Shown: piece by piece, positions 1 to 64,000 of the stretch
Numbering within the stretch: the first letter of the stretch is position 1
Layout of the letters: every line of letters starts with the position of its first letter
Assembly (NCBI GenBank): GCA_018656005.1
Contig: JABHZW010000021.1
Coordinates: 1-64,000, forward strand
Origin: Candidatus Pseudelusimicrobium marinum
GTDB lineage: Bacteria > Elusimicrobiota > Elusimicrobia > Elusimicrobiales > Elusimicrobiaceae
Reading direction: 5' to 3'
DNA: 64,000 bases
The notes under the pieces: generated by a model
The model's database searches: none
What the model saw: only the letters and a program-made list of their open reading frames with translations
Told to the model about the DNA's origin: nothing
Program-made: the position numbers and the translations under genes

Positions 1-12
1 TCGCAATGACAA
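1..12. repeat. Truncated end of the GATTGCCACG...CTCGCAATGACA palindromic repeat
   Basis: The first bases read TCGCAATGACA, the right-hand end of an interspersed palindromic repeat whose full copies are seen at 11414, 11824, 38166 and 49807. The left part lies outside the window. Confidence 0.5.
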
Positions 13-55
13 ATAAGTTTTAAAAGTATTTTTTAAGACTAAATAATTCAAATTT

Positions 56-182
56 ATTTTTAAATATTTTATAGCAAATTTTTTCTTTCTTTACGACGAC
101 TAGTCCGTTCAGCGAATACTGCGAAGCAGTAGCGGGACTTTAGGAGTAAAAAAGGGAAAATTTGCCAAAAATATTTGAAAAC
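56..182. repeat. Long foldback element 1, after the megasynthase gene
   Basis: Imperfect inverted arms (about 56-90 and 145-182) flank a core with TACGACGACTAGT at 92-104 and ACTTTAGGAGTA at 137-148. The same two core motifs occur in element 2 (17711-17846), although the arms differ. The right arm touches the stop codon of the minus-strand megasynthase, so the transcript would end in a large hairpin and it may act as a terminator. I see no coding gene in 1-181. Confidence 0.6.
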
Positions 183-3100
183 TATTGGCCGATCATATGA
201 TAATCTTCAATTTCAAGCCACACATCACCACTTTCATCAAATGCATAAGCATCGTAAATGCTTTTGCCTTCAATGTTTTTACCACGATATATCGCCATTG
301 TAAATAATCTTTCTGGCAAGGCATCAGTCTTATGAACTATCACTTTTCCTATGCTATCTGGCAAGGTCATTCTGTTTTCTATATGCAAGTCTCTAAACCC
401 ACATGTTTGAAACATTGCCTCTATTAACATAGGATATGCTAATAACGGTTTATCCTCGTCCCAAAGCGGTGCTTCGGGCTGTTTAAATACACCTAAACTT
501 AACTTTTCGTCTACACTAAATATACCTTCAAGCACTTGAAAACTTGGACCGTGAAAATATATTTTATAAATATCTTTTGCAGTAAATTTGAACTCATCTT
601 TAAATGAAACTTTTGGTTTTTCAATCTCGCCCCATTTGCTAGATGCATCTTTTAAAACTCTTGCAGTAAAGTGTTTTCTGGTATTACCCATTTTTATACC
701 TTTACTATTAATAAAGTCAGATTCTATTTCCATTTCCACAGTTTTATCTTTAGCTTCTGCTTTAATTCTTACTTCTTGCGGTCTTTCTCTTAAAAGTTTT
801 ATTGGTAAATGGAAATGTACATCTTCTATACCCATTTGTCTTTTACCTTTAAGTTTAGATGCAAGCTCTACAAAAGTTTCTATACCCATAACACCCGGCA
901 CATATGGTGTACCGCCAATAGAATGGTCTTTTAAATAAGGATCTTCTTCTATGGAAAATGTTTTTTTGGAAGATACCATTTTATCTTTTTCAAAATCTAA
1001 AACATTTTCTAGCATATGTTCTGCATCAGATAAAGAAATCTTTTTTGGTTTATCCTCTTTTTTAACTTCTTTTTTTGCAGGCTCTGGCTTTTTTTCTTCT
1101 GGTTTAGATTCTTCAGGCTCTTCTGTTTCTTTTAATGGCTGAGGGTCTGGCTCATTACCGCCTTTATCATCTTTATCCTCTTCTTTATCGTCGTCCTCGC
1201 CTTCAATTTCTTCCTCGTAATCTATTCTTAGCTGTTTATCCCAATCTAGTTTACCTAAGGTTGATGCTAATACGATTTCTGGTACTTTACCATATACAAG
1301 TTCATCTAGTAAAAGTTGCATACCGTCTTCTGGTAGAACAAATTCTAAACCTTGAGATTTCAAAAATTCTAATACCCCAGGTCTTATACCCATACCAATA
1401 TTTGCAAGTGCTGACATATTAATAGAAAATGCTCTTATACCTTTTCTATGTAACATAATACCTAGTTTTGATATGTAGTCATTGGCAGCTGCATAGTCAC
1501 TTTGACCAAGGTTACCAAATTTACTTGCTATAGACGATATCATCACCCATGCACCACTATCTTTTATGATATTTAATGCATAGAAATCTTTTGCACTTGT
1601 TGCTTTGATATCAAATGTTCTGTAAAATTCTGCTATATCTTTTTCGTTTACAAGTTTGCTTTTTTCAAACCCTGCAAAGTGTGCCATTACATCTGCTTTA
1701 CCGTGTTTGGTTTTGATTTTTGTGAACACTTCTTTTACCATACTTTTGTTTAAAACATCGCAGAAATAATAATCCACTTCAGAACCGTAAGATTTAAGTT
1801 CGTTTAATGTTTTGTATAAACCAATCGCATCTGTTATTTTTGCAAACTCTCTTGTTAGCATTAATGGTGTGGCTTTTTTTGTGGTATCTGCTTTCATATC
1901 TGTCCACATTTGAGCCTTGAGTGCATCAAGTTCTGTTTGATTCATTTTCGCCCATAAAGATGTTTTTTCTGGCATATCAATAATATCTAATATTATTAAT
2001 TTAGCTTTATATTGTTTTGCTATTTTTGTTGCAAACATTGCACCTAAACTTCTGCCAGCACCGGTTAAGATTACTGTTTTATCTTTATTTAGGTCAAAAT
2101 GTTTTTTGTCTTTGCTTAGTCTTATTGGAAGCGATAATATTGTTCCTCTTTTATCGTCTTTAGTTGCTATCATAAGACGCATATCGCCGTTGATAACTTC
2201 TTCCATAAGAGTTTTTGCAAGCCGTTGAACAGGTGTATCTGGTTCAAAGTCTATAAGTTTAGTTACACAACCTGTAAGTTCGTGCATATCTTTTCTTAAA
2301 CATTGAACTGTACCTATCAAAGATGCAACTATAGGGTTAAAATCTTCCTCTGAATTTGAATATGCAAATGCACCGTCTATTTTTGTTGCTACTGCAATAA
2401 AGGTATCTGCATCGTCTCTATTTTTGAGATCTTTTTCAAACACTCTACATGCACTGAATAGTGGCATTGTATATTCTGTTAGTTCATCGTGTGCAGAAAC
2501 TTTTTTATCAAACTTTTTGATGTTTGCACCAAGTAAATATATGATACCTTGTGTACCTGGATTTTCTTTTACATAATCTTGCATTATGGAAGTTGTTTCT
2601 TCCAAACTTGACCAGTTTACTATGGTTGTGTTTTTACTTCTAGATTTTAGAGATGTAAACACATGGCAAGGTATTTTTCTATCTTTTAATTCCCTTTCGT
2701 GTGCTTTTATTGTTGCAAGGTTATCTCCGAAAATTAATACTTGTCTTTCGGTGGATAATTTTCTATCTGCTTTATCTTGCAAAGGAGCATCAACTAAAGT
2801 TGGTACATATCTTAATTTTTTAGATACATATGCTTCTAAATTTTCTTCTGACTCTTTTACTGGAGCTTCTTCAACCGTTTCTGGTTTTGCCTCTACAGGA
2901 GCAGGTGTTGGTGCTACCTCAGGTTGTGGTGCAGGTGCTTCCTGTGTAGGAGCGTGAGCCTCTTCTTTAGCTCCACCGATATTATCCATTACGAATTTTA
3001 CACAATGTCTAATTGTAGGATAATCTTTAAGTTGCAAGCCGTCTTCTCTGTTGATGCCATAACTATCTCGCATTGTTGCGAAAAGTTCTGCTTGTTTTAC

Positions 3101-6100
3101 GGTATCAATTCCGAGATCGGCTTCCATATCTAAATCTATTTCAAGCATATCTTCTGGATAGCCAGTTTTTTCTGCTATCATGCTGACAACTTTTTTGGTA
3201 ATTTCTGCTTCATCAGCACCGCCTGTTGGGGCTGGTGTTGAAGTTGCCGTCGGTTGTGTTATCGGCTTTTCTACTTGCGGTTCGGATTTCTGAACCGACG
3301 GAGTAGGTGCAGGAGTTGGAGCAGGTGTTGTTGCACCGCCAATATTATCCATCACAAATTTTACACAATGTCTAATTGTTGGATAATCTTTAAGTTGCAA
3401 ACCGTCTTCTCTGTTGATGCCGTAGCTATCTCGCATTGTTGCAAAAAGTTCTGCTTGTTTTACGGTATCAATTCCGAGATCGGCTTCCATATCTAAATCT
3501 ATTTCTAGCATATCTTCTGGATAGCCAGTTTTTTCTGCTATCATAGCCACAACTTTTTTGGTAACCTCTGCTTCATCAGCTCCGCCTGTTGGGGCTGGTG
3601 TTGAAGTTGCCGTCGGTTGTGTTATCGGCTTTTCTACTTGCGGTTCGGATTTCTGAACCGACGGAGTAGTGGGTTGAGGTTGAGGAACTGAGGCTTGGGT
3701 TCCACCAATATTATCCATTACGAATTTAACACAATGTCTAATTGTTGGATAATCTTTAAGTTGCAAACCGTCTTCTCTATTAATACCATAACTATCTCGC
3801 ATTGTTGCAAAAAGTTCTGCTTGTTTTACGGTATCAATACCGAGATCAGCTTCCATATCTAAATCTATTTCAAGCATATCTTCTGGATAACCAGTCTTTT
3901 CTGCTATCATTGTAATTACTTTTTTAGTAATTTCTTCTTCGCTCATTGAAGTTGTAGGCGACGAAGTCTGCACCGCAGGTGCAGGTTGAGGAGCAGGTGC
4001 CACAACTGGTTCTGGTTTTGCTTCAACTGGAGCAGGTGTCGGTGCAGGTGCAGATGCAACTGGTGCTGAACCTACGGTTGCTTTATCTACAAACGCTTGT
4101 GAACCTACCATTACTACACTTGGTTTTGTGCCTGCTTTGAAATCGTCCTTAACTCTTAAAGTATTTTTAACAACTTCAACCTCTGGATTTTGCTGACCAG
4201 AAATTTCTTTTAACCAGTTTTTATATAAATTTTCGTCAAAAGTTCTTGGTTCACCTTTTTTCCACATTCTTTCTGTCAAGGTCATAGCAAGTTGCGAACC
4301 GAAACCGGCTGCAAGTCGCAATGCATATTTGAAATCATAATTTCCACCCTGACTCAATGTTATTCCTGCAAGTTCTGGGTCTGGTTCTTTATAATTTGCT
4401 ATCGGTGGAATTTGTCCAGTATTTAGACAATGTACGGCGATAACATCTTCAAGTCCAGCACCCATAGTATGTCCTGTAAAACCTTTAACATTACTTACAA
4501 TTACATCCTTAACATTATCTTTAAAAGTTGTTTTTAATGCATGAACTTCTGCCGATGCACTTCCACCTCTTGCAGGTGTATAAGTTTCGTGTGAAATAAA
4601 TACCATTTCTTTCGCCATTGCAGATCTATTCAAACCATATTGCTTTTCTGTTCTGCTCATTAACCTATCCATCACTTGTGATACATGGTTAATGTCTAAT
4701 CTTGTTGGATGAAATGCACTATTTACAATTTCTGTATTCAAAAGTTTAGCAAGTGGTTTCATACCTCTTTCATTTGTACCACTTTCTTTTTCAACAACCA
4801 ATCCAACAGCACCCATACCAATTACCATACCGTTTCTTCGTTTATCAAAAGGTATTGCAGCTTTAGAAATCTCGCCTTCTCTTGTTGCTGCGCCAGAGGA
4901 TAAAAATCCAGCCATTAACCATTCTTGTAAAGTGTCGTTAGAAATATCATCAGCACCAATTATTATAACTCTTTTAGCTCTGCCTACTTTTAACCAGTCT
5001 TCTGCAACACTTATTGCTTGTGCTGTTGAACTACATGCACCACTCAAACTTGTTGCTGGTCCTTTTGCTCTTATCCATTGGCAAAAATGACTGTGTGCTA
5101 TAGGAATTACTTTAAGCAAAAAGTCCTGTGAAAAAACTCTTATATTTTTATTATCATATTTAGCAAAATTTTCTGCAAACCATATATTTACTTCTTTTTT
5201 ATGTTCCTCTGAAGGAATTTTATCTATTATATTGGTATAGAAATTATAAATTTCTTCTTTATTTTTTGTGCCTAACTGATAATGTAAAACTTCGCTTACT
5301 TCTTTTACGACACTATCTATACACGGAAATGCTGTTGTGAAAATTACACCTGTATCGTCAATCATCGACGGAGGCAAACCAAAACCATCAGGTAAATAAC
5401 TACCAGTAGATGTTGGCTTATAATATGCAACTAATGGAATACCTGCATTTTTCAATGCTAAAATACCTGCACCAATTGCTAGTTTAAAGGTATGGTCCAT
5501 AGATTTTTCCCATCTTTCTGGTAAACCAAATTCTTTTACTAAATCAAATGCACCACCTTGCCCTAAAAGTTTTATTGCTTGTTCTACACTTGTTAATTTT
5601 TCTATTCGATGATTTCCGACACTAGATTTAACAATATATTCAATATTTTTATCTATTTGTTTTTGTTGTTTTTCTTTTGATATTGGCTCTATCAAATTTT
5701 TACCTTGTAAAATTTCGTCTAAATTTCCATCTCTGAAAACTTTATCCCAACTGCCTGGTGTACCAGCAGCTATACCACTTATTACTACACTATCATTATT
5801 CATTGGTTGTTCCTCCACAGTAGTTTTTACAGGCTCGGTTTGTTCAATTTTCTTTTCACCTACTACCCAGTTTCTAAATGCAGGATTATGCATACTATTT
5901 TGTGAATTTATATCTGTTTTAGACCAATCCACCTCGATACCTGCAGCTGTTAAATTTGCAAATAAATCGTTAAGTTCTACTATACCACCTTTTTTCGGAT
6001 GATTAGAACTCAATACTCTTATATCTTTTTTATCACTTAAAGTACTTGCAGCTAATGCAGACATCACTCTTTTTGGTCCACATTCTACGAATAATCTTAC

Positions 6101-8734
6101 ACCTCTAGAATACATATCTTCAAGTTGTTTCATCCATTCAACACTACTGATTAATTGTCTTACCATTACATCTTTAACGGCTTCTGGTTCTGTTGGATAT
6201 AACTTTGCATCGATATTAGAAGTTATAGGTATTCTTGGAACGCCTATTTCTAAAGTATTCAAAAATTCTCTGTAAGCTGGGCTTGCCGGCTTTACAACTT
6301 CACTATGGAAGGCATGAGATACGGGGATAATCACACTTTGTATACCTTTTTTAGTGAAAATTTCTACTGCTTTTTCTACAGGTTCTTTTTCACCTGCTAT
6401 AACTGTTTGGATAGGACAGTTTTTGTTAGCAACTATTACATAGCCGTCTATTTTTTCAAGTTCTGGGGCAACTTTTTCCCAATGTGTGCCGATACTTGCC
6501 ATTTTTCCGGGATCGTCTACTTTAATATTTGTCATCGCTTTTGCACGAGTAGTTACGGCTTTTAAACCATTAGGGAAATCTAACACGCCGGCTGCCACAC
6601 ATGCTGCATATTCGCCAAGCGAATGACCGATAACTAAATCTGGTGCGATACCAAAACTGGAAAGTAATCTCATCATTGCGACATCGGCTGTTAGCACTGC
6701 AGGTTGTGTCATTTGAGTTTGTTTTATTGCATTTTCTCTTTCTTCCAACTTCTCTTTACTTTCGCCCGGTAAAGACCATATTACTTCTGTTAAAGTTGTG
6801 TCTATAGCTTCCTTTAAAATTCTGTCGGCTTCGTCAAAAGTATCTTGTACTATTTTATATTTACTTGCCAAGTCTTTCATCATATCCACATATTGTGAAC
6901 CTTGACCCGGGAATATAAAACCTACTTTTGGTTTTATAGAATTTGGATTAAATGGATATATACCTTTTAATTTGAAATGTAAAATTTGTTCGTTCCAAAT
7001 ATCTTTGGTGTTTGCTGTTTTTACAAAAAATGCAATTTTTTCTTTTAATTTTTTGGTATTTTCTGCAACTATCGCAACTGCAAATGCTTTTTTTGGTTGT
7101 GTATGATTGTGATATGATAATTTTGGTAAAAATTTATCGTCTTCTGGTATGTTTGTTGCAAAAGTTTCCATTTCTTTATTAAGTTCTTCTTTTGTATCAG
7201 CAGAAAATACCAAAAAATCACTCTGTAGTTTTTCGCCTTCTACTTTTAGATTCATATCTTGTGTATTTTGTGTAGATTCTTCCTTTTTAATACTATGATT
7301 TGCTACTTTTACTATTGGTTTCATATTTGGATTATACTCTTCTAATGCAGCATGGAAGTTTGTACCACCAAACCCAAAAGAGGATATGTTCCCCCTTCGC
7401 AATTTGTCGCCAGTTTCCCACGATTGTGCTTTTGTTATAACTTTAAATGGTGTTGTAGACCAATCAATATTTGGGTTTGGTGTTTCAAAATTTATCGACG
7501 GTGGTAAAGTTTTTTCTTTAATAGCACATGCTACTTTTATCATCGCTGCAACACCCGCCGCTGCTTTTGCATGTCCTATTTGAGATTTTACCGAACCTAA
7601 CCATATACTACCTGGTTGTGCTTCTTTCCCAAAGGTTTCGTTTAAGGTATCTACTTCAACTTTATCGCCCACTTTTGTTGCTGTACCATGTGCTTCCATC
7701 AACTGAACATCTGCTGGGCTATAATCTAATTGTTCAAAACATTTTTCTACCGCAAATTTTTGACCTTTAGGATTAGGTGCTGTTATTCCCTTCCCTTTTC
7801 CGTCACTACTTGCACCAATTGCACGAATTGTACAATATATATTGTCGCCATCTCTTTGTGCATCTGATAATCTTTTCAAAATCATCATACCCGCACCTTC
7901 AGCCATTACAAATCCATTTGCTCTGGCATCAAAAGCGTAAGAACCGTCTGCAGATAATGCGCCTATTTTAGAAAATTTTATGAATGCGGCAGCGCTCATC
8001 ATTTGGTCTACTCCGCCACAAATTACCATATCGTAATTACCCATTCTTAAACCATTTATCGCTTGATCTGCTGCCGCTATAGATGTTGCACATGCAGCAT
8101 CAACGGTGAAATTTGTGCCGTTTACATTTAATACATTTGCCACTCTACCTGCTATAACATTAGCAAGTTCGCCCGGCATTGTATCCTCTGTAATTGGTGG
8201 AAAAAATTCGTCCACTTTTACTTCGGTTTCATTTATAATTGCATCTTGGGTAGCTTGGTCTAATTTAGAAAAGCTTGGAGTTTTCTTTATCATATCATAA
8301 TAAAGTTCCCTATTAATTCTAGTATTAGAATATTCTTGTTTTATACCGCCCATCGCATTACCTATGATTACGGCAGTTCTTGTTCTATCAAACTCTTTTT
8401 TGTCGTAGCCAGAATCTTCAAGTGCCATCATAGAAGTTTCTATTGCTAAACATTGGACTGTATCCATTTGTTTTGCGATTTGTGGTGGGATTCTGTATTT
8501 TAATGAATTAAATTGAAAGCCTTGTATAAAGCCACCTATTTTAGAATAAGTTTTATCTTTTGCTTTATGATCTGGATCGTAGAAAAGTGCAGGATCCCAG
8601 TGTGTTTTGGGAACTTCTGTTATCGAACTTTTACCTGCTGTTATATTTTGCCAAAATTCTTGTTTGCTTAATGCACCCGGCATTATTGCCCCTATACCTA
8701 TTATTGCGATTGGTTCTAAATTCTTACTTGTCAT
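182..8734 (-). CDS. PUFA-synthase-like multidomain ketoacyl synthase (KS-AT-KS-ACPx3-KR-DH)
   Basis: This 2850-residue type I synthase resembles PfaA/omega-3 fatty acid synthases. The order is KS1 (about 1-440, Cys215 in DAACATS, EAHGTAT, GHAKAAAG); AT (about 600-930, Ser705 in GHSLGE); a divergent second KS (about 970-1480, Cys1234 in GACSST, SHETYTP, GHTMGAG); three carrier domains (about 1605-1680, 1725-1800, 1845-1920) in Pro/Ala-rich linkers; KR (structural half from about 1990, TGAGRSLG near 2220, Tyr2414); an acidic Lys/Glu/Asp linker; and a hot-dog DH with His2604 in HxxxGxxxxP. Each carrier has LGIDTVKQ, with Thr at the usual phosphopantetheine Ser. I see no enoyl reductase, thioesterase or phosphopantetheinyl transferase. 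The ATG at 8734 was chosen because AAAGGAGT lies about ten bases upstream and conserved KS sequence begins there; a 30-residue extension to a TTG at 8824 has no support. It probably makes an unusual long-chain or polyketide-like lipid. Confidence 0.9.
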   Translation of the reverse strand: MTSKNLEPIAIIGIGAIMPGALSKQEFWQNITAGKSSITEVPKTHWDPALFYDPDHKAKDKTYSKIGGFIQGFQFNSLKYRIPPQIAKQMDTVQCLAIETSMMALEDSGYDKKEFDRTRTAVIIGNAMGGIKQEYSNTRINRELYYDMIKKTPSFSKLDQATQDAIINETEVKVDEFFPPITEDTMPGELANVIAGRVANVLNVNGTNFTVDAACATSIAAADQAINGLRMGNYDMVICGGVDQMMSAAAFIKFSKIGALSADGSYAFDARANGFVMAEGAGMMILKRLSDAQRDGDNIYCTIRAIGASSDGKGKGITAPNPKGQKFAVEKCFEQLDYSPADVQLMEAHGTATKVGDKVEVDTLNETFGKEAQPGSIWLGSVKSQIGHAKAAAGVAAMIKVACAIKEKTLPPSINFETPNPNIDWSTTPFKVITKAQSWETGDKLRRGNISSFGFGGTNFHAALEEYNPNMKPIVKVANHSIKKEESTQNTQDMNLKVEGEKLQSDFLVFSADTKEELNKEMETFATNIPEDDKFLPKLSYHNHTQPKKAFAVAIVAENTKKLKEKIAFFVKTANTKDIWNEQILHFKLKGIYPFNPNSIKPKVGFIFPGQGSQYVDMMKDLASKYKIVQDTFDEADRILKEAIDTTLTEVIWSLPGESKEKLEERENAIKQTQMTQPAVLTADVAMMRLLSSFGIAPDLVIGHSLGEYAACVAAGVLDFPNGLKAVTTRAKAMTNIKVDDPGKMASIGTHWEKVAPELEKIDGYVIVANKNCPIQTVIAGEKEPVEKAVEIFTKKGIQSVIIPVSHAFHSEVVKPASPAYREFLNTLEIGVPRIPITSNIDAKLYPTEPEAVKDVMVRQLISSVEWMKQLEDMYSRGVRLFVECGPKRVMSALAASTLSDKKDIRVLSSNHPKKGGIVELNDLFANLTAAGIEVDWSKTDINSQNSMHNPAFRNWVVGEKKIEQTEPVKTTVEEQPMNNDSVVISGIAAGTPGSWDKVFRDGNLDEILQGKNLIEPISKEKQQKQIDKNIEYIVKSSVGNHRIEKLTSVEQAIKLLGQGGAFDLVKEFGLPERWEKSMDHTFKLAIGAGILALKNAGIPLVAYYKPTSTGSYLPDGFGLPPSMIDDTGVIFTTAFPCIDSVVKEVSEVLHYQLGTKNKEEIYNFYTNIIDKIPSEEHKKEVNIWFAENFAKYDNKNIRVFSQDFLLKVIPIAHSHFCQWIRAKGPATSLSGACSSTAQAISVAEDWLKVGRAKRVIIIGADDISNDTLQEWLMAGFLSSGAATREGEISKAAIPFDKRRNGMVIGMGAVGLVVEKESGTNERGMKPLAKLLNTEIVNSAFHPTRLDINHVSQVMDRLMSRTEKQYGLNRSAMAKEMVFISHETYTPARGGSASAEVHALKTTFKDNVKDVIVSNVKGFTGHTMGAGLEDVIAVHCLNTGQIPPIANYKEPDPELAGITLSQGGNYDFKYALRLAAGFGSQLAMTLTERMWKKGEPRTFDENLYKNWLKEISGQQNPEVEVVKNTLRVKDDFKAGTKPSVVMVGSQAFVDKATVGSAPVASAPAPTPAPVEAKPEPVVAPAPQPAPAVQTSSPTTSMSEEEITKKVITMIAEKTGYPEDMLEIDLDMEADLGIDTVKQAELFATMRDSYGINREDGLQLKDYPTIRHCVKFVMDNIGGTQASVPQPQPTTPSVQKSEPQVEKPITQPTATSTPAPTGGADEAEVTKKVVAMIAEKTGYPEDMLEIDLDMEADLGIDTVKQAELFATMRDSYGINREDGLQLKDYPTIRHCVKFVMDNIGGATTPAPTPAPTPSVQKSEPQVEKPITQPTATSTPAPTGGADEAEITKKVVSMIAEKTGYPEDMLEIDLDMEADLGIDTVKQAELFATMRDSYGINREDGLQLKDYPTIRHCVKFVMDNIGGAKEEAHAPTQEAPAPQPEVAPTPAPVEAKPETVEEAPVKESEENLEAYVSKKLRYVPTLVDAPLQDKADRKLSTERQVLIFGDNLATIKAHERELKDRKIPCHVFTSLKSRSKNTTIVNWSSLEETTSIMQDYVKENPGTQGIIYLLGANIKKFDKKVSAHDELTEYTMPLFSACRVFEKDLKNRDDADTFIAVATKIDGAFAYSNSEEDFNPIVASLIGTVQCLRKDMHELTGCVTKLIDFEPDTPVQRLAKTLMEEVINGDMRLMIATKDDKRGTILSLPIRLSKDKKHFDLNKDKTVILTGAGRSLGAMFATKIAKQYKAKLIILDIIDMPEKTSLWAKMNQTELDALKAQMWTDMKADTTKKATPLMLTREFAKITDAIGLYKTLNELKSYGSEVDYYFCDVLNKSMVKEVFTKIKTKHGKADVMAHFAGFEKSKLVNEKDIAEFYRTFDIKATSAKDFYALNIIKDSGAWVMISSIASKFGNLGQSDYAAANDYISKLGIMLHRKGIRAFSINMSALANIGMGIRPGVLEFLKSQGLEFVLPEDGMQLLLDELVYGKVPEIVLASTLGKLDWDKQLRIDYEEEIEGEDDDKEEDKDDKGGNEPDPQPLKETEEPEESKPEEKKPEPAKKEVKKEDKPKKISLSDAEHMLENVLDFEKDKMVSSKKTFSIEEDPYLKDHSIGGTPYVPGVMGIETFVELASKLKGKRQMGIEDVHFHLPIKLLRERPQEVRIKAEAKDKTVEMEIESDFINSKGIKMGNTRKHFTARVLKDASSKWGEIEKPKVSFKDEFKFTAKDIYKIYFHGPSFQVLEGIFSVDEKLSLGVFKQPEAPLWDEDKPLLAYPMLIEAMFQTCGFRDLHIENRMTLPDSIGKVIVHKTDALPERLFTMAIYRGKNIEGKSIYDAYAFDESGDVWLEIEDYHMIGQ
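2980..3925. repeat. Three tandem DNA repeats encoding the carrier domains (363- and 366-bp period)
   Basis: The motif ACACAATGTCTAATTG recurs at 3000, 3363 and 3729, giving periods of 363 and 366 bp. The linkers are also nearly identical: a stretch at 3241 recurs at 3604. High nucleotide identity points to recent duplication or gene conversion and makes the copy number recombination-prone. Confidence 0.85.
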
Positions 8735-8853
8735 AAAATCTATACTCCTTTTAAACAATAAAATTTCTAAGACCCCGAAAAGGCTCCATATATATATGAT
8801 ATTAAATATGGAATAGTTAGACAATAGTCGTATAATTTGTTATTATTTTAAAC

Positions 8854-9309
8854 ATGGATACAAACATTACATATATAGCTATTGTTGGTTTTTTCGGATG
8901 CTTTATATTGCTATTTTATTTTATAGCAAGATATAGAGAATTCTTTGAAACCACCTCAGATAACTTTAATTTCCAAATGAAGCATTCAGAACCTACTCAA
9001 CCTGATAATAGAGCAGAACTTGCAGAAATTAAGGATATTAAAGATAAGTTTAAAACGCTTACCCATATGCTTGAAGAAAACAGAAGAGAGCAGGAAAAAA
9101 GTAATAAACAATTTCTTAAAAATATTGCAGATATAGAAAAACGGGTTTCTTCTTTTGAAGAGGAATATATAAATAAACTTCAACCTGCAATTGCAAGTTT
9201 GGTTTCGGAACTTGAAACTTTGACAACCGCACAGGAAGATATACAAAAAAGCATGAAAGAAGTTAAAGGTTCAAATAGTAAAACTGCAGAACAAATAAAT
9301 AAACATTAA
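8854..9309 (+). CDS. Small membrane-anchored coiled-coil protein
   Basis: The 151-residue protein has one N-terminal transmembrane segment (about residues 7-25) followed by a charged, heptad-like coiled coil to the C-terminus, with many Glu, Lys and Gln. The shape resembles single-pass scaffold proteins, but no family is recognised. It is divergent from the megasynthase with 119 bp between starts. No clear ribosome-binding site precedes the ATG, so the start is the only obvious one rather than a proven one. Confidence 0.6.
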   Translation: MDTNITYIAIVGFFGCFILLFYFIARYREFFETTSDNFNFQMKHSEPTQPDNRAELAEIKDIKDKFKTLTHMLEENRREQEKSNKQFLKNIADIEKRVSSFEEEYINKLQPAIASLVSELETLTTAQEDIQKSMKEVKGSNSKTAEQINKH

Positions 9310-9364
9310 AAATTGTCACTCTTGCACACTAGTGCAGAAATCTAGAAAATTAACATAAAAAATA

Positions 9365-9427
9365 TAGTACTAAAGTACCGTACAAAACTAGTACTAAAGT
9401 ACCGTACAAAACTAGTACTAAAGTACC
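9365..9427. repeat. 24-bp tandem repeat upstream of the first LRR gene
   Basis: The unit TAGTACTAAAGTACCGTACA plus four bases starts at 9365, 9389 and 9413 (third copy partial). Each unit contains GTAC-TAAA-GTAC, a short dyad. A single related copy lies at 10221, before the second LRR gene. It may be a repeated regulator site in the promoter region; the rest of 9310-9489 holds no gene. Confidence 0.75.
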
Positions 9428-9489
9428 TTGTGCGAAAACGGGGTATTGGCTAAAATATAGTTGTAATATAAAAACAAGGAGAAATTAAA

Positions 9490-10101
9490 ATGATAAAGAA
9501 AATACTAATAATAGCGATGGTAATGTTAAGTTTTTTAATTGGAAAAACTAACTTATTTGCAGAAACTAATATTGAAAACAAGGTTATAAGTATGATTGAA
9601 CAAAATGCTACTACTTGTAAAAAATATTATGGTACTAAGTACTTTGCAAAAAAGAAAAAAAGGCAATGGCTATCTATGTTATACACTGATAGTGCATGTA
9701 CAAAAGAGTTTAAAAAATCAGCTCTTGAAATAGATAATGCTAGGATAAAAGACCTCACTCCACTAGCTGGTTTGACTAATTTAATATATCTTTACTTGTT
9801 TAACAATAAAATAGAAGATCTCACTCCACTAGCTGGTTTGATTAATTTAAAAACACTTTATTTAAGTAGTAATAAAATAAAAGATCTCACTCCACTAGCT
9901 AAGTTGATTAATTTAGAAAAGCTTTATTTAGGTAATAATAAAGTGAAAAAAATCAATATACTAGCTGGTTTGATTAATTTAAGATATTTAAATTTAAGTA
10001 ATAACCAAATAACGGATCTCGGTCCAATATTTGGTTTGATTAATTTAGAGACAGTTTATACAAAAGGCAATCCAATAGAAATAATACAAATTACAAAATA
10101 A
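9490..10101 (+). CDS. Secreted internalin-like leucine-rich-repeat protein (short paralog)
   Basis: The 203-residue protein has a signal peptide (about 1-24), then a short cap containing two cysteines (in TCKKYYG and ACTKEF), then about five 22-residue LRRs of the internalin type with DLTPLAGL and NLxxLxLxxNxI consensus. It is probably exported and binds a protein or surface ligand. AGGAG sits about nine bases before the ATG. The cap is nearly identical to that of the next gene (10328), so the two arose by duplication. A hairpin follows at 10103. The ligand is unknown. Confidence 0.8.
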   Translation: MIKKILIIAMVMLSFLIGKTNLFAETNIENKVISMIEQNATTCKKYYGTKYFAKKKKRQWLSMLYTDSACTKEFKKSALEIDNARIKDLTPLAGLTNLIYLYLFNNKIEDLTPLAGLINLKTLYLSSNKIKDLTPLAKLINLEKLYLGNNKVKKINILAGLINLRYLNLSNNQITDLGPIFGLINLETVYTKGNPIEIIQITK

Positions 10102-10102
10102 T

Positions 10103-10132
10103 GAAACTCCCCGGGTGTAAACCCGGGGTTTC
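10103..10132 (+). terminator. Rho-independent terminator after the first LRR gene
   Basis: GAAACTCCCCGGGT, loop GTAA, ACCCGGGGTTTC, then TTCTTTTTC. The stem starts just after the stop codon, so the two LRR genes are probably separate transcripts. Confidence 0.8.
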
Positions 10133-10220
10133 TTCTTTTTCAACAAATAATCCCTAGCCACAAGTTCAAGTCATTCCCGCACTAGTGCGGGAATCCAGTA
10201 AAATTACCCTAAAAACTATA

Positions 10221-10238
10221 TAGTACTAAAGTACCTTG
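10221..10238. repeat. Single copy of the GTACTAAAGTAC element before the second LRR gene
   Basis: TAGTACTAAAGTACCTTG matches the last unit of the triple repeat at 9413 and lies about 100 bp upstream of the second LRR gene. A genomic repeat (CATTCCCGCACTAGTGCGGG) precedes it at about 10171-10190. The same arrangement upstream of both paralogs suggests that the promoter region was duplicated with the gene. Confidence 0.6.
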
Positions 10239-10327
10239 TATTAAAAACACTCATAAGGTAAAATATAACCGTAGATAATGTTCTTAGTTAACAAACGAAG
10301 AAAGAATTTAAAATAGGAGAAATTAAA

Positions 10328-11269
10328 ATGACAAAAAAAATAGTAATAATAGCAATAGCAATGTTAAGTTTTTTAATTGGAAAAACTAACTTATTTGCAG
10401 AAACCAATATTGAAGACAAGGTTACAAGTATAGTTTCACAAGAAACTGGTGTTTGTGAAAAGTATTATGGTAGTGAATATTTTGCAAAAAAAGAAAAAGA
10501 AAATTGGCTACCTATGTTATACACTGATAGTAAATGTACAGAAGAGTTTAATGAAGTAGAGCTTAATTTGTATGACAATCAAATAAAAGACCTCACTCCA
10601 CTAGCTGGTTTGATTAATTTAGAAAAGCTTATTTTAAATTATAATCAAATCGAGGACCTCACTCCACTGGCTGGTTTGACTAATTTAGAAAAGCTTTTTT
10701 CATCTAATAATCAAATAAAAGACCTCACTCCACTGGATGGTTTGATTAATTTAGAAAAGCTTATTTTAAATTATAATCAAATCGAGGACCTCACTCCACT
10801 GGCTGGTTTGACTAATTTAGAGAGTCTTAGTTTAGATAGTAACCAAATAAAGACCATCGTTCCAGTGGCTGATTTGACTAATTTAGAGAGTCTTAGTTTA
10901 AGTAATAATCAAATAGAGGACATCAAGATACTGGCTGATTTGAAGAGTTTAGAAACACTTTATTTAGGTAATAATCAAATAGAGGACCTCAGTCCATTAG
11001 TTGTTTTGACTGGGTTAAAAAAGCTTGAGTTAGATAATAATGAAATAAATAGTATCGGTCCACTAATTAGTTTGTTTAATTTAGAGAGGCTTAGTTTAAA
11101 GAATAATCAAATAGAGGACATCAAGATACTGGCTGATTTGAAGAATCTAGAGTATCTTTATTTAAACTATAACAAAATAACGGACCTCAGTCCAATATTT
11201 GGTATGGCTAATTTAGGATATTGTGTGATAGAGGGCAATCCAGTAAAAATAATGATTAAAAAAGATTAA
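10328..11269 (+). CDS. Secreted internalin-like leucine-rich-repeat protein (long paralog)
   Basis: The 313-residue paralog of the gene at 9490 has the same signal peptide and two-cysteine cap (CEKYYG and KCTEEF) but about ten LRRs. Its DNA contains near-identical 66-bp units (GACCTCACTCCACTGGCTGG recurs), so repeat number could change by slippage or recombination. The ribosome-binding site TAGGAG is well placed and the upstream region resembles that of the short paralog. A palindromic terminator follows at 11299. Function is inferred to be surface binding or adhesion, with no identified ligand. Confidence 0.8.
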   Translation: MTKKIVIIAIAMLSFLIGKTNLFAETNIEDKVTSIVSQETGVCEKYYGSEYFAKKEKENWLPMLYTDSKCTEEFNEVELNLYDNQIKDLTPLAGLINLEKLILNYNQIEDLTPLAGLTNLEKLFSSNNQIKDLTPLDGLINLEKLILNYNQIEDLTPLAGLTNLESLSLDSNQIKTIVPVADLTNLESLSLSNNQIEDIKILADLKSLETLYLGNNQIEDLSPLVVLTGLKKLELDNNEINSIGPLISLFNLERLSLKNNQIEDIKILADLKNLEYLYLNYNKITDLSPIFGMANLGYCVIEGNPVKIMIKKD

Positions 11270-11298
11270 AATAAAAACAAAAATTTAGAAATCAATGT

Positions 11299-11328
11299 AC
11301 CCCTCGTTCCTTATAAGGAACGAGGGGT
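11299..11328 (+). terminator. Palindromic terminator after the second LRR gene
   Basis: ACCCCTCGTTCCTTA followed by TAAGGAACGAGGGGT forms a perfect stem of about 15 bp, followed by TGTTTCATT. It lies 30 bp after the stop. Confidence 0.7.
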
Positions 11329-11340
11329 TGTTTCATTAAA

Positions 11341-11925
11341 CCTTTTTTGGAAAACCCCGTGTGTAAGCACAGAGACAATCTAACCTCTCAATATTGTCAT
11401 TGCGAAGATTTTGGAGATTGCCACGAAAAACGAAGTTTTCCTCGCAATGACACCCGAGGAGAGGGTCTCTCCAAAATCTGTGGCAATCTCATTTTGAAAC
11501 TACCCCCAATCTCTCTTAGAGAGATTGGGGGTAGTTCTGTCATTCTCAGAGGGAGGCGAGTGTCTCGCCCGAAAGCGGGAATCCAGGGTAAAAAAGTAAA
11601 AAATCTGTGGCAATCTCATAAAATACATTGTGTCATCTTGAGCGGAGCGAGCTTTACGAGCGAAGTCGAAAGATCTTGGTATTATAGTGTGAAGTTAAAG
11701 ACAAAGATTCTTCGGCTTCGTTTCACTTCGCTCAGAATGACAAAGAATTTGAGAATGACATAGAATGACTTTACTACTCCCTAGTGCGAAAATGACAGAA
11801 ACTTGTGGCTAGGGGTTTTTAAATGAGATTGCCACGAAGTTGCAAAGCAACTTCTCGCAATGACAAAAAAATCCCTCTTGTCGGCTTCGCCGTCTTTCTC
11901 CCTTTTTAAAAAAGGAGAAAGTATT
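11341..11925. repeat. Intergenic cluster of palindromic repeats
   Basis: No convincing gene is present; the open frame here is translated repeat. Elements include GAGATTGCCACG...CTCGCAATGACA at 11414-11452 and 11824-11866, and the reverse-orientation end TGTGGCAATCTCAT at 11479 and 11606. There is also a CCCGAAAGCGGGAATCCAGG-type element near 11568, and a TGTCATCTTGAGCGGAGCGAGC to CTCAGAATGACA unit at about 11631-11741. The inner sequence of each element varies while the ends are kept. Confidence 0.75.
11498..11536. repeat. Perfect 19-bp-arm palindrome
   Basis: Arms 11498-11516 and 11518-11536 are exact reverse complements around a single T. The run of five C and five G near the arm ends is conspicuous in AT-rich DNA. 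Confidence 0.85.
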
Positions 11926-11966
11926 TTATAGATTAAACGAATATTTTTTTATAAAACCATCACGGA

Positions 11967-12095
11967 TTAAAATTCGTATTTTGTTGTTTTTTCGAGGCGT
12001 TTTGAACCGTGGAGTACATACGAAGTAAAGTCCGTAGGACTTGCGGTACTTGAGGTTCAAAAGAACAAAGAAAAAACGCAAAAGACGAATTTTAA
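11967..12095. repeat. Long foldback element 4, overlapping the tolB stop
   Basis: Two 42-nt arms (11967-12008 and 12054-12095) are imperfect reverse complements, both bounded by TTAAAATTCG and TTTTGAACC in stem orientation. A 45-nt centre contains a smaller hairpin AAGTCC-GTA-GGACTT. The right arm includes the tolB stop codon (12092-12094). It probably forms a large hairpin at the 3' end of the tol operon transcript. Confidence 0.7.
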
Positions 12096-13393
12096 TGGCT
12101 CCAGTTAGGTGTGTAGGTGTTCCCATTAAGATCTGCAATAATATGTGGCGCACTGCCATCTGCATCCATTACAAATAATTGTCTCTTACCATTTCTTGTG
12201 GTGCTAAAAGATATAAATCTGCCATCTGGCGACCATGTAGGATCTTCATTAGAACCTTCGTCGCTTGTCAATCTTACAACTCTTGTACCAGTAATATCTA
12301 CTAAAAAAATATCTATCGGATGTAATTTATTATATCTACCGGCAAAAACTATCCATTCGCCTGTTGGCGACCATTGGGGGCTATCTGCCCAGTTCATACT
12401 AGTTAATTTTCTTGTTGTGCCAGTTTCAAGTTCCATAATAAAAATTTGTGGGTTGCCCGCTCTGTTAGATACATATGTTATAAATTTTCCGTCTGGTGAA
12501 AAACTTGGCGAACCATTTACATAATAATCTGATGTCAATCTTTTAACATTTTTATTCTCTAGATTTAATGTATAAATATCTGTGTTTCCCCCACCTTTAG
12601 AAAGTGTCATAACGATATTTTTATCGTCCGAAGAAACACCACCAATTAAATTTAAACCTGAAAACATAGAAACAGGTGCTATTTTTTTTCTGACCAAATC
12701 CACCACGAAAATATCCGGATTGCCATATTTATAGGTGGTGTAATAAATTTTTCTGCTATCATAGGACCAGCGAGGTAGTAATGCGATATTTTTATCTGAA
12801 GTTAGACGGGTTAAATTTTTGCCATCATAATCTACAATATAAATTTCTTTATTGCCCGTAAAATCGTTTGCAAACACCACTCTTGTTGTGGCTATCCCTC
12901 TTTTACCAGTTAATGTTTTTAGCACATCATCTGCCAACATATGCGACGATTTTCGTATAGAATTTAACATGGATTTATATCTTCTTGCAAATATAGTTTT
13001 TTTGTTTGTATTCTCGTATAGATAAGCATAAACAAATAATTCTTTTTGTTGGGATTCTGTAAAAACTACCAAGGTATATCCAGCTCCTAAAGAATTAAAC
13101 TTTTCAAGCATTTCCATTGTTTTGCTTCGTTTAATTTTTTTAGAAGAGTCGTTAATTTCAAAATATCGTGAAAATAGCAAATCTGCTCTAACAATTTCGG
13201 ACACTTCTTTTGTGGTTTGCCTAGATGCTTTTTTTTCGCCTTTAAAACTAGTTAAAACTATGTTTAGTTTTTCGTTTTTAATATCAGCAGAGTTTAAACC
13301 AATATAAACATCAGATTCTGCATGCAAAACACACAACGAACCTGATATTAAAAACGAAAAACAAATTAATGGGATTATTATTTTTTTTATCAT
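12092..13393 (-). CDS. tolB: TolB, periplasmic beta-propeller of the Tol-Pal system
   Basis: The 433-residue protein has a signal peptide (about 1-26), an N-terminal TolB domain and a C-terminal beta-propeller with repeated SPDGKFITYVS and WSPDGRFISFS-type blades. TolB links Pal at the outer membrane to the inner-membrane Tol complex and helps envelope constriction at division. It is the last gene of pal-cpoB-tolB, nine bases after cpoB. No tolQ, tolR or tolA lies in the window. The 3' end lies inside foldback element 4. Confidence 0.93.
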   Translation of the reverse strand: MIKKIIIPLICFSFLISGSLCVLHAESDVYIGLNSADIKNEKLNIVLTSFKGEKKASRQTTKEVSEIVRADLLFSRYFEINDSSKKIKRSKTMEMLEKFNSLGAGYTLVVFTESQQKELFVYAYLYENTNKKTIFARRYKSMLNSIRKSSHMLADDVLKTLTGKRGIATTRVVFANDFTGNKEIYIVDYDGKNLTRLTSDKNIALLPRWSYDSRKIYYTTYKYGNPDIFVVDLVRKKIAPVSMFSGLNLIGGVSSDDKNIVMTLSKGGGNTDIYTLNLENKNVKRLTSDYYVNGSPSFSPDGKFITYVSNRAGNPQIFIMELETGTTRKLTSMNWADSPQWSPTGEWIVFAGRYNKLHPIDIFLVDITGTRVVRLTSDEGSNEDPTWSPDGRFISFSTTRNGKRQLFVMDADGSAPHIIADLNGNTYTPNWSH

Positions 13394-13402
13394 TAGAAAC
13401 TT

Positions 13403-14074
13403 CTATAAATTTTTACTTGTTAAAGTGCCAAGTAATTCTTCTGCTTTTTTACTTTCTGGCGATTTAGGATAATCCTGCACGATAGATTTAAGATACATAA
13501 CTGCTTCATCTTTTTTATTTAACTCTAAAATACTTTTTGCATATTTTAATCTTGTAGAAGGTATTTGTTTACTTTTTGGAAACTTTTTTAAAATTAATGC
13601 ATAAGAAACCGCACTAGCTTTATATTCTTTTAACTGATAGCAGGCATCACCACGATAGTAATAGCTATCCTCGAGATATTGTCCTTTTGGATTTTTATCT
13701 ATATAAAGTGTAAAGCCTTCTTTGGCTTGTTCAAAATTACCTTTTACAAAATTTGCATGTGCTTCTTTATATATATCACTTGGGAGCATATCGCCCCGTT
13801 TTGCAATTAAAATTGCTTTAATATCTTCCATTTGAACTGATAGATTTTTTATATCTTGTTTTAAATCTGTAATACTTTCTTTACTTGCAGAAATATCTAG
13901 CGACAAGTCATTAACTTTTGAATTTAATTCTGCTTGACTTCTTTGCACTACTGCAATATCTTCACTAATACCTTGCATTTGTGCAGACGAACCAGAACTT
14001 GCTTGAGTTGTGCTTAAACAACCAAAAAATAAGGAGCTAAAAAGTAATGTGAATATTAATTTAATATTTCTCAT
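13403..14074 (-). CDS. cpoB: CpoB/YbgF-like TPR lipoprotein
   Basis: The 223-residue protein starts with a lipoprotein signal (FFGC, Cys about 19), then a coiled coil (about 30-95) and tetratricopeptide repeats (about 100-220) with YYRGDACY and tol-pal-type YPKSPESKKA repeats. Family members coordinate peptidoglycan synthesis with outer-membrane constriction through Tol-Pal. Position between pal and tolB supports the call. A Cys in a lipobox is unusual compared with the soluble E. coli protein and suggests membrane anchoring. AAGGAG precedes the ATG. Confidence 0.85.
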   Translation of the reverse strand: MRNIKLIFTLLFSSLFFGCLSTTQASSGSSAQMQGISEDIAVVQRSQAELNSKVNDLSLDISASKESITDLKQDIKNLSVQMEDIKAILIAKRGDMLPSDIYKEAHANFVKGNFEQAKEGFTLYIDKNPKGQYLEDSYYYRGDACYQLKEYKASAVSYALILKKFPKSKQIPSTRLKYAKSILELNKKDEAVMYLKSIVQDYPKSPESKKAEELLGTLTSKNL

Positions 14075-14110
14075 AATCTTTAGCTCCTTATATCTAGTTT
14101 AAAGTTTTAT

Positions 14111-14626
14111 TTATCTTAAGCTTAGTTTTGTTTCTACTCTTCTATTTGTGAACCAACAACTTTCGGTATTTTTGCTACAAATTGGCATTTCTTCCCCGTA
14201 GGAAATAAGTTCCATTTCTGGCATTTTTAGACCTAAGTCCAAGTAATAATTTTTTACTTCTGTTGCTCTTTTTTGACCTAAAGCAATATTGTAAGAAATT
14301 GTACCTCTGTTATCACAATGACCTGCAATATATACTTTTACTACTGCAGTATCTTTTTTAAGCTTTATTACATTTGCGTTTCTTGCTAATACATTTCTTG
14401 CTTCTTCTGTTAAGCTATAACTATCGTAAGCGAAGTGTACTCTTTCCAACACAAACTGAGATTCTGCTGCTGCTTCTTTATATTCTTCTTGTTTTTCGAA
14501 GGCTTCTTCGTCCACACTAATATCCATTACTGCAACATCACCTTGAGCATTTTTCTTCTGACCGCTAGAACATGCTACTAAACCAATAGCAAAAAGTAAT
14601 GCTATGATTAGTTTTAAGTTTTTCAT
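14111..14626 (-). CDS. pal: Peptidoglycan-associated lipoprotein Pal
   Basis: The 171-residue lipoprotein has lipobox LVAC (Cys about 19), a short linker and an OmpA-family domain (about 60-170) with FAYDSYSL and GHCDNRGTxxYNxALGxxRA. It anchors the outer membrane to peptidoglycan. The usual GHTDxRG reads GHCDNRG, and further cysteines (CSKNTESCW) may form a disulfide. It is first in the operon pal-cpoB-tolB. GGGAGA precedes the start, and a promoter is visible at 14665-14694. Confidence 0.93.
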   Translation of the reverse strand: MKNLKLIIALLFAIGLVACSSGQKKNAQGDVAVMDISVDEEAFEKQEEYKEAAAESQFVLERVHFAYDSYSLTEEARNVLARNANVIKLKKDTAVVKVYIAGHCDNRGTISYNIALGQKRATEVKNYYLDLGLKMPEMELISYGEEMPICSKNTESCWFTNRRVETKLSLR

Positions 14627-14664
14627 ACTATTTCTCCCTAATTTTTAATATCTTGCACTTACTT

Positions 14665-14694
14665 ATGATACAAGTTTTGCTAAATACTCGTCAA
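14665..14694 (-). promoter_or_regulatory. Sigma70-like promoter of the pal-cpoB-tolB operon
   Basis: On the minus strand TTGACG (14694-14689) and TATCAT (14670-14665) are separated by 18 bp, about 40 bp upstream of the pal ATG. The TTGACGAGTAT stretch is repeated in the promoter at 41170-41198. Confidence 0.65.
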
Positions 14695-14699
14695 GAAAA

Positions 14700-16142
14700 T
14701 TATTCTTTAGATAAAAGTTTCGCAAACACTTTATTCACAACCCCTGGGTTTGCTTTCCCCTTACTTTGTTTCATTACATAACCCACTAAAGCACCCACAG
14801 CTTTTTGATTGCCCCTCTTAATATCTTCCACTGCCTTTGGGTTACCTTTAATGGCTTCTTTAGCCCAAGTTTCCAACTGCCCCTCATCGCTTAGCTGACT
14901 AAAACCATGCTTTTCTATTATATCTTTTGCTGGTTTACTGCTTTGCCACATTTTTTCAAAAACTTCTCTTGCTTGTTTTATAGAAATTGTGCCACCTTCT
15001 ACAAATTTTATAAGCTCTGCCAAATTTTTTGGGTTTATTGGGATATCTAAAATAGAAATTTTATGTTCGTTCACTTTACCAAGTATATCACTACCTATCC
15101 AGTTAGCTGCATTTTTGCTTTGAACTTTGCATTTCATAACTTCTTCAAAATAATCTGCCGTATTGCTATTTATTGTTAAAAGTTTTGCATCGTAATCTGA
15201 CAATTTATATTGCTTCTCAAATCTTGCTTGTTTTTGATGCGCAAACTCTGGTAAAGTTTTTTTAACATCATTTATATAATGTTCTTCTAATACAAGTGGT
15301 TTTAAATCTGGTTCGGGGAAATATCTATAATCTTTAGCTTCTTCTTTCCCTCTCATTGCGTGGGTATTGCCGGTTTCGTCTTCCCACAAACGAGTTTCTT
15401 GAAATATTTTTTCGCCTCTATCAAGCAAATCCGACTGTCTTTTAATTTCGTGCACAAGCGCATCTTTTACCGCTCTAAAAGAATTTAAATTTTTGATTTC
15501 AACCTTTACACCAAGCTCTTTTGCTTTTGGTTCTTTTAAAGATACATTAACATCCACCCTAAGTTCGCCTTTTTCCATATCGCAATTAGATATCCCAGTC
15601 CAAATTAACATTTCTTTTAACACTGTTAGGTAGTTGTAGGCTTCCACCGATGAATTGATGTCTGGTTCCGACACTATTTCTAGCAAAGGCATAGAACTTC
15701 GGTTATAATCTATCAAACTATGCTCGTTTTTGTGCATGCTTTTACCAGCATCCTCTTCCATATGCGCACGAGTGATGTTTATTTTCTTTTTTTGACCTTC
15801 GTCGGTAAGTATTTCCACATAACCAAATTCGGCTAAGGGTTTATCGTGCTGAGTTATTTGATAGCCTTTTGGAAGATCTGGATAAAAATAATTTTTTCTG
15901 GCAAATACAGATTGATGATTAATTTTACAATTTAAACTTAATGCAGCTTTCACAGATAATTTTACCGCATCTTCATTTAAAACTGGTAATGCTCCAGGTT
16001 GACCCGTACATACAGGACAAACGGTAGTATTTGTAGGCTTGTTTTTTTCGTAATTAGATTCACATCCACAAAATAATTTGCTCTTAGTATTAAGCTGTAC
16101 ATGTATTTCTAAACCTATTACGGCTTGCCAGTTTTGTTTCAT
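14700..16142 (-). CDS. gatB: Aspartyl/glutamyl-tRNA amidotransferase subunit B
   Basis: The 480-residue protein begins VIGLEIHVQLNT and contains the GatB signatures LPKGYQITQHD, EEDAGKSMH and DYNRSSMPLLEI, followed by the C-terminal YqeY-like tail domain. GatB is the subunit of GatCAB that binds the misacylated tRNA and makes Gln-tRNA or Asn-tRNA. The zinc-site cysteines (CGC and CPVC, about 25-45) are present. Length is normal. gatA and gatC are not in the window. The start lies only 18 bp from the divergent murJ start. Confidence 0.96.
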   Translation of the reverse strand: MKQNWQAVIGLEIHVQLNTKSKLFCGCESNYEKNKPTNTTVCPVCTGQPGALPVLNEDAVKLSVKAALSLNCKINHQSVFARKNYFYPDLPKGYQITQHDKPLAEFGYVEILTDEGQKKKINITRAHMEEDAGKSMHKNEHSLIDYNRSSMPLLEIVSEPDINSSVEAYNYLTVLKEMLIWTGISNCDMEKGELRVDVNVSLKEPKAKELGVKVEIKNLNSFRAVKDALVHEIKRQSDLLDRGEKIFQETRLWEDETGNTHAMRGKEEAKDYRYFPEPDLKPLVLEEHYINDVKKTLPEFAHQKQARFEKQYKLSDYDAKLLTINSNTADYFEEVMKCKVQSKNAANWIGSDILGKVNEHKISILDIPINPKNLAELIKFVEGGTISIKQAREVFEKMWQSSKPAKDIIEKHGFSQLSDEGQLETWAKEAIKGNPKAVEDIKRGNQKAVGALVGYVMKQSKGKANPGVVNKVFAKLLSKE

Positions 16143-16160
16143 AGTTATATAATATCAAAT

Positions 16161-17708
16161 ATGATAAGTAAATTTCTTAAAATTCGATCTTACAAATTAG
16201 GCACCTTAGTAAATGTCGGCTCTTCTATAATAAGTAAGGTTTTTGCGTTTATCAAAAATATATTTATAGCAGCTTATTTTGGTGCTAGTGCTTCTACAGA
16301 TATTTACTTTTTCTGCCTTATGATAATTCTAATAGCAGTAGGATTTTTGAATACTATTAATACCAGTGTAATTATCCCCCAGTCTATGTATATACGAGAT
16401 GGCAAAAATACCGAAAAAAGTATGCGATTTCTTAATGCCTTTATGTATATAAACATTGCCATCAGTATTGTGATCGCTTTACTTGTACTAATTAATCCAG
16501 AAGGTTTTATTGGGTTTGTATCTAAATTTAGTGCAGGCGAAATAAGTGGTAATATTAATGTATTAATTTTATCTGTAATACTGCTTGTGTTATTTGTTAT
16601 AAGCAATTCGCTTACAAATATTTTGAATTCTTATAAATTTTTTAACATAGCACTTATTAATGCTTTGGCAAATTCCTTGCCGATAGTTTTTGTTATTATC
16701 TTTCACAACAAGTTAGGTATTTCTAGTGTGATTTTGGGACTTATTGTAGCAACTATGCTTCAAATTGTTGCTTATATCTTTATGTTAAAGAAATTTTTGA
16801 ACTGGAGCTTTGTTGGTAAGTTGGAAAATATATCTAAAAATTTAATTAAAAATATTTTGTTTATGAAAGTGCATAACTTATCCACCTTTTTGGCAGGATA
16901 TATACCAGCATTATTATTGAGTGGACTAAAAACTGGAGATTTGAGTTATTTCAATTATTCCCGACAAATATCTGGTTCTTTAAACGAAATTACTAATGAA
17001 AAGGTTTCGCAAACTTCTTTTATAAAGCTGTCCGAACTGGCAGCTGATCAAAATAATAAAGAAATAAATAGGATATTTATAAAAGTTTCCAAACTACTTT
17101 TATTTGTCACAATACCGATAATGGTAGCAGGTATTTATTTTGGTAATGATATTTGTCGGTTAATTTTTGAACGAGGCGAATTTTCTAGCAAAGATACAGC
17201 ATCTGTGGCTTATTTGTTTAAACTTATCGTGATAATTTTGCCAATAACTTCTGTGACAACTTTTATACATTTAATTTTAATGGCTAGAAAAAATATAAAA
17301 TTAAAAACTTTTTTCCAATTAACATCAGACTTTGTTTTCATTGTGTGTGCCTTTTTCTTAATAAAAAAATACGGCGTTTTTGGATTGGCCTATTCTATGA
17401 TTATAGTTGGTGTATTTAAAGCTATGGTAGATTTTTTTATATCTAAATCTTTCCTAAAGTTTTTAGATTTTACCGCTTCATTAAAAAACTTTGCTAGCTT
17501 ATTTTTTATAAACATACTGGCAATTATTCCGCTTATAGTTATTGGAAAGCCAAATTTGTCCACTAACTGGCTATTCATATACGATATTGGACTATTTATG
17601 ATAAGTTGGGGACTAGTTAACTATATATTTGGCACATTGAAAGAGTTTTTTAATGAAGCGGGTAATATAAAGCTAATAAAGAATTTCTATTCAGAATTAA
17701 CTTCCTAA
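16161..17708 (+). CDS. murJ: MurJ/MviN-family lipid II flippase-like membrane protein
   Basis: The 515-residue protein is almost entirely hydrophobic, with about 13-14 transmembrane segments. Its N-terminus (VNVGSSIISKVFAFIKNIFI then AAYFGAS) fits the MviN/MurJ and MATE-like superfamily, and a later GNDICRLIFERGEFSSKDT segment matches the MurJ loop motif. It probably flips lipid II for peptidoglycan synthesis; an O-antigen/exopolysaccharide flippase is a less likely alternative. I place the start at 16161 because an upstream TTG (16125) falls inside gatB. No ribosome-binding site precedes the ATG, so translation may be leaderless. Foldback element 2 follows the stop. Confidence 0.85.
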   Translation: MISKFLKIRSYKLGTLVNVGSSIISKVFAFIKNIFIAAYFGASASTDIYFFCLMIILIAVGFLNTINTSVIIPQSMYIRDGKNTEKSMRFLNAFMYINIAISIVIALLVLINPEGFIGFVSKFSAGEISGNINVLILSVILLVLFVISNSLTNILNSYKFFNIALINALANSLPIVFVIIFHNKLGISSVILGLIVATMLQIVAYIFMLKKFLNWSFVGKLENISKNLIKNILFMKVHNLSTFLAGYIPALLLSGLKTGDLSYFNYSRQISGSLNEITNEKVSQTSFIKLSELAADQNNKEINRIFIKVSKLLLFVTIPIMVAGIYFGNDICRLIFERGEFSSKDTASVAYLFKLIVIILPITSVTTFIHLILMARKNIKLKTFFQLTSDFVFIVCAFFLIKKYGVFGLAYSMIIVGVFKAMVDFFISKSFLKFLDFTASLKNFASLFFINILAIIPLIVIGKPNLSTNWLFIYDIGLFMISWGLVNYIFGTLKEFFNEAGNIKLIKNFYSELTS

Positions 17709-17710
17709 AA

Positions 17711-17846
17711 ATTTTTCCCTGCCAATTTTGAGATGATTTTTCGTTTTCTCTACGACGACTAGTAGATGTGTAACAGCGAGCGAACGCGAGCAATCTACTT
17801 TAGGAGTAGAAAAACGGAAAAGCACTCAAAATTGGTAGGGAAAATC
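17711..17846. repeat. Long foldback element 2, between murJ and the tRNA
   Basis: Arms of about 42 nt (17711-17753 and about 17806-17846) share, in stem orientation, CCAATTTTGAG and TTTTCCCT blocks. The core has TACGACGACTAGT (17751-17763) and ACTTTAGGAGTA (17797-17808), identical to foldback element 1, with a variable centre. It sits three bases after the murJ stop and directly abuts the tRNA 3' end, so it could terminate transcripts from both sides. Confidence 0.75.
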
Positions 17847-17920
17847 TTGCGGGGACTGGATTTGAACCAGCGATCTCAAGGTTATGGGCCTTGCGGGATA
17901 CCAGGCTTCCCTACCCCGCA
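17847..17920 (-). tRNA. tRNA-Met(CAT), initiator-like
   Basis: The 74-nt cloverleaf has acceptor stem TGCGGGG/CCCCGCA, an initiator-like D arm (AAGCCTGGTA), anticodon stem CAAGG/CCTTG with loop CCCATAA, and T arm CTGGTTCAAATCCAG. The anticodon is CAT. Overall it is closest to fMet tRNA, but position 33 is C instead of the near-universal U, only two of the three G-C pairs of the initiator anticodon stem are present, and pair 1:72 is T-A. CCA is not encoded. It could also be tRNA-Ile2. Confidence 0.85.
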
Positions 17921-18029
17921 ATACTATTGTAGCAAATATTCGGCGGCTATTCAATTCAAAATAAAACTTTACAAGTTAAAAATTGTAATTTATACTATTA
18001 ATAACAAACAAAAAAGAGGATTTAAAATT

Positions 18030-18476
18030 ATGTTTAAAAATTTAAGAAACAAAAAAGCTTTTACACTTATAGAACTTTTAGCAGTAGTATTAATTATTGG
18101 TATCTTCGCTGCCGTAGCTTATCCAAACTATAGAGTATTTAAAGAAAACGCATCCATAGCAGAAGCTCTGGAAAATATTGAACAAGTAAGAGCTAAACAA
18201 GAATATTTTTTAACATTTAACGGCAGTTATACAGAGGATTTTAATGTACTAGATCTTGATATCTCTGGTAGCATTGACGAACCAGAAGTATTTGAAACAG
18301 ATAACTTTTCCTATGAGTTATATTCCAACTATGTGACCGCTATAAGACTAAACAGCATCGGCTACAAAATAACTCTTACAAGCTATACAAATCCACTTGT
18401 AAGTTGTTCATGCCCAGTAACTTCTGTGACATGCACCAAAGTTTGCAATAGCTTCGACAGTATCTTAAGCAACTAA
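18030..18476 (+). CDS. Type IV pilin-like protein
   Basis: The 148-residue prepilin has a short basic leader (MFKNLRNKKA), the class-III signal motif A|FTLIE and a hydrophobic helix (LLAVVLIIGIFAAVAYP) with Glu at +5. The C-terminal region carries several cysteines (CSCP, CTKVC) that could form disulfides. AGAGGA precedes the ATG at 18030; the frame is open further upstream through the tRNA and foldback region, but that is not coding. It faces the pilus operon and is transcribed towards it, perhaps as a separately regulated major or minor pilin. Ala rather than Gly precedes the cleavage site. Confidence 0.85.
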   Translation: MFKNLRNKKAFTLIELLAVVLIIGIFAAVAYPNYRVFKENASIAEALENIEQVRAKQEYFLTFNGSYTEDFNVLDLDISGSIDEPEVFETDNFSYELYSNYVTAIRLNSIGYKITLTSYTNPLVSCSCPVTSVTCTKVCNSFDSILSN

Positions 18477-18497
18477 TTTTTATTATGAAATTTTAGA

Positions 18498-19442
18498 TTA
18501 AATAGTTAGGAAGAAATCGTAATCTTTTTTCTCTTTATCTTTTTGACTCTGTATTTTTTTATACCATTTCCAAAATTTTTGTTCTAAATTGTTGAAATTT
18601 CTATAATGATAAACTTTTCTTAGAGCATATTCTAAATCTCTACCTTCTTTGATAAGTTCACAAAACTGTTCAAATTGAACTTTTCGTTTTGCTATTTTAC
18701 TATCATAAGGGTTGAATAAATAACGGACAATCGCATATGCTTGAATATACCAATTAAGAGAATAATTTTGATTTTCTGCGAAAAAATCTTCAAATTTTGT
18801 AAAATAAATAATATTTTCATCTTCTTCTGGTTCTTCTTTTTTATTAAAACTAAATGTAAATTTTTTATCTTTCTTTTTTTCGTCTTTATAACTTTTTATA
18901 TTATTATTCAACAACAAATTATCCCACACTTTATTCTCTGGTGTGCTAGATGTGGAATCTTCTAATAAGGTAGCCATACCCTCATCTATCCAGCGGGGTG
19001 GCATATCCAAATTCGGGTCTTGGTCTGGATTAAAATATCTGGTAGTAAACATATGGACAATTTCATGTGCGATATCTTGTTTGGTATTGGTAAAATTTTC
19101 TTTATTGTCGTAAAAAGCTATTGTATTTTCCAATGGATAGGCAAGCGCACGAGAACCATAAGCATTTTCCCCCTCACCCTTTAGATAATTTTCGTAACTA
19201 CTATAAATATAAACTGTTATTTTGCCGTTCATCATCCAACCGATATTTAGACGAAGAGTAGAGTATATTTTCTCTAGATTCATAGACAAGTTTGGGCTGG
19301 ATAGACCGTTAGAATTTTTTTCTTTTTTGATTATAAAATTTGCCGTAGTATAACTAGTCCAATTATTTTCTGCAGTAGTAATGCAGAAAACAATTGGACT
19401 AAAAGCTAAAATAAACACTATTAAAATTAAAAGTTTCTTCAT
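18498..19442 (-). CDS. Secreted gluzincin-type metallopeptidase (peptidase MA-like)
   Basis: The 314-residue protein has a signal peptide (about 1-20), zinc motif HEIVH (His126, Glu127, His130) and the downstream WIDEGMA with Glu154 as third ligand, as in the peptidase MA/M1-like gluzincins. A charged Lys/Glu insert follows, then an aromatic-rich C-terminus. The ATG at 19442 begins the signal peptide; a TTG further upstream lacks support. It is the last gene of the pilus operon, overlapping no pilin, so it may act on exported or envelope proteins; processing of pilins is only a guess. No clear ribosome-binding site. Confidence 0.8.
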   Translation of the reverse strand: MKKLLILIVFILAFSPIVFCITTAENNWTSYTTANFIIKKEKNSNGLSSPNLSMNLEKIYSTLRLNIGWMMNGKITVYIYSSYENYLKGEGENAYGSRALAYPLENTIAFYDNKENFTNTKQDIAHEIVHMFTTRYFNPDQDPNLDMPPRWIDEGMATLLEDSTSSTPENKVWDNLLLNNNIKSYKDEKKKDKKFTFSFNKKEEPEEDENIIYFTKFEDFFAENQNYSLNWYIQAYAIVRYLFNPYDSKIAKRKVQFEQFCELIKEGRDLEYALRKVYHYRNFNNLEQKFWKWYKKIQSQKDKEKKDYDFFLTI

Positions 19443-19452
19443 AATAAATATA

Positions 19453-19800
19453 TTATAGGTTTGTTTTGTCTGTAGAATACACAACTTCAAAATAATCTTG
19501 CCCAGGCACATTAGAAATTGTTACCGTAGTAATAATAGTTCTGCCATCATCTGTAAAGGTACAATATTCTGTACCTGCAGAAAGTGTTGTATCGTTTTCT
19601 AACCAATAACCCTGTCTTTCTGCCATACATGCTTCCAAATAATGTTTCGAGGATATTTTATGTTTTATTCTAATCATAGCGCTAGTTCTAGATAAAGTTA
19701 AATTAAGTATAACCGTTGCCATTGCTGCAATAATTATCCCCACAATTAATACTTGAAGCATCACAGCACCTTTATTATTTTTGATATTTTTTATATTCAT
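19453..19800 (-). CDS. Atypical minor pseudopilin (no Glu at +5)
   Basis: The 115-residue protein starts MNIKNIKNNKG then AVMLQVLIVGIIIAAMATVI, a prepilin-like leader with Gly at the cleavage site but Gln where the conserved Glu5 belongs. Lack of Glu5 is typical of tip pseudopilins such as GspK and of PilX-like minor pilins, which do not need to enter the filament by the usual salt bridge. A well-placed GGAG precedes the start. It lies 12 bp after the preceding minor pilin in a tight string. Confidence 0.7.
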   Translation of the reverse strand: MNIKNIKNNKGAVMLQVLIVGIIIAAMATVILNLTLSRTSAMIRIKHKISSKHYLEACMAERQGYWLENDTTLSAGTEYCTFTDDGRTIITTVTISNVPGQDYFEVVYSTDKTNL

Positions 19801-19812
19801 AAAATTTGCTCC

Positions 19813-20484
19813 TTAGAAGGAAGGTGAACCAAGCACTCTAAATCTTTCGTCTATTTCTGTTCTTACCACTTTACCAGTACTGGCAAATACTTTTTCTGTT
19901 ACTATAATTACTCGAACAGCATTATAATCTGAATCTGCCTCTACAGCACATTCGTCTTGTTCAACCTCTGTTAAAACTTGATCAAATCTCCAACCACTAA
20001 TTTCTTGCCCGCAAGTTGCAAGCACAGCGGTAGTTATTAATTCAAAAGTGTCAGTACTTTTACGATATCTATAAAGTATATCCCCACTACTTGCATCTAT
20101 ACAATAAAAAAAATGATCAATATCATTACTAACTACTACCTTATCGTAAGGCTCGCTACCTTTTACACTTACATTTGTAGCTCCAGAAATAAGAAATGTT
20201 GTATCATCATTACTACCAGCAGGAGGTACATCTATTGTTGTTGCTTCAGTTATGTCTTTATGAATCAAATATTTAGCATTTGCAGTTCTATTTTGATACA
20301 TAGTTTCCTGACCACCAGCACTCATAAAGCTAAAACTAGCACGCCATAACCCCATTAAAGCTAATACTACAAGCCCAACTATAACCGCTGCGACTAATAA
20401 TTCTATTAAGGTAAAACCTTTTTTATTAGATACTGAAACAAGTTCAGTATGACAGATTTTTTTATTTTTATTTAATTTTTTCAT
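19813..20484 (-). CDS. Minor pseudopilin with a repeat-derived insert in its leader
   Basis: The 223-residue prepilin has a G|FTLIELLVAA cleavage region and helix typical of type II/IV pseudopilins, PilW/GspJ-like in length. The leader is 23 residues; its middle (ICHTELVSVSNKK) is the translation of the genomic repeat GAAACAAGTTCAGTATGACA at 20437-20460. Without it the leader would read as a normal short one. The start at 20484 overlaps the 3' end of the previous gene closely; a TTG upstream is unlikely. Confidence 0.8.
   Translation of the reverse strand: MKKLNKNKKICHTELVSVSNKKGFTLIELLVAAVIVGLVVLALMGLWRASFSFMSAGGQETMYQNRTANAKYLIHKDITEATTIDVPPAGSNDDTTFLISGATNVSVKGSEPYDKVVVSNDIDHFFYCIDASSGDILYRYRKSTDTFELITTAVLATCGQEISGWRFDQVLTEVEQDECAVEADSDYNAVRVIIVTEKVFASTGKVVRTEIDERFRVLGSPSF
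20437..20460. repeat. Palindromic repeat inside a prepilin leader
   Basis: CTGAAACAAGTTCAG plus TATGACA matches the interspersed element seen at 20953 and 49759, here translated in frame within the signal segment of the pilin at 19813. Confidence 0.75.
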
Positions 20485-20489
20485 TTTAT

Positions 20490-21062
20490 TTATACCACAC
20501 AATCGATATCAAAATCTATATATTTATATTCAACTCCATTAACTGTTTCAGTCGAAACCGTATATGTAAATGTACTATCAACCGTTCTACAAACATCTGG
20601 TATCAAGCATGCAATATTATGAGGTGACCCCGCAACACTCATAGGAGTTGTATCTGTTATTCCATCGTCATGACACAACCCATTTTGATAATCGCTAGGA
20701 ATTTCTGAATAGCTTCCTTCATAAACATCTTTATCTACATAAATTTTAAGTAGATCGGACGCTTTTTCAATAGCTAAAACACTTTCCTCTCGCACGGTAG
20801 GTTGTTTAACAGATCGCAAAGAAGTAGTTAAAACAGAAAAAATTGCAGCTACTATTATAGTTAATACTGTTATTGCAATAAGTGCTTCTACAATTGTAAA
20901 ACCTGAACACCTCTTGTCATTGCGGGCTTGGTCCGCAATCTTTCTATAAGATCCTGAAACAAGTTCAGGATGACATTTGTTTTGTTCAGGATGACAGATA
21001 TTTTGTTCAGGATGACATTTGTTTTGTTTAAGATGACAGATATTTTGATTTTTATTTTTCAT
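20490..21062 (-). CDS. Minor pseudopilin with a 54-residue repeat-filled leader
   Basis: The 190-residue prepilin has cleavage site G|FTIVEALIAI at residue 54/55, whereas prepilin leaders usually have about 6-20 residues. The leader holds four 7-residue units of the form QN(I/K)CH(P/L)(E/K), ending in CHPELVSGS, then YRKIADQARND. All of this is translated palindromic and tandem genomic repeat (20915-21052). The mature part looks like a GspI/PilV-type minor pilin. GAGGAAA precedes the ATG at 21062. Whether the long leader is tolerated or processed differently is not known. Confidence 0.8.
   Translation of the reverse strand: MKNKNQNICHLKQNKCHPEQNICHPEQNKCHPELVSGSYRKIADQARNDKRCSGFTIVEALIAITVLTIIVAAIFSVLTTSLRSVKQPTVREESVLAIEKASDLLKIYVDKDVYEGSYSEIPSDYQNGLCHDDGITDTTPMSVAGSPHNIACLIPDVCRTVDSTFTYTVSTETVNGVEYKYIDFDIDCVV
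20915..21052. repeat. Compound repeat inside a prepilin gene (palindrome plus four 21-bp units)
   Basis: The region joins TCATTGCGG...CCGCAATCTTTC to GATCCTGAAACAAGTTCAGG, followed by four 21-bp units containing CAGGATGACA with alternating TTTGTTTT and GATATTTT spacers. The length keeps the reading frame open. The same palindromic element lies between genes at 49751-49790. Confidence 0.85.
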
Positions 21063-21082
21063 ATTAATAATTTCCTCTTTTA

Positions 21083-21550
21083 CTAAACAGGACAAGCTTC
21101 CTCATTATATTCCCCTTCATCATCATATCCAAAACAATCTGTCCCATCCCTTACCATAACAGCATAGTGAAAGTTTAAACAATTAGGACTTTCCAAAGTG
21201 TTATTATACGGATTACATACATAAAAATCTTCATCTGCATCTGCATATTCTTCCGGAAATTCTTCTAAATAACCACATTTAAATAAATTTTGATAATCCG
21301 GTGTTGTAGCAGGACAAACTTTTGTAAAACTAAAATCTACAATAGGTCCGCCTTGAATGGCATCATTCGGATGATCTATATAATAGAGCATAACGGCGGA
21401 ATCTAATTTTTTAAGTAAAACTTCTGAACGCTGTTCGGAACTATCTTCAATAATATTAAAAAATTCTGGTAATGCTAGAAGCATCAATGCTGTAATAACG
21501 ATCATAACGACTAAAAGTTCCATTAATGTAAAAGCTTTTTTATTTTTCAT
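21083..21550 (-). CDS. Minor pseudopilin
   Basis: The 155-residue prepilin has leader MKNKKA and A|FTLMELLVVMIVI, with Glu5 present. The mature part is acidic (many Glu/Asp) with several cysteines that may form disulfides. It resembles PilE/GspH-type minor pilins but I cannot assign an exact role. AGAGGGA precedes the start. It lies in a run of pseudopilins with about 15-25 bp between genes. Confidence 0.8.
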   Translation of the reverse strand: MKNKKAFTLMELLVVMIVITALMLLALPEFFNIIEDSSEQRSEVLLKKLDSAVMLYYIDHPNDAIQGGPIVDFSFTKVCPATTPDYQNLFKCGYLEEFPEEYADADEDFYVCNPYNNTLESPNCLNFHYAVMVRDGTDCFGYDDEGEYNEEACPV

Positions 21551-21565
21551 AAATTTCCCTCTAAC

Positions 21566-22102
21566 TTATAGTAAGTAAGCCCCTTCTACAATATGAGCTG
21601 TAGTTGTTGTGGCTGTTTTATTATAAATTATTGCATAATCATCATCTGTATACCTATCGCCCGCTTTTGTTTGACTTGCACTATCAGATTTAACACTCGC
21701 ACATGCCCATCTGGTGGAAGCACAACAAGACGGATTAGGTGCTGTAGTACTTGCATTACAATCTGTTCCGCAAATTTCATATTGATATGGATCGTCGTCC
21801 CAATCTTCATTTTCCATATATTTACAATTTATCAAAGTTGTCGGCAAATTATCCAAAGCCACACTACAAGTGCCACTACTTTTTACTACTATACCCTCAT
21901 TTAAACATCTTCCTGGATATTCATAATCAAATGTATCATAAGCAGTTGCAACTTTTCTGAGTGTTTGTTTTGCTTTATCATTTCTAGAATCTTCTACAGC
22001 TTTTTGATAAGATGTAATAGCAAAACTTGCAAGTAAAGAAAGTACTACACAAACAATTAAAAGTTCTACTAAGGTAAAAGCAAAATTATTTTTTATTTTC
22101 AT
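21566..22102 (-). CDS. Minor pseudopilin
   Basis: The 178-residue prepilin has leader MKIKNNFA, cleavage A|FTLVELLIVCVVLSLLASFAI and a Cys-rich mature region (CGTDCNAS, CCASTRWACA). Glu5 is present. AAGGA lies about ten bases upstream of the ATG. Many paired cysteines suggest a disulfide-stabilised head exposed outside the cell. Confidence 0.8.
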   Translation of the reverse strand: MKIKNNFAFTLVELLIVCVVLSLLASFAITSYQKAVEDSRNDKAKQTLRKVATAYDTFDYEYPGRCLNEGIVVKSSGTCSVALDNLPTTLINCKYMENEDWDDDPYQYEICGTDCNASTTAPNPSCCASTRWACASVKSDSASQTKAGDRYTDDDYAIIYNKTATTTTAHIVEGAYLL

Positions 22103-22114
22103 TTTATTTATCCT

Positions 22115-22612
22115 TTAAAAACCTAAGTTACATGCACCACCACTTGGATATGTGATCTCTTGAGTAGTTGTATATTTTGCTAACGGACACAAATCTGCAT
22201 TACCACCAACTTTTAATTTAAGATATGCATAAGCATCGTCGCAAGTAGCATCTGTTCCAGTGTCTGCTTTAGGACATGCCACTAAATCATAATTATCGGA
22301 ATTCCAATTTATTCTTTTCAAATAACCGCAACCTACCAATATATTTGGCTCATATGTCGTACTAGTTGCAACAGAACAAGCAGGTGTAGTCATAGCATTT
22401 GTAACCGTACCATACAAGACGGTAGAAGAATCTGTATAATCCTGTTGAAACTGCATAGAAGCAACCCCCACAGCTACCATTGCGGAATGCATTTTATTAT
22501 AATCATTACTATCTCTTGTTTTGTCAAAAGAAGGCATGGCAACAAAAAGTATTATACTAGCTACAATAACTAAAACTAAAACTTCTAATAATGTAAATGC
22601 CTTTTTGTTCAT
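22115..22612 (-). CDS. Minor pseudopilin
   Basis: The 165-residue prepilin has leader MNKKA and A|FTLLEVLVLVIVASIILFVA with Glu5. Like its neighbours it has several cysteines, including CGYL and CPLA. The ATG at 22612 is preceded by AGGGG in TTGCAAGGGGAAATT; the open frame extends upstream into the PilC/GspF gene end but has no start signal there. It is the first pilin after the platform gene. Confidence 0.8.
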   Translation of the reverse strand: MNKKAFTLLEVLVLVIVASIILFVAMPSFDKTRDSNDYNKMHSAMVAVGVASMQFQQDYTDSSTVLYGTVTNAMTTPACSVATSTTYEPNILVGCGYLKRINWNSDNYDLVACPKADTGTDATCDDAYAYLKLKVGGNADLCPLAKYTTTQEITYPSGGACNLGF

Positions 22613-22631
22613 AATTTCCCCTTGCAAATTT

Positions 22632-23855
22632 TTATTTATAGCTAGAACCAACTTGCGATAATTGAAATATAGGTATAAATATAGATGCAACAACAACTAA
22701 AATTATTCCACCGATACCTATTATTAATATAGGGTCTATAATAGCCGAGAATCTTGCTATAAACTGGTTAACTTGTTCCTCGTAGAAAGATGCTAGCGTT
22801 TCTATAATATCTGGCAGTTTACCAGACTCTTCACCCATAAGCATCATTTCTGTCATAATTTTTGGAAATGAATTTGTGCCTTCAAAACTTTCAGATAAAC
22901 TTTTACCAGAAGATACCTCTTTTTTCGCTTTTATTAATGCTTCTTGTATTATTACATTACTTGCAAAAACATCTTCAAGCACAGCAATAGAGTTTAATAT
23001 TGTAACACCACTTTTTAACATAGTAGATAAAGTTGAAAGCATTCTTTCGAAATAAATATTTTTTACAAAATTACCAAATATAGGAAGTTCTATTAAAGTG
23101 CCGTGCCAAACTCTCTTACCACCTTCAGACGATAAATATAAGTTAATGGCTACAACAACAAATACTACTCCTAAAATTAAGTAGCCCAAATTATCTGTAA
23201 ATGCAGACGAAACACCAAGCACCATTTTTGTTACTACAGGAAGATCCATTTGGAAGTCTGAAAAAATATTAGCAAATGTAGGCACAATTTTTGCGATGAA
23301 AAATATCAACACACCAACAGCCATTAAAAATAATATTGCAGGATATGTTAATGCAGTAATAAGTTTACCTTTCATAGCCTCGGTTGATTTAACATACTCC
23401 GCTATTTGTCTTAATACTAGAGATAATTTACCGCCAACTTCACCAACTTGAATTAAAGCTTTCCATAAATTATTAAAAACTTTCGGATGCTTTTCCACAG
23501 CAGATGAAAAACTAGATCCACTAGCTAAATCATTTGCTACTGTATTTAAAACAACACCCAACTCTTTATTAGATGTATTTTCTGAAAGCAATGTTATAGC
23601 TCTTACAATTGGCACACCACCTTCTATCAGCGTCGATAACTGTTCGGAAAAGAATATAAGTGCACCTGGTGCAACTCTCTTACCTTTAAACTTCAATAAT
23701 TTTTTTATACCGTCTTTTGATACCCCTTTTACGGATAATACTACATATCCTTTTTCCTGTAAAAATTCCACTACTTTCGGTTCACTAGATGCAGAAACTT
23801 TTCCTTTTATAAGTTTACCCTTGGCATCTTGTGCTCTATAAATAAATTTTTCCAT
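22632..23855 (-). CDS. pilC: Type IV pilus/type II secretion inner-membrane platform protein (PilC/GspF)
   Basis: The 407-residue protein has the two GspF domains (about 70-195 and 270-395) with three membrane segments and typical motifs FSEQLSTLIEGGVPIVRA and MMLMGEESGKLPDIIETLASFYEEQV. It anchors the assembly ATPase and recruits pilins for polymerisation. AGGA is well placed before the ATG, and the gene follows the ATPase gene by four bases, so the two are translated together. Length is normal for the family. Confidence 0.93.
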   Translation of the reverse strand: MEKFIYRAQDAKGKLIKGKVSASSEPKVVEFLQEKGYVVLSVKGVSKDGIKKLLKFKGKRVAPGALIFFSEQLSTLIEGGVPIVRAITLLSENTSNKELGVVLNTVANDLASGSSFSSAVEKHPKVFNNLWKALIQVGEVGGKLSLVLRQIAEYVKSTEAMKGKLITALTYPAILFLMAVGVLIFFIAKIVPTFANIFSDFQMDLPVVTKMVLGVSSAFTDNLGYLILGVVFVVVAINLYLSSEGGKRVWHGTLIELPIFGNFVKNIYFERMLSTLSTMLKSGVTILNSIAVLEDVFASNVIIQEALIKAKKEVSSGKSLSESFEGTNSFPKIMTEMMLMGEESGKLPDIIETLASFYEEQVNQFIARFSAIIDPILIIGIGGIILVVVASIFIPIFQLSQVGSSYK

Positions 23856-23859
23856 AAAA

Positions 23860-25581
23860 TTAATCCTCTTTTGAAACAGTAGTTTTGAAAACTTCTTGCT
23901 CTGTTATTTCACCTTTTATAAATTTACTCCATGCACTTGCTCTTAAATTCCATACGGCTGTTTTTTCTACAACTTTTCTTAGTTCTACTAAATCTTGTGT
24001 TTTATAAATTATGTTTCTCATATCCTCTGTAATTTTATAAACTTCATAAATGGCTTTTCTACCTAAATACCCAGTTTCTGAACATTTAGGACACCCTACC
24101 TCTTTATAAAATTTCCATGTATTACTTTGCTCCGCTTTAATAGTTGGATTTTCTGCCACGATTTGTTTCTTAACTTCTTCACTTGGATTATGTTGAACCT
24201 TACAATGTGGGCATAATATTCTAACAAGTCTTTGTGCTGCTACAACTTCTAAACTACTAGAAAGTAAAAATGGTTCCATACCCATATCGATAAGCCTTGG
24301 TATAGCACCAAGCGCATCGTTTGTATGTAATGTGGATAACACTAAGTGACCAGTTAATGCAGCTTTTAAACATGCTTCTGCTGTTTCTTGGTCTCTTACC
24401 TCACCAACTAATATAACATCGGGGTCTTGTCTTAAGAAAGACCTTAAACCTGTAGCAAATGTTAGGCCGATTTGTGGTTTTACTTGTACCTGACTTATAC
24501 CCGCAAGTTTATACTCTACCGGATCTTCTAATGTCATAAAGTTGAGTTCTGGGGTTTTAATAGTATTTAAAACAGCATTAAGTGTTGTGGTTTTACCAGA
24601 CCCTGTAGGACCTGTCAAAAACATTAAACCGTGTGGTGATTTAGCAGCATCTATAAATATCTTTTTTTGTTCTTTTTCAAAACCTAAACTTTCGATATTA
24701 AGTTCACTTGTACCTCTATCCAAAATCCTTAAAACAAGTTTTTCCCCGTAAACTGCAGGACATACCGATACCCTGATTTCAATTGCTCTGTTTTGAAATT
24801 TTATACCAAAACTTCCGTCTTGTGGAAGCCGTCTTTCAGAAATATCTAATTTGGAAAGAATTTTTATCCTACTTATAATAGCAGCAACACTATCTTTTGG
24901 TGGTGAAGTTCTTTCGTGCAAAGCACCATCTATTCTAAATCTTAAACTCACTTGTTCATCAAATAATTCCAAATGGATATCACTAGCTCTTTCACTTATT
25001 GCCTGTTTTAATATGGCATTAACAAGTTTTATAGAACTTACCATTCCGCTAGATATTTTATCTAAGTCTAACTTTTCGCCAACATTAACTTCTACATCGC
25101 CCTGATCTTCGTCATCATCTTTTACGGCTTCTTCAAGTAAATCTTTCCCGCCATAAAAGGCATCTATTACAGATAATATTTGAGATTTACTAGCTATAAA
25201 TGGTTGTATTTCTTTACCCGTCATCATTTTGATATTATCTACCACAAATATATTGGACGGGTCGTACATGGCTATTGCCATTACATCATCTTCTATAAAC
25301 AAGGGGATTATTAGATTTTCCCTAGCATAATTTTCGCTTACTAACTCTTGTAAATTTTGATCTCGTTCTGGGTTTAGAACTTTGTTTTCTTTTGAAGCAT
25401 ATGGCACACCAAACTGCTTAGACATTGCTAAGGTTATTCCCTCTTCCGAAGCAAAACCTAACTTAACAATAGCATCGCCTAAAGAACATTTATTTTGCTG
25501 TTGATACCGAAGCGCTTTCTTGTATTGTTCTTGATCTATAGTACCGTTTTCAACTAATATTTCTCCAATTTTTTTTGCCAT
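23860..25581 (-). CDS. pilB: Type IV pilus/type II secretion assembly ATPase (PilB/GspE)
   Basis: The 573-residue protein has an N-terminal MshE/GspE-like domain (ILVENGTI, GDAIVKLGFASEE), then the secretion ATPase core with Walker A GPTGSGKTT (about 325), Asp box TLEDPVEY, Walker B DVILVGEVRD (about 387) and the four-cysteine zinc site CPHC/CPKC (about 460-505). It powers pilus or pseudopilus assembly. A separate retraction ATPase (PilT) is not seen in the window. The MshE-like N-terminus is a possible c-di-GMP sensor. Confidence 0.95.
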   Translation of the reverse strand: MAKKIGEILVENGTIDQEQYKKALRYQQQNKCSLGDAIVKLGFASEEGITLAMSKQFGVPYASKENKVLNPERDQNLQELVSENYARENLIIPLFIEDDVMAIAMYDPSNIFVVDNIKMMTGKEIQPFIASKSQILSVIDAFYGGKDLLEEAVKDDDEDQGDVEVNVGEKLDLDKISSGMVSSIKLVNAILKQAISERASDIHLELFDEQVSLRFRIDGALHERTSPPKDSVAAIISRIKILSKLDISERRLPQDGSFGIKFQNRAIEIRVSVCPAVYGEKLVLRILDRGTSELNIESLGFEKEQKKIFIDAAKSPHGLMFLTGPTGSGKTTTLNAVLNTIKTPELNFMTLEDPVEYKLAGISQVQVKPQIGLTFATGLRSFLRQDPDVILVGEVRDQETAEACLKAALTGHLVLSTLHTNDALGAIPRLIDMGMEPFLLSSSLEVVAAQRLVRILCPHCKVQHNPSEEVKKQIVAENPTIKAEQSNTWKFYKEVGCPKCSETGYLGRKAIYEVYKITEDMRNIIYKTQDLVELRKVVEKTAVWNLRASAWSKFIKGEITEQEVFKTTVSKED

Positions 25582-25675
25582 CTTTTTCCCTTTACTTTTT
25601 TAACGATTTTTTGCCAGGGAAAATTCCCTAGCAAAAAATCATTTTTAAAACTTTTTAAAATATATCAAATCAAAC

Positions 25676-27232
25676 TTAATCTGGTAGTATTGTTGGAGTT
25701 AAGAATACAACCAAATCGGTATTTACTTTTGTAGTAGTTTTACTTGTAAAGAACCAATTAAGTATAGGGATACTTCCTAAGAAAGGAACCTTTCTTATGG
25801 TTTCTTCTTCCTCGCTCTGTAATAAACCACCGATAACTACTGTTTGTCCGTTTTTAACTCGTACAAGTGTTGATACTGCTCTTGTTATAGGATCAAATAC
25901 ACCATCTATCCTAGAAGCGGCTACACTTGAGTAAGATTGTTGTACAAATAATGTTATTCGTCCTTCTTTATTTACCTGTGGGGTTACCATTAATGTCAAA
26001 CCAACTCTTCTTCTTTCATAAGATGCGGTTGAAGCACCGTTTGTTGTATCTGTTGTTGTTGTAGTTTCTGCTATTGCAGCATCGGTTGCTGTGGAGATTA
26101 TAGCCATTTTATTATTTAAGGTTACAACTTTCGGTTTACCTAAGAATCTTGCTTCTCCTGTTGTTGATAATGCTTTCAACACAATGTCTAAAAATGAGAA
26201 TGTTAAAGTAGCTGCTTCACCTGAACCTGCATCACCATCTGGGAATAACCATCTTATGTCTTTTCTATAATTTGAACCAAAGTATTCATTTGTTACATCC
26301 ATTACAGGTGCTGTCATAGTAGCTAGAGTACCTGTTGCACCACCATATTCAAAACCTAAATCTAAACCGCTAGATTTTGTTACCTCTACAATTTGTGCTT
26401 CTATTAATATTTGTGGAGGTTTAATATCTAACTCTGCTAAAATATTTTCCACTGCTGGGAAAACTTCTGGGATATCTGTAATAATAAGCTTGTTTGTTCT
26501 AGGGTCTAATGCAACTTGTCCGTCTGTTGATAACACACCTGCTATCACACTTATTATTGCGATATCAGAGCCTCCGCCACCACCTGCACTACCAGATGAG
26601 GTTTCACCACCAAGACCAGAAGTGTCTCCCATACCACTAGTACTACTACTTTCACCGCCACCAAAACCAGTGTTTGAAGATACATCTGCTGGCATTATAG
26701 AACTCATTTCGCTACTTGCTGTACCTATTGGTATAAGTGAAACATAATTTAGTGTGTAAATTTTTGTTATAACACCCGGCGCTGTTTTAGATCGTCTTGT
26801 AACAACAAAACTATCACTTTTACCTATTCGCTGGTATGTCAAACCCTGCACCATAAGTAAGGTGTCTAATGCTTCCTTTACTGTTACATTTGATAAAGAC
26901 GCTGTAATTTTCTTTTTAGAAAATTCCTCTGACGGAATTATAAAATTTATTTTACTTTGCGCCGATATACTATTCAAAAATGTAGATAATGGAACATTTG
27001 CTAATCTTAAGGTTATTTTTCTATCTAACGGGGAATATTCCTCTACATCTTGATATAAAGCTGTTCTTTCTATTGTTTTAGATTGTATTGCAGGGCGAAC
27101 ACTAATTTCGTCCTTATTAGAACCCAGTTTATTTGAAAAACCAGTTCCTACTTCTAATTGTTGAGCTGATAAGCCTAGTCCCATACTAAAAACAAGAACT
27201 GTACTTATTAACACTGATATTAATTTTTGCAT
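25676..27232 (-). CDS. pilQ: Outer-membrane secretin (PilQ/GspD-like)
   Basis: The 518-residue protein has a signal peptide, an STN/N0-type domain (about 70-150), an N1-like domain (about 225-270, DPRTNKLIITDIPE), and the secretin core (about 280-515) with VKNGQTVVIGGL and VPFLGSIPILNWFF. A Gly/Ser-rich loop (about 185-220) separates the N-domains. It forms the outer-membrane channel for the pilus or pseudopilus. GAGGA precedes the ATG at short spacing. It is shorter than proteobacterial PilQ and has no clear AMIN domain. Confidence 0.93.
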   Translation of the reverse strand: MQKLISVLISTVLVFSMGLGLSAQQLEVGTGFSNKLGSNKDEISVRPAIQSKTIERTALYQDVEEYSPLDRKITLRLANVPLSTFLNSISAQSKINFIIPSEEFSKKKITASLSNVTVKEALDTLLMVQGLTYQRIGKSDSFVVTRRSKTAPGVITKIYTLNYVSLIPIGTASSEMSSIMPADVSSNTGFGGGESSSTSGMGDTSGLGGETSSGSAGGGGGSDIAIISVIAGVLSTDGQVALDPRTNKLIITDIPEVFPAVENILAELDIKPPQILIEAQIVEVTKSSGLDLGFEYGGATGTLATMTAPVMDVTNEYFGSNYRKDIRWLFPDGDAGSGEAATLTFSFLDIVLKALSTTGEARFLGKPKVVTLNNKMAIISTATDAAIAETTTTTDTTNGASTASYERRRVGLTLMVTPQVNKEGRITLFVQQSYSSVAASRIDGVFDPITRAVSTLVRVKNGQTVVIGGLLQSEEEETIRKVPFLGSIPILNWFFTSKTTTKVNTDLVVFLTPTILPD

Positions 27233-27245
27233 TTTTCCTCCGATT

Positions 27246-27770
27246 CTACTTTATAATTTTATTAAATTTCTGACCTTTGTACTGAAATCTCACATAACTT
27301 TCGCCAACAGATAATATTTTTATTGGGTTTTTATTCCCAGAAAGGTAAAGTGTATCACCAACAGAATATATCTTACCATTTAATATCACTTCATTACCTA
27401 TAACCCCTTGTATTTTTATTCTATACGATACTTCTTTACTTGGATTTAGTCTAAGCTCTTCAGCCAACCTGCGTTTTTTTTCTTCTGCTTGCTCTTTAGC
27501 TAACTTTTCTGCTTGTATTTTTTTTATCCTTGCTTCTTCTGCTTGTTTTCTTTTAAGTCGCTCTGCTTCTATATTGTCTGTTTCATCTTTAGACATTGTA
27601 GGATCTCTTTTTATATTATCTGGAAAGCTTACTTTTCTTATTGCAAATTGTTCTAACTTTTCATTTTTCTTTGCTGCTACTGCTTCTCTGTTAATAGTTT
27701 GGGTATGTCCAAAAACTGAAAAAATAAAAAATGTCAAAGTTAATATTGTAAAAATTCTTAAAATTTTCAT
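27246..27770 (-). CDS. PilP-like pilus assembly protein
   Basis: The 174-residue protein has a signal peptide (about 1-24), a charged Lys/Glu-rich coiled stretch (about 60-105) and a small C-terminal beta domain (IQGVIGNEVILNGKIYSVGD) like PilP/GspC HR domains. It probably connects the inner-membrane PilN-PilO module to the secretin. Its place between the pilO-like gene and pilQ supports the call, since pilMNOPQ is the usual order. It has no clear lipobox. Its ATG overlaps the pilO-like stop (TAATG). Confidence 0.7.
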   Translation of the reverse strand: MKILRIFTILTLTFFIFSVFGHTQTINREAVAAKKNEKLEQFAIRKVSFPDNIKRDPTMSKDETDNIEAERLKRKQAEEARIKKIQAEKLAKEQAEEKKRRLAEELRLNPSKEVSYRIKIQGVIGNEVILNGKIYSVGDTLYLSGNKNPIKILSVGESYVRFQYKGQKFNKIIK

Positions 27771-28366
27771 TACATTATTTCCTCCTTCACAGGAGAATAA
27801 AATATCGTCGCAATGGTAATAGCAACTTGATTAGCATTTAACAAATCCTTACTATTAGATTTTGTTATATCAAAACTGGTTATTCTTAAAAGAAGGTCGT
27901 TATTTTCCATATCTTCTATAATTTTGCCCATCTGTTGATATGTAATATTAGCTGTTATGGATATATTGACCACTGTAAAATTATCCCTAACTTGCTCCCT
28001 CTGTTCAGATATTTTTGTAGCACTAACTTTATGCTTTTTAAGTATAGTTGTTGTTGTATCCAAAAGCCAACTACTTTTATCTTCTAGTTTGGGTAAATGC
28101 TTTAAGAAAAAATCAAACCTAGATTTATCCTTTAAATAAGTTTTGATATTTTCTGTTTGTATCCTTTTTGCTTCTATAGCATCTTTCTTTTGGAATATAG
28201 CTTTTTGCCCTTTTGCATAAAACTGACTATACAAAATTACAAAAATCAAACTACCAACTATAACTGGTCTTAAGGAAAATAGAAAACCCCGTTCAGGTAG
28301 AACTACTTTTATATAGTCCATATCTTCCTTCATTGTTTTAAAAAAATTTATTATTGCTTTAAACAT
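27770..28366 (-). CDS. PilO-like pilus assembly protein
   Basis: The 198-residue protein has a cytoplasmic N-terminus, one transmembrane segment (about 33-50) and a periplasmic region with coiled coil plus ferredoxin-like fold, matching PilO topology. It would dimerise with PilN and contact PilP. The call rests on size, topology and operon position more than on motifs. It overlaps the following gene by one base at TAATG, so the two are translationally coupled. Confidence 0.7.
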   Translation of the reverse strand: MFKAIINFFKTMKEDMDYIKVVLPERGFLFSLRPVIVGSLIFVILYSQFYAKGQKAIFQKKDAIEAKRIQTENIKTYLKDKSRFDFFLKHLPKLEDKSSWLLDTTTTILKKHKVSATKISEQREQVRDNFTVVNISITANITYQQMGKIIEDMENNDLLLRITSFDITKSNSKDLLNANQVAITIATIFYSPVKEEIM

Positions 28367-28383
28367 TTTTTCTTCCTAAACTC

Positions 28384-30003
28384 TTAATTACTACAATCTA
28401 AAGTAAACCGTGCTGCTTCATTTTTTTGAGCAGAACTTTTATTTGGAACTCTATACTTTATCTCTGTGGATACTGGTGTACAGAACTTACGGAAAACTTT
28501 ATCCATAACTACATCATCTTTAAATTTATCACCAATTTCCAATTCTTGTTTCCTTCCACCTTCAGATAATATAAAACCATTTATCTGAAGTTGCTTGCTT
28601 CTAGATATTTTGCTCTTAGCCGAAAATATAGGATATTTATATGAAAATCCACCTATCCACATATCCTCAGGAACAATATTAACAAGTTGTGCCATAACAG
28701 GAGTTACTCTTTCTACGGTAAATATATCTGTAAGCTGTCGTTCTTCTATTTTGGTATCTTCTATTTTCTTTTTAATAACACGGGAACTCAAATTAGCAAA
28801 CTCTGATAATAATGTACCAGATGCTTTTGCACCTGCAAGCTCCTTACCTACCATATAAGATTTCATCTGCGTTAAAACACAGAATACTATCAAAATTAAT
28901 ATACCTAAACCTACGACTTTCCATAAAAACATTAATGCTTTGTTATCTATTTTTGCGGATCGTTGCTCACCTGTTAAGTCAAAACCAATGCCAAAGGTGT
29001 CTGAATATTTAAAACAACCACCTATACACGAAAGTTCTTCTATTTCGCTACTTTCAAATCCTAAAACCTCGTTGATATCAAACTCTCTTATATCTTTTTT
29101 TACAGCCCCTTCTAATATCATTTTCCAGGTTTCTTTATTAGCACCACCAAGCAAAACTGTTTCTTTGAAAGGATCTTTTTCAAATTGATTTGAAATAAAA
29201 TCTACATAAGAACTAATTTCCAATTTTCTTCTTTCTGTTGTATACACACCAGAAAAACTTATGTCTTTTTGTAATAATGGCTTTGCCTTGTTTACAAATA
29301 AAAAACTACCTTTACTTTTTGCAAAATATCCATATATCTGCCCAGTATCTTTAGACCCTTTATCTTTCATATTCAAAAGTCTTGAAAGCGAAAGTATGGA
29401 TATCTCTATACCTCTTAAATCTAAATCCAGTTCTTTCATTCCTTTTTTTATTTGGTCTACAATATATTTATCTGTTAGACCAAAAAGCACACCAAGTTTT
29501 TTTTGTTTGCTAATTTTAGTTTCAAAGTTGTAAGCATTGTAGGAAAACATTGCTTGATCGAAAGGAAAATGTATAAATTTCTTTGCCTGCATTGGAATAG
29601 ATTGTTTCCAAAATTTGCGTTCTATCTGAGGCATCACAAAATGACGATATATAGAAAAGTCGCTTGAAAGTGTTATACAAACTTGTTTATTTTTAAATTT
29701 TTTATCTTCGAAAACTCTTTTAATAGGTTCAAGCCATACGAATCTGTCTTTAAAGAAATTCTTATTCATTTCAGACGATTTTAAAGACAAAGCATCAACA
29801 TTTTTTATAGGTACCCTAACTAGCGATATTATGTTTAACACACCTGCTTTGTTAGTCGCCTCTGCTACATAAATGCTTTCTAGTCCTATATATATGGAAA
29901 CATACTCGTCGGTTATTTCCCTTGAAAAACCTGTCAGTTTTTCTATTAGATTAGCATCTATTTTCTCTATTTTGATTATCCCTGTTGCATCTTTCTTTTT
30001 CAT
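28384..30003 (-). CDS. PilM-PilN-like fusion protein
   Basis: The 539-residue protein has an N-terminal region (about 30-330) resembling the actin-like PilM domain, then a single transmembrane segment (about 360-380) and a periplasmic coiled-coil plus ferredoxin-like region like PilN (VTPVMAQLVNIVPEDMWI). In proteobacteria PilM is cytoplasmic and binds the PilN N-terminus; here the two parts appear to be one chain. PilM sequences are divergent, so the first half is inferred. AGGG precedes the ATG. Confidence 0.7.
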   Translation of the reverse strand: MKKKDATGIIKIEKIDANLIEKLTGFSREITDEYVSIYIGLESIYVAEATNKAGVLNIISLVRVPIKNVDALSLKSSEMNKNFFKDRFVWLEPIKRVFEDKKFKNKQVCITLSSDFSIYRHFVMPQIERKFWKQSIPMQAKKFIHFPFDQAMFSYNAYNFETKISKQKKLGVLFGLTDKYIVDQIKKGMKELDLDLRGIEISILSLSRLLNMKDKGSKDTGQIYGYFAKSKGSFLFVNKAKPLLQKDISFSGVYTTERRKLEISSYVDFISNQFEKDPFKETVLLGGANKETWKMILEGAVKKDIREFDINEVLGFESSEIEELSCIGGCFKYSDTFGIGFDLTGEQRSAKIDNKALMFLWKVVGLGILILIVFCVLTQMKSYMVGKELAGAKASGTLLSEFANLSSRVIKKKIEDTKIEERQLTDIFTVERVTPVMAQLVNIVPEDMWIGGFSYKYPIFSAKSKISRSKQLQINGFILSEGGRKQELEIGDKFKDDVVMDKVFRKFCTPVSTEIKYRVPNKSSAQKNEAARFTLDCSN

Positions 30004-30031
30004 ATAAAACCCTTTCTAAACCATTCTTAAA

Positions 30032-31630
30032 TTAATATAAATCTTCGCCACCCTCAAGTGCATCTTCTTCTATTTCAACTTCTGTATCTGCTGGTGTTGT
30101 TGGTGCTGGCTCACTAATTGTTGTTGTTTCTATAGCAGAGCCTTCCACATTATCTATTGATGTTGTTTCTACAGTGGTAGTAGTAGGCTCTGTTGCCACT
30201 GGAGTTTCTTCTATTACAACTTTTTCTTTTTCAATAATTTCTTCTTTCTTTAGTTGTATTTTGCCAGGCTTTTTCCATAATCTGCTAACAGAATAGTTCA
30301 TATTATCTGTTTGCATGATTGATGCTTTTGAAGAACTTTTTTCTTCACCTACTAAAACTTTACCCTGTACAGTAGTTTTTTTAAGATTACCTTCTTTGTC
30401 TACCAAGTTTACTTTTCTTTTTAAAATTTTTGCATTACCTTTTGTATCAACTGCTTGTAGTACTATATTATAGACACCAAGTTCTAGCATATCGCCAAAG
30501 AATGCTTTTCTTCCGTTCCATATTATTTGATGATAAACCCTTTCATCTCCCTTCAACTCTCTTACGGTGTAATGTACATTTGGTCCTTCGTTTCTGATTA
30601 TCTGAAGATCCCATTTAGAAATAGGATTTTTAGTTTCTAATACGGAAAAATCTATTATAAGCACATCGCCAGCTTCTGCAGATATTGAAGTTTCCGGATA
30701 TAAACCCATACTAAGAACAGGTTCTGTTATACCGTTTTTTCTATACTTCAATTTTGGTGGTACATCATAATCAAAAACAATTGCCATACCATCTAAATGG
30801 GCAAATTTTGCTGGCATATCGCCAGTATCTAAACCCATGTTTAAATTTAATTTAGCAGATGATATCCCTCTTTCTAACAGATAGGAATACAACTTCGTGC
30901 TATACCGCATACCCTCGATAGAAACTTTACCATTATAAGCATTTTTGGGTAAAATTGTAAACACAGCATCTTTATTTGCTAAAAGTAAAATATATAAATT
31001 TTGTAGTATTTCGCTAGAGTTTGCCTTAAACTCTTTAGATCTTTTGTTAAATAAAATTTCAGGATTTATTTCTACAGCATCTACTTTATTTAGCATATCC
31101 TTTCTCATATAAAATTCTATGCCTTGGCTTTCGTTTAGCCTGAAAAGTGCCAAATTAATAATATCTTTGATTTTTTGTTCTACCTGAACTTCCTTAAAAG
31201 CTTTTCTTTGGGTCATAACTTCTGCACTTGGCTGAGCAGGTGTTATTGTATTTATTTGGTCGTCTCCACGAACTTCCATCTCTCTTTGCTCAATAGCAGA
31301 AACTTCCAAAGCATTTACATCTGCTTCTCTTTGAATTTCAGCTTCTCTTGTATAAATATTTTGATCCGACGAATAAGAATCCGCCATACTAAGATGTATC
31401 TTGTTTATATAAGTATTCGCTTGAGACATTTGGGCTGAATTGCCATTTACGGAAACATCTATAAAGTAGTCCATAGCTTCGTCGTACTTTTTAGACTCAT
31501 ATAAATTTATACCCTTATCTAACATTACTGCAACTTCTTCGTTACCATAAGCCAGATTATTAAAAAAACCAAAAATTAGAAAAAATATTATTGCTGTAAA
31601 CAAACGACCAGATAGAATACACTTTTTCAT
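30032..31630 (-). CDS. Secreted TPR/OmpA-like/Ig-like protein of the pilus operon
   Basis: The 532-residue protein has a signal peptide (about 1-29), a TPR-like start (about 35-95), a middle region with an OmpA-like pattern (FNKRSKEFKANSSEILQNL and RYSTKLYSYLLERGISSAKL), a FlgD-like Ig region (about 320-430) and a Thr/Glu-rich acidic C-terminus. It is probably periplasmic or outer-membrane associated and may take the role of a pilotin or peptidoglycan anchor for the secretin, but that is inferred from operon position. GGAG is well placed before the ATG. Confidence 0.55.
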   Translation of the reverse strand: MKKCILSGRLFTAIIFFLIFGFFNNLAYGNEEVAVMLDKGINLYESKKYDEAMDYFIDVSVNGNSAQMSQANTYINKIHLSMADSYSSDQNIYTREAEIQREADVNALEVSAIEQREMEVRGDDQINTITPAQPSAEVMTQRKAFKEVQVEQKIKDIINLALFRLNESQGIEFYMRKDMLNKVDAVEINPEILFNKRSKEFKANSSEILQNLYILLLANKDAVFTILPKNAYNGKVSIEGMRYSTKLYSYLLERGISSAKLNLNMGLDTGDMPAKFAHLDGMAIVFDYDVPPKLKYRKNGITEPVLSMGLYPETSISAEAGDVLIIDFSVLETKNPISKWDLQIIRNEGPNVHYTVRELKGDERVYHQIIWNGRKAFFGDMLELGVYNIVLQAVDTKGNAKILKRKVNLVDKEGNLKKTTVQGKVLVGEEKSSSKASIMQTDNMNYSVSRLWKKPGKIQLKKEEIIEKEKVVIEETPVATEPTTTTVETTSIDNVEGSAIETTTISEPAPTTPADTEVEIEEDALEGGEDLY

Positions 31631-31791
31631 GATATTTCTCCTGTCCTATTAACCCTGTTTTAAAATCAAAATGATACCATTTATATTATAGTATATATAT
31701 AAATAGCACGAACTACCCCGCAGTCTAAAATATATATAATTTTCAAGGTATTATCAACAAGTATTATTGATATCTTTTGTCTTTGGAACTT

Positions 31792-34161
31792 CTAAATAAC
31801 ATTATACCTCTGAAAAAACTCTATTGCCTCTTTATTTTTAGGCTGAATTTCTAAAACCCTCTTATACATCAAAGTTGCATTTTTTATATCTTTAAGTTCC
31901 AAATATCTTCTTGCTAAAAATATATTGGCTTTCAAATGATTTCTATTTTTATCTAAAAAATCTTTTCTTACAACTAAATCTGTTGGACCTTGTATATATT
32001 GTTTTAAAATATTTATGGCATTTTTGTAATCGCCTTTTATCATATATACTTGCGACAAGTCATAATAGGTATTAAAAAACACGGGATCTAATTTTATATA
32101 TTTTTTGAACTTTTTTTCAGATTCCGATAAATAATACATAGATTTTTTTTGGTATTCCATTTTCAATTTCTTACTATTTGTCTGGTTTATCATAAAGTTA
32201 TAATAGTTTGCTAATCTAAAATAATATTCCCCCCATCCTCGATGAATGGTTACAAAATTAGGAGATGCTTTTGCTACTTGATTAAGTAAATGTTCAATTC
32301 TATCTGCATCGTTTCGTTTAATATTATTTTTATCTAAAAGTTTTGGTTCATAAGTTTTTTGCATTTTAAATCTTTTTAAAAACATAGAAACTAAAAAGTA
32401 TTTGTAATGATGCGTTGCAAAATCTTTATCAACCGCTTTAGAAGCGTATGTTAAAACACCGTCTAAATTATTTTTTCTTGTAAAGTAAAGTGTCAAACTA
32501 AAAAAGTTGTTAGCTTGGAAAAAACCCCAGAAGAAATACATCAAAACAAGCGATGCTATAAGTATCAAAGATACAAGCTTTTTCCTCGATAAATAGATGG
32601 TTTTGATATACACATATCCACACATCACAAACACTGCACAAAAAACTATAAACGCGATTAAAATTAGTAGTTGGTTAGAAGATTTTTCTTTAATAAAAGT
32701 ACTCATACCGCTTAACGGTAAAAAATCTTTGAACATAAAATATGCAAAAACAAAAACAGCTGATATTCCAATTATTTGTAAAATTTTTAGCACGATATCC
32801 TGTTTTTGTTTTTGCATAATTTTAGCTGTTTGCTGTTTCAAAAAATCTTTACAAGACAAATTTATAATTATACCTGCAAACAATGCGTAAAAAATACCGG
32901 TAGATACAAAACGCACACTAACATCAAAACTACTGTGCACAAAAATAGAAATAAAAGCTACTAAATAGCCAAGCAGATAATAATATTCTGGTGGGGCTCG
33001 TTCTTTATTTTTTGTAAAGTTAGAAACTTCTTTTAATTTTACTAATGCACAAATAACTACAAATAAGAATACCCAAAAATATAATCCAGCACCGACTATC
33101 CCATTTTCAACTATTTGTTCAATATGTTCATTTTCTGCGTGATGGGTTTCACTATTTTGGAAACCTTCCATATAAAAAATTTGCGGTCTTTTATAAGCAG
33201 GATATATCACTTTAAACGAACCTATACCATAGCCAGTGAAAGGTTTTTCTTCTATCATCTCAAAGGCTGATATCCAGGTAAAAACCCTAAAATCCACAGA
33301 TTGCATTCGCTTAACACTATGAAGTATGATCAGAAATGTAGAAGCTAAAACAAATGCAAAAATTGCTGAAAATATTTTTAGTTTATGTCTTGCAAAAATT
33401 CTACCTTTACCAAAAAATAAATAATATAGGAAAGAAAATATTACAGCACTTACAGTAAAACTAACCCAAGCGCCTTTGCTTTCTGCAAAATATAAATTTG
33501 CCATACCAACTAAAAATAAAACTATTAAACTTTTACTTTTTGTTTTTAAAATATTAACTAAAATTATAAATTGGGTGAAGACTATAAAGCTTCCAAAAAA
33601 GTTTGGATTTGCTTGAAGCGAAAATATTTTGTGTACAAAAAATCCCCTCCACGGAAACGGATCTAATCTGCCTAGACTTTCAAACTTTGCAAAAATTTGT
33701 AAATCTATAATTTGCAAAAGTCCGTAACCAAAACATACCCATGCTGAAGCGAAAATAAATTTGTTTATTGTTGTTATGTCGTCTTTTTTAAATTCCGAAA
33801 TTGCTATTAGAGTTATTGCCGTGTAGATGATGTATCTTATATATTCTTCAAACCCGGAAACTTTGTAAAAAGCGGTTAAAAAAGAGAATGTTTGGTATAG
33901 GAAAAATATCACAAAAGGTGCAATGTAGAAAAAGTTTTTTTTGTTGAAAATTGTGCTATATCCTCTTTCTAAAATCAGGGAAACCCATAAACTTATAAGC
34001 CCGATACCACCTAAATGAAGCAGTGTGATTTTAACTTGAGCGGTATCGTAAGTACGGATAAAAAACGATATGGATATTAGTAGGCAGAAAAGCCCTATCC
34101 AATAAGGAATAATTTTTTGGAGGAAACTTGTAAGATTAAAATTGCTTGATTTTTTATCCAT
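31792..34161 (-). CDS. O-antigen ligase/Wzy-like membrane protein with C-terminal TPRs
   Basis: The 789-residue protein has about 12-14 transmembrane segments and a Wzy_C-type periplasmic loop with FTWISAFEMIEEKPFTGYGI and HHAENEHIEQIVENG, then TPRs (about 650-785). Such proteins transfer or polymerise undecaprenyl-linked glycans; beside a pilus locus it may be a PglL-like pilin O-oligosaccharyltransferase. That role is inferred from position. It lies 161 bp upstream of the pilus operon and no clear ribosome-binding site precedes its ATG. Confidence 0.75.
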   Translation of the reverse strand: MDKKSSNFNLTSFLQKIIPYWIGLFCLLISISFFIRTYDTAQVKITLLHLGGIGLISLWVSLILERGYSTIFNKKNFFYIAPFVIFFLYQTFSFLTAFYKVSGFEEYIRYIIYTAITLIAISEFKKDDITTINKFIFASAWVCFGYGLLQIIDLQIFAKFESLGRLDPFPWRGFFVHKIFSLQANPNFFGSFIVFTQFIILVNILKTKSKSLIVLFLVGMANLYFAESKGAWVSFTVSAVIFSFLYYLFFGKGRIFARHKLKIFSAIFAFVLASTFLIILHSVKRMQSVDFRVFTWISAFEMIEEKPFTGYGIGSFKVIYPAYKRPQIFYMEGFQNSETHHAENEHIEQIVENGIVGAGLYFWVFLFVVICALVKLKEVSNFTKNKERAPPEYYYLLGYLVAFISIFVHSSFDVSVRFVSTGIFYALFAGIIINLSCKDFLKQQTAKIMQKQKQDIVLKILQIIGISAVFVFAYFMFKDFLPLSGMSTFIKEKSSNQLLILIAFIVFCAVFVMCGYVYIKTIYLSRKKLVSLILIASLVLMYFFWGFFQANNFFSLTLYFTRKNNLDGVLTYASKAVDKDFATHHYKYFLVSMFLKRFKMQKTYEPKLLDKNNIKRNDADRIEHLLNQVAKASPNFVTIHRGWGEYYFRLANYYNFMINQTNSKKLKMEYQKKSMYYLSESEKKFKKYIKLDPVFFNTYYDLSQVYMIKGDYKNAINILKQYIQGPTDLVVRKDFLDKNRNHLKANIFLARRYLELKDIKNATLMYKRVLEIQPKNKEAIEFFQRYNVI

Positions 34162-34266
34162 ATAATTATTATATGAAATTCCAAAGGAAATTTTGCCAAC
34201 ATAGAAAAAAGCTCGTAAAAAGAGTATAATTTATATTGAAATGTAGTTGTTTTAAAAGTGGATTTT

Positions 34267-34339
34267 GCCGAGATAGCTCAGTTGGTAGAGCAACCGCTTC
34301 GTAAGTGGTAGGTCGTGGGTTCGACTCCCATTCTCGGCT
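34267..34339 (+). tRNA. tRNA-Thr(CGT)
   Basis: Acceptor stem GCCGAGA/TCTCGGC, D arm GCTCAGTTGGTAGAGC, anticodon stem ACCGC/GTGGT with loop TTCGTAA (anticodon CGT) and T arm GTGGGTTCGACTCCCAT form a complete cloverleaf. CCA is not encoded. Confidence 0.95.
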
Positions 34340-34365
34340 TTTTTACTTCATCTGTTATATAAAAA

Positions 34366-34393
34366 AGCGGAAGGGCTTTATTGCCCTTCCGCT
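34366..34393. terminator. Bidirectional terminator between tRNA-Thr and a secreted-protein gene
   Basis: AGCGGAAGGGC (34366-34376), loop TTTATT, GCCCTTCCGCT (34383-34393), with A-rich sequence to the left and T-rich sequence to the right, so it serves both the + strand tRNA and the minus-strand gene that ends at 34414. Confidence 0.85.
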
Positions 34394-34413
34394 AAATTTT
34401 TGTTTTGTTAAAA

Positions 34414-35520
34414 TTATTTAACTACTTTTATTGGCTGATATATTTTTTTCTGTTCGTTTTTAACTTTATACATGTAAACACCTTTTGCTTCTGGCTTGCT
34501 TACCTTATTTACACCTTCTTGAAGTTTTTCAGAATTTATTAAACTTCCTTTTATATCGTATATATCAACTGTACTTCCATTATATTCTGCTGGTACTTTT
34601 ATACCCACATAGTCTGAACCTGGGTCATTATTTAGCACCTCAAACACATCTTTTTTTATCTCGTCTTCCATACCCGTTACACTAAAACCTCCCTCAGAAA
34701 AAAATCCTAAAGGATGTCCCTCTGTTGTTATCAAATCTGGTTTTCTTATATATCTAACACGAATATAATACAAACCATCCTCTAAATCTAATGGATCTGG
34801 AAAAGTATAATAATGCATTTCACCATTTTGTGGTGGATAAACTAATCCAAGATTTTTATATTCTAACACTGTTTCTCCTAAACTATTGAGAAAATCATTC
34901 CCATACACTTCTTCTGGAGTTAAATTGTACCAAGTAGGACTCGGCTTTAATACATACATATCTACTTCTGCTTCTTCTGTTACTGCATATGAAACTGTTA
35001 ACAGATTATTTTCTACCTTACTCCAACTAGGGAGGTATCCCCAAAAACTGAACTTGCCTCCATCATAATCCTTTATATAATCACAAGTACTTAAGTCTTG
35101 TGGATCAGCACAAATTCCCATAAATGCATTCTCTCCTACAACTGCTAATCCTTCAAAACCTGGTTGATTGCCTATTGCATCCCATATGTGTGTAATTGTA
35201 GTTCCATTATCTGCCGATGTTACATGTATTGGGGTGTCTTGAGGAACCCATAATTTATCATCGTAATTTTGTGTTACAGTATAGTCGTATACATACGAAA
35301 AAAGAACATAATAATATTCTTCCCCTGCTCCTATTCCATTTATAGTACAGGAAAATTCTATAGGGTTAATCTCAAAAGAACTAACTGACTCAAGTCCCTT
35401 TATTTCATCGTATAAAACCATTTCCGTTCCTTGTCCTGGATATTGTTCTGAACAGTACGGTGTTGCAAACACTGTAATGGATAATGTTAAAAATAACATT
35501 GATATTAATATTTTTTTCAT
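34414..35520 (-). CDS. Secreted protein of a three-gene paralogous family, with sorting-tail-like C-terminus
   Basis: The 368-residue protein has a signal peptide (about 1-20), conserved cysteines and a family motif PIEFSCTINGIGAGEEYYYV, followed by GNQPGFEG and DPQDLSTCDYI. The last 70 residues (STVDIYDIKG then GVYMYKVKNEQ) look like a type IX or FlgD-like C-terminal sorting/Ig tail. The two following genes are paralogs. Function is unknown; it is probably surface or extracellular. GGAGA is well placed before the ATG. Confidence 0.7.
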   Translation of the reverse strand: MKKILISMLFLTLSITVFATPYCSEQYPGQGTEMVLYDEIKGLESVSSFEINPIEFSCTINGIGAGEEYYYVLFSYVYDYTVTQNYDDKLWVPQDTPIHVTSADNGTTITHIWDAIGNQPGFEGLAVVGENAFMGICADPQDLSTCDYIKDYDGGKFSFWGYLPSWSKVENNLLTVSYAVTEEAEVDMYVLKPSPTWYNLTPEEVYGNDFLNSLGETVLEYKNLGLVYPPQNGEMHYYTFPDPLDLEDGLYYIRVRYIRKPDLITTEGHPLGFFSEGGFSVTGMEDEIKKDVFEVLNNDPGSDYVGIKVPAEYNGSTVDIYDIKGSLINSEKLQEGVNKVSKPEAKGVYMYKVKNEQKKIYQPIKVVK

Positions 35521-35546
35521 TTTTATTTCTCCTATTATTTTTTAAT

Positions 35547-36734
35547 TTATTTTCCGATTGTTTTTATGGTTGTACTTTTTCCATCTTCTGTTTTTACATT
35601 ATATAAGTACACACCATTTTTTTCGGTTTTATTATGTTCAAATGTTTTATTAAAGGGAATACTTTCTACTATTTTTCCTGTAACATCATGTATATCACAT
35701 ATTCCATTTCCTTCACATTCAAATGATACTTTGTTTGCATTATTTACAAACTGCTTTATTTCAAGTTCATCTATACCAGTAGACTGATAGCTAAAATAGT
35801 TGTCTGCAGTATAGAAAACATCATAACCATAGCTTGAAACTACATACGGAGTTCTTCTGTATCTTACTATGTAGTAATAATGACGATCCTCTGAAATTAA
35901 AGGGTTTTGAAAAGTATGATAATTTACCTCACCATTTGCAGATGGTGCTACTGTTCCAAAATCTACAGAATCAATATAAACACCCCTATCTTCTAAAACT
36001 TGCTGAAGGTTGTCACCGTATCTTTCTTCCTGTGTCAATATCCATAGTAAATGATAATTATCTGACTCAAACACATAAGCATCTATTTCAGCATTATCTG
36101 TTGCTGCATAAGATATTGTGAGAAGTCCATTTTCTACTTTATGTTTGTTTTCATATTGACTAAAAAAACTTATTGGAACATATTCGTGATCCATAATCAT
36201 ATTACAAGTTGATAAGTCCTGAGGGTCTGTACAAATACCCATATAGGTATTAGGGGCAATTGTAGGAACACCATCAAAACCTGGTTGATTACCTAATGCA
36301 TCTGCCCAAATATAAGATACTGTCGTTCCGTTATCTGCCTCTGTTACTTTTATTGGTGGTATTTGTGGTACCCAAATTTTATAATCATAATTTACCACTT
36401 CTCTTTCCTCTTTTACAAAAGGAAGTGTAACTTGTGTGTTATCTATTTTTTCGCTAAATAAATTTTCTGACAATACATTTTGCCCTTTTGTTGGCATGGG
36501 GTTTTCTGCATAAGTAAAGACAATATAATAATACTCATTCCCTGGCTCTATACCATCTATATCACAAGAAAACTCTATTGGAGCAATGGGGGTATTATTA
36601 TTTTGGTCTCCATCTATAATTGAATTATAAAGAGGTATATTTGTACCTTCTACTGCATAATCCATACAGGTTGGAGCTGGAAAAACCGAAACTGATAATG
36701 TTAATAAAAACATTAATGCTAATAATTTTTTCAT
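35547..36734 (-). CDS. Secreted protein, second paralog
   Basis: The 395-residue paralog of the genes at 34414 and 36854 shares the signal peptide, PIEFSCDIDGIEPGNEYYYI, the NPMPTKGQ segment, GNQPGFDGVPTIAPNTYMGI plus a CTDPQDLSTC segment, and a YYIVRYRRTP segment near the end. The C-terminal tail (GICDIHDVTGKIVES) matches the sorting-tail pattern. GGAGG precedes the ATG. It lies 26 bp upstream of the 34414 gene, in the same direction. Role unknown. Confidence 0.7.
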   Translation of the reverse strand: MKKLLALMFLLTLSVSVFPAPTCMDYAVEGTNIPLYNSIIDGDQNNNTPIAPIEFSCDIDGIEPGNEYYYIVFTYAENPMPTKGQNVLSENLFSEKIDNTQVTLPFVKEEREVVNYDYKIWVPQIPPIKVTEADNGTTVSYIWADALGNQPGFDGVPTIAPNTYMGICTDPQDLSTCNMIMDHEYVPISFFSQYENKHKVENGLLTISYAATDNAEIDAYVFESDNYHLLWILTQEERYGDNLQQVLEDRGVYIDSVDFGTVAPSANGEVNYHTFQNPLISEDRHYYYIVRYRRTPYVVSSYGYDVFYTADNYFSYQSTGIDELEIKQFVNNANKVSFECEGNGICDIHDVTGKIVESIPFNKTFEHNKTEKNGVYLYNVKTEDGKSTTIKTIGK

Positions 36735-36789
36735 TTATTTTCCTCCAAATTTTTGATTATTTTAAATAACTAATTATAAGTATACAATA

Positions 36790-36823
36790 AAAAAGGGAAT
36801 ATGCAAAAACATATTCCCTTTTT
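36790..36823 (-). terminator. Terminator between the third and second secreted paralogs
   Basis: AAAAAGGGAATATG (36790-36803), loop CAAAAA, CATATTCCCTTTTT (36810-36823). It is a perfect 14-bp stem, downstream on the minus strand of the gene ending at 36854. Confidence 0.8.
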
Positions 36824-36853
36824 CTATTTCTAAACTTTTTTATTTTATTACTT

Positions 36854-38050
36854 TTATTTTCTTACTTTTGTGCTAAATACTTTTTTGTTCTTATCTGTTA
36901 CTGTATATGTTAATGTGCCTTTTGTTTTGTTGCTTATTTCGTTGATTCCTTCATTTAACTTTTTGGTTTCAACTTCTTGTCCTAACATATTGTGTATATG
37001 CAATGTGCTTCCGTTATATCCTGATGGTACTTTTATTTGTCTTCCATTATCTAATACACTAAACACTTCTTGCTTGATTTCGTCCACTCCTACCCACCAT
37101 GAATATTCGAAATCTCTTAAAGGTGCTGAAATATACGGATTACCCTTACTAGACATCATATCTCCCTCTAAATCATACCTACTTACAACATGATAATTAC
37201 CACCATTTTCTAAACCTTCAAACTGATCCTCAAAGTTATAGTCGTACATTTTCCCGTCTGTTGGTGGAGTTATCATTCCAAAATCTATTTTTGGTATTAT
37301 TAAGTCATCACCAAGTAAATCTGACAAATCTCCGTACCGTTTTTCTTCTTCTGTCAATGTCCAATACCTATCAGAATTCTTTATAAAATACATTTCAAGT
37401 TCGTAATTATGCGTTGTTGCATACCAAAATTTAAGTAATCCCTCATATGTTGTGTAATGAAAACCATAGTTGATAGCATGAGTAATGTATGCATATTCTT
37501 CTTTTTTTACCTCTATGCAGGTATCTATATTATTTAGGTCTGTACATAAACCCATGTATATATGCGGAGCTAAAGCACCTACACCTTCAAAACCCGGTTG
37601 ATCTCCTATTAAGTCTTCCCACACGAGTTCTATTGTTGTGTTATTATCATTTTCTGTTAATGGTTTGCTGGCTTTCCATACTTTGTGTTCATAAAGCAAG
37701 GTAGTATCTTTTTCTTTATTTTCTTTTCTTGCTATAAATTCTATTTCTTTTCCATTTGCTTTCTTTATCTTTTTTGTTTCCCAATCTATTTTTTCGCCTT
37801 TTGTTGGCATTGGGTTATCTTCATATGCAAATGTTACAAAGTGATAGGTTTCCCCAGTTCCCATTCCATCTAACTCACAACTGAATTTTACCGGACCTAT
37901 TGGGAGATTTTCTATGTAGAAAGTACCAATATTGGTAGTTAATTCTAATGGTGTTACCTTACCATCTATTATCGGATTAGTACATGTAGGCACTGCAAAT
38001 GCTGAAATTGTTAAACATAAAAATAATGCTAATGCTAATATTTTTTTCAT
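36854..38050 (-). CDS. Secreted protein, third paralog
   Basis: The 398-residue paralog has a signal peptide, PVKFSCELDGMGTGETYHFV, NPMPTKGEK and GDQPGFEGVGALAPHIYMGL segments and a C-terminal tail (NGSTLHIHNMLGQEVE). It differs from the others in having a Lys/Glu-rich loop and no YYIVRYRR motif. A terminator after it (36790) separates it from the other two, so it is probably its own transcript. GGAGG is well placed. Role unknown; extracellular location is inferred from the signal peptide and tail. Confidence 0.7.
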   Translation of the reverse strand: MKKILALALFLCLTISAFAVPTCTNPIIDGKVTPLELTTNIGTFYIENLPIGPVKFSCELDGMGTGETYHFVTFAYEDNPMPTKGEKIDWETKKIKKANGKEIEFIARKENKEKDTTLLYEHKVWKASKPLTENDNNTTIELVWEDLIGDQPGFEGVGALAPHIYMGLCTDLNNIDTCIEVKKEEYAYITHAINYGFHYTTYEGLLKFWYATTHNYELEMYFIKNSDRYWTLTEEEKRYGDLSDLLGDDLIIPKIDFGMITPPTDGKMYDYNFEDQFEGLENGGNYHVVSRYDLEGDMMSSKGNPYISAPLRDFEYSWWVGVDEIKQEVFSVLDNGRQIKVPSGYNGSTLHIHNMLGQEVETKKLNEGINEISNKTKGTLTYTVTDKNKKVFSTKVRK

Positions 38051-38165
38051 TTTAGTATCCTCCGTTTTTGTTTCGCTACTTATATTCTATAATGCTGAAA
38101 GTCTATTTGTCAATACCCAAAAGTACTATTTGGGTTAATTCTTTTATACTATTGGGTATTTGATT

Positions 38166-38326
38166 GAGATTGCCACGGGCTTCGCCCTCGCAATGACAAA
38201 AAATAAAGAAACATTAAATCCCCCTTTAATTCCCCCTTTACAAAAGGGGGAAATTTTTGTTAAAAACTTACTTTAATTCCCCCACAGAGTCTGTGTCCAC
38301 GACTTTACAAAAGGGGGAAGTTTTTG
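38166..38326. repeat. Repeat-rich intergenic segment
   Basis: GAGATTGCCACG...CCTCGCAATGACA (38166-38199) is followed by two copies of a TTTAATTCCCCC...TTTACAAAAGGGGGAA element (about 38224-38260 and 38274-38326). The second copy carries an extra ACAGAGTCTGTGTCC hairpin. No gene is seen in 38051-38326. The second element's end supplies the stop region of the next gene. Confidence 0.75.
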
Positions 38327-39634
38327 TTACCAACCTAAAACCTTTATTGTAGTTGTACTTCCTACTTGTACAATATTACACTGGATTGTTTGTTTGTATG
38401 CTTGTCCTCTTTCTGGTAAACATAACATATCCTTATAATCGCTATATAATGCATCATTTGTACCTGTTGCAGGACAATAATAAGTAGTACTATAATCCAC
38501 GTTAAAATAAACATAGTTATCCTCATCGTACGAATCAATTAAATCCACTCCAGATTCTGATGCCCACCAACCTGCACTATCCCAATCTCCTGCATCAAAT
38601 CCTTCTTGTTTACCTCCTGTGCTGTCTGTGTATAGATAGTAATCGTCTAACTCAGACTCGCTACAAGTGCTTCCTTTTTTCTCTTCACATGCCTCTCCAC
38701 ATGTTGAAGAAGCTGATGAACCAGTATATTCATGTGTAGGGCATCCTCCGTTTTTCTCATCTATTCTGTATGGTTCACTTGGATCGTTATTACAACACGA
38801 ACCAAACGGCGTATAACTTGCACATTGAACTACACACGACGACCCTCCTGATAATATCGTTTCAAAACTATATACTCTATCTATTGGTTCTACATAATAA
38901 TCTGTACAGGTTTGCTCTCCTACTTGTGTTCCACAAAATACTCCCAAATCCCCTATATCTGTTCCTTTATGTTCATTACAATCGTTTTCTGTTGTATATC
39001 CACTCCATTCCGCTACTGTTACCTTTGCTTCTTGTCCTTCACTATTACTAGTACTACCTGCTTCTGTAGAATATGTTACATTTTGCCATGTTGGGGCTCC
39101 ACTTGGTGTTGGTAATATGCGATCATTTATCATTGCTACATCTGTTTTAAATCCCTCTATATTTGCTTCACTGCTTATAGAATCCATAGTCACTGATGAC
39201 CCTATTAATGTTGTTGTATCAAAACCTCCAGAAGTAACTACATCCTTACCGACCACTGTTAAACCATCATTAAAACTTGCTGTGCCTTGAAAAGAAGAAT
39301 CCCCTCCTCCAGTTACACTCACACTAGAATATGCCACCACATTTCCTTTTATTGTGCTTGTGCCATATATAATCAAATCCTTTTCTACCACCGATGTTGT
39401 ATTTGTTCCCTTAGAACCTATAGACATATTCTCTGTTAATTTTATTTCCGTTCCACTTGTTGCATTTTTACCAAGAGTTGCTGTTTCTATTGTTGCATCA
39501 CCTAAAGTTTCAAACTTCTCAAACCCTCCTACTGGACGGTGTTGTATTGTTCTTAATTTTATTCTTTCGGCATATAACAAAATTGTTAATGCTACAAATA
39601 TTGTTGATACTATTATTACTCTACTCTTTTTCAT
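38327..39634 (-). CDS. Secreted Cys-rich repetitive protein (third of a set)
   Basis: The 435-residue protein has a signal peptide or anchor (about 1-22), then an RTIQHRPVGGFEKFETLGDA segment like the 'TYYP' segments of the two following proteins, then Ser/Thr/Val-rich repeats (about 45-170) and a Cys-rich C-terminal half with over a dozen cysteines (CGTQVGEQTC, CSSCC-like pairs). It is probably a surface or appendage-tip protein stabilised by disulfides. The stop codon (38327) lies at the end of a genomic repeat, so the end may have been altered by it. Confidence 0.6.
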   Translation of the reverse strand: MKKSRVIIVSTIFVALTILLYAERIKLRTIQHRPVGGFEKFETLGDATIETATLGKNATSGTEIKLTENMSIGSKGTNTTSVVEKDLIIYGTSTIKGNVVAYSSVSVTGGGDSSFQGTASFNDGLTVVGKDVVTSGGFDTTTLIGSSVTMDSISSEANIEGFKTDVAMINDRILPTPSGAPTWQNVTYSTEAGSTSNSEGQEAKVTVAEWSGYTTENDCNEHKGTDIGDLGVFCGTQVGEQTCTDYYVEPIDRVYSFETILSGGSSCVVQCASYTPFGSCCNNDPSEPYRIDEKNGGCPTHEYTGSSASSTCGEACEEKKGSTCSESELDDYYLYTDSTGGKQEGFDAGDWDSAGWWASESGVDLIDSYDEDNYVYFNVDYSTTYYCPATGTNDALYSDYKDMLCLPERGQAYKQTIQCNIVQVGSTTTIKVLGW

Positions 39635-39697
39635 CTTTACATTCCTAATTGTTAAAAATATTTACCACTAAGACCCTGGTATATATGTTCCCCCTCC

Positions 39698-40420
39698 TCA
39701 GGAGGGACAAAGTTTGTCTAATGCTAAAACATACATATCTTGATCAACACCATTTTCATCTACATATTCCCAAAGATGCCATATCATGTTAGGGTCTCCA
39801 CTACCATTACAATCGGCATCTTCTAAAACATCTGGAAATTGTGGTAAGTCAGCATATTCATAATAACTACTCTGTGCATCACTTGTTCTAAAAGCAAAAC
39901 TAGAAATTGTACTTGTACCATTTATCGTTAGTAATGCTGATATGTTTATGTCACTAAATACATAAGTATTATTTGTAACGGTAGTAGTTCCATTTACAGC
40001 TAAACTATTATTAAATCGAACCTCAGTATTAGCATTTGCCGTTACAACAGCACCTGTAAAACTTGTAGTACCAGTTACATCCAGATTACTAGATTCTACT
40101 AAAAAACTATAATTTCCTACGGAATTTAATGGATTAACATTTAAATCTTTAGACATCTCTGTGTATATGGAGTGATCGCTATCACCAATTGTTAATGTTT
40201 CTTCAAAAAATGCTTCCGAAGCAACTTCCAAAGATGCTGTATTGGACGATGAACCTATTTGTAAAAAACTACCATCTTCACTAGCAAGAGAACTCGTTTC
40301 TGCTTGTACCTCAGAATAAATTGCAGCAGGTACTGGATAGTAAGTTGTCATACTCACACTGCTCGCGCTGTATAAAAACATCGGGCAGGTTAAAAATATT
40401 AATGTTAAAAAATTTTTCAT
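39698..40420 (-). CDS. Secreted repetitive protein with TTYYP motif
   Basis: The 240-residue protein has a signal peptide (about 1-18), motif MTTYYPVPAAIYSEV and then Val/Thr/Ser/Asn-rich segments of a repetitive beta type (VNGTTTVTNNTYVF, LTINGTSTISSF). The TYYP segment is shared with the genes at 38327 and 40443, which lie in the same direction. Such short beta repeats suggest a beta-solenoid or fibre. GGGAGA precedes the ATG. No function is assigned. Confidence 0.6.
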   Translation of the reverse strand: MKNFLTLIFLTCPMFLYSASSVSMTTYYPVPAAIYSEVQAETSSLASEDGSFLQIGSSSNTASLEVASEAFFEETLTIGDSDHSIYTEMSKDLNVNPLNSVGNYSFLVESSNLDVTGTTSFTGAVVTANANTEVRFNNSLAVNGTTTVTNNTYVFSDINISALLTINGTSTISSFAFRTSDAQSSYYEYADLPQFPDVLEDADCNGSGDPNMIWHLWEYVDENGVDQDMYVLALDKLCPS

Positions 40421-40442
40421 TTGTTCTCCCTAATATCTAGCA

Positions 40443-41099
40443 TTAATTTGCTATAAGTAATGTTAATTGTGTAGTAGTTGTTGTGCCTTGTTCTGCATAC
40501 TCAATAGTACTCCAAGAAAGATCTAAGGTTCTTGTTAAACCAGAATCTGATAAAGTCCAATAAGTTCCACCATTTTTTACCTGAAATGTATCTATAACAG
40601 GCTGAGCAAAACTTCCAGAACTAAATGTTGCATTATCTACTTCTGCAGCAACAACTCCTACCAATCTTAAATCGTCACCAACCGATAATGTACCTGTAAC
40701 ATCTGCAGCTCCATCGGAAGTTATATCGCCAGTATTAAAAGTTCCACCTGATACACTAGTATTTGCTGTTAAATTACCCGATATATCCACATCATCCTTA
40801 AATGTTACATTTTCGGACACAGCTATGTCATTAGGTTTACTAGTATTTCCTACAAAAAAAACAGATGTTATTGTTGTGGTATCAAATTGCACAACACTGA
40901 CATCATTCGGAACCGTTAATGTGTTGCTTATAAGAACATCCGAATCTGATGTTTCAGATGCTAATATGGTTTCCCCAGTAGTATTTAGAATTTCATAGTT
41001 CCCGTATTTCGAAGGATGATAAGTAACCATAGTTATATTTTGCGAATAACCCCATATTGAAATACCAAGTAAAAGCATTAATGCAATAAACCTTTTCAT
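40443..41099 (-). CDS. Secreted repetitive protein with TYHP motif
   Basis: The 218-residue protein has a signal peptide (about 1-19), motif MVTYHPSKYGNYEIL and a run of beta-type repeats (VDISGNLTANTSVSGGTFNT, VTGTLSVGDDLRL). It is the first gene of the set 40443-39698-38327, read from a promoter at 41170-41198. AGGAG is well placed. The TYHP/TYYP segment may be an export or assembly signal for this family; that is inferred from its conservation among the neighbours. Confidence 0.6.
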   Translation of the reverse strand: MKRFIALMLLLGISIWGYSQNITMVTYHPSKYGNYEILNTTGETILASETSDSDVLISNTLTVPNDVSVVQFDTTTITSVFFVGNTSKPNDIAVSENVTFKDDVDISGNLTANTSVSGGTFNTGDITSDGAADVTGTLSVGDDLRLVGVVAAEVDNATFSSGSFAQPVIDTFQVKNGGTYWTLSDSGLTRTLDLSWSTIEYAEQGTTTTTQLTLLIAN

Positions 41100-41169
41100 A
41101 AATGTTGCTCCTCTTTTTAGGCCTTTATTTACTTTATGACTTTGTAAAATGTACCCTCATTACACAGGT

Positions 41170-41198
41170 AGTATAATATAATAGTTTATACTCGTCAA
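41170..41198 (-). promoter_or_regulatory. Sigma70-like promoter for the TYYP gene set
   Basis: On the minus strand TTGACG (41198-41193) and TATACT (41175-41170) with a 17-bp spacer, about 70 bp before the ATG at 41099. The -35 region TTGACGAGTAT matches that of the pal promoter. Confidence 0.75.
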
Positions 41199-41275
41199 GT
41201 GTTAAATCAGCTTTTATTTTTCGCCTTTTTTTGATTAAAACTTGCATTTTTTAATATAATTACTTATAATTAGTA

Positions 41276-41304
41276 TTGCTAATCTAAATTAAATATATTA
41301 TAAT
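41276..41304 (+). promoter_or_regulatory. Sigma70-like promoter for the 48-residue microgene
   Basis: TTGCTA (41276-41281) and TATAAT (41299-41304) with an exact 17-bp spacer, about 37 bp before the ATG at 41341. It supports transcription of the small ORF. Confidence 0.7.
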
Positions 41305-41340
41305 TAATTAGCATTATTCAACTTATATTAGGGGGCGTTA

Positions 41341-41487
41341 ATGGAAGTCAAAAGTAAAAAAATAGAAAGCAAGCAAGTATCGACGGAAGAAAGCAATTGT
41401 GTAGCAGCAAAAGAAATTATGGATTTTTTTAAAAAGAAAAAATTCAAAGTACATATATTTAATTGTTCCTCTAGTAAAGATTCCTAA
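41341..41487 (+). CDS. Microprotein of 48 residues, function unknown
   Basis: The small ORF encodes a Lys/Glu-rich helix-like start and ends FNCSSSKDS, with cysteines at residues 20 and 42. AGGGGG lies about six bases before the ATG and a consensus promoter about 40 bp upstream. It lies 159 bp before the giant PAS protein, and a small hairpin (CACCCA-ATTC-TGGGTG, 41495-41510) follows the stop. No family is recognised; it could be a signalling peptide, a RiPP-like precursor or a small regulator, which cannot be told apart here. Confidence 0.6.
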   Translation: MEVKSKKIESKQVSTEESNCVAAKEIMDFFKKKKFKVHIFNCSSSKDS

Positions 41488-41646
41488 TTAAAAACACCCA
41501 ATTCTGGGTGAAAATTAAAAATCACTTGATTATTAGAGCAGGATTTTTTATCCTATATACAAGGCTAAAGGGGTTCTTTAGGGGTTAAAAATCTTAGCAC
41601 CTGGTAAATTTTCTACCGAAAAATAAAATCTGAAAAAAGAATTAAA

Positions 41647-44600
41647 ATGGGGTTATCTGCATTTATGATGTTTATGAAAAAGAAGATTATTTCTGCTATA
41701 AAAAATAATTTGCTTGATAATAATAACAAGCAAAATTTCTTTAGTTATGACAATATTCCTTGTGCAATTATACTAACAAAACCAAATGGTAAAATTGTTT
41801 ACGCTAACCAATTTGCAGAGAATATTTTAAATATTAAAAAAGAAATTTTGCTAGCATCAACACTCTTTAATTTAACACTAAAACAAAATCACGAAAACAT
41901 AAAAAAAGCATTGGATATTTCTTATAAAAAACAAAAAGTACAAAACTTAGTTGTGCCCGTAATACAAGGTAAGGATAGTAAAAATAAATTTTTTGAAATT
42001 GCTTTAAATAAAAGTTTGTCAAACGAAATTATAATAAGATTCTCAGAGATAAAACAAACAAACGAGTTAGATATAAAACTTATAGAAAAAACCGAATTTT
42101 TTGAAAAAGAAGCTAACGAAAACAAAAATCTTCTTAGCCAAATAATAGATAATTTACCCGTAGCACTTTTCATAAAAAAATACCCTGAAGGTAAGTATGT
42201 AACTTGGAATAAAAAAAGTGAAGAAATTTTTAATAGAAAAGCAGAAGATGTAATTGGTAAAACTAAACACGACGAAATAACTAAAGACCAAGACACATTT
42301 TTTACAGATCAAGATAAAAAAGTTTTCGATACTAAACAAGATTTAAAAATTCCTAAAGAAATAATTTCCACTAAAAAAGATTCTGTAAGAATTTTACATA
42401 CAACAAAAACTCCTGTGTTTAATAAAGATGGCGACCCTTTGTATCTTATAGGAATGTCAGACGATATAACCCAAAAAACTAAAACAGAAAAACGCCTTAA
42501 AGAAACAAATTCTAAATATCAAATGTTAATGGAAAATATTAAAAAAGGTGTTGTTATAATTCAGCAAGAAAAAATTATTTTTGCAAATAGTTTTATGGCA
42601 ACTCTTCTTAAAAAACCAGAAAATGATCTTATGGGTCTAAATATTTTTGATATTATCCCCCCTAAAAATACTTCTGCTATGAAAGAAATTTTAGAGCAAA
42701 TAACAAACCCACTTTTTAATCAAAAAACCTGCAACTTTTACGACATAGAACTGCAAAACACAATAGGCGAAACAATACCATTAATATTCTACGGAACAGA
42801 AAGTATTCACCTTGGTAAAAAAGTAATAATTTGCTTTTTCAGAACTAAAAAAAATACATTTGCTAAAAAAGATTCTGACAAAGAAAAAGAATTACTTTCA
42901 AAATTTCAAAATATTTTTTATTACAACAATCACCCACTTGCAGTAATGAATAGCACCGGTTATTTAAGTAGCTTAAACGAGAAAGGACAAGAAACTTTTG
43001 GCTTCACAAAAGAGGATAGAAATTTTTATACAAACATCTATATAATGCCAATGTTTAAACTTCATGCACGAAAACTTTTAGTGCAAAATAAAGAAACCAA
43101 CACAATAGCAAGTATAGATTTTGATAAACTAAAAAAACAATTTCCAAATCGTATAAGAAAAAGTGGAAAATTAAATTTACAACTAAGTTTAACCCCACTA
43201 AATATTGAAAATAAAAATACAGATTGGCTTATCAGTATTAAAGAACCTTGCGAGCAAAAAGATATGCAAATATCCTCGAAAACAAAAGTGGCCTGTTTTA
43301 ATCAACCGTTTTTTATATGTAATGAAAATCGTGAAATTTTAGATTATAATTTGCCAGCAAAAGAACTTTTATTTTTTAATAACAATATTGAAGGATTAAA
43401 GTTAGAAAATATTTTTGCACAAAAAAATAATAAAGAAATTAAAAATATTTTCCACGATTTAAAAGAATTAAAAACTATAAAAAATAAAATTTATCTTCTT
43501 AAACAAGAACGGGAAAATGGTAGCTTTAAAAATTTAGAAGTAAATATTTCTGCGAGCCAAATTGCATCAAAAAACCCTAAAAAACCAATCAATTATATTT
43601 TCATAATAAATAATATAGAACCAAAAAAAGATGCACTAGATACTCTTAAACTGCAAAACAGAAAACACCAAGCACTTTTAAAATGTGTCGAGGATATTAT
43701 ATGTTTCACAGAAATTAAAAATAACAATACCTTCGCAAATTTTAAAGATATTTATAACCCAAATAATTTCCTTGGTTACACAAAAAAAGAACTTGAAATG
43801 CTTAATTTAGAAGATATCTTATCTAATCCTAAAAAAGGCAATACAAAAGAAGCTAAAATATTTTTAAAAAACACTATTTCTAAATTAAACGACACCCCAG
43901 CGTTCTCTTTTATAACCAAAGCTTATAATAAAGATAAAAAAGAAATTACAATAAAAGTTTGGCTTAGCAAAGTAAATTCCAACAACAAAAATCAATTATT
44001 GATTGTGTTAAGGGACATAACATCTTCATATAGTTGCGACACTATTTTACAGAAAAAAGACACTGAACTTCAAAACCTAATAAGTACTTTGCCAGATATG
44101 TATATAAAAACAGATATCGAGGGAAATATAGCAGATTATCTTACAAATAAAAAAACTTTTGATAAAACAATTTCCATAAAAGATGCACTAAAAGAAAACA
44201 TAAAAAACATAGTGCCAGAAAGTTTGTACGAAAATATAATTTTTAATATAAAAGAATCGCTTTCCAACAATTCCTTTAATTTAGAAACCTATAAATATAA
44301 AACAAAAAGTTCGGAAAAATATATTGAAGTTCAGTTTATCCCCCTTATTAAAGAACAACAAGTTGCAATATTAATAAAACAAGCAAACTATAAAATAGAG
44401 TTTGAAACTAAACTTCAAAATTTAAGCAAAGTTGCCATAGGTAATGATGATAAATTTACAGAAAAGTTAGATTCGATATTAGCACTTGGTCAAAAAATAT
44501 TTAAAACAGAAACCGCATTTTTAATGCGATTTATAGACGAGGATACCGGTTATATCGCATATTCTTCCAACAACACTATTTTTAGAAGAGGCGAAATGCA

Positions 44601-45237
44601 TGTAATACCAAAATTTGTACGACAGGTGTTAGATGATAAAATTATTTCAAGCCAAAATATAGACCAAACGGACTTAAAAAATACGATGCTTTCGGACAAA
44701 AATATTAAATCTGTGATATCTGCACCAATATATATATCATCTAAAATAAAAGGTTGTTTATGTTTTGCTGATACTAAAATAAACATACAAGAAACTAATA
44801 TAGATAAAGAATTTTTAGGACTTATTGCAACTTTAATAAGTCAAAGTTTAGAGATAAGACAAGATAATAAACTTTTATCTTCTCGGAAAAATATTTTTAA
44901 ATATATGCTTGACGATTTAGAAACTCCTTCCTTAATTATCGACGATAAATATAAAATAGAATACATAAATTCTAACTTTGAAGATTTGGTAGATGCTGAA
45001 ATAAAAAGTTTAAAAGGGAAAAATTTCTTTAAGAAATTTTTCCCCAATTCAAACACTCAGGCAGAACACGATTTTGAAAATGAATATTTAACAACCAAGG
45101 AAAATACTTTCCAAATATATGGGCAAATGTTGCTTGGTAAAAAGGATTATATAAATATAAATTTAAGGTGTATGGTATTAGAAAATAAATTTGGCAAAGC
45201 TGAAAGTTATGTATTAATATTAGAAAAACATTTATAA
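41647..45237 (+). CDS. Giant multi-PAS/GAF sensor protein without an output domain
   Basis: The 1196-residue soluble protein contains about eight PAS-like domains (about 30-130, 168-280, 290-400, 415-530, 540-655, 660-785, 800-910 and 1085-1196) and a GAF domain (about 918-1076; FMRFIDEDTGY, APIYISSKIKGCLCF). I see no histidine kinase, HATPase, GGDEF, EAL or helix-turn-helix. It may be an orphan sensor or have lost its kinase; output may come from a partner. The ATG at 41647 is the first, with no strong ribosome-binding site; a start at 41665 after GGGG is possible. Very Lys/Asn-rich. Confidence 0.7.
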   Translation: MGLSAFMMFMKKKIISAIKNNLLDNNNKQNFFSYDNIPCAIILTKPNGKIVYANQFAENILNIKKEILLASTLFNLTLKQNHENIKKALDISYKKQKVQNLVVPVIQGKDSKNKFFEIALNKSLSNEIIIRFSEIKQTNELDIKLIEKTEFFEKEANENKNLLSQIIDNLPVALFIKKYPEGKYVTWNKKSEEIFNRKAEDVIGKTKHDEITKDQDTFFTDQDKKVFDTKQDLKIPKEIISTKKDSVRILHTTKTPVFNKDGDPLYLIGMSDDITQKTKTEKRLKETNSKYQMLMENIKKGVVIIQQEKIIFANSFMATLLKKPENDLMGLNIFDIIPPKNTSAMKEILEQITNPLFNQKTCNFYDIELQNTIGETIPLIFYGTESIHLGKKVIICFFRTKKNTFAKKDSDKEKELLSKFQNIFYYNNHPLAVMNSTGYLSSLNEKGQETFGFTKEDRNFYTNIYIMPMFKLHARKLLVQNKETNTIASIDFDKLKKQFPNRIRKSGKLNLQLSLTPLNIENKNTDWLISIKEPCEQKDMQISSKTKVACFNQPFFICNENREILDYNLPAKELLFFNNNIEGLKLENIFAQKNNKEIKNIFHDLKELKTIKNKIYLLKQERENGSFKNLEVNISASQIASKNPKKPINYIFIINNIEPKKDALDTLKLQNRKHQALLKCVEDIICFTEIKNNNTFANFKDIYNPNNFLGYTKKELEMLNLEDILSNPKKGNTKEAKIFLKNTISKLNDTPAFSFITKAYNKDKKEITIKVWLSKVNSNNKNQLLIVLRDITSSYSCDTILQKKDTELQNLISTLPDMYIKTDIEGNIADYLTNKKTFDKTISIKDALKENIKNIVPESLYENIIFNIKESLSNNSFNLETYKYKTKSSEKYIEVQFIPLIKEQQVAILIKQANYKIEFETKLQNLSKVAIGNDDKFTEKLDSILALGQKIFKTETAFLMRFIDEDTGYIAYSSNNTIFRRGEMHVIPKFVRQVLDDKIISSQNIDQTDLKNTMLSDKNIKSVISAPIYISSKIKGCLCFADTKINIQETNIDKEFLGLIATLISQSLEIRQDNKLLSSRKNIFKYMLDDLETPSLIIDDKYKIEYINSNFEDLVDAEIKSLKGKNFFKKFFPNSNTQAEHDFENEYLTTKENTFQIYGQMLLGKKDYININLRCMVLENKFGKAESYVLILEKHL

Positions 45238-45333
45238 TCCCTCCCAATTTTCACAAATACCCCCAATCACTTTTGTGTAGTATTTTTTTATGTGAATAAA
45301 TAAATATTTTTACAAGTATTCCACCCTAAGTTT

Positions 45334-45478
45334 TATGTCGTATTTTTTCGCTGGCCGAGGCCTGAGGGAGGGAGGTTTACATTACCGAATACTCCGCTAT
45401 TCTTACTATGAGCACTGCGAAGAAGTAGCGGTAAATAACCGACCGAAAACAAAGGCCAGTGGAAAAATACGACAATAA
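45334..45478. repeat. Long foldback element 3 between convergent genes
   Basis: Arms TATGTCGTATTTTTTCGCTG plus GCC (45334-45356) and its near reverse complement (45455-45477) enclose a structured core with CCGCTATTCTT pairing to AAGAAGTAGCGG. The segment ACTGCGAAGAAGTAGCGG resembles ACTGCGAAGCAGTAGCGG in element 1. It lies about 100 bp after the PAS gene. Nothing else is seen in 45238-45542 except the terminator at 45483. Confidence 0.7.
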
Positions 45479-45482
45479 AAGA

Positions 45483-45515
45483 AAAACCCTACGAGAGAAG
45501 AGCTCGCAGGGTTTT
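45483..45515. terminator. Bidirectional terminator
   Basis: AAAACCCTACGAG (45483-45495) pairs with CTCGCAGGGTTTT (45503-45515) around AGAAGAG, with A- and T-rich flanks. It serves the convergent PAS gene and the minus-strand gene that ends at 45543. Confidence 0.75.
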
Positions 45516-45542
45516 GTTGTTTATAAACATTATGCTACTAGG

Positions 45543-45968
45543 TTAGGCTACTAGCATTTTTTGGGGTTGGGTTTTGGTTGCGTTGTTTGGTGTTTGTTTT
45601 GAGGAGGATGATGGTACAAAATTCTTAACTTCCAAATCGCACTGATGCATAAGGTTAATATCCTTAAAAAGTAAATTTTCGCAATTCAAAATGTTTTTTC
45701 TAACCAAACCCTGTTTAACTTTAAATGCAAACATATGCATTTTCATTCGTTGAGAAACATCTGCACTTTTTCGCCAGAAATCCCCGTTAAGTCCTAACCA
45801 TTTTATTCCCGCTTGCCACCACACAGGCATTATTATTTTATTTTTTTTATACTTTGAAGAAAAAGTATAAGAATGTACTGCATTTTCTATATTATGAAGA
45901 ATACTTAACTGAGTATCTGATACATTTTTTATTAAATTCCATCTTGCTGTTATATAATCCATATCCAT
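45543..45968 (-). CDS. Unrecognised protein of the repressor-controlled module (distal gene)
   Basis: The 141-residue protein has a Trp/aromatic-rich middle (IIMPVWWQAGIKWLGLNGDF), basic segments and a Ser/Thr/Gln-rich tail. No signal peptide or clear membrane segment. It follows the gene at 45975 by six bases in the same direction, so the two form an operon that diverges from the repressor at 46600. GAGGT precedes the ATG. Role unknown; a prophage- or mobile-element-derived origin is possible because the pair is controlled by a phage-type repressor. Confidence 0.6.
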   Translation of the reverse strand: MDMDYITARWNLIKNVSDTQLSILHNIENAVHSYTFSSKYKKNKIIMPVWWQAGIKWLGLNGDFWRKSADVSQRMKMHMFAFKVKQGLVRKNILNCENLLFKDINLMHQCDLEVKNFVPSSSSKQTPNNATKTQPQKMLVA

Positions 45969-45974
45969 TTACCT

Positions 45975-46283
45975 CTAACTATTAATATTTTTTATTTCTA
46001 TATCCCAATCTTTATCAATTTTTTTGTAGCGTTTTTTAATATTTTCTGGCACATAAAAATTAACAACTTCCTTCCAATTACCCTTTACTATGAAATTACC
46101 AATAGAGAAATTAGGTACTCCCTTAAAATATTGTTTAAGGGCATTATTAATCACATTGAACTCTTCAACATAGCTATTTAGTTTTTCTCTTCTTTCAAGT
46201 AGCTGATGAACCATTTCGTATAATTCTGCCCCACTACCTAAAGTTTCATTCAATGATATTTTGTTTTTTATTTCATATTCCAT
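45975..46283 (-). CDS. Unrecognised small protein of the repressor-controlled module (proximal gene)
   Basis: The 102-residue acidic/basic protein is mostly helical in the first half (LYEMVHQLLERREKLNSYVE) with a more mixed second half (GNFIVKGNWKEVVNFYVPEN). There is no signal peptide. It is first in the two-gene operon, divergent from the repressor gene with 316 bp between starts. GGAGG lies somewhat far (13 bases) from the ATG. No family recognised. Confidence 0.6.
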   Translation of the reverse strand: MEYEIKNKISLNETLGSGAELYEMVHQLLERREKLNSYVEEFNVINNALKQYFKGVPNFSIGNFIVKGNWKEVVNFYVPENIKKRYKKIDKDWDIEIKNINS

Positions 46284-46347
46284 TGTAAGGCTTTAACCTC
46301 CTTGTTTTTATTTTTGAAAAATTTTGTAAAATTTATTAATACTTTTT

Positions 46348-46435
46348 AAGCGCCCAAAATTATTGTTTTGGTTTAGGGGAGAGCCGTCTACAGACACATA
46401 TAGTGTACATATCTGCATAATAAAAATGGGCGCTT
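46348..46435. ncRNA. Putative structured RNA or regulatory stem between divergent genes
   Basis: AAGCGCCCA (46348-46356) and TGGGCGCTT (46427-46435) close a 70-nt interior that contains CAGA...TCTG and ACAC...GTGT inner pairs. It lies between the start of the 46283 operon and the operator at 46502. The stem is clear, but whether it is a small RNA, a leader structure or a DNA element is unknown. Confidence 0.35.
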
Positions 46436-46501
46436 TAATTTAGATAATAGCGGGGTTTCCGCTAGGAATTTTTGGACTTTAAAGAAATACTTGCCAAAAA
46501 C

Positions 46502-46539
46502 CTTATCAAATATGATACAATTGTATCAGATATGATAAG
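46502..46539. promoter_or_regulatory. Two-site operator (38-bp near-perfect dyad) for the repressor
   Basis: The 38-bp dyad is centred at CAATTG and contains two 14-bp dyads, TATCAAATATGATA (46504-46517) and TATCAGATATGATA (46524-46537), with centres 20 bp apart, about two helical turns. This is the expected layout for cooperative binding of a dimeric C1/Cro-type repressor, located 61 bp before its gene and upstream of the divergent operon. Confidence 0.75.
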
Positions 46540-46599
46540 CCTTGTCAAGCGTATTTTAATAGTCGCCTTGCAAAGCAAAAAACTGGAAGGAGTGTTGTT

Positions 46600-47244
46600 A
46601 TGAAATTAGGAGAAAAAATAGAATTATTGTTAAATAAAACCTCTATGACCAAGGTAGAGTTGGCAAAAAAATTAGGGTTGAAAGATTCTAGTGTGGTTTC
46701 CCATTGGGTTAAAAATAGATTCAAACCAGAAAAAGAAAATGTTGTAAAACTATCGCATGTTTTTGAAAAACCTGTGACATATTTTGCTAATGATAAAGAT
46801 AATTATGAATGTGGCGATCCTAAAGAAATGGAAAACTTAGAAAAAAAATTATACGAAGCACTTATAACTACCGAGGATAAAGCAAAAAATATTAATGTTT
46901 TATCAGAAATAAGTGAAGAGCCATTTTATTTAAGTTTGGATTGTCTGCCAGAAGAAATATTATCTTTGATGATAGATAAAGATGCCTTTGCTGTTAAAGC
47001 CACAAAGAACTTATCTTTCGCTGAAGCTGGTGAATATATTATTATTTCTAAAACTAAAGATATTAATAGTGGCAAGATTATGCTTGTTAATATTGATGAT
47101 GATTATTCTTTTAGAAAAGTAATTATAAAGAAAAAAGAAGTTATGTTTTCTTATAAAAAAGCTGGAAAGTTTAAGGTGGAAAAGGCAAAAACTGGTTCTT
47201 ATGAAATTGTAGGACAAGTAATAGGAACATTCAAGAAGTTGTAA
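46600..47244 (+). CDS. XRE/C1-type repressor with S24-like C-terminal domain
   Basis: The 214-residue protein has an N-terminal HTH (about 5-62, MTKVELAKKLGLKDSSVVSHW) and a C-terminal S24/LexA-like beta domain (about 125-212). The usual GDSM catalytic Ser segment is replaced by KATKNLSF, so autocleavage is unlikely; a Lys is present in SFRKVI. GGAAGGAG is an excellent ribosome-binding site. The operator at 46502 is adjacent, so it probably regulates itself and the divergent two-gene operon. It ends a few bases before convergent hydE. Confidence 0.85.
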   Translation: MKLGEKIELLLNKTSMTKVELAKKLGLKDSSVVSHWVKNRFKPEKENVVKLSHVFEKPVTYFANDKDNYECGDPKEMENLEKKLYEALITTEDKAKNINVLSEISEEPFYLSLDCLPEEILSLMIDKDAFAVKATKNLSFAEAGEYIIISKTKDINSGKIMLVNIDDDYSFRKVIIKKKEVMFSYKKAGKFKVEKAKTGSYEIVGQVIGTFKKL

Positions 47245-47253
47245 AAAGGGATA

Positions 47254-48285
47254 TTATTTTCTATTCCTATAATGTTGGGAATCGCCGAATTTGCCCCAGC
47301 AAACCTGTTCGCCAAACTTTTCAAGTTCTTTAGCTACATTCTTTTTGGTAATAGCGATGTTTCGTTCGTACAAATTATAACTTTCTCTGCATCGTTCTGG
47401 TGTGATATTTGGCATAATTACATTTGCACCTGCCAAAATACCTTGTTCTCTTCCGTTTTTTGCCAAAGCATCTAATGATGTTGCAGAAGCAATATTAATA
47501 TCTGGCATAAGCATTCGCAAAATGGCAACGCTGTTTAAAGCTAGCTGTAATCTTTTATCTCTTGATGGAATTTCATTGCGTTTTTCATACAAAGGCGTTT
47601 TACTATGCTCAATAAATGGACCTAATCCACACATATCAATATCAAATTCTTTTAAAAATAATAAGTCGTCTGCTATGTCTTCCAAATTTTGATATGGAAG
47701 CCCCACCATCATACCACTGCCCACCTGAAACCCGACATCCCTTAAATGTTGAAGGCAATCAAGCCGAGCTTGAAAGTTATGTTTATCGTCGTTTGGATGG
47801 ATTTTTTCGTAAATTTTAGGGTTTGTGGTTTCTATGCGAAGTAAATATCTATCTCCCCCACATTCTTTCCAATATTTATAAACTTCTTTGCTTTGTTCCC
47901 CACAAGAAAGCACAATGCGAAGATTGTTATTTGTCTTTTGTTTGATTTTTGCAAGAAGTTTACCGAAATTTTTGACATAATTTTTATCTAACACTTCGCC
48001 ACTTTGTAAAGCGATAGAACCAAATTTATTTTCATGTGCGAACATAGCAAGGTCAAAAATTTCGTCCTCGCTTAGCAAGTATCTTTTGACATCTGCATTA
48101 GATTTTCTTAACCCACAATAATAACAATCTTTTTCACAAGCATTAGTAAATTCTATTAAAGCTCGAAGATAAACATTTTTACCAATGGTGTCTGATTTTA
48201 TTTTATATGCCTTTTTTCTCAACTCTTGGGCTTGAGAATTTTCTGTATTTAAAAGTTCAATAATTTCTTGCTTAGAGATAGACAT
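47254..48285 (-). CDS. hydE: [FeFe]-hydrogenase maturase HydE (radical SAM)
   Basis: The 343-residue radical SAM protein has CEKDCYYC (Cys50, 54, 57) binding the SAM 4Fe-4S cluster and the HydE/BioB-like motifs LQSGEV, LRIETTNPKIYEKIHP and GSGMMVGLPYQ. HydE acts with HydF and HydG to build the 2Fe part of the H-cluster. It overlaps hydG by 14 bp, so the two are translationally coupled. HydF and the hydrogenase are not in the window. Length matches the family. Confidence 0.93.
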   Translation of the reverse strand: MSISKQEIIELLNTENSQAQELRKKAYKIKSDTIGKNVYLRALIEFTNACEKDCYYCGLRKSNADVKRYLLSEDEIFDLAMFAHENKFGSIALQSGEVLDKNYVKNFGKLLAKIKQKTNNNLRIVLSCGEQSKEVYKYWKECGGDRYLLRIETTNPKIYEKIHPNDDKHNFQARLDCLQHLRDVGFQVGSGMMVGLPYQNLEDIADDLLFLKEFDIDMCGLGPFIEHSKTPLYEKRNEIPSRDKRLQLALNSVAILRMLMPDINIASATSLDALAKNGREQGILAGANVIMPNITPERCRESYNLYERNIAITKKNVAKELEKFGEQVCWGKFGDSQHYRNRK

Positions 48286-49663
48286 CTCGTTTCCCTTCTT
48301 TTATTTCGTCAATATTTTTACGGATTGTTGCTTGGAATTTTTCGTCCAACATTTCTTTTTCGATAACTTGATTGATTAAATCAAAACCTTTTTTTTGCAA
48401 AATATCGTCGGCATAATCTAATAAATATTCTGCGAAACTAAAAATTGCATTTGGTAAACAATGATGTTTTATTAAACCAGGTTTTGCAAGATCCATAAAA
48501 TCTTTCCCTACTCTTCCAAGCCTATAACAACCGGTGCAGAAAGATGGAATGTGTTTATGTTCCACAATGTCTTCTATAACTTTTTCCAATGGTCTGTGAT
48601 CGCCCAAACTAAATTGTTCGCCTGTATGTTTTTCTTCCTCGTCTTCTTCATAACCACCTGGGTTTGTTTTTGAACCTGCTGATATCTGTGATACCCCAAG
48701 TTCTAATGCCTGCCTTCGCATCGCCTCGCTTTCGCGAGTGCTAAGAATTATCCCCGTATACGGAACGGCGATGCGAAGGCAGGCAATAATTTTTTTAAAA
48801 GTTAAATCGTCAATTGGGTATGGCGGATTTTCGCTTAAATCCGACCCTGTGGCAGGCTCTATACGAGGCACAGAAACTGTGTGCGGACCTATACCATACT
48901 TTTTTTCAAGATATTCGATATGTTTAAACATCGCGATAATTTCGTACTTATAATCATACAAGCCAAACAAGATACCTATACCGATATCTTGCATACCGGC
49001 TTTGAATGCTCGATCAATAGCGTCCAATCTAAATTGATACTTAGACTTTGGCCCTGCGATATGAAGTTTTTTATATGTCGGCTCGTGATAGGTTTCTTGG
49101 AATAGTTGAAATGTACCAATATTATATTTATTAAGTTCTTTAAATTCGTCTTCGGTTAGTGGCGCAATATTTATATTTATTCGACGGATATTGTTCTTGC
49201 CATCTTTTTGTGCATAAATAGTTTTGATACTATCAAACACATATTGCAAGCCATCTTTTGGATAGGACTCACCTGCAACAAGCAATATCCGTTTATGTCC
49301 TTGTTTGATTAATGCGAGGGCTTGGTCTGCAATTTCCTGCTGGGACAGCGCTTTTCGTTCTATCAATTTATTGGAAGCACGAAAAGCGCAATACAAACAT
49401 TCATTATTACATAAATTGGAAACATAAAGCGGGGCAAAAAGCACTAAGCGATTGCCGTAGATGGTATCTTTAATTTCTTTAGCTGTTTGGAATAGGTCTT
49501 TTAGAAGAGGGTTTTTGTCGTCGATATTAAGGATAGCAGAAACTTCCTCAACATTTAGACCTTTGAGTTTTTTTGCTTTGGTAAAAATATTTTTGATATC
49601 TTTTTCAGAATATTTTTTAGAAGAATGTAAGATATCATTAATTTCTTGTTCGACAATTTTCAT
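48272..49663 (-). CDS. hydG: [FeFe]-hydrogenase maturase HydG (tyrosine lyase)
   Basis: The 463-residue protein has the N-terminal radical SAM motif CNNECLYC (Cys85, 89, 92) and the C-terminal cluster motif CTGC...HHC that binds the auxiliary 'dangler' cluster. HydG splits tyrosine to CO and cyanide for the H-cluster. LYVSNLC, LSTRES and GVSQISAGSKTNPGGY are diagnostic. AGGGG precedes the ATG. A perfect 18-bp inverted repeat lies inside the coding sequence at 48708-48784. Confidence 0.95.
   Translation of the reverse strand: MKIVEQEINDILHSSKKYSEKDIKNIFTKAKKLKGLNVEEVSAILNIDDKNPLLKDLFQTAKEIKDTIYGNRLVLFAPLYVSNLCNNECLYCAFRASNKLIERKALSQQEIADQALALIKQGHKRILLVAGESYPKDGLQYVFDSIKTIYAQKDGKNNIRRININIAPLTEDEFKELNKYNIGTFQLFQETYHEPTYKKLHIAGPKSKYQFRLDAIDRAFKAGMQDIGIGILFGLYDYKYEIIAMFKHIEYLEKKYGIGPHTVSVPRIEPATGSDLSENPPYPIDDLTFKKIIACLRIAVPYTGIILSTRESEAMRRQALELGVSQISAGSKTNPGGYEEDEEEKHTGEQFSLGDHRPLEKVIEDIVEHKHIPSFCTGCYRLGRVGKDFMDLAKPGLIKHHCLPNAIFSFAEYLLDYADDILQKKGFDLINQVIEKEMLDEKFQATIRKNIDEIKEGKRDVYL
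48707..48785. repeat. Perfect 18-bp inverted repeat within hydG
   Basis: GCCTGCCTTCGCATCGCC (48708-48725) is exactly repeated in inverted orientation (48767-48784) around a 41-nt loop. The two arms encode ACLRIA and AMRRQA in the HydG protein. Such GC-rich arms stand out in the AT-rich gene. Confidence 0.85.
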
Positions 49664-49750
49664 ATAAACCCCTCTTATCTATATGATATTAATTTTGGAG
49701 GATAAAAGGTAGAGAATCAAAAATGTGTCATGCTGAATTTATTTCAGCAT

Positions 49751-49842
49751 CTTATAGAAAGATCCTGAAACAAGTTCAGGATGACAAAAAAAATGTTAGA
49801 AAGAAATGAGATTGCCACGTCGCTAACGCTCCTCGCAATGAC
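49751..49842. repeat. Two interspersed palindromic repeats
   Basis: AGATCCTGAAACAAGTTCAG and GATGACA (49755-49785) are followed by GAGATTGCCACG...CCTCGCAATGACA (49807-49842). They are the free-standing relatives of the repeats found inside the pilin leaders at 20437 and 20953. No gene is seen in 49664-50266. Confidence 0.8.
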
Positions 49843-49911
49843 AAAAATAAATCCCTCGTCTTTTTTCCTATTGGAAAAAATCCACTCCCTTTACAAAGGG
49901 AGAAAAAGAAA

Positions 49912-49953
49912 ATAATCTATTTTCGTATTTAGCTAAATACGAAAATAGATTAT
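49912..49953. repeat. Perfect 42-bp palindrome
   Basis: Both halves are exact reverse complements around AGCT with no loop. It lies in a gene-free region between hydG and a secreted-protein gene, with no clear T tract. It could be a cruciform, a bidirectional terminator or a protein-binding site. Confidence 0.85.
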
Positions 49954-50170
49954 ATAGATTACAATAAAAAACATATCTCTCCAAAAAAAGATATGTCCCT
50001 ATTAGAAAGACATATCCCCCATAAAAAAATAAAACCAAATAAAAAAAGAGAGGAATATATTCCTCCCAAACTTAAAACAAAATAAAAAAAGGAAGCATGC
50101 CACTCCCTATAATTATCACTTCCTATTGTTTACTCCCTAGAACTCTAAAAGATATTTCACATCCCCCACT

Positions 50171-50223
50171 TTTGAAGGGCAATTTAAAATTTATCTTTGT
50201 GTCAAAGTAAATTGACCTTCAAA
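50171..50223 (-). terminator. Hairpin after the secreted-protein gene (probable terminator)
   Basis: TTTGAAGGGCAATTTA (50171-50186) pairs with TAAATTGACCTTCAAA (50208-50223) with one imperfect pair. It lies about 45 bp after the stop at 50267. The T tract is weak, so termination is only probable. Confidence 0.5.
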
Positions 50224-50266
50224 TATTGTACCCGATTTGAAAATTTATGTAAATAATGATTTTGGA

Positions 50267-51379
50267 TTACTCAAAATTTGATAAATATTTATTTGCTTTT
50301 TTAAGAGTTTTAAATTTCTTTTGTTCAATAAAAAAATCTTGGTTAAAAATTCTTCCGTATTTATAAATACTCAAGATATATTTATTCCTCTCTTTAATTA
50401 AATGGATATCTATATCTCTTTCTTTATCTTGTAAAACTTTTCCATTAGTTGAAGTTGCATTCTTTTCGCTAAATATTAAAATTTTACCCATTCTATAAAT
50501 TGGTGTATCATCAGAAGGATTTTCTGTTATTTCTGGCTCCCCCATTAAATCTAATAATGCATATTTTAGCTCCACATGATGATGTCCACCATAAACCACC
50601 AAAACTTTATTATATTTATTTAAATTCTCCGCAATAATTTTTGCTATATATTGATTTCTTATTCTGCCTGTTTCTGACCTCATTAAAGCACTTTTATATT
50701 CTTTTTCACCTTTTCTAAAAGGAAAACTTTCTTTTTTCTCAACATTTTCCATATCAAATTCTTTTTCATTTGTTTTATAATACCAACTCTTAAACTCATC
50801 ATATGTAAACATTTTTCCAGATATTTCCTCTATATAAAAACGACTATTTTCTAAATTTTTTGTAGCCATATCAAAACTCATTTTTTGTCTAAATAATCTA
50901 TCTAAAAACCCTATCCCTTGTAAATCTTCTACAGTATATATACCTTCTCCATAACTTGTAATAAATTCTTCATTAGAAGGTTCTGCTCCCAAGAAAGGGA
51001 CACCTTTTTGGAAAGCTAATGTGTAAGAATAACTTCGCTCATCTCTCATTACACTAGAAAAAGCCCGACCTGGATTTAATCCTTCTTCTTTGGAAATTCC
51101 TTCTATTAATAAAATATCGGGGAAATTTTTACTATCCAAAAATTCCTCTGTAATAAATTTAAAAGTTTTTTTATTATATCCATGAACAGATGCAATAAAC
51201 ACTAATTCTTTTTTTCCTTTTTTATATATGGCTTTATAGGGATGTGGAGCAGGAATTTCATCTTCAACTTCGTGTGTTAGTTTAACCAAATCAGGGTTTG
51301 CTACGAATTTTTGAGCATTAATGTTTAATGCCAAAAACAATACTAATGTAACAAAAACAAATAAGAATATTTTTTTCAT
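50267..51379 (-). CDS. Secreted ChaN/TraB-like protein, family uncertain
   Basis: The 370-residue protein has a signal peptide (about 1-22), a SVHGYNKKTF segment, LLIEGIS and VVYGGHHHVEL motifs that recall ChaN/TraB/EreA-type proteins, and charged segments in the middle. No firm family is assigned. It is the last gene of a tight operon starting with the ptsN-like gene; only five bases separate it from def. AGGA precedes the ATG. Confidence 0.5.
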   Translation of the reverse strand: MKKIFLFVFVTLVLFLALNINAQKFVANPDLVKLTHEVEDEIPAPHPYKAIYKKGKKELVFIASVHGYNKKTFKFITEEFLDSKNFPDILLIEGISKEEGLNPGRAFSSVMRDERSYSYTLAFQKGVPFLGAEPSNEEFITSYGEGIYTVEDLQGIGFLDRLFRQKMSFDMATKNLENSRFYIEEISGKMFTYDEFKSWYYKTNEKEFDMENVEKKESFPFRKGEKEYKSALMRSETGRIRNQYIAKIIAENLNKYNKVLVVYGGHHHVELKYALLDLMGEPEITENPSDDTPIYRMGKILIFSEKNATSTNGKVLQDKERDIDIHLIKERNKYILSIYKYGRIFNQDFFIEQKKFKTLKKANKYLSNFE

Positions 51380-51384
51380 TTTTA

Positions 51385-51900
51385 TTAATCCTCATTAGCA
51401 GATTTTAACCCCAACTTCTCTACTTCCTCGTCAGATAATGCATAATCTAAAAATACTTTGCCGTCCAAATGATCCACTTCGTGCTGTATCGCTTTTGACA
51501 TTAATCCTTCTGCAGTAATTTCCATCGGTATGCCTTTTTCGTCAATATATCTAACCGTAACTTTTTTAAAACGACGAGTAAATTTATATAATCCCGGAAA
51601 TGATAAACACCCTTCCTCTTCTATCATTTCCCCCTCATGCGAAGTAATTTCTGGATTTATTAAAACGGTTCTTTCAAAGTCTAAAAAGTGTTCGTCTTTT
51701 GGTATCATCAATACGGCTATTCGTTTCGAAATGCCTATCTGATTAGCTGCCAAACCTAAACCTTTGGCTTCTATACAACTTTCGGTCAAATCTTTAATTA
51801 GTTTATTCAAACCTTTTTCTTCGTCGAAGATTATCGGCTTAGTAGGTGTGGTTAACATCTTTTTATCATCTGTTTTATATTCAACAATATCTTTTATCAT
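51385..51900 (-). CDS. def: Peptide deformylase
   Basis: The 171-residue enzyme has all three motifs: GLGLAANQIG (47-56), EGCLSFPG (Cys98) and HEVDH (His140, Glu141, His144), which hold the catalytic metal. It removes the formyl group from nascent proteins. It is separated from the upstream transporter by three bases and from the next gene by five, so it is co-transcribed with them. It is a somewhat variant type, with an insert before the second motif. Confidence 0.95.
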   Translation of the reverse strand: MIKDIVEYKTDDKKMLTTPTKPIIFDEEKGLNKLIKDLTESCIEAKGLGLAANQIGISKRIAVLMIPKDEHFLDFERTVLINPEITSHEGEMIEEEGCLSFPGLYKFTRRFKKVTVRYIDEKGIPMEITAEGLMSKAIQHEVDHLDGKVFLDYALSDEEVEKLGLKSANED

Positions 51901-51903
51901 AAA

Positions 51904-53943
51904 TTATTCCAATGTGTGGGATACTTCTCTGCCCTCCCACAAAATTCTTACATTAATCTTTTTCTCTAGCTCTTCTTTTTTAAGCGCACCCCATGCCATC
52001 ACAAGTCGTTCAAGCTGATTATTTGCACCATGCGAGCCGGAAACTCCCATTACTATCTGATTCGCACCAGATGCTTTTGCAACTTGCGAAATCGCATAAA
52101 ATGCATCATTAGATTGTACAAGTATAGGCATAACCCTATGTCCAAATTTTTCCGCCGATAAAATCACTTTCGTAAACAGTTCGTTTTCTTCTGTCGGTGC
52201 AAAGCTTACATTTCGCCCAAAGCGAGATTCGGTCACAGGTTTTGCATAAAATATAACAACATCTGTTGTGTTTTCGTCCAAAGTTTTTAAAACTTCCTCA
52301 AAGTGATATAAATTACTTGGATTTTTTACAGCTACAAGTGTTGTATTTGGTTTATTAAGTTTGCCAAGCACTTCTTCTAAACTGTTCACATTTTTTGTAT
52401 TTATTTTTTCACGATGACCTTCTTCAAACATTGCATTAGCTTTTTTTGCATTGAGTTTTTCACTAATCCAAAACACTATAAACAAAAACACTGTAAAAGA
52501 AATACCTGTTATAGTTGCTGTTTTTTTAGTAAATAAGTTTACTCCTGCAAGTGCAACTAATATAAGTAAAATTATTGTTATGCCGACTGGGAAATAATAA
52601 TTTTTTATCTTTATATTGAATGGAACCATAAATTCTCTTTTCTTTTCTCTGTTTTTAAAACGGAGCATAACAATGGCAGCAGTTTCTAATACGAAACTCC
52701 ATAAAACACCAAATGCATATGCTTCACCAAGCAAGTAAACCTTACCGCCAGATAAAACTATTATCAAAATTTGTGTAATGGCTACCACATTTATAATATT
52801 GTGTGTAGTACCATATTTTGGGTGAATATTTCTAAACCAATCTGTTAAAACACCGTCTTCTGCTACTCTGTTTAACACTCCGTTAGAACCTATCAATGCA
52901 GTATTGACCGCACCAGATAACATTATAACACCAGCAAACACGACCAATGCTTGAAGTATAAGTTTTAGTCCTTGTGGTCCCCATAGTTGCATCGACAAAC
53001 CACTCAATAAATTCTCTGAATACTGACCTATAATTTCTGGTGGGATAATTAAGCTAGATAAAAATGTTAAACCGCCTGTAAACACTAAGGCGAATATGAA
53101 AACTATAATAGCTGCTTTTTTTAGGTTTTTAATTTTTGGATATTCTATCTCTCTGAAAACTTGTGCCATTGTTTCCAAACCACTTAATGCTAAAACCGAA
53201 TGACCAATAGCCATCACAACACCAAGCATACCTATTTTTTGAAGTAATGTTGGTTTAACCCAACCGTAAGCGTGGTCTGAAAAATCTAAAGCAAAAGTAG
53301 GAAGCACTGCACCCCGCTTTGCTATTGTTACTATCGACCATACAAATAATATCACACAAATAAAAAAAGCAAAAATAATTATTTTTGCACTTTTGTCACT
53401 AGAATCTTCTATACCCTTAACATTTTGATACCAAAAGAACATAGTTACTAAAATTGCGAAACAAACTGCAAAAGTATTTTCTGGTATATACATTGTAACA
53501 CCAAAATGATGAAATAAAGAATTTATTAACCCCGATAAATAATGTCCTGCAGATACACCAGAGATTGGTCCTGTTAAAACAAAGTCGAACATAATGGCAC
53601 CCGTTGCAACTTTTGCGACCGTACCACCAAGACCCTCTTTTACTACCTTATATACACCACCTCTTACAAACATTGAACAACTTTCTGTATAAACTGCTAA
53701 CATTGCACCTGCAAAAAGCATAACCGCAATAACATACCATGGAAATGCCTGACCAAATGCACGCATAGCAATACCACCAACATAAAATGCGCTGGAACCA
53801 AAGTCGCACAGCACAACGGCTGCTGCTTTCCAAAATGGTATGAAAGTAAGCATGGCAGTAGTTAGAACAACTACTTTTTTAACCCGCAATGGGCTGTTCT
53901 TGTTTAGAAATGTAGTATTTAGATTTTCTTCTGAATTGCTCAT
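51904..53943 (-). CDS. APC-superfamily transporter with C-terminal USP-like domain
   Basis: The 679-residue protein has about 12 transmembrane segments (about 25-480) of the amino acid/polyamine/organocation type and a C-terminal universal-stress-protein-like domain (about 540-670; GVSGSHGA ATP-type motif). The substrate is not known; amino acids are typical for the family. It follows the ptsN-like gene by 21 bp and may be regulated by it. There is no clear ribosome-binding site. Confidence 0.85.
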   Translation of the reverse strand: MSNSEENLNTTFLNKNSPLRVKKVVVLTTAMLTFIPFWKAAAVVLCDFGSSAFYVGGIAMRAFGQAFPWYVIAVMLFAGAMLAVYTESCSMFVRGGVYKVVKEGLGGTVAKVATGAIMFDFVLTGPISGVSAGHYLSGLINSLFHHFGVTMYIPENTFAVCFAILVTMFFWYQNVKGIEDSSDKSAKIIIFAFFICVILFVWSIVTIAKRGAVLPTFALDFSDHAYGWVKPTLLQKIGMLGVVMAIGHSVLALSGLETMAQVFREIEYPKIKNLKKAAIIVFIFALVFTGGLTFLSSLIIPPEIIGQYSENLLSGLSMQLWGPQGLKLILQALVVFAGVIMLSGAVNTALIGSNGVLNRVAEDGVLTDWFRNIHPKYGTTHNIINVVAITQILIIVLSGGKVYLLGEAYAFGVLWSFVLETAAIVMLRFKNREKKREFMVPFNIKIKNYYFPVGITIILLILVALAGVNLFTKKTATITGISFTVFLFIVFWISEKLNAKKANAMFEEGHREKINTKNVNSLEEVLGKLNKPNTTLVAVKNPSNLYHFEEVLKTLDENTTDVVIFYAKPVTESRFGRNVSFAPTEENELFTKVILSAEKFGHRVMPILVQSNDAFYAISQVAKASGANQIVMGVSGSHGANNQLERLVMAWGALKKEELEKKINVRILWEGREVSHTLE

Positions 53944-53964
53944 ATAATATTTATTTTACTTAAT

Positions 53965-54447
53965 TTAGCTACTTTTGGAAGCGATTTTTTCAAAAATTTC
54001 CTGCTCGCTATTTAGTGAAATAATATCGCTTATAAACTGAGATTGGAATGTTTGGGATAAATTAGATAGTAAGTTTAAATGTTTTTTGAAAAAATCGCTC
54101 CTAGCAGGCGACACAAATAAAAACATAGCTTTAATATCTATATCATTACCTTCGTCTTTTAGGGCTGCATTAGGTAATATTGCAAAAGCACATTTAAAGT
54201 TGTCTATCCCCTCGAATCTTGCATGTGGAATACTTAAACCGGTATCAAGTGTAGTGCTTATACCTTCTTCTCTTTTTAATACTAGTTGTAGGATATTGTT
54301 TTTATCCAAAGAAGTATCTTGCTTGCAGAGTATCTCTACAAGCTTTTCTATAAGATTGTTTTTTGATATATTTTCTTTCACAATCAACACATTGTTTGTG
54401 TTGATGAAGTTGGATATACTTGTTTTATCTTCGGGTTCGCTGTTCAT
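53965..54447 (-). CDS. PTS EIIA/PtsN-like regulatory protein
   Basis: The 160-residue protein has a PTS_EIIA type 2 fold with the phosphorylatable His75 in SIPHAR. No HPr or EI is in the window. It is first in the operon ptsN-like, APC transporter, def, secreted protein, so it could couple transport to phosphorylation state; this is inferred from order. No clear ribosome-binding site before the ATG. Confidence 0.85.
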   Translation of the reverse strand: MNSEPEDKTSISNFINTNNVLIVKENISKNNLIEKLVEILCKQDTSLDKNNILQLVLKREEGISTTLDTGLSIPHARFEGIDNFKCAFAILPNAALKDEGNDIDIKAMFLFVSPARSDFFKKHLNLLSNLSQTFQSQFISDIISLNSEQEIFEKIASKSS

Positions 54448-54510
54448 ATGTATACTTAAATTCTACTAAATACAAAATATGTTTGCAATAATTTGCTATA
54501 TTTTTAAAGT

Positions 54511-55293
54511 ATGAAGAAACTTATATTTTTATTAATAACCATAATAATGGTTTCTGCAAACTTATCAGCAGAGGATATACCAGACCACCATTTACAGCAC
54601 GAAAAAAAATCAAATGTTTTTGGTGGCAGTTTAGAAGTTGGTGCTTTTGCCTTTATTGAACAAAATGCATATAAAGGAACTCATTCCAATTACGAGCTTT
54701 ATCCTTTAATAAGATATGAGAAAGAAAATTTAACACTTGCATTTCCTACTAGCAAATATGAAATAGAACTATCAGATTATTTTTCTTTAATACCAAAAAT
54801 AGCATACAGGTTTGAAGGTTATAAAGATAGCGATAGTGTATATTTAAATGGAATGACAGCTCCAAAACCAACTGCTGAAGCAGGGCTAGCATTGGAATAT
54901 ATCAACCCAAATTTTACAATAAATTTCGAGGGTATGGCTGATATACTTAATCGTCATAAGGGAAGCAGTATTTTATTAGATATTTCCAAAAATTTTCATG
55001 CAAAAGATTGGCTTTTCAGACCATATACTGGTGTAGAAGTTTATAGCGATAATTTTGTGGATTATTATTACGGAGTTTCCCCTTCAGAAATTAAGCCAGA
55101 CCGTCCCGCCTATCAAGGTGAAGCTACTGGTATTTATTTTATAGGTTTACTTACATTAAAACCAGTAAGCAAAAAGGTGACATTATTTTCCTATATATCT
55201 AATGAGTGGTTTGGAGCAGGAGTAAAAAATAGTCCTATAACGGATAGAACGCAAAGGTTTAGAATATTTTTAGGCTTTAGTTATTTGATATAG
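54511..55293 (+). CDS. MipA/OmpV-family outer-membrane protein
   Basis: The 260-residue protein has a signal peptide (about 1-20) and beta-strand-rich sequence typical of MipA/OmpV, including YYGVSPSEI and a C-terminal FRIFLGFSYLI outer-membrane-type ending. Members scaffold murein synthesis (MipA) or act as porins (OmpV). It diverges from the ptsN-like gene with 63 bp between starts. No clear ribosome-binding site is seen; a strong palindromic terminator follows at 55312. Confidence 0.85.
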   Translation: MKKLIFLLITIIMVSANLSAEDIPDHHLQHEKKSNVFGGSLEVGAFAFIEQNAYKGTHSNYELYPLIRYEKENLTLAFPTSKYEIELSDYFSLIPKIAYRFEGYKDSDSVYLNGMTAPKPTAEAGLALEYINPNFTINFEGMADILNRHKGSSILLDISKNFHAKDWLFRPYTGVEVYSDNFVDYYYGVSPSEIKPDRPAYQGEATGIYFIGLLTLKPVSKKVTLFSYISNEWFGAGVKNSPITDRTQRFRIFLGFSYLI

Positions 55294-55311
55294 AAGTAAA
55301 AAAGATTAATA

Positions 55312-55345
55312 AAAAAAGGCTAGCAAAATTTTGCTAGCCTTTTTT
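55312..55345. terminator. Terminator after the MipA gene
   Basis: Perfect palindrome AAAAAAGGCTAGCAAAA / TTTTGCTAGCCTTTTTT, bidirectional, between the MipA gene and the minus-strand tRNA-Asn. Confidence 0.85.
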
Positions 55346-55352
55346 AATATTG

Positions 55353-55424
55353 CTCCTCGGGTTGGACTCGAACCAACAACCTACCGGTTAACAGCCGGTC
55401 GCTCCACCATTGAGCTACCGAGGA
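55353..55424 (-). tRNA. tRNA-Asn(GTT)
   Basis: The cloverleaf has acceptor stem TCCTCGG/CCGAGGA, D arm GCTCAATGGTGGAGC, anticodon stem CCGGC/ACCGG region with loop CTGTTAA (anticodon GTT), and T arm TTGGTTCGAGTCCAA. CCA is not encoded. Confidence 0.95.
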
Positions 55425-55489
55425 ATAAATCTGCTATATATATATTTTATTAAAACCTGCACAAATTGTAAAGAGTTTATGTTTTTTAT

Positions 55490-55520
55490 TTGACTTTTTA
55501 ATACTAATATCTGCTAGAAT
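55490..55520 (+). promoter_or_regulatory. Promoter of the DUF378 gene
   Basis: TTGACT (55490-55495) and TAGAAT (55515-55520) with a 19-bp spacer; TGC before the -10 box gives an extended -10. About 40 bp before the ATG. Confidence 0.55.
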
Positions 55521-55561
55521 AAAAGTTGAACATTCAAATATCAATGGGGAGGTAATGGATT

Positions 55562-55774
55562 ATGACAGGAAAAAAATGTTGGTGTACATCAATCGCGATG
55601 ATACTACTTATTATTGGTGGTTTAAACTGGGGATTAGTGGGAGCATTCGGGTTTGATTTAGTAAAATACTTGCTAGGCGATATGACGATGTGGACAAGAA
55701 TAGTATATGGTTTAGTAGGGTTATCTGCATTATGTTTAATAATTAAGCACTTTAGCGGTAGCTGTTGCAAATAG
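55562..55774 (+). CDS. DUF378 small membrane protein
   Basis: The 70-residue protein has two transmembrane segments and the DUF378 signature (IIGGLNWGLVGAFGFDLV and RIVYGLVGLSAL). It has flanking cysteines (KKCWC, SCCK) at both ends. Function is unknown across the family. GGGGAGG is an excellent ribosome-binding site, and it has its own promoter (55490) and terminator (55805). Confidence 0.93.
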   Translation: MTGKKCWCTSIAMILLIIGGLNWGLVGAFGFDLVKYLLGDMTMWTRIVYGLVGLSALCLIIKHFSGSCCK

Positions 55775-55804
55775 CAAACTAGCTAAAAAGATTCTTTAAA
55801 ATAA

Positions 55805-55835
55805 AACGGCGAATTTAATTATTCGCCGTTTTTTT
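55805..55835 (+). terminator. Rho-independent terminator after the DUF378 gene
   Basis: AACGGCGAAT (55805-55814), loop TTAATT, ATTCGCCGTT (55821-55830), then TTTTT. It also faces the convergent gene at 55850. Confidence 0.9.
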
Positions 55836-55849
55836 AAATTGCAATAAAA

Positions 55850-57388
55850 CTACATTACACCTAATTTCTTTTTTAGTGAATTAACAAACTCTATTTTTTC
55901 TTTTTTGTTTTCTTCCTCTTGCTTCCACCGTCTAAAAAACTTAGAACAATCTCTACCTAAATCTTTTTTTCTTTTATAAAACCAAGCTTTATGTTTTTCA
56001 ACATTTTTAATATCAACAAACCCATTAAAACAACTAGTCTTATCAAAAAAAGTCAGCTCATCTTTCCAAAAATCATCACTTTCAGATAATTTTGATAAAA
56101 AATCATACATCTCACCCTCTGGATACTTTTTACCAGGAAGAAAAATAATATTATCTATATTTTTATACTTATCTTTTAGATCCGCATCTAAAACAAAAAT
56201 AAAGTTTTTAAAGGTTTTTAGTTTATTTCTTGCTAAAGTTACTATAGTTCCATCGGACATTCCTTTATGATCAATATCGAAATTCTGCCTTATTCCAGTA
56301 TTAGATAATAAGTTGCGAATCCAACTTGCTGCCACTTCATCTTCACACAAAACAGCTTGTTTTATAATTGGAACTTTCCCTCTTGCCTCCATTCTTATTT
56401 TATGTTTAGTATAGTCAAAAGATGGATTTAAAGTATTTTTTACTTTACTCTCCATTTTTTCTAAAAAATTAACCACAATATCATCTTTTTCAGATATTTG
56501 AGTTTTAAGAGTATTAACATAATCCATAATTTCTAAAGAATGTGTTGTAAAAATAATTTGTAAGTTTAGTTTCTTTGCGTAAGAATAAAGGCTTTGAATC
56601 AAATTTATTTGTGCTCCAGGAAACAATGAAGTTTCTATTTCATCTATTAATAGAATTCCACCTTTATATTCTGAACCTAATTTTTCTCTTAACTCTTTAA
56701 AAGAAATAAGAGCTGTCCACAATTGCCCAAGATTATCTTCCCCTGCAGATGTTCCCCATGCACCATATTTTTTTGTTTTTATTCCAATACATTTTTTATT
56801 AGGTGTTTTTATGTTTTCTGAAGAAATTATTTTTTCTGTAGATACAAATATATTACTCGCAAATCTTATAAATTCCTTCTCAACACTCCCATCTAAATTA
56901 GACTTATTTATATTAACTTTTTTTTCTTCTTCTTGGGCTAAAGGATATAATCTTCTTAATCCCAAATAAACAACTGGATGACTAAATTTACGATCTACCT
57001 TCTCTGTTATTTGACGAACTCTTATTTCAAAACGATCTTTTTGTTTACTATGCCTTGTTGAAGTACCCTTAAAAACAAGTTGATCAATATCGCCATTTTC
57101 TTCTTTTTTCTCGAATATCCCATTATAAGAGTATTTTTCATCATAATCATTTTTAGGACATAATTTAAAAATTTCCGAATAAACTGTTTCAAACGGATTT
57201 TCATTAATGGTCTTATGAATTATTTTATTTTTATCCCCTCTAAAACTACACAAATGTCCCGCAAGACCTAAAATTGAAGATTTTCCAGTTCCATTTAAAC
57301 CAGATATTACAGTTAAAGCTTTTCCAAAGCTCACAGAAATTTCTTTCATATGTCTAAAGTTTTCTATTTCTATATTTTTTAGTTTCAT
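55850..57388 (-). CDS. OLD-like ATPase with TOPRIM-type nuclease domain (defense candidate)
   Basis: The 512-residue protein has an ABC/SMC-type ATPase part with Walker A GLNGTGKSS (about 30), signature SAGEDNLGQLW (about 218), Walker B GGILLIDEIETSL (about 250) and H-loop TTHSLE (about 287). The C-terminal half looks TOPRIM-like: VLCEDEVAA (about 348) and FVLDADLKDKY (about 400), as in OLD/GajA nucleases, which are used in anti-phage defense. The start at 57388 has GAGG six bases upstream; another ATG at 57400 is in frame. A zinc-ribbon microprotein precedes it and an XRE gene diverges. I see no GajB-type helicase. Confidence 0.8.
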   Translation of the reverse strand: MKLKNIEIENFRHMKEISVSFGKALTVISGLNGTGKSSILGLAGHLCSFRGDKNKIIHKTINENPFETVYSEIFKLCPKNDYDEKYSYNGIFEKKEENGDIDQLVFKGTSTRHSKQKDRFEIRVRQITEKVDRKFSHPVVYLGLRRLYPLAQEEEKKVNINKSNLDGSVEKEFIRFASNIFVSTEKIISSENIKTPNKKCIGIKTKKYGAWGTSAGEDNLGQLWTALISFKELREKLGSEYKGGILLIDEIETSLFPGAQINLIQSLYSYAKKLNLQIIFTTHSLEIMDYVNTLKTQISEKDDIVVNFLEKMESKVKNTLNPSFDYTKHKIRMEARGKVPIIKQAVLCEDEVAASWIRNLLSNTGIRQNFDIDHKGMSDGTIVTLARNKLKTFKNFIFVLDADLKDKYKNIDNIIFLPGKKYPEGEMYDFLSKLSESDDFWKDELTFFDKTSCFNGFVDIKNVEKHKAWFYKRKKDLGRDCSKFFRRWKQEEENKKEKIEFVNSLKKKLGVM

Positions 57389-57459
57389 TTCACGCCTCAT
57401 ATAAATTTAATAATATTTAATCATTTTACATTATTTTTGGAGAGATGTGAAAAAATTGA

Positions 57460-57573
57460 TTAATATTCATCCATTACAGAACCACAACAAAAACATCTAG
57501 GATAAACTATCCTTGTAAACTCCTTTCTTTTAAACTCACAACTTTGGCATTTGTAGATATAAAACTTTTTCAT
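57460..57573 (-). CDS. Zinc-ribbon microprotein of 37 residues
   Basis: The ORF encodes two CxxC pairs (CQSC and CFCC), a rubredoxin/zinc-ribbon pattern that would bind one metal ion. AAGG lies about eight bases before the ATG. It is 71-86 bp upstream of the OLD-like gene in the same direction, so the two are probably co-transcribed. Its role is unknown; it could be a regulator or subunit of the ATPase. Too short for most gene finders. Confidence 0.65.
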   Translation of the reverse strand: MKKFYIYKCQSCEFKRKEFTRIVYPRCFCCGSVMDEY

Positions 57574-57598
57574 ATTAATAACCTTTTTATTTTATCTT

Positions 57599-57614
57599 AC
57601 AACCTATCGGTTGT
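57599..57614. promoter_or_regulatory. Dyad operator candidate between divergent XRE and OLD-module genes
   Basis: ACAACC (57599-57604) - TATC - GGTTGT (57609-57614) is a perfect inverted repeat in the short gap between the two divergent transcripts, where an XRE repressor would act. A TATAAT lies at 57628-57633. Confidence 0.55.
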
Positions 57615-57664
57615 TTTTGCAAGTCTATATAATGTCTAAACTTTATATAAGGAAGGATTTTTAT

Positions 57665-57898
57665 ATGGCAAAAGCAGATACAATACATAAACCAAATAAA
57701 AGATTAATACAGAAAATTTCTAAAATAATAAGAACAGAAAGAAATAAAAAAGGACTCACACTAGAAGAGCTAGGTAATATGTCTGGTATTAATTATAAGT
57801 ATATTCAGAGAATAGAAACTTTAAAAGTGAATCCTTCTGTTTCTATATTGCATTCGTTATGCAAAGCATTGAAAATGAATATTAAAGATTTATTTTAA
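57665..57898 (+). CDS. Small XRE-family transcriptional regulator
   Basis: The 77-residue protein is almost entirely one HTH domain (about 22-75; LEELGNMSGINYKYIQRIE). The ATG at 57665 has GGAAGG eight bases upstream and is preferred over ATG 57632 or TTG 57611. It diverges from the zinc-ribbon/OLD-like pair and ends in a nine-base overlap with the convergent serC gene, so it probably regulates the OLD-like operon through the dyad at 57599. Confidence 0.85.
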   Translation: MAKADTIHKPNKRLIQKISKIIRTERNKKGLTLEELGNMSGINYKYIQRIETLKVNPSVSILHSLCKALKMNIKDLF

Positions 57899-59044
57899 TT
57901 GAATAAAAGCCCATTCTAACCAGCTCGTAAGAGCTTTTAAATCTGTGAGATTTATTGTCGGTCCGCACCAAATTCGAAGCCCAAGTGGTGCATAACGATA
58001 AGAAGAAATGTCATAAGCTACTTTTTCTTTTTCTAATAATTTTATCATCGCCCCCAAAAACTTTTTTTGTGCGAGCTTTGAAAGTTTTGCAAAATCTTTA
58101 TCAACTATTTTTAAACATACCGATGTTTTTGAACGATACTGTTTTTGGGGGCATAAAAATTCAAAAATTTCGCTCCCGTTTACAAAAGTTTCTAGCACTT
58201 TATAATTTTGTTCCACCCTTTTTACAGAACCTTTTAAACCGCCAACTTTTTTTATCCAATTTAAACTATCAATTGCATCTTCTACAGCCAACATTGAAAG
58301 TGTGTTTATGGAATATCCATCAAAAATTTCCTCGTCCAACTTGCCATTCTTTTTTATTCTGAAAACTTTTGGTATTGGACGATTCTTCGGCGAGAAACTC
58401 TCCAACCGCTTAACAGCTTTGGGTGATAATGCCAGCATCCCAAAACCTGCTTCCCCCCCCATCACTTTCTGCCAAGACCATGTAATAACATCCAATTTCT
58501 TCCAATTAATATTGTATGCAAAAACTCCGCTTGAACCATCGCATATAGTTAAACCTTTTCGCTTACTTTTTAGCCAGTTCATATTTGCCGGCACGCATGT
58601 GCCGGCTGTGGTAGCATTAAGTGTGAATACAATGTCCTTAGTGTCGCTTTTAACAGCCTGCAAGTTTGGCAGTTTTCCAAAACCAGCTTCTAAAATTTTA
58701 CAGTTTTTTATTTTTAATTCTTTAGCGATATCTATCGCCCAATGTTTTGAAAAACTGCCAAAAACTAAAACCTCAACGGGTAATTTTCCTAATAAATTCC
58801 ACAAGGCAAGTTCCACTGCACCAGTATCAGATGCTGGCACAATTGCTAGCTTATAATTTTTGGGTATCCCCAAAATATCCCTACTCTTTTGTAATACTTC
58901 CCTTACCTTATATATACAATCATCGGATTTATGGTATCTACCTACTAATGCTCCCTTCAGTGCATTAGGTGTCCAACCCGCTCTTTTGCTAGACGGACCA
59001 GAAGCAAAATTGATATTTTTAGGTTTAATTTTTGGTTTCTTCAT
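57890..59044 (-). CDS. serC: Phosphoserine aminotransferase (Methanosarcina-type SerC)
   Basis: The 384-residue PLP enzyme has INFASGPSSKRAGWTPNALK, SDTGAVELALWNL and the PLP lysine in TWSWQKVMGGEAGFGML, as in the Methanosarcina-type phosphoserine aminotransferase branch. It makes phosphoserine from phosphohydroxypyruvate in serine synthesis. The ATG at 59044 has GGAG upstream and a TTG at 59107 is not needed. It converges with the XRE gene and diverges from wecB with 94 bp between starts. Confidence 0.9.
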   Translation of the reverse strand: MKKPKIKPKNINFASGPSSKRAGWTPNALKGALVGRYHKSDDCIYKVREVLQKSRDILGIPKNYKLAIVPASDTGAVELALWNLLGKLPVEVLVFGSFSKHWAIDIAKELKIKNCKILEAGFGKLPNLQAVKSDTKDIVFTLNATTAGTCVPANMNWLKSKRKGLTICDGSSGVFAYNINWKKLDVITWSWQKVMGGEAGFGMLALSPKAVKRLESFSPKNRPIPKVFRIKKNGKLDEEIFDGYSINTLSMLAVEDAIDSLNWIKKVGGLKGSVKRVEQNYKVLETFVNGSEIFEFLCPQKQYRSKTSVCLKIVDKDFAKLSKLAQKKFLGAMIKLLEKEKVAYDISSYRYAPLGLRIWCGPTINLTDLKALTSWLEWAFIQLK

Positions 59045-59138
59045 AAAAGCTCCATATAATAATATCATTATACTAATTAAAAAAACAGGTCTACAATTGC
59101 TACACATTTTGCTATACTTTTTTTAGGGGATTTCTATA

Positions 59139-60338
59139 ATGACAAAAAGGGTTAATAAAAATACTAATAAAAAGAAAAAAATACTGCTCGTTTTTGGCAC
59201 TCGTCCGGAGGCCATTAAGTTTATCCCTCTCTATCACGAACTAAAAAAATATCCCAAACAATTTGATGTAAAAATATGCACAACCGCCCAACATAGACAT
59301 ATGTTAGATCAAGTTATGACTTTCTTCGATGTCAAAAGCGATGTAGACCTTAATGTTATGAAAGAAGGTCAAAGTTTTTATCAATTAAACTGCAGTATTA
59401 TATATGGAATAAAAAAAGTTTTACAATTAAACAAACCAGACCTTGTTATTGTCCAAGGCGACACTACAACAACATTTGTATCCTCGCTTGCATCTTTCTA
59501 CGAAAGAATAGATGTCGCACATCTTGAAGCTGGACTTCGTACCCACGATATTTATTCCCCTTGGCCAGAAGAGGCTAATCGTCAATTAACTGGTAGAATC
59601 GCAAAATTTCACCTTGCACCAACACAACATAATAAATATCATCTTCAAAAAGAAAATATACCAACAAAACACATAGCTGTTGTAGGTAATACTGTCATAG
59701 ATGCACTTTTTATGACTCTTGATAAAATTAAAAAAAGCAAAAAATTAGAAATACAAATTCTTAAACAACTGGAATCTGAAGGATTTGTACCTAATGATAG
59801 AAAATTTATTTTAGTAACCGCTCATAGACGAGAAAGTTTTGGCGAAGGTTTTGAAGGTATATGTAAAGGCATCGCAAAAATAGCAAAAGCATATCCAGAA
59901 ATTGATATTGTTTACCCCGTACATTTAAACCCAAAAGTAAGAAAACCTGTTGGCAAATATTTATCTAACAAAAAAAATATTTTTTTAATAGAACCGCTAG
60001 ATTACAAAAGCTTTATTTATATGATGGATAAAAGTTATTTTGTAATGTCAGATAGTGGTGGTGTGCAAGAAGAAGCACCTTCTTTAGGAAAACCAGTTCT
60101 TGTTTTAAGAGAAAAAACAGAAAGAGTAGAAGCCATTTTTGTAGGCACAGTAAAACTTGTAGGCACAAATGCAGATAGAATTTTTAGAGAAGCTAAAAAA
60201 TTACTAACAAATAAAACTGCATACAAAAAAATGGCAGAACTTAAAAATCCCTATGGCAACGGGGATGCTAGTAAGAAAATTGTGAAATTTTTATCTAAGT
60301 ATTACGAGAAAAAAAGAAATAAGAAAATAAAAAAATAA
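59139..60338 (+). CDS. wecB: UDP-N-acetylglucosamine 2-epimerase (non-hydrolysing)
   Basis: The 399-residue enzyme has GTRPEAIKFIPL, HLEAGLRTHD, VTAHRRESFGEGF and DSGGVQEEAPSLGKPVLVLR motifs of WecB/MnaA. It makes UDP-ManNAc from UDP-GlcNAc. A Lys-rich N-terminal extension (about 12 residues) precedes the core. AGGGGA is well placed. The nfrB and nfrA-like genes follow in the same direction, which suggests that UDP-ManNAc is used for an exopolysaccharide. Confidence 0.95.
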   Translation: MTKRVNKNTNKKKKILLVFGTRPEAIKFIPLYHELKKYPKQFDVKICTTAQHRHMLDQVMTFFDVKSDVDLNVMKEGQSFYQLNCSIIYGIKKVLQLNKPDLVIVQGDTTTTFVSSLASFYERIDVAHLEAGLRTHDIYSPWPEEANRQLTGRIAKFHLAPTQHNKYHLQKENIPTKHIAVVGNTVIDALFMTLDKIKKSKKLEIQILKQLESEGFVPNDRKFILVTAHRRESFGEGFEGICKGIAKIAKAYPEIDIVYPVHLNPKVRKPVGKYLSNKKNIFLIEPLDYKSFIYMMDKSYFVMSDSGGVQEEAPSLGKPVLVLREKTERVEAIFVGTVKLVGTNADRIFREAKKLLTNKTAYKKMAELKNPYGNGDASKKIVKFLSKYYEKKRNKKIKK

Positions 60339-60393
60339 AAAAGCACTCAAAAGACGAAGAATAAAAAAAAATTAAATATTCGGGGGTAGAGGC

Positions 60394-61815
60394 ATGTTTT
60401 TAGATATAACAATAGGATATTGGATATTCATGAAATCCCTGTTCTACTTTTGCGCAGTAGTTATTATGATAAGTAGTACAGACGACTTCTTTATAGACCT
60501 TGTTTACTGGTTGTATGTCTTACCAAAAAGAAAATTTTCTAAAAAGTTTCCACACAACACACTTCTAAAAGATTTTAACACTAAACCAGAAAAACAAATA
60601 GCCGTTATGGTTCCAGCTTGGAAAGAAGAAGCTGTTATAGAAAAAATGGCTAGATTAACCATTGAGAAAATTCAGTATAAAAATTATCAACTTTTTATTG
60701 GCACCTATCCAAACGATAAAGAAACTCAAGAAAAGGTGGATATCGTATGCAAAAATCATAAACAAGTACATAAAGTGGTTAATAAAAAATCAGGACCAAC
60801 CACAAAAGCAGACTGTTTAAACAATATAATGGAAGCTGTTTTCGCTTATGAGAAAAAGCATAAAATGAAATTTGAAGTTATTGCTTATAGTGATGCAGAA
60901 GATATTATTTTCCCTATACAATTAAAACTTATGAATGCATTGTGTCCTACTTATGGGCTAGTACAATTACCAGTGTTTTCGCTTAAAAGAAAACTTTGGC
61001 AAATTACAGGTTCGCATTATATGGACGAATTTGCAGAATCGCATTTGAAAGATTTACCAGTGCGGGAATTCTTAACAGGTAATGTACCAAGTGCAGGTGT
61101 TGGGACAGCTTTTTCCAGAGAAGCAATAGAAAAATTACATTATAAAAATAATGGATTTGTCTTTAACCCTACCAGCTTAGCAGAAGACTACGAAATAGGG
61201 TTCACCTTACACGATATGGGCTTTAAAGAAACCATTTGTTTAATGCCTACACCAAAGGAATATAGAAGCAAAAACACTGTGCTCGATTGTCCTTATATCG
61301 CCGTACAGGAATATTTCCCAAGCAACTTTATTCGTGCTGTAAAACAAAAAAGTAGATGGATATCCGGCATAGTATTTCAAGGCACAAAACATATCGGCTG
61401 GCCAGACGAGTTTTGGAAAACTTATATACTTTTACGAGATAGAAAATCCATAATAACAAATCCTATTATGATACTTGCCTACTTTGTAGCGCTACATATT
61501 ATAGCTATGGAAGTACATTCTGGTTTAGGCGACGGTATGTATTGGTTTCCTAACCTTGTACCATTAGATTCTTGGTTATGGATCATACTTATATTTAACG
61601 GATTTTACCTCTCCAACAGAATTCTACAACGGTTTATAGCTGTTTACAGAATATACGGACTACCACATGCACTTATAAGTCCAATTAGAATTATCTGGAG
61701 CAATATAGTAAACTTCTTTGCATTTATACATGCATTTAGATTAATAAGAGGGTCTGATGCAAAAGACGAAAACCCTATATGGGATAAAACCGCACACGAA
61801 TTCCCAGATGTCTAA
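60394..61815 (+). CDS. nfrB: NfrB-like family 2 glycosyltransferase (exopolysaccharide synthase)
   Basis: The 473-residue membrane protein has an N-terminal transmembrane segment, a GT2 domain (about 65-335) with VPAWKEEAVIEKMA, GTYPND, YSDAED, LAEDYEIG and QKSRWISG (QxxRW of processive synthases), and about four C-terminal membrane segments. It closely follows the NfrB pattern. E. coli NfrB is longer because it carries a C-terminal MshEN c-di-GMP domain, which is absent here. GGGGG precedes the ATG. Substrate inferred to be UDP-ManNAc from wecB. Confidence 0.85.
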   Translation: MFLDITIGYWIFMKSLFYFCAVVIMISSTDDFFIDLVYWLYVLPKRKFSKKFPHNTLLKDFNTKPEKQIAVMVPAWKEEAVIEKMARLTIEKIQYKNYQLFIGTYPNDKETQEKVDIVCKNHKQVHKVVNKKSGPTTKADCLNNIMEAVFAYEKKHKMKFEVIAYSDAEDIIFPIQLKLMNALCPTYGLVQLPVFSLKRKLWQITGSHYMDEFAESHLKDLPVREFLTGNVPSAGVGTAFSREAIEKLHYKNNGFVFNPTSLAEDYEIGFTLHDMGFKETICLMPTPKEYRSKNTVLDCPYIAVQEYFPSNFIRAVKQKSRWISGIVFQGTKHIGWPDEFWKTYILLRDRKSIITNPIMILAYFVALHIIAMEVHSGLGDGMYWFPNLVPLDSWLWIILIFNGFYLSNRILQRFIAVYRIYGLPHALISPIRIIWSNIVNFFAFIHAFRLIRGSDAKDENPIWDKTAHEFPDV

Positions 61816-61841
61816 TAAAAACTAAAGGAATATAACAAACT

Positions 61842-64000
61842 ATGAGTTTGAAAAAAACAATATTATTGTTTCTTAGCATTGCATTATTTTTACCAAACTT
61901 GTCTTATGCTCAACAGGAAGAAAAAACTAGTATAAGAAGTTCTGTAAGAACAAACCGTGCTTACGACTTTTATCAGCAGGGCGAATATCAAAAGGCAACT
62001 AAAAACCTAGACGAAGCATTAAGAATAGATCCTAAAAATGAAAAAACTAGAAAATTAAAAATAGAAATTTGCATAAAACAAAACGATATCCCCTGTGCAG
62101 ACGAAGAAACAAAATATTTATTAAAAAACAATCCAGAATCTGCCTATGGTTATTACTATCAAGCAAGAATATACGACGAACTTGACTACCAGAAAAAAAC
62201 ATTTGAAACCTCCTTTATAGGTTTTAGATATCCTGGTTTAAGTTCTGCAGAGGGCGAGTTTCTGTTTAATATAATGCTAAAAAATGCACAAACACCAAAT
62301 GATATAAAAAAAATAGAACGCTGGATGGAAAGCTCTTTAACTTCCAAAAGATTTAAACCAGAATTCTATGCAATGGCATACGAAAGGTTAATAGAGTACG
62401 ATCTTATAGACGATAAACCAAGACAAGCAAGGTTATTAGTAGGCACATATTATAAAACTATAGGCACACCGCCAGAAGAAAAAAGAATATTTTGGGCAGA
62501 TTTGTTTAGCGCTCATAACGAATACAACACTGCTTATATGCTTATTAAAGATTTGCCTTCCGAAGGCAGAGTGTTTGAGATGCAAATAAATTCTCTTCTA
62601 AGTGCACAACGCTATCAAGAAGCTGCAAAATTAGGTGAGAAATATATAAAAACCGTCAGCAGACCAAGTGAAGACCTTTGGTACGGTTTGGCTAATTTAT
62701 ATGACAGAGCGGGATTAATGGAATCTGAATACTACACTATTTATCAAGGAATTAAAAGAACATCCAAAAACGATAAATTAGTTAATAGGTTCTATATAGA
62801 CTTGCTATCTTTGAGAAGTATATGGGAATCTGAAAATAATATAAATGCTAAAAAGATAAACGAAAAGTTAAACGAAAACGAAGTAATATATCTTAGCAGA
62901 ATGTCCAAGGCATACAAAAAGCAACTTGGGTATACTAACAAACTTATTAAAGGTGGACACTTTAGTAAAAAAGAAAAAAAGATGATGCAAAAAACTATAG
63001 CTCTCTTTAACAATAATGGAGATTGGAGAGAATATGCCAGAGAACTTCTACTTGGTAAAAAAGGTTCTGAAGCTAGAGCAGAGGGTATTAAAGCTGCTGG
63101 TGTCGGAGCAGGAGCAGGAGTACAAGCAGACTTAGAAGGATTGCTTATAAAAAAACTTGGCAGGAAATCTCTACAAGAAAGCACCCGAGCAAAAGAGTTA
63201 AATAACCTTGCTAGAGTTTATATGAAACAAGGGAATACTACCGAGGCGGATAAAGCATTAAATAGAGCTATTAAAAAATCTGACGAAGATGATGCTGATG
63301 CAATTTTAGGTATTGCTCAAAGTTATGCAGATATGAAAAATTATGAAAAAGCAATAGAAATCTGCAAGAAATTATTAAAGAAACATCCTAATCATATAAA
63401 CACCTTAACATTGACAGCATATTCTTATATGCAGTTAGATAAAGAAATATATGCAATACCTTATTTAAAAAAAGCATATAATCTTTTACCAACACCAGAA
63501 AGACAGGCTAAAAAAACTCACTTCTCGCAAGAATTAGGACATTTGTATTCAGCTACAAACCAACCAAAAACAGCACTAAATTATTGGAATATATATTTAG
63601 AACAAAGAAAATCTTACGAGGTATCAATGTCTGCAACAGTATCTGCAACTATGATTAAAAATGTATCCTTGGCAGAAGAATATTTAAACCAAGTAAATGT
63701 AAATAATTTGAGCACAGAAGGTCAGGCAGATTATTGGGCAATAAAGGCAGACTTGTTAAATAAACAAAACGAAAAGTTAGTTGCAGGTAGTGCTTATAGA
63801 GTGGCTTTATCAATAGCACCTACTGGAAGTCTATGGGCTACATATGCTTACAATCAAAAAGCTATAAAAGATTATGAAGAAGCAGAATATGCTTTATTTA
63901 GAGCATTAGATTATGAACCAAATAGCTTTACCTATTTGACCGATATGACATATCTTCAAAAAGAAATGAATCAATGGCCAGAAGCACGAATGTATGCACA
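61842..64000 (+). CDS. NfrA-like TPR outer-membrane exopolysaccharide protein, 3' end cut
   Basis: The reading frame is open from the ATG at 61842 to the window end (719 codons, no stop). It has a signal peptide (about 1-24) and many TPR motifs (NRAYDFYQQGEYQKATKNLD; NKQGNTTEADKALNRAIKK; MKNYEKAIEICKKLLKKHPN), with a Gly/Ala stretch near residue 420. NfrA-type proteins export the polysaccharide made by NfrB and serve as phage N4 receptor in E. coli. AAAGGA lies about 12 bases upstream. The predicted outer-membrane barrel would be in the missing part. Confidence 0.75.
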   Translation, partial: MSLKKTILLFLSIALFLPNLSYAQQEEKTSIRSSVRTNRAYDFYQQGEYQKATKNLDEALRIDPKNEKTRKLKIEICIKQNDIPCADEETKYLLKNNPESAYGYYYQARIYDELDYQKKTFETSFIGFRYPGLSSAEGEFLFNIMLKNAQTPNDIKKIERWMESSLTSKRFKPEFYAMAYERLIEYDLIDDKPRQARLLVGTYYKTIGTPPEEKRIFWADLFSAHNEYNTAYMLIKDLPSEGRVFEMQINSLLSAQRYQEAAKLGEKYIKTVSRPSEDLWYGLANLYDRAGLMESEYYTIYQGIKRTSKNDKLVNRFYIDLLSLRSIWESENNINAKKINEKLNENEVIYLSRMSKAYKKQLGYTNKLIKGGHFSKKEKKMMQKTIALFNNNGDWREYARELLLGKKGSEARAEGIKAAGVGAGAGVQADLEGLLIKKLGRKSLQESTRAKELNNLARVYMKQGNTTEADKALNRAIKKSDEDDADAILGIAQSYADMKNYEKAIEICKKLLKKHPNHINTLTLTAYSYMQLDKEIYAIPYLKKAYNLLPTPERQAKKTHFSQELGHLYSATNQPKTALNYWNIYLEQRKSYEVSMSATVSATMIKNVSLAEEYLNQVNVNNLSTEGQADYWAIKADLLNKQNEKLVAGSAYRVALSIAPTGSLWATYAYNQKAIKDYEEAEYALFRALDYEPNSFTYLTDMTYLQKEMNQWPEARMYA

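Follow-up and report, generated by a model that had tools for sequence, protein, structure and literature searches.

The minor pseudopilin gene studied here raises the question of how a prepilin leader can reach 54 residues and why such a leader is tolerated. Type IVb prepilins have leaders of about 15–30 residues. Leader length is one of the criteria that separate type IVa from type IVb prepilins, and before the subunits assemble, prepilin peptidase cleaves off the leader, which is kept at the cytoplasmic face (PMC7248040). The gene is located in a 64,000-nucleotide stretch of contig JABHZW010000021.1 from Candidatus Pseudelusimicrobium marinum, referred to below as the window (Table 1). Read directly, the leader and the start of the mature protein are MKNKNQNICHLKQNKCHPEQNICHPEQNKCHPELVSGSYRKIADQARNDKRCSG↓FTIVEALI (arrows mark predicted cleavage sites), with the first ATG at 21062 and AGAGG 5' of it. 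The first-pass annotation had placed a G↓FTIVE site after 54 residues; the direct reading and the PF07963 profile, which matches residues 50–75 (E 1.1e-6), both agree with this. The prepilin motif and the hydrophobic helix are present (G↓FTIVEALIAITVLTIIVAAI). Assembly genes gspE, gspF and secretin are within the window, and the order of the pseudopilin genes is the same in relatives. The focal genome has one prepilin peptidase gene (PF01478, E 1.6e-23). The named minor-pilin families GspI, GspJ, PilV and ComGE give weak matches to the focal protein, all under the curated cut-offs.

The focal leader contains no stop codon in frame 0, compared with 1 and 7 in the remaining frames. No further ATG, GTG or TTG codon was found in frame between its first codon and G↓F, and none lies between the repeat element and G↓F in the neighboring gene L045. 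A start codon downstream of the repeat, looked for as the finding that would speak against a translated repeat, is therefore rejected for both genes. This argues against an annotation artefact, in which the real start would be downstream and the repeat would be 5' untranslated. We infer that translation of the focal gene initiates at the first ATG, that the peptidase cleaves the leader and that the gene bears no cost.

Table 1. Features of the window discussed in the text
Feature	Start	End	Strand	Remarks
Focal minor pseudopilin gene	20490	21062	-	190 aa prepilin, 136 aa mature; pseudopilin gene no. 4 in the gspE-gspF operon
Prepilin leader, 54 codons	20901	21062	-	Predicted cleavage between Gly (20901-20903) and Phe
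Four 21-bp units	20964	21047	-	Encode QNICHLK QNKCHPE QNICHPE QNKCHPE; each unit traces to the element's 5' end (TGTCATCCTGAA)
61-bp palindromic A/J element	20915	20975	-	TGTCATCCTGAACTTGTTTCAGGATCT...GATTGCGGACCAAGCCCGCAATGACA, translated as CHPELVSGSYRKIADQARND
Next pseudopilin gene (L045)	19813	20481	-	Leader MKKLNKNKKICHTELVSVSNKKG↓FTLIELL
27-bp A half-element in L045 leader	20428	20454	-	Overlooked in the first-pass annotation
Pseudopilin with ordinary leader	21083	21550	-	MKNKKA↓FTLMELL; in-operon control
Pseudopilin with ordinary leader	21566	22102	-	MKIKNNFA↓FTLVELL; in-operon control
Pseudopilin with ordinary leader	22115	22612	-	MNKKA↓FTLLEVL; in-operon control
GspF/PilC-type platform protein	22632	23855	-	PF00482, E 6e-54
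GspE/PilB-type ATPase	23860	25581	-	
Secretin	25676	27232	-	PF00263, E 4e-43
61-bp A/A' element	49726	49786	+	Intergenic, free-standing
36-bp B element	49808	49843	-	Intergenic, free-standing
33-bp B element	38166	38198	-	Intergenic, free-standing
B + C element cluster	11395	11865	.	Intergenic; includes 96-bp composite (11395-11490) with a close relative in the leader at C28:6731-6828

The repeat-derived peptide in the focal leader includes QNKCHPELVSGS. Its tandem part has a 42-bp period (2.0 copies, 95% matches, score 156) and a 21-bp period (four copies); the two 42-mers are identical in 40 of 42 bases and each consists of two 21-bp units. The period analysis and the dispersed copies bear out the initial description of the extra part as translated genomic repeat with four 21-bp units. 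The peptides CHPELVSGS and YRKIADQARND, at first assigned to separate elements, are instead the two halves of one 61-bp element with the ends TGTCAT...ATGACA. Three near-identical 61-bp copies of this A/J element are found elsewhere, all intergenic (C11:12653-12713, C15:47850-47910 and C45:25341-25401). The free-standing copies reported at 49751-49842 are related elements in 49726-49843, and the second half of the focal element is absent there. The 5' end of the element recurs in the 21-bp units, and the intergenic copy at C45:25341-25401 also has one extra 5' unit of the 21-bp type; the tandem part therefore appears to have arisen by local multiplication of that 5' end. The focal 5' region folds more stably than its shuffles (z -2.8). 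A search of Rfam for structured RNA gave nothing worth keeping, and a known structured RNA is rejected as the identity of the repeat.

The nearest named contigs with this operon belong to Elusimicrobiaceae/Elusimicrobiales MAGs, with GspE about 65–70% identical. A clear orthologue occupies the focal position in 45 Elusimicrobiaceae contigs, for example MKKFLKNKKG↓VTILEGLIALTLLALVATGTFAVLLSTSRKTSQPDTREEMALAVEKA. Counted from the nearest Met, the leaders of these 45 syntenic orthologues have 9–14 residues (median 10) and no repeat. The focal leader thus exceeds them by about 44 codons, nearly all of which are repeat; the comparison is with other genera, the focal genus being represented by one genome. 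Relatives that share the leader sequence had been looked for as counter-evidence, and inheritance of the leader from relatives is rejected by the short leaders of all 45.

The repeats belong to families dispersed in the focal genome, as counted from pattern searches and fetched stretches of its 1.2 Mb. The element core CTGAACTTGTTTCAG has 34 matches genome-wide with up to 2 mismatches versus 1 for the reversed control, which excludes chance. B elements (TGTCATTGCGAGG...CCGTGGCAATCTC) have 57 matches versus 5 in the control, and C elements have 32 versus 2. Complete A elements are highly constant, mostly 61 bp with TGTCAT/ATGACA ends. B elements are 33–41 bp long, with inner stems that are very different yet retain pairing, and larger composites are also present. 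Inner stems such as GCGATTTATCGC, CAAATTTATTTG and AATTCGTTAGAATT differ wholly among copies and keep their palindromy, so the B family appears to be defined by structure rather than sequence, for the most part. Among A/A', A/J, B and composite elements overall, TGTCAT is found on one side and ATGACA or AATCTC on the other. In the composites a B element sits within the loop of another B (11395-11490, C28:5731-5826, C28:6731-6828, C11:17620-17747 and C39:3088-3215); closely alike composites of 96–98 bp occur at three places, so they seem to have spread as units. One A half-element (C62:17582-17603) lies shortly 3' of ...GGCTGGATCACCTCCTTT, the usual 3' end of 16S rRNA, and is probably in an rRNA operon spacer. 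Like MITEs, the 61-bp elements have terminal inverted repeats (TGTCAT...ATGACA). Two B leaders have what may be a target-site duplication of GGNTTY. The search for a mobilising enzyme covered Y1_Tnp/RAYT only; the Y1_Tnp profile (PF01797) had no match in the focal genome (assembly 93% complete) while the controls matched, and RAYT-driven mobility is rejected on this ground.

PF07963 matches 31 prepilin-motif genes in the focal genome, and repeats of two families, A and B, are within the leaders of 7 of them. The A-family leaders are those of L037 (MKNLFNNKKMCHAELVSASFSKTLKQVQGDKSIKG↓), L045 and the focal gene. The B-family leaders are those of L051 (MNKKAFKNLSLRGTKCRGNLG↓) and L058 (MNKKGFDSLSLRGTKCRGNLG↓), together with composites in L053 and L054. 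These seven leaders add up to 248 codons, with no stop in frame 0 versus 13 and 32 in the other frames. In all, about 67 repeat sites were found. Those in independently supported genes are all in prepilin leaders and precede a G↓F site, as the genome-wide search of ORFs proposed at the outset confirmed; the remaining sites are intergenic or in small ORFs without a Pfam match. In conserved genes, five or six matches to a single seed (e.g. C17:15351, C37:16092 and C49:3833) lack the rest of the element and are attributed to chance, and three element-spanning ORFs of 82–138 aa without a Pfam match were judged spurious. If insertions were even over coding DNA, and taking the 31 leaders, each about 8 codons long, as the target, the chance that all genic insertions fall in leaders would be about 1e-22 for seven independent events (7/7) and about 2e-13 for four (4/4).

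Some pilins of the focal genome are less clear at their 5' ends. In L040 (C28:45109-45216), an eighth pilin, the sole start codon is an ATG supplied by the last bases of a C element (AAGATGACA), and in L042 an A element is immediately 5' of the start codon. Both cases are of the kind expected if the repeats were untranslated. The B-type leaders contain internal TTG codons, and the start could fall within the element. L060 (C10:4932-4997) has a long leader, MVKCVRRIKALKKHKNRKKTKRYKKLF↓AYTLIELV, without a repeat, so other routes to long leaders exist. At the start codons of L031, L039, L046, L051, L058 and other pilins of this genome we find TATAATAAAAA(T/C)ATG, with a -10-like box about 6 bases 5' of ATG, as leaderless mRNAs would show.

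The number of elements in leaders exceeds the prediction from intergenic density (0.3 expected), so pure tolerance leaves an excess unexplained, although this excess may be inflated by duplication or conversion among pilins. It fits elements that insert preferentially at the prepilin start site (GGNTTYACA), which would make the leaders a target and not merely a refuge. All four B insertions end exactly at the junction ...AATCTC/GG[GT]TT[TC]ACA. L051 and L058 have a second GF-/AF-like copy before the element (MNKKAF../MNKKGF..), the mature parts of the four B-leader pilins do not form one clade (p-AU 0.011), and the L054 composite has close relatives that are free-standing at C17:11395 and C28:5731. 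However, A elements are about 12–18 bases 5' of the G↓F codons and thus off the junction, the intergenic right flanks are without GGTTTAC, and one inner stem variant is found in L051 and L058 and nowhere else, suggesting a common source by duplication or conversion. Because the junction is shared, the four B leaders are maybe not four events. The p-AU value speaks against one ancestral B insertion that was then copied by plain duplication of the gene, but conversion of 5' ends could still account for the pattern. The B leaders therefore reflect either an insertion-site preference or 5' ends spread among pilins by conversion, and we consider a preference for the prepilin start site unlikely.

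Parallel cases are found in other lineages. Of 341 genomes of the phylum searched with a pattern for a repeat followed by G↓F, 7 were positive, compared with 0 for the reversed control. In five genomes of genus g2, in the same family, the leaders of one prepilin subfamily, such as MYLQHKNRSKSVLGGFICRVILRSFYSESHPLSFKRAG↓FTLIELL and relatives, contain another palindrome (GTCATTCTGAG...CTCAGAATCT). Many such leaders in genome G045 have been lengthened to about 85–165 codons by units that keep the frame, among them LGCRVKTSRHDDNI and VILRSCNSGSQPF; leader units in g2 are also of the form LGCRVKTSRHDD. When a pilin is downstream, 38 of 42 g2 cassettes have a reading frame that stays open as far as G↓F, across 42–164 codons, a count that is not conditioned on an open frame; of the other four, two are in frame when read from the second conserved ATG. 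The other frames of the expanded leaders have about 9 stops per leader, a number that is conditioned on the open frame. These leaders, stop-free in one frame to 164 codons, again argue against a misplaced start, and with the scans of the focal gene and its neighbor they make the artefact highly improbable. In a third lineage, G176 of another family of the class, the leader MDLKCHCEEPVSTKQSHKENKLG↓FTLIELL has a good ribosome-binding site ahead of its B-type repeat. In the cassettes of G045, G046, G006, G042 and G063 (e.g. L214, L227 and L307), the long-leader prepilins are preceded by conserved TTGCATTG, about 9–14 T, GATAA and ATTTTGC-NNATGN-GCAAAAT; the homopolymer between promoter-like boxes suggests phase-variable pilin expression.

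Differences by codon position in 21 g2 leaders are 0.33/0.31/0.37 (0.30/0.30/0.40 in the repeat part), and those in the first 25 mature codons are 0.22/0.03/0.75; the rows are related to each other and the counts are not independent. The g2 leader peptide drifts almost neutrally with its frame kept, a pattern measured in g2 and not in the focal genome. The stem of the g2 repeat shows paired changes, with 94.9% of cells paired, 8 two-sided changes and 0 of 500 shuffles as high, while the peptide drifts. These paired changes may come from selection on the hairpin or from replacement by other repeat copies. In the former case the hairpin itself could be the selected feature, a palindrome at the coding start that controls translation or stability of pilin mRNA (or ends opposing transcripts), its translation being incidental. 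The stable folding of the focal 5' region is in line with such a role, and so is the position of the g2 repeat, which is 5' of pilins for most copies in G046 and for 26 of 38 in G045. However, folding and paired variants are expected of any palindromic repeat, and separate intergenic copies also differ pairwise, so the covariation may result from replacement by other copies. The repeat is also absent from most pilins of the same genomes, and intergenic copies in the focal genome far outnumber pilin copies. We regard selection for the hairpin as quite unlikely. The repeats could also be homology blocks for recombination among pilin genes (leader shuffling or gene conversion), retained for this purpose. 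PF07963 has 31, 76 and 118 matches in the focal genome (G000), G045 and G046, respectively, all of 1.2–1.4 Mb, and g2 leader cassettes are common to pilins with divergent mature parts. But the same picture is expected if pilin genes simply duplicated and their mature parts then diverged, and both repeat-bearing pseudopilins in the window are single-copy operon members. Retention for recombination is distinctly improbable.

The explanation that we find probable is a coding insertion of palindromic repeats, similar to the Rickettsia palindromic elements (RPEs), tolerated because the prepilin leader would remain on the inner side of the membrane and be cut off by prepilin peptidase. In this view the short palindromes (A/A' and A/J of 61 bp, B of 33–41 bp, and composites) would disperse in the genome, and gene-borne copies would be purged by purifying selection, save in the n-region of prepilin leaders. 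An insert that is in frame, stop-free and hydrophilic and spares G↓F(T)xxE would be nearly harmless, because the n-region lies ahead of the membrane-spanning helix and should remain in the cytoplasm and be taken off by the peptidase; only the discarded peptide would be altered. In the focal gene, the starting point may have been insertion of a 61-bp element into a leader some 10 codons long; slippage or recombination may then have multiplied the element's 5' end in frame-keeping steps of 21/42 bp. We infer that tolerance is due to removal of the leader, and the near-neutral codon pattern in g2 fits this. In Elusimicrobiaceae the leaders could instead be a preferred and maintained home of the repeats, with insertion at or near the conserved start of the pilin helix and a hairpin or repeat block that serves the pilins in expression control or leader recombination; leaders of more than 150 residues would be allowed since they are cut off. 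This we consider rather unlikely.

PMC10969869, citing Ogata 2000 and 2002, describes RPEs as dispersed palindromes found in frame in many unrelated genes and translated within the product. The comparison with RPEs made at first annotation was right in kind (a dispersed palindrome, in frame, with empty orthologues). However, RPEs are about 150 bp and occupy unrelated genes, whereas the elements here are 27–98 bp and their supported genic copies are only in removable prepilin leaders of one gene class. They are likened to the Rickettsia RPE family proper by description: they work like RPEs, but their length and their restriction to leaders keep them from being classed with that family. As with REP/REPIN elements and their RAYT transposases, the palindromes are short, dispersed and intergenic and occur alone or as inverted pairs, but PF01797 is lacking and the TGTCAT/ATGACA ends differ from the GTAG/CGTC tags that PMC3733652 gives for the REP superfamilies. 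The intragenic MITEs ERIC, BOX and QMITE1 fuse ORFs in frame, according to PMC10969869, and are alike in being mobile palindromic DNA that lengthens a gene product. As in type IVb prepilins, the leader is longer than that of type IVa and is predicted to be cut by prepilin peptidase; here, however, the extra length is due to genomic repeats, differs between genes of the same operon and is not seen in orthologues. Our literature search of open-licence papers found nothing on repeats or intragenic MITEs in prepilin leaders.

In-frame repeats in genes are known chiefly from Rickettsia so far, and how its proteins cope with them is an open question. Here the inserts that can be placed in supported genes sit in a discarded protein segment, in at least three lineages of one phylum. 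Prepilin leaders may far exceed the usual 5–30 residues, so that software for gene calling or signal-peptide prediction, if trained on short leaders, will mis-start or miss such pilins. The pattern offers a simple, testable rule for where selfish DNA survives inside genes. In this gut-type Elusimicrobiota bacterium it suggests that a cell can keep repeats inside genes when the peptide they encode is discarded ahead of the protein's use.
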